From Hydractinia symbiolongicarpus (lineage: Eukaryota > Cnidaria > Hydrozoa > Anthoathecata > Hydractiniidae): a DNA stretch of 64,000 bases. This document shows positions 1-64,000 of the stretch, in pieces (positions within the stretch are counted from its first letter, which is position 1; each line of letters opens with the position of its first letter). Made by a program: the position numbers and the translations under genes. The notes under the pieces were generated by a model, which was not told where the DNA came from, did no database searches, and saw nothing but the letters and a program-made list of their open reading frames with translations. The DNA is taken from positions 35,943,828-36,007,827 of the forward strand of contig NC_079876.1 in assembly GCF_029227915.1 (NCBI RefSeq). The letters run 5' to 3'.

Positions 1-897
1 AGGCTGCGCAATTTGGGGTTCGATATACCGAAAGGTAGTATAACCCCCCGACAGGCCGCTAGGCTAAACAAAATAGAAGAGAGACTACCGTCACCGGATA
101 AAATAGAGAATGCGACGGATATAGAATTAGAAACCATGTCCGGGGAGGTGGTGAACAGTGCCGAGGATCTGGTCTCGCTGGTCGATGATAGTACACTGAA
201 AGCCGAATATCCGGCCGGTGATATTCGCGGATTGGATAGTTCGGTGCAGCGGATCCGCGGGAGTCTCCAACTCTCGACCGCCAAAAAGGTAGATGTTGAG
301 AACAAGATACATAAGGAACAAATGAAGTTGAAGGAGTTGGAAGATCCGTCATACACGGATGAACAGAGGGAGCAGGTGGCCGAGAGGTTGGAAAAGCTAA
401 ACGATGAGTTGGAGGCCCACCAGTCTGCCATCAATATCCTCAAGGGCGAACTTAACACCCAGATAAAAAGCATAAAGGAGACAATCGCCAAGGTACTTAG
501 CAAAGATACTACATTGGGTGAAAAGATACGAACGCTATTCCGTGAACAGGGTATCACCGTTGTCAGTGTACTAACGGCATTCGGGATGGTTATCGGACTT
601 TTGGTTGAAACTTTGACACCCGGAGGTGAGGGGTCATCCACCGGTAATACAAAAAATCATGAAAAAACCGAAGGTGGTGCGAGGGAATGGATAAAGAACA
701 AGCTGAGTGCGCTAGGATCTCTCCTGGGTAGATTAGCCGGTGCCGCAGCCGCATCACTACCGGGTATAATTGGATCCATCGTATCATGGATCCTAAATAG
801 AGCAAAGGAAGCCGTCGGTTGGTTGAGTCAAAACCTGTGGGCTTTGATAGTTGGAATCGGAGGTCTGATATACACCTACATGGTTACAAAGCGTTAG
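1..897 (+). CDS. Membrane/coiled-coil protein of the virus-like element (partial, runs off left edge)
   Basis: The frame is open from the first base, so the true start lies outside the window; 298 residues are visible. From N to C: a polar segment, a charged heptad-like region (about residues 90-165, rich in K, E and L) that should form a coiled coil, a hydrophobic segment (VVSVLTAFGMVIGLLVE), a Gly/Ser linker, an Ala/Leu/Gly-rich stretch (GRLAGAAAASLPGIIGSIV) and a final hydrophobic helix (LWALIVGIGGLIYTYMV) followed by a basic tail. It is transcribed toward the minus-strand block that follows. I know no function for this family. The architecture suggests an internal-membrane or virion-associated protein. 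I recall similar C-terminal sequences as repeated ORFs in cnidarian genomes, which needs a database check. Confidence 0.6.
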   Translation, partial: RLRNLGFDIPKGSITPRQAARLNKIEERLPSPDKIENATDIELETMSGEVVNSAEDLVSLVDDSTLKAEYPAGDIRGLDSSVQRIRGSLQLSTAKKVDVENKIHKEQMKLKELEDPSYTDEQREQVAERLEKLNDELEAHQSAINILKGELNTQIKSIKETIAKVLSKDTTLGEKIRTLFREQGITVVSVLTAFGMVIGLLVETLTPGGEGSSTGNTKNHEKTEGGAREWIKNKLSALGSLLGRLAGAAAASLPGIIGSIVSWILNRAKEAVGWLSQNLWALIVGIGGLIYTYMVTKR

Positions 898-952
898 CGG
901 ATCTGGAATATATGTTACATGACACATGTAACATAATACCCGCGGCATGGTA

Positions 953-1378
953 CTATTTTTCGAAATACCACACGGCACCCCCGACACCGATCATGCTTAG
1001 CGCGATAAATGCCAATTCCCGTTCATGCTGGCCGTTGCTGGGTGTATAAAAGTCGCTCAATACGGGCCTGCGCGGAATATCTGTGAGAGGTGATCCTCCA
1101 AATACTTTTTTATATTCGCGCATCGCGTCATCCAGCTCCGTGAATTTCCCCTCGGCCTTCTTCTCAAGTCTGAGCTGCTTATTGATAAAGTCAACCCTCT
1201 CTTGTCTTTTACGTTGCCATATAACCTGAGCCTTCTGCAGTTGTTCTATGGCTAGATCATGCCGCTTCCGTTCCTTATCTATCCTATCCTTTGATAAACT
1301 TGAAAAGAGGTAGCTTGATCCGGTGAAGGCCAAAGCGTTCGCGAAGGCACCTCCCAACATCATTGCAATTGAAGCCAT
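953..1378 (-). CDS. Small coiled-coil protein with C-terminal membrane anchor (virus-like element)
   Basis: This is a 141-residue ORF. The N-terminus is Ala/Gly-rich and hydrophobic (MASIAMMLGGAFANALAF). A long charged helix follows (about residues 30-95, many K/R/E/Q), then a Pro-rich turn (GSPLTDIPRRPVLSDFY) and a C-terminal hydrophobic segment (ELAFIALSMIGVGGAVWYF). It lies tail-to-tail with the partial plus-strand gene (56 bp gap) and begins the run of minus-strand membrane-type ORFs. Its upstream sequence on the minus strand reads TATATAAACATG, with a TATA-like stretch directly against the start codon. The function is unknown. It could be a minor virion or internal-membrane protein; that is inference from its company with capsid genes. 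Confidence 0.6.
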   Translation of the reverse strand: MASIAMMLGGAFANALAFTGSSYLFSSLSKDRIDKERKRHDLAIEQLQKAQVIWQRKRQERVDFINKQLRLEKKAEGKFTELDDAMREYKKVFGGSPLTDIPRRPVLSDFYTPSNGQHERELAFIALSMIGVGGAVWYFEK

Positions 1379-1408
1379 GTTTATATAATCCGGTATAATA
1401 TAGTGGCG

Positions 1409-1552
1409 TTATTTTAATACGATAGCTTCGGAGTCCATGACATCAGAGTCGTCTATGACCTCGGTATCGATGTATTCCACCTTGGGTAAAATCCTCTCAA
1501 CTTTCTTGCGCTGGCATAAAACCCAGACCAACCATTCCAGTATTCGCAACAT
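1409..1552 (-). CDS. Very small ORF (47 aa) between two virus-like element genes
   Basis: This minus-strand ORF begins MLRILEWLVWVLCQRKK and ends in an acidic tail (VIDDSDVMDSEAIVLK). The hydrophobic N-terminus followed by basic and then acidic segments resembles a tiny single-pass membrane protein. Its ATG overlaps the TAA stop of the upstream 75-residue ORF as TAATG, the sort of stop/start coupling seen in compact viral or bacterial transcripts. No homology is recognised. Support comes from its position, which fills an otherwise empty gap, and from its tight junctions. Confidence 0.4.
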   Translation of the reverse strand: MLRILEWLVWVLCQRKKVERILPKVEYIDTEVIDDSDVMDSEAIVLK

Positions 1553-1779
1553 TATATATTTATAGTTTCGGGTATAATTTTCTGCTTAACTAGATATTCT
1601 CTTGTCATTTCACTTGCGGCGACTATGGCTACAAGCTTTCCGGTATCTTCCAGGTCAAACTTCTGAATTGAGGGTGGTGTCATTTTTAATACCTTTTTCC
1701 CGAGCATTGAATAGCCCACAGCGAAAACGCATACGACCGATGCCTTATAAATATCGTTGACTATACTTTTCTTATCCAT
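1552..1779 (-). CDS. Small membrane-type protein (75 aa), virus-like element
   Basis: This ORF begins MDKKSIVNDIYKASVVCVFAVGYSML, a short polar head and then a hydrophobic helix, followed by a basic loop and a second weakly hydrophobic region (GKLVAIVAASEM). The stop codon shares a base with the start of the next ORF downstream (TAATG). The minus-strand sequence just before the ATG is GTATATAAACATGG, nearly the same as the leader of the 141-residue ORF at 1378. No family is recognised; the role is inferred only from context in the capsid-gene cluster. Confidence 0.5.
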   Translation of the reverse strand: MDKKSIVNDIYKASVVCVFAVGYSMLGKKVLKMTPPSIQKFDLEDTGKLVAIVAASEMTREYLVKQKIIPETINI

Positions 1780-1820
1780 GTTTATATACTTCGAGATTAT
1801 AATATCGCGATATTATCCCT

Positions 1821-2288
1821 TTATTCCATTTCAAGTTTACTTATTCTCATAGTTTTTTTATTACCCGAGTTACTTGGTGGGGTACCCTTCACCTTAATAT
1901 TTTTGTCCTTATTTTTATAGACGAAATAAGCACCAATTAAGACAAGTACTATCACCCCACCACCACCCATTATTGTGTAGTTCACTCCGCCGTGTTTGGG
2001 GCCATCTGTCACGGAATCCTCGATGACAATATCCTTAGGATCCTCCAACTGTGTCTGAGGTGCTGAGTGTGTCTGAGGTGCTGAGTGTGTCTGAGGTGCT
2101 GAGTGTGTCTGAGGTGCCGAGTGTATCTGAGGTGCCGAGTGTGTCTGAGGTGCCGACTGTACCTCCGTCTGTGCGATGAGCAATCTTTTATATTCTTCCC
2201 TATTTTTACGATTGAATTCAGCCAGCCTCTTACCGGCCTCAACCTTTTTAGGGTTCTTCGTTGTCACCTGAACTGGAGTATCCGACAT
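1821..2288 (-). CDS. Repeat-bearing single-pass membrane protein (virus-like element)
   Basis: This is a 155-residue ORF. The N-terminal third is polar and basic (NPKKVEAGKRLAEFNRKN). It is followed by about six copies of a hexapeptide of the type SAPQTH (about residues 45-80), encoded by 18-bp near-identical DNA repeats at about 2055-2160. Next come an acidic segment, a transmembrane helix (GVIVLVLIGAYFVYK, about 110-125) and a basic tail. Its start lies inside the end of the upstream 204-residue ORF (41 bp overlap). The repeat suggests a stalk or linker between the polar head and the membrane anchor. Function unknown. Confidence 0.55.
   Translation of the reverse strand: MSDTPVQVTTKNPKKVEAGKRLAEFNRKNREEYKRLLIAQTEVQSAPQTHSAPQIHSAPQTHSAPQTHSAPQTHSAPQTQLEDPKDIVIEDSVTDGPKHGGVNYTIMGGGGVIVLVLIGAYFVYKNKDKNIKVKGTPPSNSGNKKTMRISKLEME
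2055..2160. repeat. 18-bp coding minisatellite
   Basis: About six direct copies of an 18-bp unit with core GTGTCTGAGGTGC differ by single bases. They sit in frame within the membrane-protein gene at 1821-2288, where each adds six residues (S-A-P-Q-T/I-H). An 18-bp period keeps the frame whatever the copy number. Confidence 0.85.
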
Positions 2289-2862
2289 CTTTAGTATCCG
2301 TATCGATATTGTTTAAATTTTTTCCCGCGATATAATGCCTACCTGTTATTAAACCTACACTGATTGGTGATAGTAGTGATCCGAACTTATAATATAGATC
2401 ACATGTGAACCTTTGGAGTGCCGAGTTTAGGAATGGATCATTCTCCAGGTCATCACTCAGAGCTTTTTGATTTTTTATACCGAGAGCTGTACAGGCGCCC
2501 ATGGAGTACATGTGGATTATTGACTGTCCCAAAGACTTTACCATTTGACCGGATAGTTTAGCCTCGTATATGGTGAACAGTTTATCCACCTCATCATTCT
2601 TGAGCTTCTGGATCTCCGCCTCCGTATACATCTTACCAAGATATAACTTACTATTTCCGGTCAGCACACACTCGAGCAATTTTTGTCTCTTCCCATCATC
2701 CCGGGCATCCTGTTCATCGATAAAAATTATGTTGCCAATTGCGTTTTCAGCCATTTTCAATAGCGATAGGTATTTTTTAATACAAAAAAGGCAAAAACTA
2801 ACCAATACCAGCAATAGCACTACAGCTATCACCAGTAATATGAAATTTATATATTCTATCAT
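2248..2862 (-). CDS. Membrane-anchored protein (204 aa), virus-like element
   Basis: The protein starts with a strong N-terminal hydrophobic segment (INFILLVIAVVLLLVLVSFCLF, about residues 5-26), either a signal anchor or an uncleaved signal. A soluble, mostly helical domain follows with clustered Lys/Glu. The end reads YSSSGDNEEP and overlaps the next gene's start by 41 bp. The region just upstream (2863-2942) holds short direct repeats of the type GTACTACA and no ORF. No homology is recognised. Position between the ATPase and the small membrane ORFs suggests a structural or membrane role; that is inference. Confidence 0.5.
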   Translation of the reverse strand: MIEYINFILLVIAVVLLLVLVSFCLFCIKKYLSLLKMAENAIGNIIFIDEQDARDDGKRQKLLECVLTGNSKLYLGKMYTEAEIQKLKNDEVDKLFTIYEAKLSGQMVKSLGQSIIHMYSMGACTALGIKNQKALSDDLENDPFLNSALQRFTCDLYYKFGSLLSPISVGLITGRHYIAGKNLNNIDTDTKDVGYSSSGDNEEP

Positions 2863-2942
2863 GGTACTACAGTACTACAGTACTATGCTGTAGTTTTCCT
2901 ATAGATTTGTTACAAGACTCTTGTAACAAAAAAATGTCCATT

Positions 2943-3566
2943 CTAGCAAATCACGTGAGTTCTTGGATGTTCCATCCTCATGACTAAATGTGTATATTTG
3001 CCATCTTTCAGCCTTTCCTTAACCTTCTGGATCTCCGACGATTCAATGACATCATTCTCTTCGTGGATGGTTGCGAGATCATGTCTGTCCTTCGGATACC
3101 ACACATATAACATTTTTGCCTGCCTTCGTAAGTTCTTCGGTATCGCGGTGTATGATTGTGTGAGTAGCCACATGGTGTGGTTTCGATGCCGACCGCTGAT
3201 GGCCAGCTCCAGAAGCGGTTGCCTCTTTTTGTCCAGTTTCTCATCTGCGATTATATCGTCGATCAGGAATAATGTTTTGTATCCGGCACAGAAATCCGTC
3301 ATCTTTTGAATCCATTCATACAACATACCTCTGGGCTCAATTAGAATCACATATCTATCCCTCCAGAACCAGTTACTCCCCATATATGTCTTGTTCCATC
3401 TTAATGTTGGACATATAATCACAATGAAATCGAAGTGATCAAAGTATTCACTCTCAAGCAGTGTTACTACGCGTTTGGATTTTCCGCAGCCCGTTGGACC
3501 GACGAATAGTGCCGTGTGAGGATCTTTCATGTAGTCCATCTTAATATAGTACATCCATGATTTCAC
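2943..3566 (-). CDS. FtsK/HerA-type genome-packaging ATPase
   Basis: This 207-residue protein is a P-loop ATPase of the kind that pumps DNA into capsids of double jelly-roll viruses and Polinton-like elements. The Walker A motif is GPTGCGKS (residues 23-30). The Walker B motif is TLFLIDDI (about 98-105). A further conserved segment is SGRHRNHTMWLLTQSY (124-139), a sensor-like strand found in A32-like ATPases. The ORF overlaps the end of the capsid gene by 26 bp if the first Met is used. The Met at residue 10 (base 3539) starts one base after the capsid stop codon and is a plausible alternative start. It is intact, with every key residue present. Neighbouring capsid genes support the packaging role. 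Confidence 0.8.
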   Translation of the reverse strand: MKSWMYYIKMDYMKDPHTALFVGPTGCGKSKRVVTLLESEYFDHFDFIVIICPTLRWNKTYMGSNWFWRDRYVILIEPRGMLYEWIQKMTDFCAGYKTLFLIDDIIADEKLDKKRQPLLELAISGRHRNHTMWLLTQSYTAIPKNLRRQAKMLYVWYPKDRHDLATIHEENDVIESSEIQKVKERLKDGKYTHLVMRMEHPRTHVIC

Positions 3567-4860
3567 CGTTTTGAATATTTAATTGAGCATCCATGATTAG
3601 ATATATGTAGGCGTTTAAGGATCCCGCGGTTTCGGCCGTCTTTTCAACTTGAAGTGTGATCCCCTCGCTCGCATTTTCAATCCGTCGGCCGGTCCCATGC
3701 AGTGAGTTTTCATCTATGGTTCTGAAATCCAGCCATAGAGAATATTTCGTGGTTAGGTAGTCCGCGACCTTCACATCATGTAGTTGCAGATGTTTCTGTA
3801 TTTCACCGGCGTTGCTGTCCTTTTGCTTGCCCTCTGCGAAATACTTGCATATTTCACCATAATGCTCAAACGGTTGCATCCCCTGAGCGAAAAGTTGGTT
3901 AGGCTTACCCTCAACTATGGCGGATACCTTTTTGATCTTAGGATTGTAGAACCTACCGGTATCTCGTTTGTAAGCTTTCTCTTCCTCAAACAGAACCAAT
4001 ATACCCTTCAGGGACTTGCACGGTGTATTGAATGACCAATTCCACGTTGTGTCCGACTTATCCACCCTAATTTGTCTATGTCTCAGAAATCTGTCGTAAA
4101 GTACGGCCATGTTTTGGTATTCATTTGAGATGAATCTGGCGAGTGTCGGTTGTGTCACAATCTCATATTCGAGAGATATGTTGGAGATTTTGTATTTAGC
4201 ATCCGGCGCCGGTGCTGTGGCAGAACCTGAAGGTTTGGTTGGAGTTGATAATACTACCCTATCGTAATTGTTGAATGTTATCTCATAACACAGCCTATTC
4301 CCTAATCCGGCCTGATAAAATGGGATCTTGCTATCCAACATTTCAAAATCTAGTGGTATGGTGAACTTGTTTTTGTATGCATCATAGATTGCTTTGTCCG
4401 CTACCTCCGATGCGTCTTTATCCGCAGCTCCAACTCTCAGTTTCATACAGTTTTCTGTACACCCTTCATCAAAGATGATACCTTGTCTTATTGCATTTCT
4501 TTTTTCAGACTTGGTTAACCATAAATCTCTGTAGCACCCGAAAAGATCAAAGTCATCAATGCTCAGAATCTCGGTACCCTCGAACTTGATAGCTAGCTTT
4601 TTAACAATTGCCCTCCCTATGTTAGAGACCAATGTTCTCTTCGTGTCGACTTTTGACTCGAGTTCAACGTCGAAACTTATTTTCGAAGTACCGGGAACAA
4701 TGACATCATCGTTACCTAAATTAGGGAACCTAATCAGGAGTAACTGGTTCTGATCAATCTCACTTGGGTTGTGAGTGACAATTACTTTTTGATGCGTTCC
4801 TTTCACACCGTGCGCGATTCTAAGTGAACGCTCTGGGTTTAACTTTTTCCCGTATTCCAT
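3541..4860 (-). CDS. Putative double jelly-roll major capsid protein
   Basis: This 439-residue, beta-rich protein with no signal peptide lies directly upstream of the packaging ATPase and downstream of a penton-like gene, the usual order of a capsid-building module. Notable segments are TLVSNIGRAIVKKLAIKFEG (about 76-95), a DDFDLFGCYRDLW block, and IPLDFEMLDSKIPFYQ (about 171-186). The latter resembles the Pro/Leu-rich strand near the end of the first jelly roll in Polinton-type capsid proteins, as I recall that family. Its length is shorter than most Polinton hexons but fits virophage- or Polinton-like-virus-sized proteins. The frame is uninterrupted. Assignment rests on context and overall pattern, not on a decisive motif; a fold prediction would settle it. 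Confidence 0.6.
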   Translation of the reverse strand: MEYGKKLNPERSLRIAHGVKGTHQKVIVTHNPSEIDQNQLLLIRFPNLGNDDVIVPGTSKISFDVELESKVDTKRTLVSNIGRAIVKKLAIKFEGTEILSIDDFDLFGCYRDLWLTKSEKRNAIRQGIIFDEGCTENCMKLRVGAADKDASEVADKAIYDAYKNKFTIPLDFEMLDSKIPFYQAGLGNRLCYEITFNNYDRVVLSTPTKPSGSATAPAPDAKYKISNISLEYEIVTQPTLARFISNEYQNMAVLYDRFLRHRQIRVDKSDTTWNWSFNTPCKSLKGILVLFEEEKAYKRDTGRFYNPKIKKVSAIVEGKPNQLFAQGMQPFEHYGEICKYFAEGKQKDSNAGEIQKHLQLHDVKVADYLTTKYSLWLDFRTIDENSLHGTGRRIENASEGITLQVEKTAETAGSLNAYIYLIMDAQLNIQNGEIMDVLY

Positions 4861-4901
4861 GCTATTCCATATTACTTTTATTTTATTTTACTTTAATTCG
4901 G

Positions 4902-5477
4902 TTAATGTCGGCTATATGTATCCTCCACGTCCCTTATGTGCAGTGTAACTGTTTTATTCATACCTCCCCATAGCACCTTATCCTCCTGACTAGTGACTCT
5001 CAAGGTTAGTGATTGAAGCAAACCCTTCTTTAGTTTCTTATATTGCGGGTTTTTAGGTTCAACATGCGTAAAATCATTACCATGCTCAGATATATGGTGT
5101 GTCATCAGCGTGTTGCTGTATTCACCATCTTCAAGATTTGATGAATTATCCAATTCATCAAGGTGAAAATATAGCTCCGTTATGCCATGTAGATTCATTA
5201 TTTTCGCCAATTTAGGGTTTCTGCTTAGGGGCGACGATTTCACATCACCTCCCACTATCGAATTCAAATCCCTCGCGGTGTACTGCCGACCCTTTGGTAA
5301 GCTAATCTGGGTATTTCCATCCGCCAGGAGTATATCTATTTTATCTAAAGTTATATACACGATATTGTCCGAAAACGCCTCCACGATCGCAACCTCCTTC
5401 GTGCCATGCGAGTTGTCGATCGGACGATGCAGATAGATTTTCTTCTCGCTATTTACGTCTTTTATTGTAATATACAT
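4902..5477 (-). CDS. Putative minor capsid (penton-like) protein
   Basis: This 191-residue protein is dominated by alternating hydrophobic/polar strands (YITLDKIDILLAD, TLRVTSQEDKVLWGG, TVTLHIRDV), compatible with a single jelly roll. It lies directly upstream of the major capsid gene on the same strand, where double jelly-roll viruses keep their penton gene. It shares a 38-bp AT-rich divergent promoter region with the plus-strand gene at 5516. The frame is intact. No catalytic motif is seen, so an enzyme is unlikely. The penton call is inference from context, size and predicted strand content. Confidence 0.45.
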   Translation of the reverse strand: MYITIKDVNSEKKIYLHRPIDNSHGTKEVAIVEAFSDNIVYITLDKIDILLADGNTQISLPKGRQYTARDLNSIVGGDVKSSPLSRNPKLAKIMNLHGITELYFHLDELDNSSNLEDGEYSNTLMTHHISEHGNDFTHVEPKNPQYKKLKKGLLQSLTLRVTSQEDKVLWGGMNKTVTLHIRDVEDTYSRH

Positions 5478-5515
5478 TATTATATTAGAGATTGTGAATA
5501 TATTTAAATCAAAGA

Positions 5516-6718
5516 ATGGATGACATTTTCAAATATAACCCGAACGCGACATATAAGCCAAATGGAGGGACGTATCTTCAAATATTGGGCGCCAGGGATC
5601 TGTACAAACAGGCCATTATTGTGTCCGAAAGCGGATCCTTCCCCGCTTCCTTTCCTACCATTTTTACCAATTATGAAATGAACAACAGCGCGCAACGTAT
5701 GAACGTGTGGAATGAGCAACCTTTTAGACTGTGGCAAACCCAGCTCAATTTCGCCACCTGGTGCGCTTCAAGTGCCTGCGGAGTCAGCTCCGAACACTTG
5801 AAGGATGGTAGATCCATGGTCAGGTCGATATATCGCTTCCATGTGTATTATCACATTAGGCGAATCATTAAGCGCTTGCAGATACCTCTGCCCTTTGAGG
5901 ATAGTTTCAATCAATACGACAATCCTTATTCAAATGAGGAGTTTCTAAAAATATGTGGCGATTATGGGGTTGATCCCAACCAAATGAAATACAGGGGTCA
6001 GTACTTTCTCAGTTCATATCAAAAAAGGCGTAAGGACTATCCAACTCCGGGGTTAAGTTATTTCACAAACGACTCCATGACGCGGTGGATTGTGGAAAAA
6101 TCTGATGGATTTACGAAAACGGGCCTTGTGAAGATCTCGAGCAGTGTCAGAGCCTATGCATATCTTGTTCTTAGTTCTCAAGCCTCGGCACGATCCTCCA
6201 TCCTCGGTAATGATTCAAGTGCTCTGACCGCCCAAAAAGTTTTTATGAATAACCTTGAGGACATTGTTAACCGTAGGGTCGATATTCAGGAAGACATTAA
6301 GCGTTATCAGGATACTCTAAACTACGCATCAAGTAAGGTTGATTATTCCGTCGGTCGGGGTATTTATATGATACCCAGCGACATGAATCTTAGAATTAAG
6401 ACCGGCGTGGTGGGTTACAACAACAAGATTTTGATATCCGGCGAGGATCTTACCATTGGGATTAATCGAAAGGTTAACGAATCACATAAATCCGTGACGC
6501 CGGTCCATACCGATATCCATCCTGATCATCCTGATAAACACACTATCGTGAAACATGTGGATACCGTGGATACCGCGGATAAACACATTACCGGAGCTAC
6601 CGGCGGTGGCGATGTTGGCGCTACCGATGCTACCGGAAGTAGTACACATGAGGATGAGAAGATTGCTCTGATTCTATCTTTTACCGCGGCATTTAGCATA
6701 TGGTATGCTTTCCGATAG
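5516..6718 (+). CDS. Unknown 400-aa protein of the virus-like element with C-terminal hydrophobic tail
   Basis: This is an intact 400-residue ORF divergently transcribed from the penton-like gene. The first 300 residues look globular, with many aromatic residues (RSIYRFHVYYHIRRIIKRL) and a region SVGRGIYMIPSDMNLRIKTG. After residue about 320 it becomes low-complexity (His/Asp/Thr/Val repeats such as PVHTDIHPDHPDKHT), then Gly/Ala/Thr-rich. It ends in a hydrophobic helix (IALILSFTAAFSIWYAF). The globular head, repetitive stalk and hydrophobic tail would suit a virion attachment or vertex protein, but that is inference. I recall close relatives as uncharacterised cnidarian ORFs. Confidence 0.55.
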   Translation: MDDIFKYNPNATYKPNGGTYLQILGARDLYKQAIIVSESGSFPASFPTIFTNYEMNNSAQRMNVWNEQPFRLWQTQLNFATWCASSACGVSSEHLKDGRSMVRSIYRFHVYYHIRRIIKRLQIPLPFEDSFNQYDNPYSNEEFLKICGDYGVDPNQMKYRGQYFLSSYQKRRKDYPTPGLSYFTNDSMTRWIVEKSDGFTKTGLVKISSSVRAYAYLVLSSQASARSSILGNDSSALTAQKVFMNNLEDIVNRRVDIQEDIKRYQDTLNYASSKVDYSVGRGIYMIPSDMNLRIKTGVVGYNNKILISGEDLTIGINRKVNESHKSVTPVHTDIHPDHPDKHTIVKHVDTVDTADKHITGATGGGDVGATDATGSSTHEDEKIALILSFTAAFSIWYAFR

Positions 6719-6769
6719 CAAGAGGACATTATAGACACACATAACACTATAATTTATAAGGCACGACAG

Positions 6770-6845
6770 ATGAGGGTGGGTAGGGACCCATGGGGAGGGG
6801 AGGGGGCCCGGGGGACACGGCGGGGGTTGGGGGGTTGGGGCGGAT
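6770..6845 (+). other. G-rich tract with G-quadruplex potential at the edge of the virus-like element
   Basis: Directly after the last virus-like gene the plus strand becomes strongly G-rich, with runs such as GGGGAGGGGAGGGGGCCC and GGGGGTTGGGGGGTTGGGG. At least four G-runs of three or more lie within 40 bases. The surroundings are AT-rich, so the tract is conspicuous. It could mark a terminus, a replication structure or a regulatory boundary of the element; none of these is proven. Confidence 0.6.
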
Positions 6846-6952
6846 CCGGACATTCGTAGGTGCTAACGGATTTTATAGACTCTTCTATCGTTGATTTGAC
6901 GTGGATGGCCTATAATTTGACGTGGAATGGTAAAGTGCCAACGGGGTCTGTC

Positions 6953-9452
6953 CTAACATCCGCCTTTTCCTATCTCTGTTTTCACTAACAAATCCAAAAT
7001 TGCAAAGTCACTTTCAGAAGCCTTATTGGTTACTGGTACAATTGATGACGTCTCCTTTATTATCTGACTGGGGCTCCAGTACTTTCCTCCAGGCAGTTGA
7101 TCCTTACATTGACGCTCTAAGATGATGAGAATTGCATGGCAAATAATATCAAGGGCTTGCTGTGTTAGAATATCCAATTCATCATCACCTGTATCCTCAA
7201 ATAGCTTGATAAATAATTCATCTTTGTTGTGCACAATAATACCATCCTCTTGGAAAATATGACTGCCAGATAGAAGTGATGAACAATTGTTGCAGAGTGC
7301 AGATAGTTTGACTTTAAGTTGTAACAGGTATGGATTTATTTCGAGGATACTTTCACAAGACTCTATTAATCGCCACAATGGACCAGTCAATAATTTATCA
7401 ATAATGCCAAGTTAAGAAACAACTTATTTGATACGTCTTCATTTACAGCTTTCAGTAAATTATTAGGATCAGGCCATGATGAAAGAAAAGATACGACTGC
7501 ATCACGATGGTAATATAATGCAGCAGCGTTATAAAACAATATGTAAAAACGATTTCCAATAAATGGTACAAAGTAAGATTTCTGATTGCGACCAGCTAAA
7601 AACGAGTTAAAATACGATGCTACTCCACATTCGTCACTTCCACGCACATGAAAAGCTTTACAAGCTGTACGCACTAATCTAGAAGCAGAAGATTCTTTTG
7701 CACTATTGAAGGCAAATACTGTTTCATAGTCATCACAGAGGACCATTCTCTCAAATGAATGCAGAACTTTATCTGCCTCTGAGGCAAAATTTGCCAGAAG
7801 ATGTAATTTGCAAAAGAAATTTCCCATATCGGTCATGTCCGTTTTTTGTGTTTCGCTTAAATAATTCCAGTTTTCTACAACATTTGGTAATAATTTTTCC
7901 CTTAAAGATTTCAGTTGTGAGTTAAATAAAGGATTAATAGGGCCAAGATCCGACATTGTAGATTTGATTGATGTGACAAGCCGGGAAAAATTTGCATCCT
8001 TGTCACATTCTTTCAGAATGTCACACATGTCATCAATTGTGTCAGTAAAATTTTTCATTACTGTTGCCGCATCGCCACCTGCAACTTCTGATAATCCAAA
8101 TGTTAAAGTTTTTCCTTTCGATGTTGTAATCTGAAAATTTTGATAATGTTTATGGTATTTTGATGTACCATCTCCATGTAAACAATTACCAAACGCCTCC
8201 TTGTCATTATCAATCATTGCTTCTGCAACCTGTAATTGTGCTAAAATTAATGCTTCTTGCATTAAATGACTTTTTAAACCTTGTGAAGGCAACCTGTCAA
8301 CCCTTTTTTTTGCAAGTTTTTCAAGTACAACCTTGATCACATCATTTACCTTTCCCATGCTGACATTCAAGGAAAGTATTTCCATAACAACTTCTCTTAT
8401 TTCGTCTGAATAACGTCCACCTTCAAATGTTACAATTTCATTGTCGTTTAATAACGAAACGAGCATTTGCAAATCACGATTTTCTTCAGTAAGTTGCTTC
8501 ATGTTTGTACAGAGTTTGTCATAATCACTTTTTAAACACTTCATATCATTCACTTCTTTGTGGTCAATCAATTTTTTCTGGTTTTCAATTTTTAACAACA
8601 AACTGTGCGTCTTTCTTTTCAGTTTTGCTTTCTCATTCCGCAGATCATCAACTATAGTTTCACTGTTTTCTAATTTATCATTGAGTCTGTTCAAGTTTAC
8701 TTTCATGTCATCCAACTCAACACTTTTATTCTCAGTACCAGATATCAATTAAGCTATTTCTGATTCCATTTTATTAATTTTATCATCTCTGTTTTTAATT
8801 TTCTTTGATAAATTTCTCAATTTATCTGCCCTCGCTTTGCTATTATCTTTAAATTTCAATTCCACATTTCTAAGTTTTTCCTCTACTTCAAGATAATTGT
8901 TCTTTATACGACGATATTCTGCTGTCAACTTATTTTCATCCTTCATTGCTACAAATAACTCGTTACTAAGTTACTTAACCTCTTCGACTTGTGTGTTGTA
9001 TTGAATTTCTAATTCTTGAAAATTTTCGCACTTTCTTTTTAAACTTTTGTTTTCCTCCTTTAATTGTTTCATTTTCTCTTTAAACAAAACTTCATTTCTA
9101 GAACTAGCCGCATCAATAGATCGCTGATGTGGGGTAATTTGCACTGGAACACTAAACTCAGCTTCCAACAAAGTTTCTATAGCAGAATTAGCTTTCCTTT
9201 TTTTCAGACCATTTACTTTCTCTACTAGTCTTTTAACTTTTGTATATAACGCTTTTTCTGGACATGTTATTTCAACACCAAGTAAAACAAATCCATCACT
9301 TACTTCTTTAATGCTTTTTCATTCAATGAAGAAAAAAGATCATAAACTTGTTTATTTTTAATACTCATTTTTAAAGCTGAAAATATATCAAGCGAAACTG
9401 CACTAATAATTTTATTGTCTAACATAAGCTGCAAAACTTTCAACCAATGCAT
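6953..9452 (-). pseudogene. Decayed coiled-coil, transposase-like gene
   Basis: A single minus-strand reading frame can be followed from an ATG at 9452. An N-terminal helical part is followed by a long coiled coil (9171 to about 8450), then a globular domain with LHGDGTSKYHKHYQ, GLSEVAGGDAATVMKN, FFCKLHLLANFA and GNRFYILFYNAAALYYH. The frame is broken by a shift near 9305, in-frame TAA codons at 8971-8973 and 8749-8751, and a shift near 7400, after which LLTGPLWRLIES continues to 6953. The end looks cut short, next to the virus-like element's border. I recall this as a multicopy animal family of unknown function, possibly an RNase H-fold transposase; the Asp in GDGTSK could be catalytic. Dead copy. 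Confidence 0.55.
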
Positions 9453-10626
9453 ATTATTTTTAAAATACCATTCCTACCTAGACTGTGTATTATCTGCCTT
9501 TCTAGTTTACGTCAGCAATTATGATATAGCTATACATACTAAACAATGGAATATTTACAAAAATAACATTATATAATCATTATCTCTTCAATTATTATCT
9601 AAATCTTGCTTTTTAAAACAGTATAAGCTAGCTATAAAGTAACCTACTCTGACTCTTAGCTAACTTTAGGCCTGGAAAGTTGGAAGAGAGACGTTTTTGT
9701 AAAAAAGAATAATGGTAAACAGTAAACAGTTTGCAAGAACTGAGTGGGTAACAAATTGGTATCTGGAATCAACAAATTTCCAAGCCTAATACTTTAAGTG
9801 TTTAAAAACCAAATCACACTAGTAGTAAGCAAAATATACCTTTATCTATTAACCACACAGTGGTATGGAATAATTAAACACAACATCACACACTCCATCT
9901 TCTGGTCCACTACTTCGGCTAATATATATATAGCTAGGTAGCTAGCTAGCTTTGGTGCTTTAGTTTAGTAGCTGTGTCTAATGTTAACTGGAATATCTAG
10001 CACATAGCCATGATTAATAGCCATCATTCCAAGACTATATAATAAAATAAAATAAATAAAAAGTCGAAATTCGTTGTTGCACTGCAGCAAGTTACATAGA
10101 ACTTTAAGACGGGGGTTCGATATAAACAAAAAATGCTTTTTCTCCAGATTTGTCATGCAGGAAAGTTAGGAATAAGAATAGAAATTGAAAGTATATTTTT
10201 AATATAAACTAATTTCAAGTGAGACTACCTGATACGTCATGCACTTTCCTCTGTTTGCGCCAAGTTTACATTTCCCTCGTCGAAATCTGAATACACTGTT
10301 GGTCGTTTAAACAAGTCTCATTCAAAAAAACAAATTTAAGGTACTTAACAATCACTATCTGCCCATACACCATCTGTCTTAAGCGAAATAGGTGCCGAAT
10401 TCGACGATTTAAAATAAGTGCCATCACGCGCAATAACAAAATACGCGTTGCCGTGTGCCAGCTTGTTTTAAGCTGAATTTCCGAACACGGCAAAAAGTCA
10501 CGTGACTGAACAGCCTACTTAACGTGGCCGATTCGCTTTTTTCTTTATCTGTAGAAGGATTTGTAAGCAAATGAAACAAGTTAAACTATTATAAACTTCG
10601 TTTTCATTGTTTGGTTTATTCAATCA
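9453..10626. other. Non-coding stretch without recognised features
   Basis: AT-rich sequence between the decayed gene and the first Helitron. It contains short TAGCTAGC-rich runs near 9930-9960. I see no convincing gene, hairpin or repeat boundary. Confidence 0.5.
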
Positions 10627-11370
10627 TCTATATAATAATACGCCAGTTCCGTGTGTCTGTCTGTCACTTTTGCAAAGTGGATTATATTCTTTACAATTTT
10701 CTTTAACAAATTCTATAAAACATCGCCTATAAAATTGTTCTGTAATGTACCAAACTTTAACGTTTAAATAGTATTGACGTCAAAGGAAAGTTAATTAAGA
10801 TTAGTGAAGCCATTACAGTGCTCTTAAAACTTTGAGGCCAAATAACTTGGAAACGAGATGGTGACGTCAATGATTTTTCACCGCGTGGGTAACCAGGGAC
10901 CACCTGGGACCAGTTTGGGTAAGTTTCCCAAACCTAGGTCCCCAAATCTGTGTCGGAATAGACGGGCTGATGACGTCATCAAAAAACCTTTAAACTCTAA
11001 TATCTCTGCAACCGTTCGTCAAAAGTACATGATCCTATACATTTTCTTGATCAGCGTTTCAGGATCTATACGAGGAAGGCAACAGGTGTATAAATTTCAA
11101 AAAAAAATGTTTTGTGTTTTCACGGGCCTTTGCTGACGTCAGCACAATTTTTAAATCCTTATATCTGCTTTTGCGTTCCTCGAAAACATATCATCCTACA
11201 CATTATTTTAATCAGCGTTTCAACCTCTACACATTACAATAAAAGAATAAAATAAATCTTTCTAATTTTATTGGGATCTTCACTGCTGCCTTCAGCAAAA
11301 CATCTAAAACAACCTATTTTTCCATTGCCCATCTGCCTAAGTGGATTTCTCCACGGGCCTTATCGACTAG
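10627..11370 (+). mobile_element. Non-autonomous Helitron 1 (first of a four-element tandem array)
   Basis: The element begins TCTATATAATAATACG after an A. It ends with the hairpin GTGGATTTCTCCAC (11341-11354), then about 12 bases, then CTAG followed by T. These are standard Helitron marks: 5' TC, 3' hairpin plus CTRR, insertion between A and T, no inverted repeats and no duplication. The interior is non-coding and matches elements 3, 4 and 5, including a conserved block around GGGACCACCTGGGACC. It carries four TGACGTCA palindromes (10775, 10862, 10971, 11134). It needs Rep/helicase in trans. Confidence 0.8.
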
Positions 11371-13810
11371 TCTCTTATAATAATACGGAGAGTGTGTCTG
11401 TGTGTCTGTAACAGGCAAAGTTGATATCGTCATTTTCCTTTGATGTTGCCGAAAAAAATCTTTGATGTTGCCGAAAAAAATATGTCTTCTTTGTCGTGAA
11501 AAGCCGCGAGTTTTGTGTGGTTTGTTAAATGAAGTTCTAGCACAAAGTAACGGAAATTGTGTTTGCAAAAAAGATGGCTGTCCTTTTTAAGCATTTGTCT
11601 TCTCTTGCCTTCAAAATAAATCTTTACAAAAGCATTTAAAAAGGGGCATGGTATATAAATGAAGTATAGAAAAGTTTCTGTAAGGTTTGTTTATGTTTTT
11701 TAAAGTTTTGATGATATTATTGATGCGAGACATGTTTGTTAGCTAGCATCAACCACACCAACAACAACTAGCTATGTAGCTAGGAATTTATAAATATGTA
11801 GCCATGTTCTTTATACCTAGCTAAGTCTCCAGTTTATATTTAAGTGACCAGCTATTAGCTGCTGTAGCTACCTTATGTTAGCTTCAGTTTTATGTTGCTT
11901 TTTACATGTAAGCTAATCTTAGTGGTCTTTGCTAAGAATGTGACTGTAACTTATTTTAATTGACATTTTAAGCTTAAATTAACAAGCCACAACAACTTTT
12001 AAAAAAGTATTACATAATATTTAAGAAGAGTTTAAGGACTGTTTTTAAGCAAAAAATGTATTTTTCACAATTTGTGTATGCAAATAATGTATTTTTCACA
12101 TTTTGTGTAACTAAACTTATATACATCGCTTACATGCAATATGACGAAACGATTTTTATTTAACATGTAGTAATTCTGGTACCTTAAGTGTAGTGATTTT
12201 TGTTGTTCTAGATGTTCTGACTAAAATGTTTTTGTTTATGGCATTTTTTCTCAATTAAGAAAAGTTTCAACTTTTTTGAGGGAGTACAACACCGAAAAAA
12301 CTTGTGTTTTTTTATATTTTGTATAAATTCTTACCGGGCAGGACTCTGTACAACATACCGAAATGACTGATCCCTCTCTATTTATAAATTTGATGCGTTC
12401 CAAATCACAGTTTTTTGAAATTTTGGGTAATATTTAATGAGTACAAGATGCAAATACTGATTTTTGTTGAATCAGAAGTATTTCCTACAACCATTCTTTT
12501 TTTACACTTTTGTGGAGAAAAAGTGTATGCAATATCATCAGAATAACTGATTTTGTTGCAAACTGTTTTTCTTTTTCACATTTTGGATTGAAATATTGTT
12601 ATAAAGCAAAATAATTAAATTCTGCAAACTTTGATTTTGTCGTTCACCTCTCATCTTTTATATTTTGATTAAACTTTTGAGGAAAACCATAGGAATTATT
12701 TAGAATTTGTATTTTGTGTTGCAAATTTAGTGCAAAAATTTAACTGTTGTGAGGGAGGACCATATGCAATTATATATACTAAAAATAATAATTTGATATT
12801 CTACAAGTTGTATTTTTGTATGCACTTAAATGACTGCTTTTTCTGAGTTGAATTTGATGGGTTTCATATCAATTTTGTGGAAGATTTTATGGCTGAAGAC
12901 AATATAGAACATGCCAATTGAACTGATTTTTGTTCATATTTTGATTTGCTCCTCATAAACCTTTGTGTTCTACATTTATTGTAAACTTTTGTGAGGAAGG
13001 ACCATATATATATACAATGTTTTCAAAATAATGATTTTTGTTGATTTGAAATTTACTCCTTGCTCATTGCTTTTTCGACATTTCAGGTTAAAATGTTTGG
13101 TAAAGTCAGTACGGATCATTAGACAAAAAATTGTTTTGTTAACCGGTTAATTTTTACATTTTGTGCATATCTTTGCGGGAGAGGATGGTATGCAACCGAA
13201 TAAATGATTTTTCAAAGTTTAACTTATTGTTTTTAGGTGTTTTGTGTTTGTTTAAGTTTGGCTTTTTGATATTGTTCAGGTTGTATTGTTGTATAAGCAT
13301 TTAGGGAAAAGACAATGTTTAAAATGCGTAAAGAACTTATTTCATAGATCTGCGCTTACTGTTGCAAGCCTTTCTTTTCGACACTTCAGATTAAAATATT
13401 GAAGGTTTTCAACATAATCACATAATAAGATGTATACATATTTGAGATATGTGTTATTTCTGACATTATTATTATCGTTGTCGTAACTGTCTGGTTTGTG
13501 ACTGTCAATGTTGTAACTTTCTACTAACTAGATTTTACACCTTGCACGCCATTGTTTTTCATATTTTGTCTGAAGTTTTGTTGGGAGGATTTCATGCGAT
13601 TTGACATTTGATATTTTGTGTTAGATTTTAAGAACTTTTTTGTTAAATTATGACTTATATACTTTCTTTTTATGCATTTTTAGATTATTTTTTTTAGTAA
13701 AAGGCATGTTCAATATACTGAAATATTTGCTGATGTCATCAAAATTCAAATGACAGAACTGAAATTGTTTTTCTGCCTAAGTGGATTTTTTCACGGGCCT
13801 AATCGACTAG
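11371..13810 (+). mobile_element. Long non-autonomous Helitron 2
   Basis: It starts TCTCTTATAATAATACGG directly at the CTAG of element 1 and ends with a hairpin-like GTGGATTTTTTCAC (13781) and CTAG at 13807-13810. At about 2.4 kb it is longer than its neighbours. From about 12040 to 13720 it is filled with a degenerate repeat of roughly 100-150 bp whose recurring core resembles ATTTTGTG, then a G-rich GAGG(A)GGACC-like motif, then a TGCAATAT-like motif and TGATTTTTGTTGA. No coding region is visible. Related long elements lie at 18627-21124 and, reversed, at 30373-32780. Confidence 0.75.
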
Positions 13811-14531
13811 TCTATATAATAATACGCCAGTTCTGTCTGTGACTTTTGCAAAGTGGATAAAATTTCTTTGATAAAGTCTATAAAACATCGCCTATAAATT
13901 TGTTCTGTAAATTAGCAAACTTTGACGTTAGAGCAATATTGACGTCAAAGGAAAGTATATTAAGATTAGTGAAGCCATTGCATTGCACTTTTAAATTTAA
14001 GGCTAAATAACTTGGAAACGGTTGGAAATAACTGACGTCATCTCCTGCGTGGGTAACTAGGGACGACCTGGGACCAATTTGAGTAATTTTCCAAACCTGG
14101 GTCCCCAAATACGTTTCGGAATGAACGGGTTTATGACGTCATCAAAAAACCTTTAAACCACAATATTTCCATAACCGTTGGTCAAAAGTACAGGATCCTA
14201 TACATTTCTTGATCAGCGTTTCAAGAGCTATAACATGAAGGCAACGGGTATACAAATTTCAAAAAAATAATTTTCTGTACTTTTATTAGGGACTTTGCTG
14301 ATGTCAGCAAAATTTTTAAACTCGTAAATCTCATTAACCATTCATCAAAAGCACGTGATTACATACATTTTCTTGATCAGTGCTTTAAGGTCTACACAAT
14401 AAAGGCAGCGTAAAAACTAGGTTCTAATTTTTTTTTGCAGATGGGTTGCTGACGTCATCAAAATTCATATGACACTCATTTTTCATTTTTATCCTGCTTC
14501 AGTGGATTTTTCCACGGGTTTTATCGACTAG
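13811..14531 (+). mobile_element. Non-autonomous Helitron 3
   Basis: It starts TCTATATAATAATACGCC at the CTAG of element 2. It ends with hairpin GTGGATTTTTCCAC (14502-14515) and CTAG (14528-14531). The interior matches elements 1, 4 and 5 and holds four TGACGTCA palindromes (13940, 14033, 14134, 14450). No coding sequence. Confidence 0.8.
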
Positions 14532-15274
14532 TCTATGTAATAATACGCCGGTTCCGTGTCTCTGTGACAGGCAAAGTGCAAGTGCTCATTTTCCTTTGAT
14601 GTTACCGAAATATGCATGTTTAATATGTTAAATTTTATGACGTTACGGCGCGACGTCAATAGCACTACTTTAACGTCAATGTCCTATATTAAATTAATGA
14701 AGCCATTACAATGCACTTAAAACTTTGAGGCCAAATAACTTGGAAACGAGGTGGTGACGTCAATGTTTTTTCACCGCGTGGGTAACTAGGGACCACCTAG
14801 GACCAATTTGGGTAATTTTCCCAAACCTGGGTCCATGGAATCCGTTTCGGAATGGACGGGTTGATGACGTCATCAAAAAACCTTCAAACCCCAATATCTC
14901 TGCAACCGTTTACCCAAAGTACATGATCCTATACATTTTCTTAATCAGTGTTTCAAGATCTATACGATGAAGGCAACAGGTACACAAATTTCTCAAAAAA
15001 TATTTTGGGTTTTGACGGGTCATTGCTGATGTTGACGGGTCATTGCTGACTTTTAATCCCTGACATCTCCTTAGGCGTTCGTCGAGAACATATGATCCTG
15101 TACATTAATTATTGTGACCAGCGTTTCAACCTCTGCACATTACAGACAAAGAATAAACAGATTTCGCGAATTTTCTTATCTGCGCTACACTGCTGCCGTC
15201 AGCAAAACATCTAAAGCAACTTTTTTTATTGATTTTTTGCCTAAGTGGATTTCTCCACGGGCTTTATCGACTAA
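14532..15274 (+). mobile_element. Non-autonomous Helitron 4 (last of the tandem array)
   Basis: It starts TCTATGTAATAATACGCC at the CTAG of element 3. It ends with hairpin GTGGATTTCTCCAC (15245-15258) and CTAA followed by T, still within the CTRR rule. The interior matches elements 1, 3 and 5. Two full TGACGTCA sites (14755, 14865) and two decayed ones remain. Confidence 0.8.
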
Positions 15275-15660
15275 TTGTTATTAATAATAAAATAACAGTA
15301 AAAATAATAATTAATAATGCTTTGCTCTACCATTCACCTATGATTCACCTGGATTTGAACCAGCATCAAGCATGTTAATAAATACATCCTTCAAAAAGCA
15401 AAAATTTTCAGAAAGGTAATTGTTGCAGTTCTACAAGAATTGTACTTTGATATACAATATCTGCAGCATACCGTAAAAAATAACAAATTTTCGCACTAAA
15501 ATGAGCGAAAAATTTGTAAATCACATTTACAAAACATTTTCTTAAAAGAACAAATCTATATACCACTCACCCTGTTTTATTCGTACACTGTATCTTGATT
15601 TTTTATAAAAAAGCAACAACTCTGAATAAAAGTTAGTTTCGGACGGAAGATGTTGCCTAA
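15275..15660. other. Non-coding spacer
   Basis: AT-rich spacer between the Helitron array and a Harbinger fragment. One tRNA T-arm-like sequence (GGTTCAAATCC on the minus strand near 15355) is present, without a foldable tRNA around it. Confidence 0.4.
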
Positions 15661-16130
15661 AGCCGCTTGTACACGATCAAATTTTATATGACATATAATA
15701 TATGATCATTATAAACCACCTGCTCGTCTCATCATATGGACTGGTATTACACGATCATACATTGTGCATCAAATTTTACTTTCACTTCTTTTTCTTTATC
15801 AACATGAGCGACGAGGAACTTGCCGCCACTGCTGTAATAACTGCAGTTGTCTCAAATAAAGAAAAAAAAGAAAGTATTTGGTTAGGCGGAGACAGAGTAC
15901 ACGGTCACAACTCCATCTTTATGAGACTTGGATTACGGTTTCGCGTTTAGAAGAGCAGAAGGACTAAGAATTACTTGCAAATGACGGCAGAAGGTTTTGA
16001 CGAAATTCTTGCGCTTGTTGAAAAAATTTGTCTGTGTCGATTTTAGATTTTCTTCCTGCAATGTTTTTCTCCTAAATATTTCCTCGCTCTTCTGTATGCT
16101 TGTATCATATTTACATAACGCGTTATACGG
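15661..16130 (+). mobile_element. PIF/Harbinger fragment with remnant of transposase N-terminus
   Basis: The left end, AGCCGCTTGTACACGATC, follows TAA, the usual target of PIF/Harbinger elements. The sequence then matches the complete element at 60082-60717. An ORF from 15804 begins MSDEELAATAVITAVVSN and degrades after about 49 codons. Beyond the stop, another frame gives NYLQMTAEGFDEILALVEKI, which resembles the start of the HARBI1-type transposase core. The right inverted repeat is missing, so this is a truncated copy. The end coordinate is approximate. Confidence 0.6.
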
Positions 16131-16169
16131 TCTCGTAATACAATAGGGAATACAATTATGTAGCCTATT

Positions 16170-16560
16170 TTAAATTTCCTATAATAAATTTATTCGTACG
16201 ACGACGACTGAGTCCTTTGGGTTCAGCACGGATAATGCACACTTTTTCAGAGAGACAAAGGTCGCATCTTCTCGTTCCACATCTGTACAGGAATGCCCTT
16301 GTAGCGATGGTCCATGTCAGGTCAAAAGGAGTAGAAGTGTCCTTTAAATGCCATATAAACTTTCCCTGGTATTTCTTGTGTTTGAAGGACTTTACATGGT
16401 TCCTATAACGCGTTTTAAACTCGCCCTCACTGGCACCAAAATAGACAGATGTGCTCGTGTTCGTTTTTACTTCGGCTTTATATACAAGACATTATGTAAG
16501 GTTGATCGACAGTTGCATAAGCGATGTTCTTGACCAACTTTACTGTTCATCAGTGTCGAG
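16170..16560 (-). pseudogene. GIY-YIG endonuclease remnant of a Penelope-like element
   Basis: Read on the minus strand from about 16488, a frame of about 100 codons without a stop (and without Met) contains SVYFGASEGEFKTRYRNHVK, then SFKHKKYQGKF, FIWHLKDTSTPFDLTW and RRCDLCLSEK. This pattern of a Y-G-x-x-E-G-x-F-K-x-R-Y core, SF+H, and W-x-L-K-D followed by CxxC matches the GIY-YIG nuclease that ends Penelope-like retroelements. A C-x-C-R motif in another frame just upstream (16510-16530) fits the linker that precedes the nuclease. No reverse transcriptase is attached here. Confidence 0.6.
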
Positions 16561-16785
16561 TTGTGTTGCGTAATGATGTTTTGCTTGTTAGGAGTGCATG
16601 AATAACTGAGTTTTAAGGTGCTTGTGTTAAAAATCTTGTGAAGTTGGTGGTTTTTTTTAGAATATGTGTCCAATAGCTGTAACCTGATGAGTGCAGTTGG
16701 TGGTTCAAGCCCACCAGCACAAGCCTGGTAACTGGTTTTAATCCTGTAGTGAGAGAAAAGGCAATTGCAAACTCCTCTCACTATC

Positions 16786-16857
16786 GGACCGATAGCTCAA
16801 TTGGCAGAGCAGTGGGGCGCGAACCCAATGGTCGCTGGTTCAAATCCCGTTCGGTCC
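16786..16857 (+). tRNA. tRNA-like gene, probably a pseudo-tRNA or SINE head
   Basis: Seventy-two bases fold as a tRNA. The acceptor stem GGACCGA/TCGGTCC is perfect (7 bp) and the D stem GCTC/GAGC is perfect. The anticodon stem has 4 of 5 pairs, and the T arm (16834-16850) has one mismatch around the loop TTCAAAT. The anticodon loop reads GCGCGAA, so the anticodon would be GCG (arginine). Position 33 is C instead of the nearly universal T, and eukaryotes normally do not use a GCG arginine anticodon. A separate perfect T-arm-like hairpin lies 70 bp upstream (16699-16715). A functional tRNA is doubtful. Confidence 0.45.
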
Positions 16858-16986
16858 AAGTTTTTACTTTCGCCGATAGAGATCACCTCCACTTCTGAAA
16901 ATTGTATGACGTATATATGCCTTGTGCTGTATGCTACTACTGTTGTTCTACTACTGTTCCATAAATTGTACTGTTCTACTACTGTC

Positions 16987-18160
16987 CTATAATATGTATT
17001 TTATACCTTTTCGAAGTCCACCTTTACTTTTCTTTTGTCGCAGTTTGATTTTGTGTTTTGCAGTGATATCTTCAGCTAACGAAAATGCACGCACACGAAA
17101 GTAAAGTTTAACTTCTGTATTTTTCAACAATTGTACAGTCATTCTGTTAATATCAATTTCTCGTAAATGGGCAACATTGGTATGGTTTCGAAAAGTAAGT
17201 TCGGCTTCCATAAATATTCTCTGGCACTCAAATCTAACAACCGTAAGTCCACCCCGACTTTGTGCTTGAATCAACTCTTGATCAGTAGTGTTTTCAGCAA
17301 TAGTGTTCTCTCAGTTTGGTTTTCATGAAATTTGAAATTAGGGTTATTTTTTGCTTTCTTTAAAAATTTCTTACGACATACCCAGCTCCTTCAATTTCAT
17401 TATTTGTTATATTTTTTGGTTTAGTTGCCACAGTGTCAGGAGATCTTTTAAAGTGTGCGAGCAATTTGTCAGCTAATTGTGTTGCTAAAAGAGTGCTACT
17501 TGGTTTCCCCAAGTCAGGAAAGTAAATATCATGATTACTAGCTTTTTACTGAAAAAACTGGAATAAAATTTCTCAGCTTTTCCTGTTTCACTCAACTCAC
17601 TGTAGATCTTTCGTACATCTGTGTAAAGTGCTTGTGTTAACCACAAATTTGTAACACTTAATATTTATTCTTCTGAATTCATTGTAGCATGTGTTGTTTG
17701 ATAAATATTCTTGAGATTCAACAACCAAATCACTTAGAGTTGTGCTGTCTAATTCGATTGGGATATGCTGCTGCTCAGTGGTAACCTTTTCATAGAAACT
17801 TGAATGTTTACAAGTGCGACGGCGTGCGAGTCCTCTTTTGCTTTTACAAACTTTATCACAGTCATCACATTTAAAATTACCAGGGGTTAATACCTACAAA
17901 AACAAAAAGATATCGTTAATATTATATATTTTTATGTTGATTGTTATTTATTATTGTATATATAGCTAGCTATATTCAGGAATTTAATGTTGTTGTTCCA
18001 CGTAGAGAAGATTATTATGCGTTGAATATATTATTTATATTACCTGTCCGACATCCACAACATTTTTAGTCAAAAATTCTTCATCTAAAACATTATCGTC
18101 CAAAAAGTCTAGCAAGAAATCTAGAGTTTCTCCTGTAACGTAGTCTTCGCTCATCGCCAT
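16987..18160 (-). pseudogene. Decayed C2H2 zinc-finger gene with one intron
   Basis: Exon 1 (18160-18044) starts MAMSEDYVTGETLDFLLDFL and ends at a GT donor. The intron ends with a T-rich tract and AG. Exon 2 starts at 17893 with the splice in phase 0 and continues into KCDDCDKVCKSKRGLARRR, a C2H2 finger whose first His is replaced. Farther on, pieces of a conserved helical domain appear in shifting frames (LATQLADKLLAHFKRSPDT near 17450; the last 95 residues, with FRVRAFSLAEDITAKHK, at 17274-16987). Several frame changes and stops show decay. I recall this finger plus C-terminal domain as a multicopy family in cnidarians, perhaps carried by a transposon; the function is unknown. Confidence 0.5.
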
Positions 18161-18626
18161 TTTGAAAGTATTTTGCAAACTCTTTGGTCACGTGATAACA
18201 ATTCTATTCATGTCAACATGCACGGCGCAACAATCGTAAATAACAATGGAGCGCTAGACCAGGTTTTTCTTCTATAGACTATGGTTTAATTAAGACAATC
18301 GCGTAATACAGACAACATATGCTAGCTATGTAGCTATATTATGTGTCCATATCATGCAGTGTGTATATAGTGTGATCTAGCAACTTTGCTTGTTATACAT
18401 AAGTTTATAGCTTTCCCTTAAAACAATATTGAAAATATGTTTGTGTTCGGGCTGGGTCTTTGTGAAGGGTACACAAGTATGTGTATTTTTTTGAAATATT
18501 AAATACCAGGGTATTTTTCTACGTTATCTTTCATATCAACAAGTGAAATAACCCTGGGGACGAGGGTGCGTGTCAATACTGAGTATCTACAGGTAATAAA
18601 ACTTCTTTAAGACGCAGACTTTGTCA
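18161..18626. other. Upstream region of the zinc-finger pseudogene
   Basis: Non-coding AT-rich sequence that should have held the promoter of the minus-strand gene. No distinct motif or repeat boundary is recognised. Confidence 0.35.
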
Positions 18627-21124
18627 TCTCTATAATAATACGCTAAGTGTGTGACAGGCAAAGTTGATATCGCCATTTTCCTTTGAAGTCGCCGAAAAAA
18701 TTATGTCAATTCTGCTAGCGGGTTTACTTTGTTTACATCACGTGATGAAAACGACTTAATTTGATTTGCTGAGATAAATTTAACGGCTAACTTTCGAAAA
18801 ATGGTGTCCTCTCGCCACCAAAAAACCCCACAAAGGAACAGTCTTGAAATAAGTAAAATAAGCATATTTAAAAATGCAAAATGCAAAAAAGCATATTTAA
18901 AAAAAAAAAGTCCAAGTGAAGAAGCAAAAAAGTGAAGTTGGAAGTGAAAGTTGAGCTACGTGGACCTAGAAGTAAAGTAAATTTAGAAGTAGAAAATAAA
19001 GGCCACCAAAAAAAAGCACAGAAGAACGATCCCTTAAGTAAGAAAGTATAAAAGTGAAGTGAGAAGTGGAGCTAAATGTAAAGTAAAGTTAGAAGTAGAA
19101 AACAAAGGCTAGAGTTTAAAGTGGATTTGAAATCACAAATAGTAAGAACTTTGATATTTTAGACGTTTGGTTTTTATGTCAGTGGATCAAGCAGACTCGC
19201 ATTTCAAAAGCCACATTTTTTTATATTTTACCGCGCATGTAGACATACTTGTTTACGTTTTGTTGCATAATTCATGTGCCCTGGCGCGTAACTAATGTAT
19301 TGTCCTAAAATTCAAAATGCTACATAAAGCTGTTGGTTTACTAAAAAATGGGAAACTTTGGTTTGTTGAACTGTAATGTTACTAATTTTACATTACTATT
19401 GTTTCTCTTTATATGTGTTTTACTAAGCATAAATAGGTAGCTTTAGTTTTAGCTAAGTCTTCCCGGTTTAAGTATATTTGACTGGGTGTCTTAGCTACTG
19501 TTAGCTAGCTAATGTTAGCCTCTAAGTCCAGCTCCTCTCCCATGGCTAGCTCTAACCTATGAATTCTGTTGTTATTCCTCTTTTTTATTATCTATAGATT
19601 ACTACTATAGTTTCCAAATTTCTCTTCTTTTATGAGCACGAATTACGATGTAACAAGCTAGTTAGCTACCTACAAAATCTTTCAAAGGTAGGATGTATTT
19701 TTATGCCCATAAAGTATAGATGAATTCCGTTGCTTACATTTTCAATGGTAAGCTCTCTCGGCTTTCGCATTTGCGTGGCAGGGTAAAAGATTGGGGTGCT
19801 AGGTGAAGCAAAGTAATTATCATTCATTTCTTCAAAATTATCGTTCATTTCATCAAACAAGGCATTCTTAATGAATTCAAATAAATCAGAAGCCATCAAC
19901 TTATACTCGATAATAGTTTATAACCTCAACGATGTCCCCGTTAGAAGAAATTCACAGTAAAAGACCTTTCTTCACCAAATCCTAGCATCTTTTTTCCTGC
20001 CACGCTAAAGCCAGAGCCAAGGAGCTTACCGCTAAAAAGTAAACAAATGACGTCACACTGAAATTCATTTATAATTTTTTTCACATTACCTGTGCACTTT
20101 ACAAGGGGGATCACATGCAATATGACAATTGGAACGAATTTTATAGAATTTAAAGTGTGTGTGTTAGTTATTTATTATTGTTTTTGTTTCTGATTTTGGT
20201 ATATAATGGGCGATGACTGTATGCCCTGAAATGACTGATTTTTCTAAATTTTGATGTGTTTCACATACTTTTTATGCAAGATTGATGGGTAATGGTAATA
20301 TACGACATGCTGAATGAAATCATTTTTGTTGATTTAGATGTGTTTCTCAAAAACCAATCTGTTTTACATTTTGTGTAAACTTTTGTTTATGAACCGTATA
20401 CAATGTTTCCAAAATAATGATCTTTGTTGATTCAAGTTTATTCTTTGCTCATTGATTTTTTGACTTTTAGGTTTAAAATTGTTGGAAAAGGGGCAGTACG
20501 GAACTAAAAAGGAAAATTTTTGTGTTCCTAATTGGTTGATTTTTACATTTTGTGTAAATTTTTGTGGGAGAGGATGGTATCCAACCAAAATGACTGATTT
20601 TTCTATATTTAAATTCGATGTTTTCGAAACTATGGCTTTTTCATATTTTTGTATAAGCATTTAAGGGAAAGACAATATTTAAAATGTGTAAAGAACTTAT
20701 ATTTGTTGATTTGTGCTAACTCTTGCAGGCCTCCTTTTTGGCATTTGAGAGTAAAATACCAAGTGTTTTCAACATAATCACTTAAAAGATGTACATATTT
20801 TAGATGCGTTATTTCTGACACTGTTATTATTGGTGTTGTAACTGTCGGTGTTCTTACTGTCGGTTTTGTAAGTATTGGTGTTGTGATTGTCGTTGTTGTA
20901 ACTTTTTATCAACTAGCTTTTACACTTTGCAAGCTGTTCTTTTTGATTTTGTGTAAGATTTGTGTGGAGGATTTAATGCGATTTGACGTTTGACATTTTG
21001 TGTGAAATTTTAAGAACATTTTTTTTTTGTATATGCACTACTGACGTCAGCAAAACATCTAAAGCAACCTATTTTTCATTGGCCTTTTGCCTGAGTGGAT
21101 TTTTCCACGGGCCTTATCGACTAG
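18627..21124 (+). mobile_element. Long non-autonomous Helitron 6
   Basis: It starts TCTCTATAATAATACGC after A (18627) and ends with hairpin GTGGATTTTTCCAC (21095-21108) plus CTAG (21121-21124) and T. The second half (about 20090-21010) carries the degenerate repeat also filling Helitron 2. A middle stretch with TTAGCTAGC-type runs (19430-19530) also parallels element 2. A purine-rich stretch (18890-19110) repeats GAAGT/AAGTGAAG. A 77-residue minus-strand ORF at 19899-19666 has no recognised relative. Confidence 0.7.
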
Positions 21125-21347
21125 TACTCGAAATAATAATAAAGAACTTAAGGAATGCAAAATACATACTATGTTAGACAGCTGATTATCAGAATGCTTT
21201 TGACATTTTTAAACTTACATGTAACAGTCTTGAATAATTTTTTAGTTGTTCGCACTATCTTTCTTACAGCGTAAACTTCTCTTGTTTGTGTTTAATTGTT
21301 GTTCAAAATTAAACAAGGTATTCCCCAATTTCCCTTCACTACTCAAG

Positions 21348-22036
21348 ATGCCACTTTTTAAGGTATGTTATGTATGGAGAGAATACCTGCGCTTTTTATA
21401 AAAAATCGGTGTTTCTTTATTTTTTAAATGGAAGAAATTGCGGAATCTATATTTATAAATGTTAAGGTGTTTTTTTACAAATAATCATGTTTTTACTTAG
21501 GAAAAAAAACAAGGACCAAGAAAGATGATAAAACGAGAAAAAGAAGATAAAACCCAAAATGAGGATAGAGAAGGCGAAAAAGTAAAGAGAGAAGGTATGA
21601 ATAAAGGAATTGAATGTAAAGGAATTGGGGATCCCGAGGAAAAATAACATAAAAAAGAGGAATGCATGAAAGAATTAAGAATCAAGAATAAATAAAAGAG
21701 AGTCCGAATAAATTCATTGCGACGAGAACGTTTGTCGCAATGAATCTATTCTGACTGATTGAAGTAGCGTATTATATTCAGTATATAAAAAAGGATATTT
21801 TGCTTTGATAAATAATCATGCTTTTGCTTTCATTTTAGGTGGATACACAAAAACTAGAAAAGGTGAAAAAACAGAAAAGAGTACAGGAAGATCAAAAAGG
21901 AAAAGTGGATGGAGAAGAGAAAGAAGATATAGAAGATAAAGAAGGTGAAAATAAAGAAAGTGAATCTAATGAAAACGAGGTAGATGAAGGAAAGGGTAAA
22001 AAAGATGAGCAAGAAGAACATGGAAAAAAGAATTGA
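21348..22036 (+). CDS. Possible three-exon gene for a Lys/Glu-rich protein
   Basis: Exon 1 is 21348-21362 (MPLFK, then GTATGT). Exon 2 is 21501-21581, preceded by TTTTTACTTAG, with 27 codons starting EKKQGPRKMIKREKED and then a GTAAAG donor. Exon 3 is 21839-22036, preceded by CTTTCATTTTAG, with 65 codons ending in KKDEQEEHGKKN and a stop. All joins are phase 0 and the frame is open throughout, giving about 97 residues, nearly all charged. Low-complexity K/E sequence opens frames easily in AT-rich DNA, so the call is tentative. Both introns end with a similar stretch containing AATAATCATG. No family is recognised. Confidence 0.3.
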
Positions 22037-22052
22037 AATATGGAAAAGAAGA

Positions 22053-22053
22053 A

Positions 22054-22087
<34 letters not shown>

Positions 22088-23815
22088 AAAAATTTTTATA
22101 CAGGATATAGATTTTCAATATATATAATATTGCTATTAACAAACGTCCTGTCTTTAAAAATAAAAATATAGTAAGGTAAAAACATATATTATATAAGCAA
22201 TAAAAATAAAACTAGTTAAAAAGTCTTAAAATTAGCTAAAACTGCCAGATTGTGTGTGAGATGAATACAAATAAAATATCACAACTGAAGTAAAGTCTCC
22301 GCAGGAAAAATAAGCACGTTAAATCAAACAGAACACTCTGAACTATCAAATGGAGTATGTGACTATCGGATATAAATCAAATCAAAGGTTAAAAATCTTC
22401 AAAACATTTTTCCTAAACAAATTAAAATTTTCAATTTTACGAATATTTAATGGTAGCTCGTTGTATAGTGTAACACCCATTGAAAAGAAACCAGATTTTG
22501 CATATTTGAGTTTTGTGAAAGGAATTTGTAATTTATAACGATCATTTCTTGTCCCCCTACCATGGGACTGTACTTTGAAGTAATCAATAAAGTTTGCACA
22601 CGTTTTCCTTTCTAAACATTTTCACACAAGTAGAATTGATTGTTTCTTCACTACGTTTTCAACAAGTGGTTGGCTTGTTCCAGTGACGGTTTCAGCTAGA
22701 TTATCAATGGATTTAAGCTTATTTCTTTGCGTTTGGCTTAAATTTAAGTTTACCGTACAGTTGTATATTATGCAAGGAAGAATCATTCCATTGTAAATCT
22801 TTCTTTTTGACGAATCGTCGAGATAACTTTGAAGAGAAGACAACATACGTAATTTGGATACTGGACGCTTGTAGATTTTATCAAAATTAGTAGAGAGTGA
22901 AAATGAACTATCCAACGTAGTTCTCAAGTATTTGTATGTTTCGGTAGCCTGTTTCTCAGTGTCATCAAACAACAAGGACATATTTTTACCACAGAATGAT
23001 AGTTTTTTCGAGGTACCAAAAAGCATAGTTTAGTTTTTGCCTTTATTCAAGTTGATAACTAGCTAGTTGATTTGGAAATATGTTGAAATCAACTTCAAGT
23101 CCTCATTTAGCTGGTACTCGATTGATTCCTTGTTCTTTCCCTCGACATAAACCACAGTGTCATCAGCAAAGTTCAAAGAATGCGTGTTTTTTAAGCATTA
23201 CTCAAAGTCATTGAAATAAATCAAGAAAAGAAGTGGTCCCAAGATCGAGCCTTGGGGCACTCCACAGGTGATCTTCATACGTTCTGAATTACACTTCTCA
23301 ACAATACAGTATTGCTCCCTATTGAAAAGGTAGTCAGCGAACCAATTTCGAGCAGAACCTCTGATTCCAACACTTTTCAACTTTTCCAAGAGAACTGAAT
23401 GGTTTAAAGTGTCAAAAGCCTTTGATAAGTCAATATAAAGTGCACCTACCAAGTTGCCTTTGTCGACAGCTTCGCGAATATTGTGTGTCAGCAGGATAGT
23501 AGCTATCTCAGTTGAACGTCTTTTCCGATAACCGAACTGATTTTCTGATAAGATGTTGTTATTCTCGAGGTAATCAGATAGTTGTTTATGGACAGCTTTC
23601 TCGAGGACTTTTGATAAGGAAGAAAGTACGGAAATCGGTCGATAATTGTTGTTGTTGTCAGTTGCACCTCCTTTGTGAATCGGGGTAATTTTCGCAATTT
23701 TCCACTCAGTTGGAACCAGTCCAGTGGAAATCGACATGTTGATGAGGTGAGTTAATGGACCCGATACGGGTTGGGCAGCATCTTTCAGGATTCCTGGAGG
23801 TAGGTTGAAGTAGTT
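22053..23815 (-). mobile_element. 5'-truncated LINE with (TAA)n tail
   Basis: On the minus strand the coding part runs from about 23815. Reverse transcriptase motifs are ITPIHKGGATDNNNNYRPIS, ALYIDLSKAFDTLNHSVLL, GVPQGSILGPLLFLIYFND and, after an in-frame TAA (23198-23200), LNFADDTVVYVE with the catalytic FADD box. The C-terminal part follows at 23026-22622, and a last segment (SMGVTLYNELPLNIR, near 22470) is typical of CR1/L2/Jockey-group LINEs. The element ends in a trinucleotide tail (22053-22088). It lacks the endonuclease and first ORF. Stops and shifts show it is dead. Confidence 0.75.
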
Positions 23816-24110
23816 AAAAAGTAAAAAAAGAGGAAACGAAAATTAAAAAAAATAATCAAAAGAAGCAAAAAAGTAAGATTTCTGTAAAATTCGTTATTTT
23901 ATTATTTTGCTTTCTTTTCTCTCTCTTCTTGCTTTAATCTAAAATTACCACGCGATGGATTATTTATGAAATTAACACAAAACACACTTTAGAAAAGTTC
24001 TTTCTTAACACATAACTTTGTTAACACATAACAAAATGAGGTTGGCTTTTCATTGAAACCGTTTTAGAAAATCATCCCTTTTCTCAGCTGGAATTGTAGC
24101 AGTAAAATAA

Positions 24111-24823
24111 TCTCTTATAATAATACGGTGACTGTGTCTGTCCTTAACACAGAAAGTAGATGTTTTATTTTCCTTTGATATTGTTGAAAAATGCATGCCT
24201 AATATGTTAAGTCTTCTGACGTTACGGCGCGACACTACTTTAACGTCAATATCCTATATTAAATTAATGAAGCCATTACAGTGCACCCAAAACTTTGAGG
24301 CTAAAAACTTGGAAACGAGGTGGTGACGTCAATGATTTTTCACCGCGTGTGTAACTAGGGACCACCTAGGACCAATTTGGGTAAGTTTTCCAAACCTGGG
24401 TTACCAAATCAGTTTCGGAATGGACGGGTTGATGACGTCATCACAAAATCTTAATATCTCCGCAACCGTTTGTAAAAAGTACATAATCCTATACATTTTC
24501 CTGATCAGCGATTCAAGATCTATACGATGAAGGCAACAGGTATACAAATTTATATAAAAAAAATTCGGTTTAGACGGAGCTATTGATGACGTCAGCAAAA
24601 ATTTTAAACCCTTATATCTCATTAACCGTTAGGACATGATCATATACATTTTCTTGATCAGCAGTTTAAGCTCTAAACAATAGAGGCAACGTGAAAACAA
24701 ATTTCTTAGAAAAAATATTTCGTCTTTTGACAGATTCTTGCTGACGTCATGAAAATTTAAATAGCGGTTCTTTTTTATTGTTATCCTGTCTAAGTGGATT
24801 TTTCCACGGGCTTTATCGACTAG
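24111..24823 (+). mobile_element. Non-autonomous Helitron 5
   Basis: It starts TCTCTTATAATAATACGG after A and ends with hairpin GTGGATTTTTCCAC (24794-24807) and CTAG followed by T. The interior matches Helitrons 1, 3 and 4. It holds four TGACGTCA palindromes (24324, 24433, 24587, 24742). It stands alone, not in the tandem array. Confidence 0.8.
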
Positions 24824-24954
24824 TAGTAAAATAAACAAGTTTCAGTTTTTCATCCAAATTATTGTTAAATATTTTTGTCCTTAAAATCATAACCGTTTCA
24901 TATTTTAGGTTCTATATAATAAACCTTACCGTTTATGTGTTTTTTACAAGAAGA

Positions 24955-25660
24955 TGTGCTCCAAACTTACTGATCACATTAAAAATTGCCATAAAGAACT
25001 AGAGGTAGTAAAAAAAACACTAATGTTGAAAAAAAAGAGAGCGTGTGAATGCTTTTCAGCAGATGAAAAGATTGGGGATCAAAGAATTTAATGAAAAAGA
25101 AGCTGTTAAAAAAAATCCGATATATCAGGGTGAGAAAAAAAGAAGAAAGCATCGAAAATTGGTTAGGTTTGTTGGTTTTAAGCAGAACAAATACTGCATG
25201 TATTTGTTCTGCTTTTATATCTAAACGATTTTTCTCTACCCGCAAACACGGTTGCTCTAAGAAGTTCGACTCGGCTGCTGTGCCGATACCGTTGCTTGAA
25301 GACTGCCTATTGACAACAAGGTTAAGCGATGACTTCATAATTAACGTTTTGGACAAGGTCAGGGATGACGAATTGGGAGGGATTGTACGAAAGGACAAAT
25401 TCATCCTGTAGTTAGGATATAAGCATTATAACAAAAACAAACACAAGAAAAGAAAAACTGCTAGAAGTGAAATGAGGCTTTTAGCCCAAATGTATAAGGC
25501 TGCAATATCGTTCACAGGCTTTATGGGCACTAATGGAAACGTTATCGATTTATTTTGCCGCGAGAATTTTCATCATTTATGTGATGCGGTGGAGATGATA
25601 ACTCGACGTGAGGAAAAAGGAAGACTAGTCTTAAGCATAAAGCTAATATCTTATAATTAA
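24955..25660 (+). pseudogene. Decayed zinc-finger / recombinase-like family copy
   Basis: Translating 24955-25140 gives KLTDHIKNCHKELEVVKK, a half zinc finger of the x-L-x-x-H-x4-H type, then KRLGIKEFNEKEAVKKNPIY. Later pieces, in other frames, are VLDKVRDDELGGIVRKD (ending near 25405) and MRLLAQMYKAAISFTGFM with FCRENFHHLCDAVEMITR (25472-25660). The order of a finger pair, an RDDE-type segment and then a helical MRLLA segment resembles a multicopy animal protein family I recall from fish, molluscs and cnidarians, possibly related to tyrosine recombinases of mobile elements. This copy is broken by stops and shifts. Confidence 0.35.
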
Positions 25661-26429
25661 ATCTTGTAAAAGGCTACGTGACCGCTTTTTTATTGATAAG
25701 GAAAAGAATCTGGCATCTTTCCAATAAAGTTTTTTATTCGTCCGAATTTAAACTAATCAAGATATTCTAAAATCATAACTTTGAGACTTTAATGCGAAAA
25801 TAGGAAACACTATAATAGGAAGCAATAACAAGTATCCAGGAGGAGTAGTCTTAAAATTGATGAAACAGGAAAAAGTACAGATAGCATACACAAATAACAC
25901 CACCACTGGACTGTGGACTAGAGTTGATGATTACTCTAAGTCAGCGTTGGTTTATATTTTAGTAGACCAGAAAAATGCTAATTTTGTGAAGAGAATGTTT
26001 ATAGAACGAAGAGAGAAATAACACCTTCCTCAATCAATAAAAGTGTGTTAACATACACAGATGATAACGCAATCACTATATTAAAAGATTTGAAGGAGGC
26101 AAATCAGAAAACAAGCATACACCAAACATATATTAAATTTGAGTTATAAAAGACAAGAAATGTAGGAACAATTAATAAACAATGGGAATTTATATCAAGT
26201 ACCAATTGGAATGGCAAATATGAAAATTGAGAGAATTACTTCTTAAGAATTGCCAGTAAATGTTTTCAACAATGTAAGATCAATATACCAACAATTCAAA
26301 AAAACATATCCTCCTAATGAAATTGAAAAAATAGCTTAAGAATGAACTAAGCGACACAAAAAACAAGATAAAAAAAGTATACTAACTTCAAGACTTAAGG
26401 TAATAACTACAACAACAAATTGATAACAC

Positions 26430-27900
26430 TAAAAAGAATTTTAAGATAAGATAACAAATTTGGAGGAGTAAATAACCCAAAACTTTGGAGCATTATAAAA
26501 CATAAGAACAACAAAAAGGAGACAAAAGTTGCTATGCAAAACAATAACAGAAATGCTCAAGAAAATTTCGATAAAATTCAACAGATATATAAGGATTGGT
26601 CTAAAGAGCTCTGAACCAATCTGCACAAATAAAAAAAAACTTCTCTTTTAAACGTAAATAATTAAATAAAGCAATACCATTTTTGAAAACGAAGAGATCT
26701 GAAGACATAGCGACATTTAGAAATGAGTATATAATATATAGAAAAAAAGAATTACGAGAAACACTGTTAATTTTACTAAACGAAATACTACATCGACAGG
26801 AAATTCCCAATAGTTGGAAGAATATGAAAATAAAAACAATATATATAAAAAAAGGGAAATAAAAAGATATGAAAAACCAAAGAGGAAAGAAGGAAAATTA
26901 CAAAGTGCAAGCACAATGATAAACTCGCCCAGTTAAGTCTTAATTTAAAGTCTAGAGACTTTGCTCCTCTAAGTAATGGGCTTCAAAAAAGACAAATTCT
27001 TCATATAAATATTCGAGAAATATTAAATGACAGAAATTTTCTTCATGATTATGAGATAACAAAACAACAAGCCGTAGTTTGACCAGTCTAATGATTCTAT
27101 TATTATACAACGCACTTTCTCAGATGAATCCATGATGATGATGACCACAGATATTATAAAAAAAATTTATGCTTTTTATGGCGATTTACAGAAATGTTTT
27201 TGATAAACTTTGGCTTTAAGATTGGATAAAAGAATTATGGTAAACCGACATGCCTACCGACAAAGTAAACACTATAGAAGAAATGAACATGGAAGCCTAC
27301 ATAAACAAAGTTAACGAATTGGAACTACAAGTAAAATCTCTGTTAAAAAATCGTTAGACAAGGGACTATATATGGGTTCACTTTGCGTGGGATTAGTACC
27401 AACAAACTAAAATCAATGGACGAACAGGTATCAGATATGGTGATTTAGTAATAAAACTGATGACATATGTAGATGATATAACAGCACTGGGAAACGAAAA
27501 TACTATAACAACAATTAGAAACTGTAGACAGTTAGAAGAGGAAAAATAAACGACTGTGAAAAAAACAATTTTTTAAATAATCAAAATTTTCGAACAACAA
27601 TAGTAAAGCAAATTCAAGAAAACTTAAAAAGTGGAATTTTAAAAGCAACTAATACATACTAATACCTTGGCGACATTATTACCAGCAATGTGAGTATGAT
27701 AAGACAATTTCAAGCAGAAGGACAAAAAATATCGCATAACAGCAACAATAAAGAGAGGAATTCTGCAATATCAAGGAAGATGCTTTTTGTGCACCAGAAG
27801 TGGTCACAAGATTAAGGAATGCAAGAGTATGAGAACATGCTTTATTTGAAAAGGGCATCACCATACAAGTGTATGTAAATCAAAAAGAGATTGAAGAAAG
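26430..27900 (+). mobile_element. Mosaic of decayed LINE and BEL/Pao-like fragments
   Basis: Fragments of a LINE reverse transcriptase can be read. KFGGVNNPKLWSIIKHKNNK (26456) resembles the pre-RT region. FRNEYIIYRKKELRETLL and then EIPNSWKNMKIKTIYIKKGK (26730-26860) match RT motif 1 and the IyKKG step. MTYVDDITALGNEN (27450-27500) looks like the YxDD box. Separately, GRCFLCTRSGHKIKECKS (about 27770-27830) is a CX2CX4HX4C zinc knuckle followed by another CxxC, as in BEL/Pao Gag-Pol. Two copies of a 100-bp segment flank part of this (26895-26990 and 27940-28030). Nothing is intact. Confidence 0.4.
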
Positions 27901-28574
27901 GGCAGCACAGGACTTAAAATGAAATATAGAAAATTAAGAATGAAAATTACAAAGTGCACGCACAATGATAAACTCGACCAGTTAAGTCTTAAAATTTAAA
28001 TTCTACAGGTTTCGCTCCTCTAAAGAATTTGCTCATATAAAAGAACACTTATGTTATGTGACATTTATGTGCGTATAAGAGCGAATAAGTGCATGTAACT
28101 GCGCATAAGTGTCCCTACTGGGTGTATAATCGCGTTTAAAATATGCACACTAAGATATACGCACTTAAACGCCCAGTGGGTACCTAGCTTTAAGGGGAGT
28201 GGTGGATGCCTTTAAAAGGTACAGTGGAAATCAAAGAACAAATTTGCCTTACCGATTCTGCTATAGGTCTGACCTGTATCAAAAGCGGAAAGACATACAT
28301 GCAATATGTACAGAATCGTGTTAGTACATTAAAGTACATCCAAAACCAACTTATTTTCACCCCAGACATAAATGTTGCAAGAAAAATATATTGATATTTA
28401 GTTGAGAAAAAGACTTATTCATTTCGTATTACAGTATGCTATAATACCAAACGAATAAATCCAGATAAATTCCCCATAAAACAGTGTTATTTTGATCTAT
28501 TTAGTGGAAAATGAGGAAAAGTCTTTTAGCTTTTTCAAGAACATCAGGAAAAGAAAGTGTGGTGATGTGTCTGA

Positions 28575-29762
28575 ATGTGTTGCTGCAAATTTTTAAGGAG
28601 GGGTGAAAAAAAGAAAAAGAACGAGGTTGCCACGAAAGAAACAAATGTGTGGGGTGTGGTTAACTTTTTGCCAGTGGCACCGGATGGGGAAGACGAAAGA
28701 ACGTTGGAGTTGCATATCAAAAAAATGAACGGAAAACATAATACGCATCCATATTCCCGGATATATTCTATCAGGACGGCAATGGATAAAACGTTTGCAA
28801 TGAGAAGGAATGCAATAATATTAAAGGGACGAACAGTTGTTGATATCTTGGATGAATATCCTGTTTTGGGAGATCAAATGCAGGTGTCATCCCACAAATA
28901 AACATCTCTTTGGTTTAAACTCTGATTTTTCAAACATTTTTTCAAGAGTTTTTATGAATTTTAAATCATATATTTTTCAGATTGTATGTAAGTTCTCGAT
29001 TCAGGTTATGGATGAATTTAAAAGAGTGACGGAAATTGATTTGCCGCAATTATGGAACGATTACTTCACCTTAAAGAACAAAATAATTCTTGGTTTTCAA
29101 CCTGCTAAGACTTTTAAAGTCGATCTGTTGATGGAGGAAATAAATAACCAGAGTGAAAAATAAAGTAGTAAAGGTAAGGTTGATATTTTTTCTACAACAC
29201 TTGCCGTAAAATTAAGAATGTGAAAGATAAAAAAAGAGAAGATAAAAAGATAAAAATGAAAATTATAAAACTTTTGTGTTTTTACTTTTTTTGGTAATAA
29301 GTCTCATATTCGTAATTTTCTTTTAAAAATATTTATTATTATTCTCAACATGGTATGTTAAAACACATTTGCTCTTTAGCATATACACGTTTTTTTATAA
29401 GTAACCACTTTATAAGAAACTGACTAATTGCCGAAAAATAGTAATATACATATTTTAATTATCTTTTAGAATACATGATGACTCTCGCTGCAATATTGTT
29501 ACCCTCTTTATTGCGAGAGAATGCTGACATGTTGTTTAAAAATTTTCACGAGAAACATCCACATATTTTATGTGTAAAAAGTGTTGGGAACATTCTCGAA
29601 GCAATTCAATGCAACGAATTCAGCATTGTAGTAGATGGCCATTGGTTTGCAGAAACTACCGAATTTATATCCGCCGTGAGAATTTGTTTCTCCGCAGACG
29701 GGATGCTTGCCTTCCATACTCACTTCCTTTTCTCGGTCAAACCTTCACAATACAAATCTTAA
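28575..29762 (+). pseudogene. Spliced gene fragment of the WGVVNFLP family (SAMD3-like region)
   Basis: Exon A (about 28590-28882) encodes VWGVVNFLPVAPDGEDERTL, MDKTFAMRRNAI and TVVDILDEYPVLGDQMQ, ending at a GTGTCA donor. An intron of about 120 bp ends in GATTCAG. Exon B (29005-29160) encodes VMDEFKRVTEIDLPQLWNDY and meets an in-frame TAA. A third coding block (about 29470-29730), preceded by TTATCTTTTAG, encodes MTLAAILLPSLLRENADMLF and FSIVVDGHWFAETTEF. The pattern matches a large animal family often named SAMD3-like or uncharacterised, in which a WGVxNFLP...GEDE segment precedes an FPVL/W-rich domain; that is recall. It is possibly a gene relic, as the middle exon stops early. Confidence 0.4.
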
Positions 29763-30372
29763 TTAAACAAAACTTAAAAGCATTAAAATGCCTAAATGTT
29801 TCTAAAACAAGATTAAACATAGAAAGAAAAAAAATTCCCTATTAACCGGTTTGGAAAGCCTTTATGAAAATTATAACAATAAAATGTAAACAAATAAAAA
29901 AAAGGTTCTCCATAGCACACAAAAAATATATAATTAGCTCACCTAAAACCATCCTTTTCGTTTCAATTCTCATATACAATGATTCAAATTCGTTAAACTT
30001 ACAAAAGTTAAAATCGACGGATCTTGAATTCCGAAAATATCAAAATCAAATACGCGGTTTTTCCTTCTTGGTGGCTCTTGGGAAAAGCAACTTTAAAAAT
30101 AGATTTTTTGTTCACGTAAGAATATTTATGATTCATGTTGTATATAAATTTGTCCCTATAATATTTTTTATATTAGTGGGTGTGAATAGAAGAAAAATTC
30201 GCGAGACTGTGCTTCCAGGACTAATCGATCTAAGATTTTACTTAAACACATATTATTGCTTTATTATATAAATCCAAATGATATCTCAGTTCCGTAAGTT
30301 ATGAATCAATCATGTTATATTAATTAATTTTTTATTGTTCCTTCCCAAATTATATATAGATATTAATATATA
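29763..30372. other. AT-rich stretch with no supported gene
   Basis: A 135-residue ORF (29864-30271) is open here. Its composition (Ile, Lys, Phe, Asn) follows the AT-rich DNA, and no motif is recognised. Confidence 0.35.
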
Positions 30373-32780
30373 CTAGCTGTTTCCCGTGGAAGAATCCACT
30401 GTATTCCATTTAATTTATGTAGCAGATATATGTCCATCAAAAAACAAACAATACAGCAGTGCGCATCTTACATCTGCATTATTATATAAATGACAAAAAA
30501 ATTGAAGGTGTCCAACAACTGCAGTGTATATGTGACATTTAAAATCTAAATCTACTAAAATTACTGCTCTGACCATCTGACAAATGCGAAAATTATTCGG
30601 AAAAAAGTTTTTAAAAGCATTTCAACATACATCTCACCCATAAAATTTAAATCACTCAAAACGCCACATATATACAAAAAAGCTGATCAATGTCAAACAC
30701 AAATCTCTCTCATTGTATATGTTAAAATCAGTTAGTTTATTGCAAACCCTGCCAAAGGTTGACACAAAATGTGAAAAATAAACAATAAATTTTGCCTAAG
30801 TAGAAATTTTTATCTAAGGTGTTAAAAAGGGATTTGCAAGGATAAATTATAATGCAATAAAACATTATTTGATATATTGCATACGGTCCTTCCTCACCAA
30901 ACTTTAGACAAAATGCCAACAAAATAACGGTGTTTAAATCTAAAATTAATAAAGTCCTTTTAGCAATTTGCATGCTGTTTTACCATCAATAAAGTAAACA
31001 AAATTTCAAATCTCACATAGTATTCTGTCACAAATTTTCATAAAATATATATATAAGTCATAATGAGTCATGTTAAACAACAGCAATCAATCTGTATATA
31101 AGTTTATTTTATGTCAATTTTTGCACCAATTTTGCAACACAAAATACAAATTCTAAATAATACTAAAATCTCTTATTTTGGTCCTTCGCATACCGACGGT
31201 CTCCCACAAAAGTTTAATCAAAATGTAAAAAATGAGAGGTAACGACAAAATCAAAGTTTGCAAAATTTAATTATTTCGGTACATATATCTACTGCATATG
31301 CCCTCTAAAACAATATTTTAATCCAAAATGCCTAAGAAAGACAGTTTGCAACAAAAATCAGTTATTTCGATAATATTGCATACACTCTTTCCTCACAAAA
31401 GCTTCACAAACTGTAAAAAAAAGAATGGTTGTAGGGAGTGCTTCTGATTCAACAAAAAAAGTTTTTTTGACATATTGCATCTAGCCCTTACCCATTAAAT
31501 CTTACACAAAATTTCCAAAACTATATACGATTTAGAACACATCAAATTTAAATCGAGAAGGATCAGTCATTTCGATATATTGCACGGAGTCCTCCCCAGT
31601 AAGAATTTATACAAAATATAGAAAAACAAAGCTTGCAAGGTGTAAAATTGAATTCTTCTTCTGTATATATATATATATATGGTCCTTCCTCGCAAAATTA
31701 ACATAAAATGTCAAAAAGGTTCAGATATAACATCTAACACAACAAAAATCAGTTCTATCAGTATATGTCATGCCATTGTCTTCCACCAAATGTTCCCCTT
31801 AAAGTTTTACAGACACAGCCTGTAAATTAAAAACAACTAAGATCAGGCATTTTGGTCTATTTCATACCATTCTGTTCCAAATAACTTATAAAATGTAAAA
31901 ATTGAGTGGTAAAACAGAAATTTGCAAAATTCCATTTTTTTATATGCATGTATATTATATGCCTTCTACAACAATAAGTTAATTCAAAATGTCAAAAAGA
32001 AGAAAAAAATAGCTTACAAAGAGTATAAAATTTAAATCAACAAAGTATATAGCTCTTTTGGTGTATTAAATATAAGCCATACGCACAAAAGTTTACACTA
32101 AATGTAAGAAAATGGTTGTGTTTAGTAATTCTAAATTAAGAAAAGTCAGTTCTTTTAGCATGCTGATTAAGGTTTTTGCCCACAAATTCTTACATGAAAA
32201 TGTCAAAACCACAATTTGAAGCAAATTAAATTTACATTTTAAAAATAAGTAATTTCTGAACTTTATTTTCAGAATATTTGGAGAAAAAGAACTTCGCAAA
32301 CCAAAAAAAACCAGGAAAATGTTTAAAATTTTCAGGGTTAATAACGTTTGATGGGTTTTGTGGGAATATATATACTGGGAATCTTTAGTTTAAAGCTAGC
32401 ATTAGCTAGCTACAGCAGCTAATAGCTAGTCACTTAAATATAAACTGGAGACTTAGCTAGGTATAAAGAACATGGCTACATATATATATATATATATTCC
32501 TAGCTAGCTAGCTAGTTGTTGGTGGTGGTTGGCTTTTTATGATGCTAGCTATAAAACATGTCTGGCAACAATAATATAATAAAAACTGAAAATAAAACAT
32601 GAAAAAACCTTACAGAACCTTGCTATGATTAATTTATAAAACGATGCTCTTCTTCAAATGTTTTTTTAAAGATTTATTTTGAATGAAAGGGTAGAGAATA
32701 CTCAAAAAGAACAGCCACCTTTTTCGTAAACACAATTTCCGTTTTATGCTAGGAACTTCATTTAACAGTGCGTATGCTTT
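30373..32780 (-). mobile_element. Long Helitron 7, reversed and 5'-truncated
   Basis: On the minus strand the element ends with hairpin GTGGATTCTTCCAC (30399-30386) and CTAG at 30376-30373, followed by T. Going inward, 30720-32260 is the reverse complement of the degenerate repeat found in Helitrons 2 and 6. Bases 32380-32530 match, inverted, the TAGCTAGC-rich segment of element 2 at 11740-11880. Bases 32690-32775 match its 5' part, after which similarity stops without the TC...AATAATACG end. The 5' boundary is approximate. Confidence 0.6.
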
Positions 32781-33164
32781 GTGAATATCTAATACCGTTT
32801 CATATGTAGCGATACCTATATATATATGCTAACATAGAGTTTTTTGGCATAAGGGTATATATATTTATATCGTTATTAGCAGCGGGTTATATATTTACAC
32901 CTTATGTGCGATTTCTATGAAGTACATCCCTAATCTTTTTAGTTAAATTTTAGCGTACAGCCACGTCATAAGAAAGTGACCCGTGATTTCCGTGTCGTGG
33001 ACTCACAGTTTTACTCACGCAAGGGAATTAATATATAAGATATTTATTATGATAGAAATTCGGAGCTCATTTCTCGTCTTCCATATCTCCCCATGATGAT
33101 TATTATCAAAGTCACGAAATCTAATTTTCACTTTTATGTCAACAATGAGTCTTAATAGAGGGTT
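32781..33164. other. Spacer without recognised features
   Basis: AT-rich sequence with several TATATATA runs (32810-32890). No gene or repeat boundary seen. Confidence 0.35.
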
Positions 33165-33505
33165 TCAAAAGGAGTGTCAATGACTCTCGTGGAAGAGTCT
33201 TTATATCAATGACTCTTCACGGCTACTCAAATTGACTCTTCTAAGGGTTTTTCAGCGGGAAAGACTCTGCGAGGAAAGTCTTTTAAAGACTCTCTTAAAA
33301 CAGTCAAAGTTTTATGACTCTTCTCTGCGACTAAAAATGACTCTTCTAACGGTTTCTTTAGCGCGAGAGACTCTGCGAAGAGAGTCTTTGATGGCTCTCT
33401 TAAGAGAATGAATGGCTTGCAAGAGTCTTTCAAGAGACACAAAACATGAGTCTGGCGCAGACTCTTCATGACTCTCGTAAGAGAGTCGATATAGTCTCTC
33501 CGGGA
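33165..33505. repeat. Dense cluster of GACTCT/AGAGTC motifs
   Basis: At least fourteen GACTCT hexamers occur in about 330 bp in both orientations (ten forward, four reversed), many extended to TGACTCTTC or AAGAGAGTC. Two long sub-units of about 110 bp (from 33234 and from 33339) share the order TGACTCTTCTAA, GGTTT, GACTCTGCGA, then an AAGTC/AGAGTC close. Opposed copies can pair into short hairpins. The ORF read across it on the minus strand (33469-33227) is a by-product of the repeats. Confidence 0.7.
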
Positions 33506-33799
33506 TTTCTCCGTGCAGTTATTTTAGGATTTATGAATCTTTAAAAAAAATTCTCACGCTTAATATTTATTTTGTGGCTGTCACAAAATAATTTTTGTTC
33601 GCCTTCCTTATTAGCTATAAAATTAAACGTTGTTGATTTCTTATCTGTAAGGCAGGCTTTCTGCGGTGCACGCCCGAACCTTCAGATTACGCGGCGTCTC
33701 GCCTATATACCTGGTGTTGTAATATACTTTAGGGTCATAACAAGGTCTATAAAAAGCGTATTAGACCTATATTTGTCATCGCTACACCGGTCTATAAGT

Positions 33800-34330
33800 T
33801 AACTAAGCTTTTTGCTCTTGTGTTATTTAATAGCAAAAAAAAATATACATTTCACGACTCTTTTTCCTTTTCTGAAGACATCATTCAACAAGATAACAGT
33901 CTCTATATGGCCAGCCTTGCCATTGACTCTTTATTTACCAAAATTCCGTTCAATGAAACGACAAACGATAAACGAAATATGTACCAGCCTGATCTTTGAT
34001 CAATGTGACAACTGTCAAGGTCTAACTAGAAGTAAGTTTAAATCTTTTTAGTGTTTGCTACCAAGGAGTCATATCTCATTTTCAATAACAAACTTTACCA
34101 ACAAATTGATGGAGTAGCTGTGGCTTAACCCCTACGCCCCACACTTACTAATGCGTTTTTCGCTATCATGAGCAAAACCTGCTGAACAATTGTCCAACGG
34201 AATTCAAGCCAGTCTACTTTAAAAGGTACGTTGACAATATCTTTGTGTTGTTTTCATCTCCGGATCACTTGTCAAAAATTCAGAATTATTTGAACAAATG
34301 ACATTTTACAACCATTAAAGATCATCCGAA
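33800..34330 (+). pseudogene. Penelope-like reverse transcriptase remnant A
   Basis: Across shifting frames one reads MASLAIDSLFTKIPFNETTN (33908-33967), then FATKESYLIFNNKLYQQIDG (about 34055-34114) and FKPVYFKRYVDNIFVLFSS (34204-34260). The order of an A box with S-L-F-T-x-I-P, then F-x-N-x-x-Y-x-Q-x-D-G, then R-Y-V-D-(D/N)-I-F-V is diagnostic of Penelope-like element reverse transcriptase. The YVDD box has become YVDN. Many stops and shifts; dead. Confidence 0.6.
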
Positions 34331-34959
34331 AGCCTGTCACAACACATCATCTCTTGACGACTTCAGTATACTGTCTGAGGGAACAACCTGTATTTGTTAA
34401 TAATTAAAGAGAGTTTGTTCACAATGCGGGATATTTCCCACTTAAGAAAACAACATCAGATCAGCTCTATTGTATTTATACGATTAGTTATTTAATCTGT
34501 ATGGTTACTGTTTAACTTTGTATTAATACATATTAGATAATGTTCTTTTAATTTTTGATTGTTCTACATTTATAGAAAATCAACTGTCTGTACTTAAAAG
34601 TAATTTTATATCTGGACTTGAGTGCATACCACCAAGGATGACGATCTTGTTAAATTTGCTCCACGTGCACTAATTTTCAACTAGGTAAATTGTGTTTTAA
34701 ATTTCTGTAGCAAACAAGAAAGTGATTATAAAAGCAAGCTCATTCAAAGGGGTTTTTATCTTGAATAATTATGTGCGCATACTAAATTTTCTAATAGTAA
34801 AAACGTTCGAGATTCCTTTTAATATATGTCATCAATAACAAAACTAATATAAATTTTAACCAATACAGTAAGAAAGTTAATCCAAAAATATCACTGCACT
34901 CGATATTGAAAAGCAACAAGATCAAATGAAGTTTTAACAAAAGCTATTTTCATACATCA

Positions 34960-35245
34960 ACGTATACACCTTTTTATGCAACAAAAGATCTATTACAAAG
35001 GCTCGCTTAAGAAGGCAGTAAAAGGGATAAAATCCGTTGTATGAACAAACTGATGGGGTTAGTATGGGTGGTTCAGTGGGACCATTTCTTGCAAACATAA
35101 TTAAGACTGAACAAGAGGAGGTTATAATTCAAAGTTTAGTAAACGATGGTCCAATCAACTTTACAACAGGTACGTTGATGACACATATTTTGCATGCTGA
35201 TATTGCACTAAATGGTCTAGCCATATTTCGACAGTTACACGGGAC
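34960..35245 (+). pseudogene. Penelope-like reverse transcriptase remnant B
   Basis: A second, different RT piece lies 700 bp downstream. LYEQTDGVSMGGSVGPFLAN (35037-35096) carries the Q-x-D-G-V-x-M-G box, followed by an E-rich helix and, in another frame after about 35160, a RYVDD-like segment. The wording around QTDGVSMG differs from remnant A (QQIDGVAVA), so this is another lineage, not a duplication of A. It lacks any nuclease domain in the window. Confidence 0.5.
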
Positions 35246-35741
35246 AATATACAAACAGTGAAAGTTACACAAATTGAAACCATAAAGTTACCTGGATTCG
35301 CAGTCCTGTGACTGGCCCCAAATGGATTTTTTCAATAGCAAACTTTTTATTATTCGCCTATTTGTTTCTTGGAATGCATTCCCCAAACATATTTTTAATG
35401 ACAAAATACAAAATTAAAGAACACTTACAAATTTAAATAACACTAATGACGCTGGTATGTAGTGTTTATTGTTATGCCTTGTTTATTCAATTTCTTTGCT
35501 GACTTGTCCAGTTTCGTGTCTCATTGTCTCTGACGTCCCATCTGTATCATTATGTTTCATCTTAGCTTTAAATATTGTTTAATTGTCAATTGTTACTTTA
35601 TCGTGTCATTAGGGGTTTCATGTCAATTACTTTATTACGTTTTTTACATTTTTCGCTCATTCCGTCAAATCACAAAACTGAGCAGCCACAAGTTAACTTT
35701 ATATAAAAAGTATCAAACAATTCTTTTACACACACGTCAAA

Positions 35742-35960
<219 letters not shown>

Positions 35961-36198
35961 GGAACTGGAACACTTGTTACATTGAATCACTAAACTATTA
36001 CTTCTCATCTGTCTTTTACATGTTATTGTAGGTGGTAGAAGAAAAAGGACAATTTGTAATTTGCTGATATTGCATTAGAAGTGAATTTGAAAGACATTTA
36101 CAGACACATTCCATTGAAAGAATTAACAAACAAAACAAATTTGCAAAATTTATTTAATACACATATGGAAGGACTTATCAGGAGTCCAGCATTATCAT

Positions 36199-38708
36199 AG
36201 GGGTACGAAGATAGAACAATGGCATATTTAAACTTGGATAATTATGAAGTATCTTTATTTGAACGGCTGCATGACATTAAAGGTATATTTATTTTATATG
36301 TGCTGTGTAGGTCAGCATGTTTGTGAAAAGGAGATCAGTGAATATCATGACATTTTTGTGTCCACATGTTATACTATATTGATATAATATATTTTGTTTA
36401 TACATACCTATTAATTTTTTAGGTCATATATCAAACATTCAAGAAGTGCTGCCATCTTTTCTAAACAATGAAGGAAAAGAAATACTTAAACTAACATTTG
36501 AAACATGTTTCGGAAATAAAGATAATATAAGAGGTATGTTACTCAAAATGTCCATTTAAAGCATTTAAAAAAATGGACATTAAGAAACAAAAAGTTATCA
36601 ACATGATTTTTTTTAAGGCGCTGATTACAGATATTCTCTTCTAATGGTATACAAGAATTTGAAGGATCACTGCACAGAAGATATTAAAGAAATACTGCAC
36701 ACGTTAGTGGAGATATCTCTGTTTTGCTATGCAAAAGCTGATGAGAGAACACCAAAATCAATATTGAGATTACACAATATAACTTTCACACACGCTTATC
36801 TTTGCATCAATTCGATGAAATATCAGAAAGTTATAACTCATCGTAAATTATTTGGTATTTACTTTCACTCCCTAACTACTCACCTTCCACATATGGCCAG
36901 AATATATGCTCCAAGCCAACTACATACAGAAGATGAAGAACGATATTTCAGCTGCCTGAATCAAATAAGCAGAGCAACTTCATCACGAAGAAGTGAATCA
37001 ATTCGGGATAACAGCATCATCAGACATCAAATTGAACAAATTTTTAAGGAAAAGAATGGGTCATAACGTTCCAATCTAGAGCAAAAAATTTCAAAGTTAT
37101 CATCATGCATCCGTATTTGCCTATTTTTTCATTGATTATACTTTAAAGGCAAACATTTTTGCAGTATTTTAGCAAGTGTAGAAAAATTTTTGCGAGATTT
37201 TTTCCTTCAAAGTATCATCAAAAAACAGTGACTGTGACTCAGTGACTGACAAAGAAAACACAACGTTCAATCTGGACGAAATACTACAAAAAGACTTTGA
37301 AGCTCATTTGCAAAGAATTTCAGATTATTTGGTATGTGGCAAGGATGTGTGGTGGACACACAACAGAATAAAAATTATATTGCATTCTTTGATGGAACAT
37401 TAGAGCGTGATTTCAGATCGCAAGGACCAACATTGAAAGAAATACAGCACTCCACATATTGTTTCTGAAGTAACTGAACTATGGAAAATATGTTTGAAAA
37501 CTCCTGGCCTGCTACTTCCAAACTCAGTCGAAATTCAGCAAACTGCAGTAAAAAGGAATGATGAAAGGGTAGAAAAATCCACACAAAACAACTGAAAACT
37601 CTTGCATTAAAAAATTACCTAAAAAATATTGAGGAAGTTTGATATAACCATATTTTTTATAGGAAGTACAAAAAAAATGAAAATGAGAGAGACCAAGTTG
37701 AATTTTCAATAACAATCATTGATAGGGTTTAGCAAAGCCTATACAGATGGAGTCAGTGAGTTTTAATTTATATACAGTGATGCAACACATTACAACTACC
37801 TTGGACATATTTAGTTTTGCACGTATAAAATTTTAAAAGTTTCTTTTAGCAACACAATTGCGAAAAACATTTTTTGCCACAAATAAGTTTTGCAATTTTG
37901 TTAAAAGTATATATATAGATATGCTATAAGGTTCTTTCATTTCGTAGGAGCAGAAAAAAATGATGAAGCCAATTCGAATGAATATTCTAAAACTAACATC
38001 GAAGTTGATCTGCTAAGTAAAATATCAAATCAATTTTCTAAACAATTTCATGCTCCAATAACGGTGAATCTAATTTGCGAAATTTCCTTATTCAACTAGT
38101 TTTTAAAAACTGTTATACTTATAGGAGGAAGCGGAAGAAGAGAATGAGGAATTGATTGTTTTGAATGAAGATAGCATAGAACAGAATATTAATGTGTTGG
38201 GAGAAATTACAGAGCCTGGATCATTACAACTTTTACCCAGCACGTCTGAGAAAAAGCCTTCATCCTTTAAATCAAATATCGGTATTTTGATCCAAAAAAT
38301 GATAGGTGAAAGTCCAATTTTGACACAGTTCGACATGCATCACATCAAATTTAAAAACACTGCAAATGAATATTCACGAAAACAATGCTTTTCGCTGTTA
38401 CTAAAACTTCAGATGAAAGTATTGAAGGCACATGAACAATGCAAAAAACAACTGCAGGCATGGAAAAAAAATTTTTTCTTGAAAAAGGTTATCAGCCCAA
38501 TGATGAAGATATAAAAGCAGATGAAGAAGCGAATGTTTTCCTGAGAAGAGTGACATTGGGTAAAAAACTTTTGCAACGTTGGGAGATAAAATTTCGACAT
38601 TACTATTTCATACTAAACAAACTAGCCATGTATATTTCTAGCCAGCTGACTGAAAAAAAGGCTCTGTGGGAGAATGATATAAGGATGTCAAAAAGTGGAA
38701 GTTTTTGA
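36199..38708 (+). pseudogene. Multi-exon gene relic of a cnidarian-type family, function unknown
   Basis: Exons with GT/AG borders can be traced. One ends at 36281 with VSLFERLHDIKG and is cut in phase 1. One spans 36423-36533 (GHISNIQEVLPSFLNNEGKE). One spans 36618-37066 and encodes DYRYSLLMVYKNLKDHCTED, ISLFCYAKADERTPKSILRL, HRKLFGIYFHSLTTHLPHMA and EDEERYFSCLNQISRATSSR. After stops and shifts the homology continues (DFEAHLQRISDYLVCGKDVW near 37300; EEANVFLRRVTLGKKLLQRW near 38530). I recall the same order in uncharacterised, repeated cnidarian proteins. The exon structure suggests a once-cellular or intron-bearing element gene. Later parts are clearly broken. Confidence 0.45.
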
Positions 38709-38873
38709 ACGCTTTTTGGTGGGAAGACGTTTACCAGCTGGAACAAAGGATATTTTATGACATCTAGATGGTTTTGCTAGATCATAATCGGATAAGAACT
38801 GTCACTAACACACGTAGAACAGTATCGTGGCGGTACGTGAATCTACCTTGTAAAAGGGCTAATTTACAAGCGC

Positions 38874-41370
38874 CTAAAATGTGGGACACGTTACAAGAGG
38901 GTTTTTTACATAGGGTGCAACTTTTGTCATTTTGAATTCCCCACTTGACAAGATTTGTAGGAGAAGGAAGCGTATCATAGGTTGCGCCAATGCAAAACGA
39001 AGATAAACTTTGCGGCAGAGACAGTAGGTTCTTCCGAGAAAGATTGTATTTAATAAACGAGCACCATTTAGTCCAGTTACCTTGGACATGAAGCTGAACG
39101 GCTTGAGCATAATGTCTTCCTCTTTGTTCTGCACAACATCTGATACAAGTTTGCGGTAAGAATGGGTACCAATTGCTTGGACACTCTTATGGCTTACCAG
39201 TCCCAAGCCTGCTCTACCAAACTGGTGGAAACCAAGTATTTTCTTGAACTCGAGTTGACTCTCTGCTGATTTTTTTGTCTGATCTACCTTCCAGTGTCCA
39301 GCCTTTAAGTCTGGAGGATAGTCTGAGACTAGAGGATCAGCCTAATCTCGGAGGAGAAGATGACCGCTGATCTTAGCAGATTTTAGTACAGAGGATAGAC
39401 TTTTTAAAGGTAACGGGCATGGCGATGAAGCAGAATACAAACTTATGTTAGAAATAGAGTGATGGAGTCTCGGCAACTTTCTTGTGAAGAAAGAAAACTT
39501 TTGTTCTAGTGAAACAATACGAGATATCGGAACTTCGTAAATTAAAAAAGGCCATCGTATTCGGGGAATTAGAAGATGATGGAAAAACCACACTTTGTGA
39601 ATGCCTCTATGGGAAGACTTATCTATGAGTTTGACTTGCTCTACAGCGTTAACAATAGCCTGTTGGACAACAGCTGAATCTGACAATGTTAAATTCATCG
39701 TCCGGCCAAAAACTTAACTGGGTTTGCGTGAATAGATGGGATTGGTTCTTGCACGACACAAAAAGGAGACTGATCTAAAACTTTTCCATTAGCTATAACA
39801 ATGCTTCGTAATTTTGAAGGTCTAAAGCCCATTCCAGCCCAATGAAGGGCTGTTACACAACGATCCAACAAGTTTTGAGTTTGAGGGACACTTGAAGACA
39901 TTAAAAATGTCATCCATAAAGGCCTTAACCGAAGGATGGTCTGAATCGCCAGGCGGAACAGAACTTTTTAACTCTTCTTCGGCGCACACATATTCGATGA
40001 TTACATTTATGGCTGCCAAAAATAGCATGATTGATAATGAACATCCAATAAAAATAACTCTGGATGAGGCTGTAAAAGAGAATGACTTGCTCAAGAGGCT
40101 GCCATAGTAGGCGTTAATAAGCCTTATCCAAGACTATGAAACACCATAGTGAAGAAGGGCCATGAAAATGAGTTTATGCGGTATAGTGGGATACGCATTC
40201 GCCACATCAAGCCATATTGCAGATAGGGCATTTTTTATAGACTTGGCGTTTCTCAGATCAGCCCAGGAAAGAGACCAGAAACTTTTTCCATACATCATTT
40301 TTCAATGGATTTGTTAATAAAGTGGTTTTTCTGAATGTGGTTTTCTAGGCGCTTTGACACGAGACTGAAAAAAAGTTTTCCTTCCACATTGAGGAGAGCT
40401 ATTGGCCGAAAGTCCTTAATGGATGATGGAGATGGAGGCTTGCTTTTAGGGATATAAACTTCTGAAGCGACCCTCCACTGAACAGTAATGTAGGAATTCT
40501 TTAAACAAGATTGGAAAAGGTTGAAAAGAAAGGACGCAATTTGAGGACAATTCTTGTAAACAGTGTAAGGTATTTGGTTCAATCCGGGTGACGATGCATT
40601 GCATCGGGTATGAAGGATGGTTTGAAAGTCCTTGAAATTGAACTTGGAAGAATCAAATGCAGACGCATTAGGCAAACCAGGAAGAGTCGAAAGCAGAATC
40701 TCATATAAGGGATCAATGAACACGGAAGATTTGTGGGCATCTAGGGATTCTTTAGGAACATTAAGCCTATAGAGCATTTGGGATCCAGCAGATCTTTACC
40801 AGCCTGATAAGGATTCTTACCAAATGCACGGTTTGCATTGCAGATCTTTCATCGCTTTTTTCTGTTCTGTTCTCCCCGGCGTAATGTTGTTAACTTTAAT
40901 TTAACATTGCCTAGCGAATTTTGTAAATGTTCCCTCTGCATTAAGTCCGACACGTTTCCAGTTGTTAAAGAAGAGAATTTTTCTATTTTACCAACGAGAT
41001 GGACTGCAAGGCACGTCTGTTTAAACCAGATGGGGCATGTGTGGGTTGAGCCTTAAATCCAAAGAGAAGGGAAGCATGATGGTAAATTGTGGATTCCAGA
41101 ATTTCCATTCTGTCTGACAGAGGGTGAGATCCTAACAGGTTGTGGAAAACAGCATTGTTGAGAGCGCTCCAAGCTTCTGTGTCAGCGGGTTTTGGCCATG
41201 AAATTTGTTGTTTTCTCTCTATTTTTTTAAGCTTTTTAATTTCTGCTGGTTGCTGAGAAGTCGTCACTCTCCAAAGATAGGATCTGGTACAGTCTAACCC
41301 CCATTGCTGGCGTAATTTTTCTTTTTTTGCTTTTATTTTGATTGGGGTAATAAGTGGAGTCGTCACTCTC
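38874..41370 (-). mobile_element. Decayed LINE with FMDD reverse transcriptase
   Basis: On the minus strand, pieces in consecutive frames make up a LINE polyprotein. The pre-RT region is at 41366-40983 (HPLSDRMEILESTIYHHASL). RT motifs follow at 40777-40295 (RCNASSPGLNQIPYTVYKN, QWRVASEVYIPKSK, IKDFRPIALLNVEGKLFFSL). The palm is at 40094-39822 with VKAFMDDIFNVF, where the usual A in FADD is M. The thumb and C-terminal parts run to 38874. The family looks unlike the CR1-type LINEs elsewhere in the window; it may belong near R2/NeSL-type elements, which is a guess. Frameshifts separate the pieces. Confidence 0.6.
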
Positions 41371-41424
41371 CAAAGAAAAGACTACAAAAAACAAACAAAA
41401 AAAAAAAAAAAGAATAGTCAAACC

Positions 41425-42398
41425 CCCTTGCTGACATAAGACGGAAGATGTGGTGCTGACTGCAATTTACCTAAAGCTCTTAGGAAAAGGATGCAAGGTT
41501 GTACACCATTACGCAAGCTTTGTTTGCAAGGGACCACTGCTCTGTTGTTGCAATGAAACCACTTACCATGCACTTAGTTATAAGCAACAGTAGTGTAATG
41601 GCCATTGTTCAAATTTCCGGAGTGGTTAATTACAGCCCTTAAGTTGTAGTGCTTGCGACAAGAGACTTCACTTTCTACAGTGATAGGTATAGAAACGGTG
41701 CCCGGGTAACATGTGACAGGGGAACAACCCTTAGACACAAGACCTTTGTTATAGGCAAACCGCTTTAATTGCAAAACCAAAATTGAACTGCACTCTGCGA
41801 CCTCTTTTTCAACTGTTGCAGTTTGGTAACTATTGCAGTAGTGACAGAAGTACGAGTTGACACCTGACAATTCTTTGCTCTCCAAAAAGTTATCTATTGA
41901 AGATTGTACAGTCGATGTCAAGGGCAGTTGAAGAAATGGACTTACTTGCTCAGAGGTGCTAATATTATTGCAAGCGCTGCAAGTAGTGCAGATTTTCACA
42001 CAAGTGTTGAATAATCTACCAAAGAAAGGAAAGGCTAAGGACAACTCTGGTATGAGATACTCAAGAATCTCTAGGGCATCTTGCTGAGAGAACGGATTAA
42101 AAGCAGCACCCCTTGCATTAGAAACATGGCCTTTTAATGCATTTAGAAACGAAGAAGTGTTTACTGGAACCTTGGAAGAGGATAGTTTGCGTAGAATACT
42201 TACAAAACTTTTACCTATCGGCATAATGGAGTCATTTGCAGAGATGGCTGTGGCAACTGCGGGTAACACATAAAAACATTGCAAGATGGAATTGATGTAA
42301 CATGTGTTGCCCAAATTTAGCAAGCCGCTGTTGATGCTTAGTGTGCAGGCAAGGTAGTGGAGCTCTTTGTTACGCCCTGGGGATTCGTGTCCTTAAAG
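41425..42398 (-). pseudogene. Ubiquitin-specific protease (C19) domain, possibly LINE-encoded
   Basis: Read on the minus strand from about 42398, the frame contains the USP Cys box LLNLGNTCYINSILQCF, a QQD segment (NPFSQQDALEILEYL), paired CxxC zinc ligands (CTTCSACNN and CHYCNSYQ) and the His box SGNLNNGHYTTVAYN. A TAA at 41574-41576 interrupts it. The same frame then continues VHGKWFHCNNRAVVP and CILFLRAL, the expected last strands of the fold. It lies directly upstream, on the same strand, of the FMDD LINE, so it may be that element's 5' protease domain and not a host gene. It has no introns. Confidence 0.65.
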
Positions 42399-43844
42399 CT
42401 AGTGGTCGAAGTTGTTTGTGCCTTGGATGATTTCTACGCTGTTGGAATGCCCCAACACTTAGCTAGCTACGATCGTCCATTGTTGACTTGGGCAATTTTA
42501 TACCAAAAACTAAGAGCCAAAAAGTTTAGCAAAGTCAGCAAAAGAACATAGCTAGCTAACTATACATATTTTGCAAAATCACGTTTCATCCACACTCATG
42601 ATCAGTTTAAATATAAAGGTTGATGTGGTCACGTATAATCCTTTACGTTGCTCAACCACAAATGTCACTTCTTAACATTGAATGACATGGAGGCGGATTG
42701 GAAAGTCATATTTCTGTGGACGATCGTAACCATATTTGATGCATGTAACAAAAGACCCAGGGTAATAAACATTGCCATTTTGTAGGTCAGAAAATCAACT
42801 TTGCATGCACCAGTTTGTGTCAAGTCGCAGAAATAGAAACTATTTATATATCGAAAAACGTTTTTTGCAGTAAGATCTACATTTTCTGTTACAGAGGCTT
42901 TGTAAATTCCGACAAGTTGTTTTTATGCAATTGTCAACATGTCTTGAAAACCTTCAAATGTATATTTCTTATTTAATTTCCCGATATGTATGGAAATAAT
43001 GTCATAATAATTTCTGCTTCTGTAACCTGACATGATCTTTACACCAGTGTGGGATATATGCTTAACTCCAGCCTGAGCTACGTTCCAAGCTAGTCTAATT
43101 AATTGCTATTATATATAGCTTTATATCCTACTGCAAATGCCTATACAGATAGGCGACACAATATACCTGTATATACTAAGCGATTGGACTTATGTTAACG
43201 TCAGACTGGTACCTGTGTTTTTATAGAGAATAGGAGTAACTACATCGCAATGCAGATAAAACTAGTCTTTTATGACGGAAAGTTTAATTAAAAAAGGAGG
43301 TTTCTCTCCAAAGAATAAGAAGCTGCTGGAGAACTTCTGCATTCTCCCCTTTACAGGGATAATCGGAAAGTTAATGGATTTCGACTGTACTGAAACAAAC
43401 ACCTATGAATGTGGAAACACGAGGATTGGTGAAATTCACTCATGCTTGGGATCTGGTGCGGGCCCTTGAGTAAGCATCCCCTGCCTCCTCCAAGACACCA
43501 GCCACATTCATTGACACCGTCCGCCAAAACCAATAACTTTTGTTAAACTTTGGAAAAAGAAAAGTCGACAGCGTTGAACTACAATTATTTTTGTAACGCT
43601 ATTATGTGGATGTATGGCATTGTTTACCTGTAAGTGCTCACCCTGGATTAAAATTCCTTATTTAAATTTGGCCAGGAACATTTGAGAAAATTTGATACGA
43701 TGCGCACAACATACGTAAATTGTATTTTTGCAGGAAAGTTGTTTTTTAAAAAATATACATTACACCTGATACACCTTAATGCTGTGTGTGCTACACAAAA
43801 TTATTAATATACTGCATACTTGTACTAAAGCCCTCCAACACTGA
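42399..43844. other. Stretch without recognised genes
   Basis: AT-rich sequence with a few short ORFs and no supported homology. I find no repeat boundary or RNA gene in it. Confidence 0.4.
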
Positions 43845-43928
43845 CCATGCCTCTCCCTACCCTTCCTATGCCTTTTCTGGTGCCTGCCTACTATGCACTT
43901 GCCTATGCCTCCTATGCCTTGCCTACCC
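43845..43928 (+). repeat. TGCCT-rich low-complexity repeat, left part
   Basis: Repeats of the type CCTATGCCTTGCC. The sequence resumes at 45631 after the LINE insertion and matches, inverted, the uninterrupted repeat at 47130-47400. Confidence 0.75.
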
Positions 43929-45630
43929 TTTCGTTTGAATCTGGTATCTTTCCTAGATCTTTAAAAACATCCAGAGTGGTGCCTGTTTACAAAAACAAAG
44001 GTTCTTCTATAGATGTGTCAAATTACAGACCAATCTCATTATTGTCAAACATTGAGAAAATCTATGAAAAGGTTATGTACAACAGAATCATAGGCTTTCT
44101 CAACAACCATGATATCCTATATCCCAAACAGTTTGGATTCAGAAAACAGCATTCAACATCACAGGCTGTGCTTACTATAGTTGAACGCATTAGACATTGC
44201 CTTGACAAAGGTGAGCTTGCCTGTGGAGTGTTTGTCGACTTACAAAAAGCTTTTGATACTGTTGACCACAAAATCCTTCTATCCAAGCTAAATCACTATG
44301 GTATTCGGGGAAAAGCAAATGATTGGTTCGGGTCTTATTTAACTGGTCGTCTCCAGTATGTCTCAATCGGTGAATTCAAATCTCAACTTAAAGCCATTCT
44401 ACATAGTGTGCCTCAAGGCTCTGTTCTTGGTCCGCTGCTGTTCTTGTTGTATATTAATGATCTGCATAATTGTATCAAATCGTCAGAGACCTATCATTTT
44501 GCTGACGACACTCATCTGCTGAAATTCTCAAAATCACTAGAATCCCTTTGTAGAGGGATGAATGCTGATCTAAAACGCCTTGTGTGTTGGCTTAACGCCA
44601 ACAAAATATCACTGAACTCCAGCAAAACAGAGTTTCTTGTATTTAGATCCCAATCTCGTAGGCTTGAATTTTTACCTTTTTTGATTCTATGCGGTAAGCG
44701 CATTTATCCTAGCAAAAGTGTAAAATACCTGGGTGTTCATGTTGATGAACATCTTTCCTGGAAGTATCATGTCTCATCTGTGGCTACTAAACTTCAAAGA
44801 GCCAATGGGATGTTATCTAAAATTCGTCACTATGTTCCCCTAAAATCCCTGCTAAACATTTACCATGCTATCTTTAGTTCTCACTTAAGCTATGCTTGCC
44901 AAGTATGGGGCACTTGAGACACCACAGTAGCCCACAGAATACTTACCCTCCAAAAGGCTGCCCTTAGGCTGATCACCTTTAGTGAACCAAGATCCCCATC
45001 TTTGCCTATATTTGCAGAACTTGGAATTCTTAAATTCTTCGACCTAGTTAACATTCAATTTATCCACAAATTCCTAAACTCTAACCTCCCATCTGACACA
45101 CTTACCTCACTCAAATTTGATCGAATCTCACACTCTCATGAAACTAGATGTAACACAGTTCGTTTGCTTATTGAACCAACAGTTAACACATCGACGTTTG
45201 GATCTTTTTCATTCTCTAGAATCTCCACATTACAGTGGAACAATCTGCAAAGAAATTATCCTGATAGTAACCTCACAAACTGTAAATTAAGCACAATCAA
45301 ATCCCTAGCTACAAGTTTCTACATGAGTCAATACATCAACTAGCTTTCCTCTTCATTATTTTGTCTCATTACTTTTTTCTATTTGACTATATGGTACTGA
45401 ATTTTCATTTATACTAATTATAATCAATAATGCTTTTTCATTTTAATCTTTGTAAACTTACAGTATTTACTGACATATGAAAATATTTCACATTTTTCTT
45501 GGTGGCTTTCTCCTTTGTTTAGCCTTGGCTATCAGGAAAGCCTCCTTCCTAATTGCTAATTTATTCTTTTAGTAATGCAAATTGTCATTTCTTAGGTAAA
45601 TAAATGTTTACTTACTTACTTACTTACTTA
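43929..45630 (+). mobile_element. 5'-truncated CR1/Jockey-group LINE with (TTAC)n tail
   Basis: The reverse transcriptase is nearly complete: SRVVPVYKNKGSSIDVSNYR, YRPISLLSNIEKIYEKVMYN, GVFVDLQKAFDTVDHKILLS, SVPQGSVLGPLLFLLYINDL, and the catalytic box YHFADDTHLLKF. The thumb region then meets an in-frame TGA (44915-44917), and the same frame continues through QKAALRLITFSEPRSPSLP to a stop at 45343. A short 3' region ends in TTACTTACTTAC (45606-45630). No endonuclease or first ORF is present. The first codons of the open frame (PLPTLPMPFLVPAYYALAY) come from the flanking repeat, so the apparent start is not the element's own. Confidence 0.8.
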
Positions 45631-45760
45631 CCCCTGCCTTGCTGATTCCTCTTCCCGTTTCTTTGCTGTGCTTACGGCCTTTGCTTGCCAACCTCTCAGC
45701 AACACTTTCTATATTGATTTGTTTGTTTTTTGGGCAAGTTCCCACAGCCTCTTTGAGTAG
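45631..45760 (+). repeat. TGCCT-rich repeat, right part after LINE insertion
   Basis: Begins CCCCTGCCTTGCTGATTCC and continues through CAACACTTTCTATATTG. The same order is found uninterrupted and inverted at 47150-47290. Confidence 0.75.
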
Positions 45761-45964
45761 GCATTACATTTGTTCTGCATTACCTAATTAGAAATTACTT
45801 TATTTCCTTCCATTAGGGATCAATTTTACTGTGGAGACTGCAGAATTATTGAAAAATACATACCACTCTGTTAAGATCCTTAAAAGCAGGATGTCAGACC
45901 CGCAAACCCTAGGTAGGATTTGGGTTGGGCTGTAAAAGGGCCAGTGATGATTCAATCGAAATAC

Positions 45965-45966
<2 letters not shown>

Positions 45967-46002
<36 letters not shown>
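45967..46002 (+). repeat. (GATA)n microsatellite
   Basis: Nine tandem GATA-type units preceded by a short sequence (45880-45960) with GGGCTGTAAAAGGGCCAG that looks like the tail of a short interspersed repeat. Confidence 0.9.
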
Positions 46003-47040
46003 GTGCATATTTTACATGGCTAGCCTCACAAATATCCAGGGATATACCCTGTCTATTATTTCCAGGAGGGCCATGGCTCAGATGGAGAGTCGAGAGTACT
46101 TATGCTCATTTCGAGATTGACAAATTGACTGTACTTTAGTAATGTCAGTTCCAAAAGATGTATATAACGTTTATAGGATATCCCCTTTATTATTTATTCT
46201 AATCCTTTGAATGACAGAATGCGAATAAGGCTGAGTTAATTTTTATTTTTGCGTCAAAACTCCAAAGCGCGGATAATTTTTAAGTAAAAAAAAATAAAAT
46301 TACCAGAATGCTGTATGACCTTATTAAATGCAGGACATAACGAATATCCGCTAGCACGAATAAAAACACTTAAAAGCGATTATTAATTTTTTAAAGCGAA
46401 TAAATACGGCGTAGAATTCGAAATCTGGCTTTAATCGACTAAGCAAGCAATTTGTAATATGTACCCGAATGGGTGTTAATTTCAAGGAGGAAATATATAT
46501 AATACGAAAAATCGTGTAGCAAATTCTTATTTAAAACGACCGTTTCAACGAAGAGAGATAAATTCGGGTGAACAAACCACGTATTGTACCTTTGTTAATT
46601 CTTCATTTACACTTTCACGGCAGAAGGATATTTACAAAATGTTATGGCTTACACAACAAATCACATGCAAACCTCAAAATTGTTTATACCTCACAAGTCC
46701 GTTTAGCAAGTCTTAATACCTCCCTAATCATTTTCCTAATCATTCTGCAAAGCGAAAGCCTGCTTCACAGTTCGCCTTGTTCCTCTCTCAATCAAAAGTC
46801 TGACATCACTACTAAAAAAACTCTAAAATCAGTGGTCATTAACGGTTACGAGACTCGAAAGACCTGGTAGTCTCAAACCTCCGGCAACGGGCATTTAAAG
46901 CATTGGAACATTTGCACTGAGTCCGATTGCACTTTGTGTGGAACACAATTACGACAGCAGCATATGTCTAACTTGTTGCAACAGCCAATTTACTTTCTGA
47001 CACGATTCCGCTCTCCACTAATTTCTTCTAAGCGAAAAAC
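46003..47040. other. Stretch without supported genes; one tRNA-like scrap
   Basis: Near 46070-46120 the plus strand reads ATGGCTCAGATGGAGAGTC followed 30 bases later by TTTCGAGATTG, weak A-box and B-box analogues of a tRNA-derived repeat. The 100-residue ORF at 46568-46870 has no recognised homology. Confidence 0.3.
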
Positions 47041-47129
47041 AAAAAATATCGCCAGCAAGGGGGTTTGACTGTACCAGGTCCTATATTTGGAGAGTGACAA
47101 CACTTATTATCCCATTCAAAAAAGAAAAA

Positions 47130-47400
47130 AGGAAACCAGTATAGAAAGTGTTGCGGAGAGGTTGCCAAGGCAAAGGCATTAAGCACGGCAAGGAAAGGGC
47201 ACGGCAAGGCACGGCAAAGCAGGCAAGGAAACAGGAGGAGGAACAAGGAAACAGGAAGAGGAATCAGCAAGGCAGGGGTAGGCAAGGCATGGTAGGCAAA
47301 GACAAGACCATAGAAGGCAGGCAACAGAAAAGGCATAGGAAGGGTAGGCAATGGCAAGGGGACGGCAAGGTAGGGCAGGCACCTTAATAGAAACTCTCTC
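47130..47400 (-). repeat. Uninterrupted copy of the TGCCT-rich repeat (inverted)
   Basis: Read on the minus strand this holds the same order as 43845-43928 joined to 45631-45740, including TTGCCTACCCCTGCCTTGC across the site where the other copy has a LINE. The long Pro/Leu ORF on this strand reflects the repeat. Confidence 0.75.
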
Positions 47401-47605
47401 CCCCTACAACTCAAAGATCTACTCAATGTAAGGTATTACATTTATATAAGGTCAATATACAGTGAATCATATTAGCAGAATTATGTGCCAATATAATACA
47501 ACCTGGTTGTTGTAGGTGCAAGATAATTGTTTTTCATGCCCTGTCCAGGATTCGAACCTGGATCTCTCGTTTGCAAGAGTGTCATAGCCATTAGACCAAC
47601 AGGGC
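47385..47605 (-). repeat. tRNA-derived SINE-like element, copy 1
   Basis: On the minus strand, 47605-47538 folds like a tRNA: acceptor GCCCTGT/ACAGGGC (7 bp), a 3-bp D stem, and a perfect T arm CCAGG/CCTGG around TTCGAAT. The anticodon arm and variable loop are together about four bases short. A-box (TGGTCTAATGGC) and B-box (GGTTCGAATCC) sequences suggest RNA polymerase III transcription. The following 150 bp, beginning near ATTATCTTGCACCTACAAC, recur with copy 2 at 61190-61368, so the unit is a dispersed repeat and not a plain tRNA gene. Confidence 0.6.
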
Positions 47606-48139
47606 GTAATAATTATGTAATTTTGTTAATTACATATACTTAAATGTTTACACTTGTGTCTAATTAACTAAGCTTTTAAAAAATATTGGTTATTATCCAT
47701 CAGGTTTTGACCTTTCGTTTTAAAGGATCGTGTATTTCAGGCTTAATCCCAAAACTTGAGGTAAAACTAAGTATGTTTATTAAAAATTTTCCCAACATGT
47801 AAAGAAACGACTATTATCAAAACAAACTACGTTATTCCATGAAATTAACGAGTCAAGAATTTTATAACCTAAAGTTAAGCTTGCTAACTGACTATATAAC
47901 TATACACTACGTTAAATATAAAAACCGCATGCTGTTGTGCAAAAGAAAAAATTTATAAGAAGAAAAGTCTGGGGATGGGTTGAGAGGAATGAATTAAGAA
48001 CAGCAAGTTTTAGCATTTTTTTATTTTTTTTCACCACTGATACCCTCCTCTTCCTCTTCCTCTTCCACTTCCACTGCTCCTCTTCAGCTTCATCCGCTCC
48101 CGCACATCGTCCTCCTCGGTGAAGGTGCGGAAGCCACCA

Positions 48140-48222
48140 GACGCCTTCCACGACTTGTAATTTTGGGAGCTTATATAAGCTCCCAAAGATTTATTTAGGG
48201 AACAAAAGTCCCGGAAGGCGTC
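48140..48222. repeat. Perfect 26-bp palindrome inside a larger inverted repeat
   Basis: Bases 48162-48187 form a perfect palindrome centred on TTATATAA with arms TTTGGGAGCTTAT. Outside it, GACGCCTTCC (48140-48149) is matched by GGAAGGCGTC (about 48213-48222), allowing a compound hairpin or cruciform. Confidence 0.8.
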
Positions 48223-49240
48223 CCAAGATAAATCTTTTTTCTCAGCTGATAATTCCTAAAAACACGATCCAATTGTGCTACATTCTAAACTTCCAAAAAC
48301 ATGCAAAGTTGATCGACTTTTCTAATCATTCATTAAGTTATATTTACTGTTTTACCACATTCTACACTTCAAAGCAATTATTTCTAGTGTATAACTTACT
48401 TTCACCTTCTTTTCCAATCTTCCAACTGTCTCCTCAAGCCTTTCAACTCGCTGTTTTAACTCCTACATAGAGATTCCTCTCAAATTAATTTAATACTGTA
48501 CTTTCATATGCTAATTCTCGTATGCTAATCTAACTAAGTTTTATATTATCTCATTTGGCCGCTAAAAGTAGTAGTGGTAGTATATATTTGCTGTTTTAAT
48601 TACAATTTTATCTATTACGTATAATGAGATGACAATCTATGGCAGTCAGGAGACCAACCAAATAGAAACAGCTAGTCTATGTAACATCGCCGTTATGTGG
48701 CAAATTTTTTAGCAATTCCTGTAAAGATATAACACAGAAACATAGGACACAAATGTGTCTCAAACCTTCCTCAGTATTAAATTTTAATACAAAAAGCTTT
48801 ATATGAATGCAAAATTTTGCATCAAAGAAATGCAATTTCAGTATTGAAAAGGTAAAAAGCAAACTATGAAAATACGTACATCAAAAATTTCGTTATCCAT
48901 AATTATTATTATGTCACTAAATATAAATTTAAAACTAATATTAAGCAATTAGGTAAATTTCTAATACAACACCTTTTAATGGGAGTTAAAAGCACTGAAA
49001 GAAAAAGAATGTTTGCAAACATTTCATGCAAAGAGAGTTTTATTGCCCTGGCTGTTGGTTGAAGAGCGTGTGGACACATTTCTACTCTACTTCAAAACAA
49101 CATGTATTTATTAAATTTTAATATCCTAAGTAAAAATGTCATATGTCTACAAGCTCTTCTTGACAACCTGCACCACGAGAAGGTAGCCAATGGGACTAAG
49201 CAGGTCATACCTAAAATAAAGGACAGATTTATGTTGCAAT
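48223..49240. other. Stretch without supported genes
   Basis: AT-rich sequence; short ORFs only, none with recognised motifs or repeat ends. Confidence 0.4.
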
Positions 49241-49329
49241 TAACATTTTAAGTAAGAAAGAGTTACCCCATTTTGGTGATGTAATTGTTTACTTGATGTT
49301 GCATAACTTACAGTAACTGAGGTGTGATG

Positions 49330-49540
49330 GCTGGTAGGTTGATTGTTGTAAGTCGTTATGGTAGGGTGATTGGGCTGTGATGATCGGTAGGGTACAGATG
49401 AGACTGAATAATGCTGTAATGTTAAAGCACCTTGTTTAGGTTGCATATGGTGCGATATGTTAATAAGCAGCATAATGTTGTAATAGTAATGCACCTTGTT
49501 CAGGTTTTGAAATTGGATTATGTTAATACACAATTTTTTT
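49330..49540 (+). repeat. Minisatellite field, left part interrupted by the RTE element
   Basis: Contains units of the two families seen at 51460-53020 (TGATGATCGGTAGGGTACAG and TAATGCACCTTGTTCAGG). It ends with TTAATACACAATTTTTTT, matched at 52211-52240. Confidence 0.6.
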
Positions 49541-50985
49541 CAATAAGCAAAGTTATTGAAAGAGTGATTGATAAGTTACTTAGAGAAAGAATTGATATAG
49601 ATAAGATGCAATTTGGTTTTGTTCCAGGGCGTGGCACTACAGATGCAATATTTTTACTCAGACAGCTTCAGGAAAAGTATTTAGGAAAGAGAAAGAATCT
49701 CTATTTTGCCTTTGTAGATTTAGAGAAAGCTTTTGATAGAGTGCCACGTAAAGTTATTTGGTGGGCTATGAGAAAATTAGGTGTGGATGAGTGGCTAGTT
49801 ACGATGGTTCAGTCTATGTACAGCAATGCTAAAAGTCGTGTCAGGATTAACGATTCACTTAGTGATGAATTTAGTGTAAATGTTGGTGTACATCAGGGTT
49901 CTGTACTTAGTCCTTTGTTGTTTGTTCTAGTCTTAGAAGCGCTGTCGATGGAGTTCAGAACAGGTTGCCCATGGGAGTTATTGTATGCAGATGATTTGGT
50001 TCTCATAGTAGAGTCGATGGAAGAATTAGTTGAAAAGTTTGAGAAGTGGAAGAAAGGACTAGAAGAGAAAGGGCTGAAGGTAAACACAGCAAAGTCTAAA
50101 GTCATGATAAGTAGCATTGCAGCCAAGTGTGACCTTGTAGTTGGAAAGTGGCCTTGTGGAGTTTGCAGGAAAGGGGTTGGTAGTAACTCAATTTTTTGTC
50201 AGACTTGCAAGAATTGGGTACATAAGAAGTGCAGTAGTATTAGTGGAAGGTTAAGAGCTGGCATACAGTTTGTATGCAAGCGTTGCAAAGGTGAGATTAT
50301 ATAGAATGAAGTATTTCCAGCTTTAATGATGTACAACAGTGGCTCGTTAGAGATAGTTAAGAACTTCTGTTACTTAGGTGATATGTTGGGCAGTGAAGGG
50401 GGTGTTGGAAGAAGTGTTACTTGCAGGATAGGTTCTGCTTGGAAAAAGTTTAGAGAGTTACTTCCTTTATTGACTAGCAGAGTCCTGTCAATTGAGGTAA
50501 AAGGTAGGTTGTATGAGGCCTGTGTAAGAAGTGTTATGTTGTACGGTAGTGAGACATGGGCAGTGAAGCAGGAAGATCTTGACCGTTTAGAAAGGAATGA
50601 TGTGAGAATGGTTAGGTGGATGTGTAATGCCAGTCTGAGAGACAGAAAGAGTTCAGATGAGCTAAGAAGCAGGCTAAGTCTCTGTAGAATTAAAGATGTT
50701 ATCCAGATAAGAAGATTGAATTGGCTGGGGCACTTGGAAAGAATGGAGGAGGATAATTGGGTAAGAAAGTGTAGAGACTTGATAGTTCCTGGGGCAAAGC
50801 CCAGAGGCAGACCGAGAAAGACTTGGCAGGAGGTTATAAGGACAGCCTTGATAGAGAGGAAGTTGAGTTTAGATCTAACACAGTCTAGATCAGATTGGAA
50901 GAGGGTCATTAATATACCCCGTCCAACCCATGCTAGCATGGAAAACGGACGTTAAGCCGAGAATGATGATGATGATGATGAAGCA
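49541..50985 (+). mobile_element. 5'-truncated RTE-type LINE with in-RT zinc finger and (GAT)n tail
   Basis: Coding sequence starts in the middle of the reverse transcriptase: SKVIERVIDKLLRERIDIDK, MQFGFVPGRGTTDAIFLLRQ, YFAFVDLEKAFDRVPRKVIW, HQGSVLSPLLFVLVLEAL and the YADDLVL box (about 49980). Next comes a C4HC3 zinc-finger-like segment (CGVCRKGVGSNSIFCQTC and then WVHKKC and CKRC, 50156-50290). An in-frame TAG (50302-50304) interrupts, then the frame continues NFCYLGDMLGSEGG to 50955, with LYGSETWAV and WLGHLERM typical of the thumb. The end is a GATGATGAT tail, as in RTE elements. The apnurinic-type endonuclease is absent. Confidence 0.75.
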
Positions 50986-51459
50986 ACTCATTTTTTAAGC
51001 AACTGAACTGGATTTGAAATGTTTTAAGCAATTTTATTTCTGGACAAATATAAGCACAAGCAAGAATAATTTTTTTTGCACACTTCAGTTTATTTTTAAG
51101 AAATATCTTTTTTACCAAAAATATGACTTAGTTTCTTTTTCCCGTTTATTATATATATGTTTAACAAAAATTAGACTTAAAAAAATAAATAAATATCGTT
51201 CGGGAAATGAGTTTACTCCCTGGGTACTTTCTTTGTCTACGTTTGACTATAAGGGTCGTGTCCGGGACTTAGGGGAAATCGAGGGTTTTCGTTTGCCGGC
51301 GATTAAACTTCTTTTATTAAGCCTCTTATCAAAAAATGAAGACATTTTTGAAAACTACAAGTATCATGCGTTTTATTGGTGAAAAACTAATTTACAAAAA
51401 TAACATGAGATCTGACCAAAATCCAATTTGCTTATAAAAAAATTGTGCAATCAGCTCAA

Positions 51460-51690
51460 TGCTGTAATGCACCTTGTTCAGGCTGCAATTGGCCTACAAC
51501 GCCATTAATAATCAGCACAAAGCTGTAATGTTAATGCACCTTGTTCAGGCTGCAATTGGCTTACAACGCCTTTAACAATCAGCACAAAGCTGTAATGTTA
51601 ATGCACCTTGTTCAGGTTGCAATTGGCCTACAACGCCATGAATAATCAGCATAAAGCTGTAGTATTAGTGTACCTTGTTTAAGTAATTGT
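51460..51690 (+). repeat. 67-bp minisatellite, array 1
   Basis: Units starting TGGCCTACAACGCCATTAAT recur at 51490, 51557 and 51624, an exact 67-bp step, each including CAGCACAAAGCTGTAATG and GCACCTTGTTCAGG. Confidence 0.9.
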
Positions 51691-52190
51691 GATATAATGG
51701 GTACAGACAATATGTTGAATCTGGTAAGTAGAAAGGGTATGGTAATTGTGGTACAATGATCGGTATGGTAAAACGATATGTTGATTGGGATAAGTCGAAA
51801 CGGTATGGTAATTGTGGTATAATGGGTGCAGGCGATATGTTGAATCTGGTAAATCGAAAGGGTATTGTAAGTCTGTTATGATGATCGGTAAGGTACAGAC
51901 GATACGTTGATTGCGATAAGTGAAAACGGTATGGTAATTGTGGTATGATGGGTACTGCCGATTTATGTTGAATCCTTTAGGTCGAAATGGTAATTGTGGT
52001 ATGATGATCGGTACGGTAAGGCAATATGTTGATTGCAAAAAGTCGAAATGGTATGGTAATTGTGTTATGATGACCAATAAGGTAAAGACGAGATGTTGAT
52101 TGCGATAAGTCAAAACAGCATGGTAATCGTGGTATGACAGGGACGGTACAGACAATATGTTGATTGCGATAAGGCCGTATGTATGGTAAG
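51690..52190 (+). repeat. Second minisatellite family, about 63-67 bp
   Basis: Units share GGTAATTGTGGTATGATG, a TCGGTAAGGTACAGACG-like segment and GATATGTTGATTGCGATAAG. They alternate with variants bearing GGGTGCAGGCGATATG. The long minus-strand ORF at 52155-51679 (repeats of ITQLPY-like peptides) is produced by this array. Confidence 0.85.
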
Positions 52191-52554
52191 GTTTTGAATT
52201 TAAACCTTTATGTTAATACACATTCTTTTTATAAGTACCTGAACTGAATTTTAAAAAAATTTAGTTTTGTACAAATAAAAGCATCAGCAAAAATTTTTTT
52301 TTTTTGAGAAAATAGAAAAAAGACACACTTTTTGAACAAAAGAAGAAAAGAAAACTAAAAAACTTCTCAGTTTTTTTTCAAGAATTTTTTTTTTAACAGC
52401 AATATGACTTCTTTTCATTTCCCCCGTTTAGATATATTACAAAAATTAGTTAAATAAAATTAAACAACCATTAAGAACCTTCAGACCTGGGTATTGGGTA
52501 AAAAATAACTTAAGATCTGACTACAATCCTAAGTTGCTTATAAAAAAATTTGTG

Positions 52555-53020
52555 CAATCAGCTCAATGCTGTAATGCACACCTTGTTTAGGTTGCATGTG
52601 CACCTTGTTCAGGTTGCAATTGGCTTACAACGCCATTAATAATCAGCACAAAGCTGTAATGTTAATGCACCTCGTTTAGGTTGCAATTGGCTTACAACGC
52701 CATTAATAATCAGCACAAAGCTGTAATGTTAATGCACCTCGTTTAGGTTGCAATTGGCTTACAACGCCATTAATAATCAGCACAGAGCTGCAATATTAAT
52801 GCACCTTGTTCAGGTTGCAATTGGCTTACAACGCCATTAATAATCAGCACAAAGCTGTATTAGAAATGCACTTGGTTCAGGTTGCATTCGGTCATGCGGC
52901 ATGGTAATTGTGGTATGATAATCGGTAGGGTACAGACGATATGTTGATTGCGATAAGTCAAAATGGTACGGTAATTGTGGTATGACGATCGATGTGATAC
53001 GGATAAAATAGATATGCAAC
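52555..53020 (+). repeat. 67-bp minisatellite, array 2, followed by second-family units
   Basis: Starts at 52621, 52688, 52755 and 52822 give an exact 67-bp period for TGGCTTACAACGCCATTAAT units. From about 52890 units of the GGTAATTGTGGTATG family follow. Confidence 0.9.
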
Positions 53021-53282
53021 TGGATATTAAATGCATCAGTGGTTAATGTAACAATCACAGACCTTTGTTAGGCTGTGTTATGACCCTCCACCTCCACCTC
53101 CAACAACACCATTAATAATCAGTATAATGCTGTAATGTCAATGCACCTTGTTCAGGTTGCATTTGCACCTTGTTCAGATTAGAATTGTTTTTAGGGGCCA
53201 AGATTGTGATTGTCTACAAAATAGGTGAATTCAGATTGTAATTATCATTATGAATGAGATAGGCATATTATACATGTGCAAT

Positions 53283-55044
53283 TTACATAGTGATATTGTA
53301 TTTTTTGACGGTTTTATTCGATAATGCCTTCAGGCGTTTCTCTTCCTCTTGTCTGGCTTTCATACGGGGATGTGTATTAATGTACAAGAGTCGTTCTTGA
53401 GTAATTGGTTCGACAAGTGCCCAATTTCTTTCTTTTTCGCATCTGGAGAATGCAGTGTAAGCTGTACCAAGGTTATTTTTTTCCATCTGAATTGATTGTT
53501 GTAACTTGATACGCATGTGGGTGGCAGTTTTACCATCTCCAATTGACATACCCTGACTTTTGGCAATTGTTATTGCATATCCTGGCATTAACGGCAGGCC
53601 ATTTCTGCTGCAACAATCAGACTCACATCGACCTTCAACAGCAGTAATTGGTATCCATTTCGGATGTTCTTGAATCCATGACGGGCCTTTATAATTTAGG
53701 AAATCGACTACAACAGCTATTGGAAATTCAGGTGGTGACATATTTGGTGAATAAAGGATTGCAATTACTTTTTCCAGGGCACCATTATTTAGGCCAAGGC
53801 CTGTAAGACCCTTTTGGTTCTTGGTAAGGATTACAGTTGCACCAACTGCCATTAAAGATCTTAGTGGTATTTGACCCAGTTGCTTATCAGTTAAAGAGTG
53901 ATGTGTTCCACGCCCTCTTGATGGAATAACAGCAACTGGCACACCGAGGTTAGCTAATTTATTATGGTTTTCTTCATTAACTTCATTCCATGTTTCCATT
54001 AATGTAAGGACGCGACCATGCAAAAAGTTACATTTTTTTAAATGGGGCAAAGCATTTTCATAACGACTATTTATATCTTGCCAGTCTTGTTGAGTAATCG
54101 ATCCATTGCGTATTCTAAGTAGCCGCTGTAGAAGCGCCAACTGATCGGGTCCTTGGCGCATTGTTTCTGTAAGAACAATAACATCGTGAAATGAGCGATA
54201 GATTGCATAACCAGCAAAGTTGATTGTGGAATCATCATGTTTCGGCGGCTGATGTAAATCCAAAGCACGAATTGGTCCAAGTTGACCAAGGCCCCTAAAG
54301 AAATTGACAGTTGGTACACCTCCATAATAATTATCAAAGTCTCCTGTTGCCTCACATAATCTTTGGCTGCACCAAGCCACTAGAAGCTTCGACTGCATGC
54401 TACGTTCATCAATATTAAGTTGAATCAATTTCAGTTCATTGTTTTCATGCATGCCTGTATATTTTCTTAGCTTTCTTAGAGCTACATCACCCAACAGATA
54501 GTCAGAAAGCTGGACAGAATTTAAATTCTTATCTTTTTTAAGTTTGTGTGGTGGTGGAGTCATTGAGTGTATAGTGCGACCATTAGGTATGAGGACTGAT
54601 GCTGCCCCAGTTGGGGCCAAGTTTAGAATTTCGCTTAAAAATACGACGAACGATTCTAGTTAAGCGCGGTAATGATGAATGTTTTCCCGACACCGGCTGT
54701 TCCTTGTATTAATAAACGTATTGGCTGGGTACCTGTTGGCAAAGTTCCTTTTGCGACTTGTAATAAATGCTGAAGATTTATACCAATGACTGTTCTTTGT
54801 AATTCATTAGCATTTAAGATGTTTATTTGGGGTAAAGTACAATCTTCAGCATGCTGCAATTCATTTTTTTTTTTGCTTCTTCAGATATAGATTGTAACCA
54901 TATGTCAGCATTAATTGGCCATTGACTACCAAAACTTTGAATTGCATAATTATTCCAATCAAATGTAGGCCCACCATCAGGAAGAACCTGTTGTACATTC
55001 GGCTCATTGATATCAGCAACATGGTGCCTAGCAATATCTCTCAT
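53283..55044 (-). pseudogene. Helitron Pif1-like helicase domain (broken)
   Basis: The helicase half of a Helitron Rep/helicase lies here. Walker A is RLLIQGTAGVGKTFIITAL (about 54720-54660). Motif Ia/TIH is LAPTGAASVLIPNGRTIH after a frameshift near 54650. A D-E pair sits in QLNIDERSMQ. TETMRQGPDQ follows, then GYAITIAKSQGMSIGD (motif V) and LGTAYTAFSRCEKERNWALV (motif VI). The usual GDFxQLPP segment is altered to RGLGQLGPI. In the active element this SF1B helicase would unwind the donor strand during rolling-circle transposition. A shift near 54830-54870 also separates the upstream part (55044-54823). Confidence 0.75.
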
Positions 55045-55167
55045 TATTGCTCTACCTATGTTCGCTTGTGCAATGGCAGAATTTTGGGAACATTGGGAAC
55101 TTGCATCTGTATATTGTGATGATTGATCCGAACACTGAGTATTTAAATATTGTATTTAAATTATGGT

Positions 55168-57231
55168 TTAAATATTGATTGCACAGGTGTGACTTTGTGT
55201 TCTCTCGCTTTTTTTATCGAATGATTGTTTAGCCTTTTTCAATGAATCAATTAATATTGATGGGCATTCTTCAGTTTGAACAAGGGAAGCCAAAGCAGCA
55301 GCAAATGACTCATGTTGTCCCTTCAAATCTTCGGTATTGTGCCACGTTCCAACAGAAAATGTAATGAGCATAGCTTTTGCATAGTCCTCAGTAACAGGCC
55401 AGACAGGTTTTGTAGATATTCCTGTAAAAACTGGGACGTGATCTACTTTGCAGGTACAATTACACTTTTTGCTCCAGTTCCATAATGATATTTCTGGCTC
55501 AGTTTCTCTCCGCTTATCACTTAAGTATTTGTCTAATGCGCTACTTTTTGTAACAGTTCCATCTTCACCAGACGTATCCAAGGCTCGGAAACCACTGATA
55601 CCAATGTATCGAAAATTTCTGGTACATCTAGTCAGACGACCACCACTATTAATGAAATCCGCCGCAGCACCTGGAACATCTACTAAACCCGCAATTTTTT
55701 AAAGTAGTCGTTGAGCCAAATTTTTAACAGTGCTTCCATCATCAGTGTTTTCAATGAGATGGCGATAAACATGTACTAAATCTTCCGTTGAAGCAGCACC
55801 TTTGCAAGCATAACTAGCAATGTATTTTTGTAGAGCGAGAAAGTTCTGATCGATAATGGGTTGACTATCACAATTTGCTAGCCAACTAAGTAGGCGTGTT
55901 TTTACATGCATCATCAAGCGAGGATGATCCCGTGGTCCCTCATATCTAGGATGTTCCCCTTCTGTTATGACAGCATTAAAAGGATGAATCTCTTTACCAC
56001 TTGTTTTTTTGGTTTGTGGATCAATATCGCCAAAATGAAAGCGACAGTACTTCTGTGGAGCAGTATCTTTTTTATTCTTACGGCGATAACGCAAACAATT
56101 GGAATTACAATTATGGAGGCCAATCCTGTTCACAAGATAGGTATGTTGCTCTTTTATACCACCTTCATGACTAGCAACATCCGAAAGTTCTTGTGCCAAT
56201 GGGTTATGGTCCGGTGGAGCTTGAGTCCCCTCTGGTCTGGCCCATTGATCTTTGTTTGGAGCCCAAGTTTTAATTCCAGAAGTATCTATAATTTCATTTC
56301 CACCAGTAGGATGCAGTGAAATAAACATTGGTAAAAAAAAGGCATTACTGTCTTCATTTGTTGTTTGTAACCAATTTTGAAGTTCTTGCGCTGCAGGTTT
56401 TAATGCTTGTGAGTCTGCAACATCATCAGACAAGCTATCCATTATAGTTTTGACTTTCCGGGCATGTTTAGATGACGATATTATTGCGTGTCCATGTATC
56501 TCACCTCGACTTTTAACAAATTCATATCGCAACCAATAGTCATCATATTGAAATACTTCCTTACTAACTGTGGCGAAGTAATTTATAGTCCTTGCATCGA
56601 AATACTGTGTCACAATATGAAGATTTTGTAGAATCATTTCCTGCTTGAATTTATTATCACTTTCCATTTGCTGGCGTACAGCATCTTCGTTTACATTGTT
56701 TATCAACGCATAATACTTAATAAGTAGTTCATGCAATGGTTTCCAATGAAATTCGGCACAACTGTTGGTATCAAAATATGCTGGTAAATCGCCAAATTCA
56801 TTTCGTCTAAAAAACAGCATGGCATCCAATTTTTTTTTTTGGTCTCTTCAGTATGGATCGGTATTTACCAGGTTTTTTCCAATACTAATAATTTTACGTG
56901 GAACTGAATCATCATCATTTTGTAAATTATCTCGAAGTTCAGCGATTGTGAGGTGAGCATCATTTAATTGTTGTAAAACAAGAAAGCTACCCTGCTGCAA
57001 TGCTTGCATTCGCAAACGCATGCTCAATAAGAAAAAATTCAAGTACGGATGACGTGCTACACGATTATCAGAACAATAATATATATGTTCGATGTATTCT
57101 TCAAAGTTAATTTTATTTAATCTTGGAACAGTTAAGTCACAATTTCCATTAATAAAAACAGTTGGGTATGCCATAGTAAAAATACCCGGAGTTTTTAATT
57201 CCCGAATAGGCTGTTCTCTTGTATATTCCAA
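55168..57231 (-). pseudogene. Helitron HUH endonuclease (Rep) region (broken by stops)
   Basis: One frame runs from 57231 with stop codons at 56848-56850 (TGA, where a Trp would fit in a NTDPYxRDQ context) and 55699-55701 (TAA). The Rep core at 56829-55699 has RYEFVKSRGEIHGHAIIS, giving the H-x-H metal site (about residues 112-114), and LQKYIASYACKGAAS with two Tyr four apart, matching the Helitron Y2 catalytic pair. The N-terminal part (57231-56848) is Helitron-like N domain; the C-terminal part (55581-55168) links to the helicase. The enzyme would nick and rejoin single-stranded ends. Dead in this copy. Confidence 0.75.
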
Positions 57232-57255
57232 ATTTGCATTTGCAAAAGTGCCATG

Positions 57256-58783
57256 TTAAAGAGCTTGATTAACCGCATCTTCAGAACCCAAGAGCTTTTC
57301 GAGTATTGTTCGTAACTCTTTGTCAGCATCTTTAGGTTCAACGGGGCACACTAAACCAGAACGGGTTATACTCTCATCATCTTCAGGTAGGTTTTGTTGA
57401 AATTGATTTTCAGCAGGACCCTCATCTCCTTCTGGTATGATATTTGGCAATTCCACAACTGGCAAATCAGGTAGTTCAGAACGTATCTCTGGTAAATTTT
57501 GAATGCGGTCATATTTTATTGAGACATCCTTATAGTATTCATTTGGCAGGAACTGGAAGTAGCGTCCTTTTAGAGGTTTGTCAATGTGATCAGAGCCATT
57601 GTATTGATGTTTATTTTTAGTATCTTGACATTCAACACCCCCTTCTGGGTATCCAAAACACAGCCCTCGTAATGCATTTTCAACTTTAACCCTTTGCACG
57701 GTATATTGTTAAACCGAATTTTGACTTCCCTTCTTTCTAATAACCACTATTCCAACATCCGATGGTAACGATGGCAATTCTTTAGCAATTTGCATTCTTT
57801 GAGGGAAACTGATACAATGTCCTTTTGATGCAAGCATGCCATGTGATACAACGAATCAACGCTACTTCCAGTATGGTCAAATTTTGGAGATATGGTGGTA
57901 CTGGTGAAAAATGCATATCATTATGACGGATGTTATCCTGTAACGGACCCAAGTCGTCATTATCAGCTGACAGTATACCTGAAAATCTAGCAGGCGTCTT
58001 CACGCTAAGACTCTCCCTGTGACACCTATCACACCTACCATCGCTGAATATTTTCCATGGCTTAACGGTAATTGGTTTTGTTTCATTTTTTGCAGTAGGT
58101 CTTATTGGAGGTGTTGCATGAAATACTGGTCGAGTTTCAAGACAAGTTTTACAGGTTGATAAACTATGTAATTTCTCACCTTCTTCAAACTGTATTACAG
58201 CAGCCACTACATCGGGATTTTGATGAATGGTGGCAGTTTCACTTCCAAAAATGTTGTCTTGATCACTGAACTGGTTGCCTGTGACAACTGTTGAGATTGA
58301 CTGTAGGGTTGATAAATTTGTTAGTATGGACTGTTGTGTGGTTGGTAAATTTGTTGACAAAATATTTTTCTGATTGTGTGTAGTGATTGGCAGTGTAACT
58401 AGTCGGTTTTTTAAATTTGAATTTTTCTGTTTACCCACAGCTGTTTTACAAACGGCTTTTCTGCATCTATAATATATTCGAGAGCGCCTTCTTTTTGTTT
58501 CGATAATTGTTTCATTGACTTCAGGTTCTTCATATTTAATATTCAACTGAAGACACTTTTGCTTTACAGCATATTCTCTATCATTTTTCTTTTTTGTTGT
58601 TTTATAAGAAGACATAAGAGATTCCAGTATTTTCTCTACTGAAAGATCTTGACTTTCCTTCAAAGTAGTCACTTCCTTTTCACCAGCCTGATTGGTTATA
58701 TTTTCAGGCTGGATTGTACTTTTTGATGACAAACAAGGAACTTTCTTAGGTGGACTGAGTGATGTAACAGGAGGAATGCTCAC
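57256..58783 (-). pseudogene. Helitron N-terminal region with Cys-rich segment
   Basis: Two frames (58783-57782 and 57699-57256) cover the part between the OTU domain and Rep. The first has a long low-complexity Ser/Thr/Gln region, then SDGRCDRCHRESLSVKTPAR and YLQNLTILEVALIRCI. This Cys-pair plus L-T-x-x-E-x-x-L-I-R block commonly precedes Helitron Rep domains (DUF6570-like, from memory). The second has GLCFGYPEGGVECQDTKNK and an acidic Pro/Glu region. Shifts lie near 58790 and 57780, and in-frame TAA codons near 57708 and at 57256-57258. Confidence 0.55.
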
Positions 58784-58797
58784 ATTGTCATCAAAGA

Positions 58798-59394
58798 TCA
58801 GCGATTGGTATCTCTGTTATTTTTAAAAATTTCCATATCACTATTTTTGCGAACAAATTTGACCACAGCTTCTCGCCGTTGGAGATGATCCTGAAAATGT
58901 AGTTCAGGGGGTACAATTTGTCTGATCTCAGGGCGATTAAATTGCTGTACTATTGCTCTATAAAAGCAGTTGCCATCCCCTATTGTATTTTCTCGATATG
59001 TTATATTCGACAGACCAATACTTCTAGCATAAGCAACTATATGGTCTGCAGAATTTGACTGATTTAGAAGATGGGCAGCATAAGATTCTTGTAGTGTTAT
59101 TTGGAAGTCAATATCATTGTTATTGAAGGGTCCAGGATTGCTTTCAATATCCCCGGATAACAATAACAGTAACTTTAAACATGCAAGATTAATGTTACAG
59201 CTCAGACAACACATGAGAATTATCGAAATGAAAAGTTTCAAAAAATAAATAAAGTGGTTGTTATTATCAAGATTGTCAAAAAACATTCCTGATTGTGTGT
59301 GAAAATTTCTACCATTCTTAATGTTATTGGAGTGACTAGCGGCTACATTATAAAAAGAACCGATGGTGGCACGATATGCTTGGACTGATATCAT
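58798..59394 (-). pseudogene. 2A-like peptide plus OTU cysteine protease domain at the Helitron N-terminus
   Basis: The 198-residue frame starts MISVQAYRATIGSFYN and contains a hydrophobic region (FIYFLKLFISIILMCCL and LACLKLLLLLS, about residues 48-80). It is followed directly by GDIESNPGP (81-89), a perfect match to the D-x-E-x-N-P-G-P rule of 2A ribosome-skipping peptides. After it comes an OTU protease core, TIGDGNCFYRAIVQQF (about 138-153), with the catalytic Asp and Cys present. The frame breaks before the catalytic His would be reached. Skipping at the 2A site would release a signal-like leader from the OTU-Rep-helicase polyprotein. Known 2A peptides in LINEs have leader roles. The protein is a dead copy. 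Confidence 0.65.
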
Positions 59395-59509
59395 GATGAA
59401 TTTGTCTGCACTAAATGGTTGATCAGGTACACAAACCCTTTTACTATATCTATGCCAAAATGCAGGACACAGCAGGGGTCTAAAAATCAGACAAAAAATT
59501 AAGTAAATT

Positions 59510-59610
59510 TACTAAAAGATGCACCAGCTACAGTTTGCACGTAAATAAGATATAAACAGTAAGTAAATATACTAAAAGATGCACTAGCTGCAGTTTGCAC
59601 TTAAATGTTT
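59510..59610. repeat. Short tandem duplication upstream of the Helitron coding region
   Basis: The segment AAGTAAATTTACTAAAAGAT with GCACCAGCTACAGTTTGCAC is repeated once about 60 bp later with a few changes. Confidence 0.7.
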
Positions 59611-59954
59611 GTTTGGTTGCTAGCAAAAGACACGGACAAAGTTATCAAATAATACTTATCCAATGTATGTTCCAATGTCAATAAAGTCCCAGCAAACAAA
59701 CACAACACGCTCCGGTAAATTACCAGAGGGTTTGAAAAAAAAGTGGCGCCAGGAAAGTATAATTCGATGGCCTAAACCACGTGTTCCATTTTGTCCAATC
59801 AAAGCAAAGAACTTTTGTGTTTGGAATAATCTACGTGATCCATTTTGTCCAATCAATCAACGATATTACATTTTGTTTATAATCTTACCAATTAGAATCC
59901 GTAAAAACACGGCATCGGTGTCCCCACCATTACGGTTCTTGACCAATATGGTAT

Positions 59955-60970
59955 GGGAGTAACATATTACGTAATCAAGTTGGGGGAGGGGGGGGGTCAT
60001 CGAAATTGCTTACGCTTGAATATGGGGGAGCGGGGAGGGGTCAAGTGGTTTGATGGGGTGTGAAAAATATCAACTATCTAAAGCCGCTTTTACATGATCA
60101 AATTTTATATGACATACGATATATGATCATATAAACCACCTGCTCGTCTCATCATATGCAATGGTGTTACACGATCATATATTGTGCATCAAATTTTACT
60201 TTCACTTCTTTTTCTTCATCAACATGAGGATGAGGACTTGCGCGGCTGCTGTTATTATTGCAGTTGTCTCAAAAAAAGTCAAGAAGGGTTAAGCTGTGGC
60301 GGAGTAGGACTTGGATCTCGGAATTGCGTTTAGAAGAGAAGAATGACTAAGAATTACTTGCAAATGGCGGCAGAAATTTTGACGAAATTCTTGGGCTTGT
60401 TGAAAAAATTTGTCTGTGTTTTCAGATTTTCTTTCTGCAATGTTTTTCTCTTGAATATTTCCTCGTCTTCTGTATGTTTGTTTCATGTTTACATAACTTC
60501 GGTACAATTAAAAACGCGTTATGATTGGTTAACATCTCAATTTCGAAAGAGGACAATAGGTTTATATGATCATATATCATATAAAAAATAGGACGTTTTC
60601 TATCTTTAAAAATTCGATCATATATATATGATCATAAAAATTTTCATCATATAACGTATGTTACACGATCAAATTTATAGTATATGTCATATAAAATTTG
60701 ATCGTGTAAAAGCGGCTTAAAGCGTTTGTATTCGCCATATTCTATATCTTGCATGTAAAATATAAAAGTAAAATATAAAACTGTAAATATCTAAAACTTT
60801 TGTAGGGTCTGGTATAACCGAGAAAATGAAATATTGGGGGGGGGGTGGTGGTAAGTAGATGATGACGTAATTTTGGGAGGGGGTCGACCAAATGATTACG
60901 ACTGATTACATGGGGGAGGTGGGAGTAGAAATTAGGCAAAAAATTGATTACGTAATATGTGAACGCTCCC
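59955..60970. mobile_element. MITE with G-rich arms (GGGAG...ACATATTACGTAATCA ends)
   Basis: The left end GGGAGTAACATATTACGTAA and the right end, reversed GGGAGCGTTCACATATTACG, are inverted repeats of about 25 bp with a 3-bp gap. Flanks show a possible 3-bp duplication TAT (59952-59954 and 60971-60973). Inside each arm are G-rich runs (59981-59995; 60835-60890). A Harbinger element is nested at 60082-60717. No coding capacity of its own. Confidence 0.65.
60082..60717. mobile_element. Nested PIF/Harbinger non-autonomous element
   Basis: Inverted repeats AGCCGCTTTTACA(T/C)GATC continue for about 35 bp through TTTTATATGACATA, and the element is flanked by TAA on both sides (60079-60081, 60718-60720), the PIF/Harbinger target. 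The interior matches the fragment at 15661 and retains scraps of the transposase start (near 60222-60400). It sits wholly inside the MITE at 59955-60970, so it inserted later. Confidence 0.8.
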
Positions 60971-61189
60971 TATGGCAATTCATTTTTTGGAAACGATGTA
61001 GCTAACTAAATATCTATGTAATGGGTATTCCTAATCAAAACAGAATAATCTCAATTATTGTGTCTGGGCATGTCACAAACAATTTTCCTATATACTTAGT
61101 AGCCAGCAGCTAACCTTGGTGTCTGGATGATCAAGTATACCTGCCTTTTTTGACATGACATTGTGCTGTATAAATGAAAATGATGAATG

Positions 61190-61368
61190 TATGCAACTCT
61201 CCCCTCCACAATTCAAAAATTACTATTATTCTCAATACAGCTATAGCATTTAGTCATGATTACCTGGTTATTGTAGGTGCAAGATAATTTGTTTTTCTCT
61301 GCCCTGTCCAGGATTTGAACTTGGATCTCTCATTTACATGAGTATCATAGCCGTTAGACCAACAGGGC
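61190..61368 (-). repeat. tRNA-derived SINE-like element, copy 2
   Basis: The 68-base tRNA-like head (61368-61301) has the same acceptor stem as copy 1. Its T arm carries an extra mismatch (TTCAAAT loop), and the shared tail begins near ATTATCTTGCACCTACAAT. It keeps the same shortened anticodon arm length as copy 1. Confidence 0.6.
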
Positions 61369-61753
61369 ATGAGTAAATATATATACAAAACTTCACAGGT
61401 GCACATTTCAACAAATAACTTGTTATAAATAAATAATTTTTATGATAAATTGGGTAATTTTTATTTTCTAAAAAAGAAAATTTTCCTTCAATATTCTTTT
61501 TGGCGGTAAAATAAGGTATGGTCTGTAAAATATACTAAATATCATTATAACAAAGTTCTGCTAAAAAGAATATAAGTTTTAAGACTTCTCCAATTCTTAA
61601 AACATGTACTCCAATATTGGCCACAACAGATAATAAGATCAAAATTTGAAAATATATATATAAACAAAACCAAAGCAAAAAAAATATTTGATTTGAGGAC
61701 ATAGGTCCCTTCTATATATTATTAATATTCCATGGGCCGGCGACACATTTTAT

Positions 61754-61981
61754 TTGGACAATGATGCTAGAATGGTATCTGGCAATGTTGTATATACAGT
61801 TAAGGTCAAGTTACAGAAAGGGAAATTATTTCCCGGTGTAGAAATTATGAGATTTCCCAATTGCAAATTATTTTTGATTTCTGAAAGGTGTTCTGACTGC
61901 AAAAATGAATGTGGTATAGATGATTGTACAAGAAGCGCTTGTCTGGATTTAGATGAGTTGCAGCACGACTTAATATTTTGA
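61754..61981 (+). CDS. Hypothetical Cys-rich ORF
   Basis: The 75-residue ORF reads MDNDARMVSGNVVYTVKVKL and ends with a cysteine cluster (CSDCKNECGIDDCTRSAC) and an acidic tail. Its composition is less AT-driven than most short ORFs here, and the upstream bases extend the frame, so it could be one exon of a larger gene. No homolog is recognised. The evidence is weak. Confidence 0.2.
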   Translation: MDNDARMVSGNVVYTVKVKLQKGKLFPGVEIMRFPNCKLFLISERCSDCKNECGIDDCTRSACLDLDELQHDLIF

Positions 61982-62215
61982 TTTGCATCCACACCAATGG
62001 ACATGTGCATACATATGGACAGGCAGAAACTATTTTATAAATGAACAGAAAAATGTTTGTTTTTGGAAAAACTAGCTACCAGTGTCTGTATTAGCTAATC
62101 CACAGTTCGTTCCGGGCACAATATTTCACGAGCCAATGATATTACATTCTGTTTATAATCTGACGAATTAGAATCCGTAAAAAATATGGCACCTAGTTTG
62201 GTATATTTAGCACAA

Positions 62216-62685
62216 GGGTGCCGATAAGCCGCATACGCCGTAAAAACTGCGGGCGTTTTCGGGCGAGTTCGGCGTTTTGAAAAAAATTCAGGTATTTGCC
62301 CGAAAAAACCCGCATAGTCCCGAACAATGCCCGAAAAAAAAAAGATTCACCACAAATGACTCTCGAAGAATTATTTAAAAAAGTATAAAAATTAAAATGA
62401 ACTAACTATGTGATAGCGAAGTTCTTAAAAGAACTGTTTTTTATGATTTGTGATAAGATTTACTTGATAAATAACATATATAAACTTTATTAACTCCTTT
62501 CTCTTCAAACGCATTCTTTTAACTGTCGTCCGCCATGTTTATGTTACAAGGGTGTTGCATTTCGGGAATGTTCCGGGCGTGTTCGGGAAAGTGCGGACGG
62601 TTTCGGCCGACAACCGTCTATTTAATTCGAAAAGTCGCCCAAACTCGCCCGTATATATGCGGGCGTTTGCGGCTTATCGGCACCC
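62216..62685. mobile_element. GC-rich inverted-repeat element
   Basis: Both ends carry GGGTGCCGATAAGCCGCA in inverted orientation, and similarity continues for about 60 bp through GCGGGC and GGGCGAGTT segments. The interior is AT-rich in the centre. CCCGAA/TTCGGG runs are frequent near the ends. No clear target duplication is seen. Non-coding, MITE-like. Confidence 0.7.
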
Positions 62686-63690
62686 TCTTTATTTAGCTAG
62701 AATATCTGAGCCATTAAATTATGTTTTATGCTTTAGTTAGGGAGCTTTTTAGGGGTGTGAATGACCTAAAAGTGAAAAATAGTGATAGCTCTACATAACC
62801 TTCCATTTTCACTATATTTTTCAAAATAAATACTATGGACAAGGTTGCAAAAAACACATTATGGAGGTTGCATTTATTCTTTTATATATATAAAAAGTCC
62901 AGGCTCTTCTGCTAAAAAGAATATGTCTATACCAATGTTCTTTTGCTGATTTGGCTAAACTTTTGGTTCTTAGTTTTTTGTCTAAAATTGTTAGAACCAA
63001 CATATTTTGTGGATAATTGTAGATATTTGATGGTACTTTCCTAATCAGAGCATAATTAACTCATTGTGCAGTATGTGTATGACTAGAAAATATGTCTTAA
63101 GGATCATTTAAATCTAGCTACATAGCTAATTTTATGCCGGCCAAGTAGCCAGTTTTATGTCAGATAAGTCTAGTGAGAAAAACAGTTTTGTGCTGGTTAA
63201 CTACCTAGTTTATGCTGCTAGCTAGCCAATTTGGTAGTGTTATACCAGCTTATTTTGCCACATATGTTGGTAGTTATTTGCTAGTTAGGTGTGGGTGAGA
63301 AAAGGTTCATTACATGTAAAAAATAGTGATATACTAGCTAGCTATTCATACTTCCCTCTTTCGTTTTCTTGAAAATATCAGTTCGTCCCCATTTTCCGCT
63401 TGGCACCATCTTTAAAAAACAACAAACACTCCATCGCTTTGCTCCTTAATAAACACGTTGTCTCGCTTACTATAAACTGTACTAAAGAATGACCACATTA
63501 AATTGCTGGATTACTGTGATTTTTTGTTTGAATTTTTATAATTCGGATGTATAGGGACGAAATCGCATAGAAATGCTATATACTCTCTATCGTACTTCTT
63601 TTCCCTTATATTTGGCTTATATAATGAGGAAATAGGCTCCGCTACGCTTCGTGCGCTGGCGCGCACTCCGCTACTCTCCGCAAAAAAATA
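62686..63690. other. Stretch without supported genes
   Basis: AT-rich sequence with TAGCTAGC-type runs (63110-63240). A short GC-rich block GCTGGCGCGCACTCCGC lies at about 63655. Confidence 0.35.
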
Positions 63691-63770
63691 TGCCAGCAAG
63701 GGAGTTTGATTGCACTGGTCTTATCTTTGAAGAGTGACGACTCCACTTCTTACCCCAGTCACAAAAGATT
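63688..63770 (+). repeat. Copy of a dispersed 70-bp sequence (GCCAGCAAGG...GAGTGACGACTCCAC)
   Basis: Related copies occur at 47048-47120 (plus) and twice on the minus strand at about 41265-41330 and 41350-41450. Shared parts are GCCAGCAAGGG, a GTTTGA(C/T)TG segment, a TCTTTGGAGAGTGACGAC-like segment and CCACTTATTACCCCA. Confidence 0.6.
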
Positions 63771-64000
63771 GTACAGAGTAGTACAGATAAAGAGTTATGG
63801 ATTAAGGAAATGTCTAGTTCCTGCTGAAGACTGTTCGCAGACCTCTATTAAGGTGACTCAGCTAGACATGTCACTAGTTCTGGCGGACAGGAGGGTGTTA
63901 TTTAATTCTTTTCTATATTAATATATTTTTGACATATACATTTTTCTATTTGTGTTTGACCTGTAACCAGTCCGTTTATGTTGTTAGCTCTGTCTTGTGT

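What the first reader, a model, noticed from the sequence alone, without database searches (positions are those of the whole stretch)
1..6950. Intact virus-like capsid element in a genome otherwise full of dead elements
A packaging ATPase with Walker A and B, a probable double jelly-roll capsid, a penton-like protein and several membrane proteins stand together without a single stop or frameshift. Other coding elements in the window are broken. The visible part shows no DNA polymerase, integrase or protease, which Polintons normally have. This may be a little-described animal-associated Polinton-like or adintovirus-like lineage, recently inserted or still active.
Basis: partly seen in the sequence, partly recalled or inferred. 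Interest (0 to 1): 0.88.

Follow-up and report, generated by a model that had tools for sequence, protein, structure and literature searches.

The report
Abundant Polinton virus with 5-base duplications
The window cuts through one of many young copies of a 16-kilobase Polinton (Maverick), an inserted DNA virus with its own polymerase, integrase and capsid genes; it is a known kind of element, but its 5-base target duplications, its many copies with open capsid genes and its patchwork capsid-corner gene are worth study.

Summary
The capsid genes are real, and the window cuts the element in two. The whole copy is C2:35934399-35950804 of the host genome (16,406 bp), with 260-bp terminal inverted repeats (99.2% identical) and a 5-bp target duplication. 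No separate maturation protease was recognised. Inside the window lie a double jelly-roll capsid protein (weak model), a penton, a Pox_A32-type packaging ATPase and small proteins. So this is a Polinton/Maverick-type integrated virus, best matching the published "meldvirus" description, not a polymerase-less new lineage.

The copy is not wholly intact: its integrase frame ends at 205 residues, against 326-328 in most other copies. The family is large: 171 repeat ends. The capsid gene is open in 31 of 41 repeat-bounded copies examined. Capsid and ATPase genes show dN/dS of about 0.05-0.10; the penton is faster-evolving and looks mosaic. Target duplications are 5 bp in 11 of 11 copies examined (9 independent sites), whereas 6 bp is the published Polinton value. 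The host was not identified, and no particles were tested.

The parts
1..6977 (.). Right-hand 6,977 bp of the 16,406-bp element; the rest (9,429 bp, locus L009:72-9500) lies left of the window
   Evidence: inverted repeats and target duplication
1..897 (+). C-terminal 298 residues of a coiled-coil-like protein with two hydrophobic segments; begins at L009:9147
   Evidence: function unassigned
953..1378 (-). 141-aa protein, function unassigned
1552..1779 (-). 75-aa protein, function unassigned
1821..2288 (-). 155-aa protein with one hydrophobic segment and a short peptide repeat
2248..2862 (-). 204-aa protein with N-terminal hydrophobic segment
2943..3566 (-). Packaging ATPase (Pox_A32 type)
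   Evidence: PF04665 7.5e-7 above cut-off; phrog_2666 terminase 2.9e-13; 3598 homologues at E<=0.001
3541..4860 (-). Major capsid protein, probable double jelly roll
   Evidence: structure matches of a weak model; PF16903 only sub-threshold; 1813 homologues
4902..5477 (-). Penton, single jelly roll; variable and apparently mosaic
   Evidence: variation
5516..6718 (+). 400-aa protein, function unassigned, under purifying selection (median dN/dS 0.154)
6718..6977 (.). Right terminal inverted repeat, 260 bp, 2 mismatches to the left one (L009:72-331)
6978..6982 (.). 5-bp target duplication GTTTT (other copy at L009:67-71)

Best explanation
The finding is the right-hand 7 kb of a 16.4-kb Polinton/Maverick-type integrated dsDNA virus, closest to the published meldvirus description (Polinton-type polymerase and integrase with a giant-virus-like virion module). 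Shown here: gene content, ends, target duplications, copy census, purifying selection on virion genes. Inferred from the families: PolB copies the linear genome from its ends by protein priming; capsid protein and penton form an icosahedral shell; the ATPase fills it; the rve integrase inserts the DNA with a 5-bp staggered cut; new copies arise mostly by reinfection of germ cells. Because this copy's own integrase frame ends early, it either broke after insertion or was inserted with integrase supplied in trans.
For: PolB: DNA_pol_B_2 1.1e-10 and Endonuclease VII 2.8e-5 on a middle piece, both above cut-off, polymerase and exonuclease motifs. Integrase: rve 1.8e-10 above cut-off. ATPase. Capsid protein and penton folds. 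260-bp inverted repeats. 5-bp target duplication in 11 of 11 copies, 2 of 90 in mismatched controls. 171 repeat ends against 0 for the reversed pattern; 43 convergent pairs among the 100 ends listed. dN/dS: MCP 0.054 over 30 best copies; medians MCP 0.087, ATPase 0.100 in copies picked by their ends.
Against: Capsid model weak: pLDDT 49, rmsd 11.7 A for the best match, low TM-scores. Pfam did not find the polymerase on the whole 1430-aa protein nor on the palm piece alone. No maturation protease recognised. Target duplication 5 bp, not the published 6 bp. No exogenous relative in six IMG/VR scans. Particles, priming and current mobility untested. 8 of 10 copies fetched for lack of a listed capsid hit have a broken capsid frame.
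Confidence: 0.92

Rival explanations
1. It now spreads only as an intragenomic transposon: copies multiply inside one germline without particles, and capsid genes are passengers.
For: High copy number of near-identical copies in one genome; no exogenous relative in IMG/VR.
Against: Capsid and ATPase genes keep dN/dS of about 0.05-0.10, as low as or lower than the other genes measured; 31 of 41 examined repeat-bounded copies keep the capsid frame open. Part of the constraint could predate insertion, and the sample is biased to similar copies.
Confidence: 0.2
2. A polymerase- and integrase-less Polinton-like virus.
For: True of the visible 7 kb only.
Against: PolB and integrase lie between the same pair of inverted repeats, and the fetched ends of 10 other copies carry PolB too.
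Confidence: 0.01
3. A member of Adintoviridae in the strict sense.
For: OTU-like Cys/His pattern in PolB (pattern recalled), rve integrase, penton matching Drosophila-associated adintovirus 2 at 6.6e-5.
Against: Capsid model matches a MELD virus (4.4e-7) and giant-virus capsids better than an adintovirus capsid (1.7e-2); the hexon BLASTp criterion was not tested.
Confidence: 0.2

Closest known systems
Polintons / Mavericks (PMC4028283, PMC8097293, passages seen)
   Same: PolB, rve integrase, packaging ATPase, double jelly-roll capsid protein, penton, inverted repeats, 15-20 kb
   Different: Target duplication 5 bp instead of 6; no recognised protease (PMC4028283 found one in 74% of Polintons); gene order differs from the vertebrate one
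Meldviruses (PMC11071296, passages and section 16 seen)
   Same: Adintovirus-like PolB and integrase joined to virion proteins resembling those of poxviruses and megaviruses; best viral model match is a MELD virus protein
   Different: No direct sequence comparison with the published meldvirus genomes was possible; many integrated copies here
Adintoviruses (PMC11071296, section 16 seen)
   Same: rve integrase, PolB with OTU-like pattern, penton
   Different: Capsid match weaker than to meldvirus and giant-virus capsids; hexon criterion untested
Polinton-like viruses without PolB and integrase (PMC11071308, passages seen)
   Same: capsid, penton and ATPase module
   Different: this element has both PolB and rve integrase

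Membership tests
Polinton/Maverick | family-B DNA polymerase of the organellar/viral type | tested here: met
   DNA_pol_B_2 1.1e-10 on L009:1960-3100; whole protein and palm piece gave no hit; motifs seen
Polinton/Maverick | protein priming by a terminal-protein domain | not tested
   no structure of the polymerase was predicted
Polinton/Maverick | rve integrase | tested here: met
   PF00665 1.8e-10 above cut-off; interrupted in this copy
Polinton/Maverick | FtsK/A32-type packaging ATPase | tested here: met
[quoted passage not shown]
   model of low confidence
Polinton/Maverick | single jelly-roll penton next to the capsid gene | tested here: met
Polinton/Maverick | Ulp1/adenain-type protease (present in 74% of Polintons, PMC4028283) | tested here: inconclusive
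   no Pfam match in the ORFs tested; no fold search of them
Polinton/Maverick | long terminal inverted repeats | tested here: met
   260 bp
Polinton/Maverick | usual, not defining: 6-bp target duplication | tested here: not met
   5 bp in 11 of 11 copies
Meldvirus (PMC11071296) | PolB and integrase joined to pox/megavirus-like virion proteins | tested here: inconclusive
   Pfam and structure point that way, but the capsid model is weak and published genomes were not compared
Adintoviridae | hexon recognisable by BLASTp to adintovirus hexons | not tested
   no reference sequences at hand
Adintoviridae | PolB with N-terminal OTU-like domain | tested here: inconclusive
   Cys/His pattern at residues 356-452, recalled pattern, no profile match

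The most novel reading that the evidence does not exclude
A currently or very recently infectious Polinton virus of this host, whose integrase has shifted to a 5-bp stagger and whose penton exchanges its central segment between lineages while the shell and motor genes stay almost fixed: the pattern expected if the capsid vertex carries the contact with host cells.
Probability: 0.3. Interest if true: 0.75.

Novelty: new variant of a known kind. Interest (0 to 1): 0.5.

Why it matters
Two 2021 papers state that Polinton/Maverick particles or an extracellular form had not been seen (abstract starts of PMC8097293 and PMC7805220 in the listing). A host with many young, repeat-bounded copies whose capsid genes are under strong purifying selection is a good place to look. 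The penton pattern offers a test of whether selection acts on particles meeting cells. The 5-bp duplication, if it holds across the family, widens the known range of Polinton integrases.

Tried and rejected
Rejected: polymerase-less element; cellular ATPase (the best Pfam match above its cut-off is Pox_A32); chance ORFs (1813, 3598 and 491 homologues at E<=0.001). I considered that the ORFs at 6953-8946 are the element's own transposase: but for the last codons they lie outside the inverted repeat and target duplication and have no Pfam family above cut-off, so they are flanking DNA, perhaps another mobile element (guess).

Led nowhere: six IMG/VR scans and one GTDB contig scan gave 0 confirmed relatives; each rests on a few peptide patterns. 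PDB sequence searches gave no viral match. The empty-site search, the polymerase census and a PF03175 search did not complete. The first dN/dS script failed on orientation and was redone.

Biases: the 96 capsid hits and the 30 copies are the best by protein similarity, which favours open frames and low dN/dS; the 10 copies were taken because no capsid hit was listed for them, which leans the other way; three of those 10 share one break. 2 of 43 repeat pairs were not examined for the capsid gene, and 71 of 171 repeat ends were not listed. Only the capsid gene, not whole elements, was scored as open. No formal recombination test was run.

Full report
What was claimed.

The ends and the missing half. 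The window is C2:35943828-36007827 of a 481-Mb genome in 76 contigs. I fetched 9.5 kb to the left (L009). The 260 bases ending at window 6977 recur inverted at L009:72-331 with 2 mismatches, and GTTTT stands outside both ends. The copy is 16,406 bp. G+C is 0.41-0.45 over the visible part and 0.37-0.48 to its left, against 0.29-0.40 over the 2-kb steps from 8001 on. To the left lie a 1430-aa frame and an integrase core with rve at 1.8e-10. Pfam missed the polymerase on the whole protein and on its palm piece, but a middle piece gives DNA_pol_B_2 at 1.1e-10 and Endonuclease VII at 2.8e-5, both above cut-off. Polymerase and exonuclease motifs and an OTU-like Cys/His pattern are readable (motif names recalled). 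Homing endonucleases in Polinton polymerases are known (PMC11071308, passages). No Ulp1/adenain protease was matched in the ORFs tested.

How intact. The visible frames are open. The integrase frame of this copy ends at 205 residues, as does that of a copy with the same flanks 3.6 Mb away. In the 150 copies scored of 1856 candidates, a hand count of the listing gives 12 with a frame other than 326 or 328 (these two included) and 12 with a stop inside the match. I describe this and go no further.

Family size and age. The outer 30 bases of the repeat occur 171 times (86 forward, 85 reverse, up to 3 mismatches; reversed control 0). The 100 ends listed form 43 convergent pairs of 12.7-20.2 kb, median 16.2 kb, with 14 ends unpaired. 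The ATPase search scored 40 of 261 candidates, 96-100% identical over their whole length. The capsid search scored 96 of 2220 candidates, 92 without a stop. Of the 43 pairs, 31 hold one of those 96, two of these with a stop. Of the other 12 pairs I fetched the ends of 10: all 10 hold capsid, penton, ATPase and polymerase sequence; the capsid frame is open in 2 and broken in 8. So 31 of 41 examined keep it open; some of the 41 are duplicates of one insertion. Inverted repeats within the 10 fetched copies are 93.0-99.6% identical.

Integration. Ten pairs and the window copy all have exactly 5-bp duplications; 2 of 90 mismatched pairs agree over 5 bp. Two C12 pairs share flanks, and C2:32372600 has the window copy's flanks inverted, so these are 9 independent sites. 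Published value: 6 bp (PMC10045372 passages; PMC8097293 passages). A search for 5-bp duplications together with Polinton or Maverick listed papers on Ginger and IS481EU elements, none shown to report it for Polintons (15 of 150 papers listed, open-access library only).

Selection and the penton. Mean capsid dN/dS is 0.054 over 435 pairs of the 30 best copies. Against the window copy, the 10 copies fetched by their ends give medians of 0.087 for the capsid, 0.100 for the ATPase (9 copies), 0.154 for the 400-aa protein and 0.314 for the penton. Penton identity to the window copy is 53-75% where capsid identity is 90-99%; the exception is the duplicate copy. At 88% single linkage 39 penton sequences, the window's own counted twice, fall into five groups. 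Against L037 and L060 the DNA is 97-100% identical upstream and in the first part of the gene, drops to 47-78% over three 60-base bins (5181-5360), returns to 97%, and dips again to 75% at 4941-5000. Against the largest group (L033) identity is lower throughout and the edges are not sharp. Synonymous differences are also high in the variable stretch, so exchange of a divergent segment explains it better than point selection alone; whole-gene dN/dS between groups is 0.30-0.64, below 1.

Mechanism. Most likely the integrated copy is expressed, PolB replicates a linear genome from its ends, capsid proteins and ATPase make and fill particles, and integrase inserts new copies. Anatomy, copy number and selection are shown; the rest is inferred. 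Purifying selection on virion genes was taken as evidence for particles in fish Mavericks (PMC8097293, passages).

Comparison. Krupovic et al. (PMC4028283, passages) described such capsid and penton genes in Polintons; the Hydra capsid protein retrieved only PBCV-1 VP54. PMC11071296 (passages; section 16 read) describes genomes that join adintovirus-like PolB and integrase to virion proteins resembling those of poxviruses and megaviruses and names them meldviruses; this element fits best there. What I did not meet in the papers seen: 5-bp duplications in a Polinton, and the penton pattern. Vertebrate Mavericks reach at most 38 intact copies in one genome by a stricter whole-element test (PMC8097293), so my capsid-only count is not directly comparable.

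Verdict. A known kind of element in a variant form, of moderate interest.

Noticed in passing
G000:C2:32372600-32389010 against the window copy (C2:35934399-35950804): Same host flanks in inverted orientation, ATPase identical, capsid gene 0.3% different: an inverted duplication of the locus, or an assembly fault.
   Followed up: partly
C12:26742360, C12:26919378 and C12:27301780 copies: The first two share host flanks and all three share the same capsid frame break: duplicated loci rather than separate insertions.
   Followed up: partly
L009:5277-5546 and L009:7651-7935: Two paralogous Rho_N/SAP-like small proteins (3.1e-7 and 6.1e-7) inside the element; the polymerase N-terminus has a similar sub-threshold match.
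   Followed up: partly
L009:305-4597, polymerase residues about 124-180 and 930-990: The polymerase carries an internal duplication of about 55 residues; the copy in L074 lacks the second unit.
   Followed up: no
6953-8946: Fragmentary ORFs without a Pfam family above cut-off, interrupted by the insertion.
   Followed up: partly
23198-23737: Reverse-transcriptase fragment, RVT_1 6.7e-27.
   Followed up: no
10627-11454, 13811-15289, 24258-24824: Copies of an interspersed repeat, 76-82% identical.
   Followed up: no
35744-35960: Near-perfect palindrome with 108-nt arms, 98% complementary, no spacer; the many offsets by two suggest a simple repeat.
   Followed up: no
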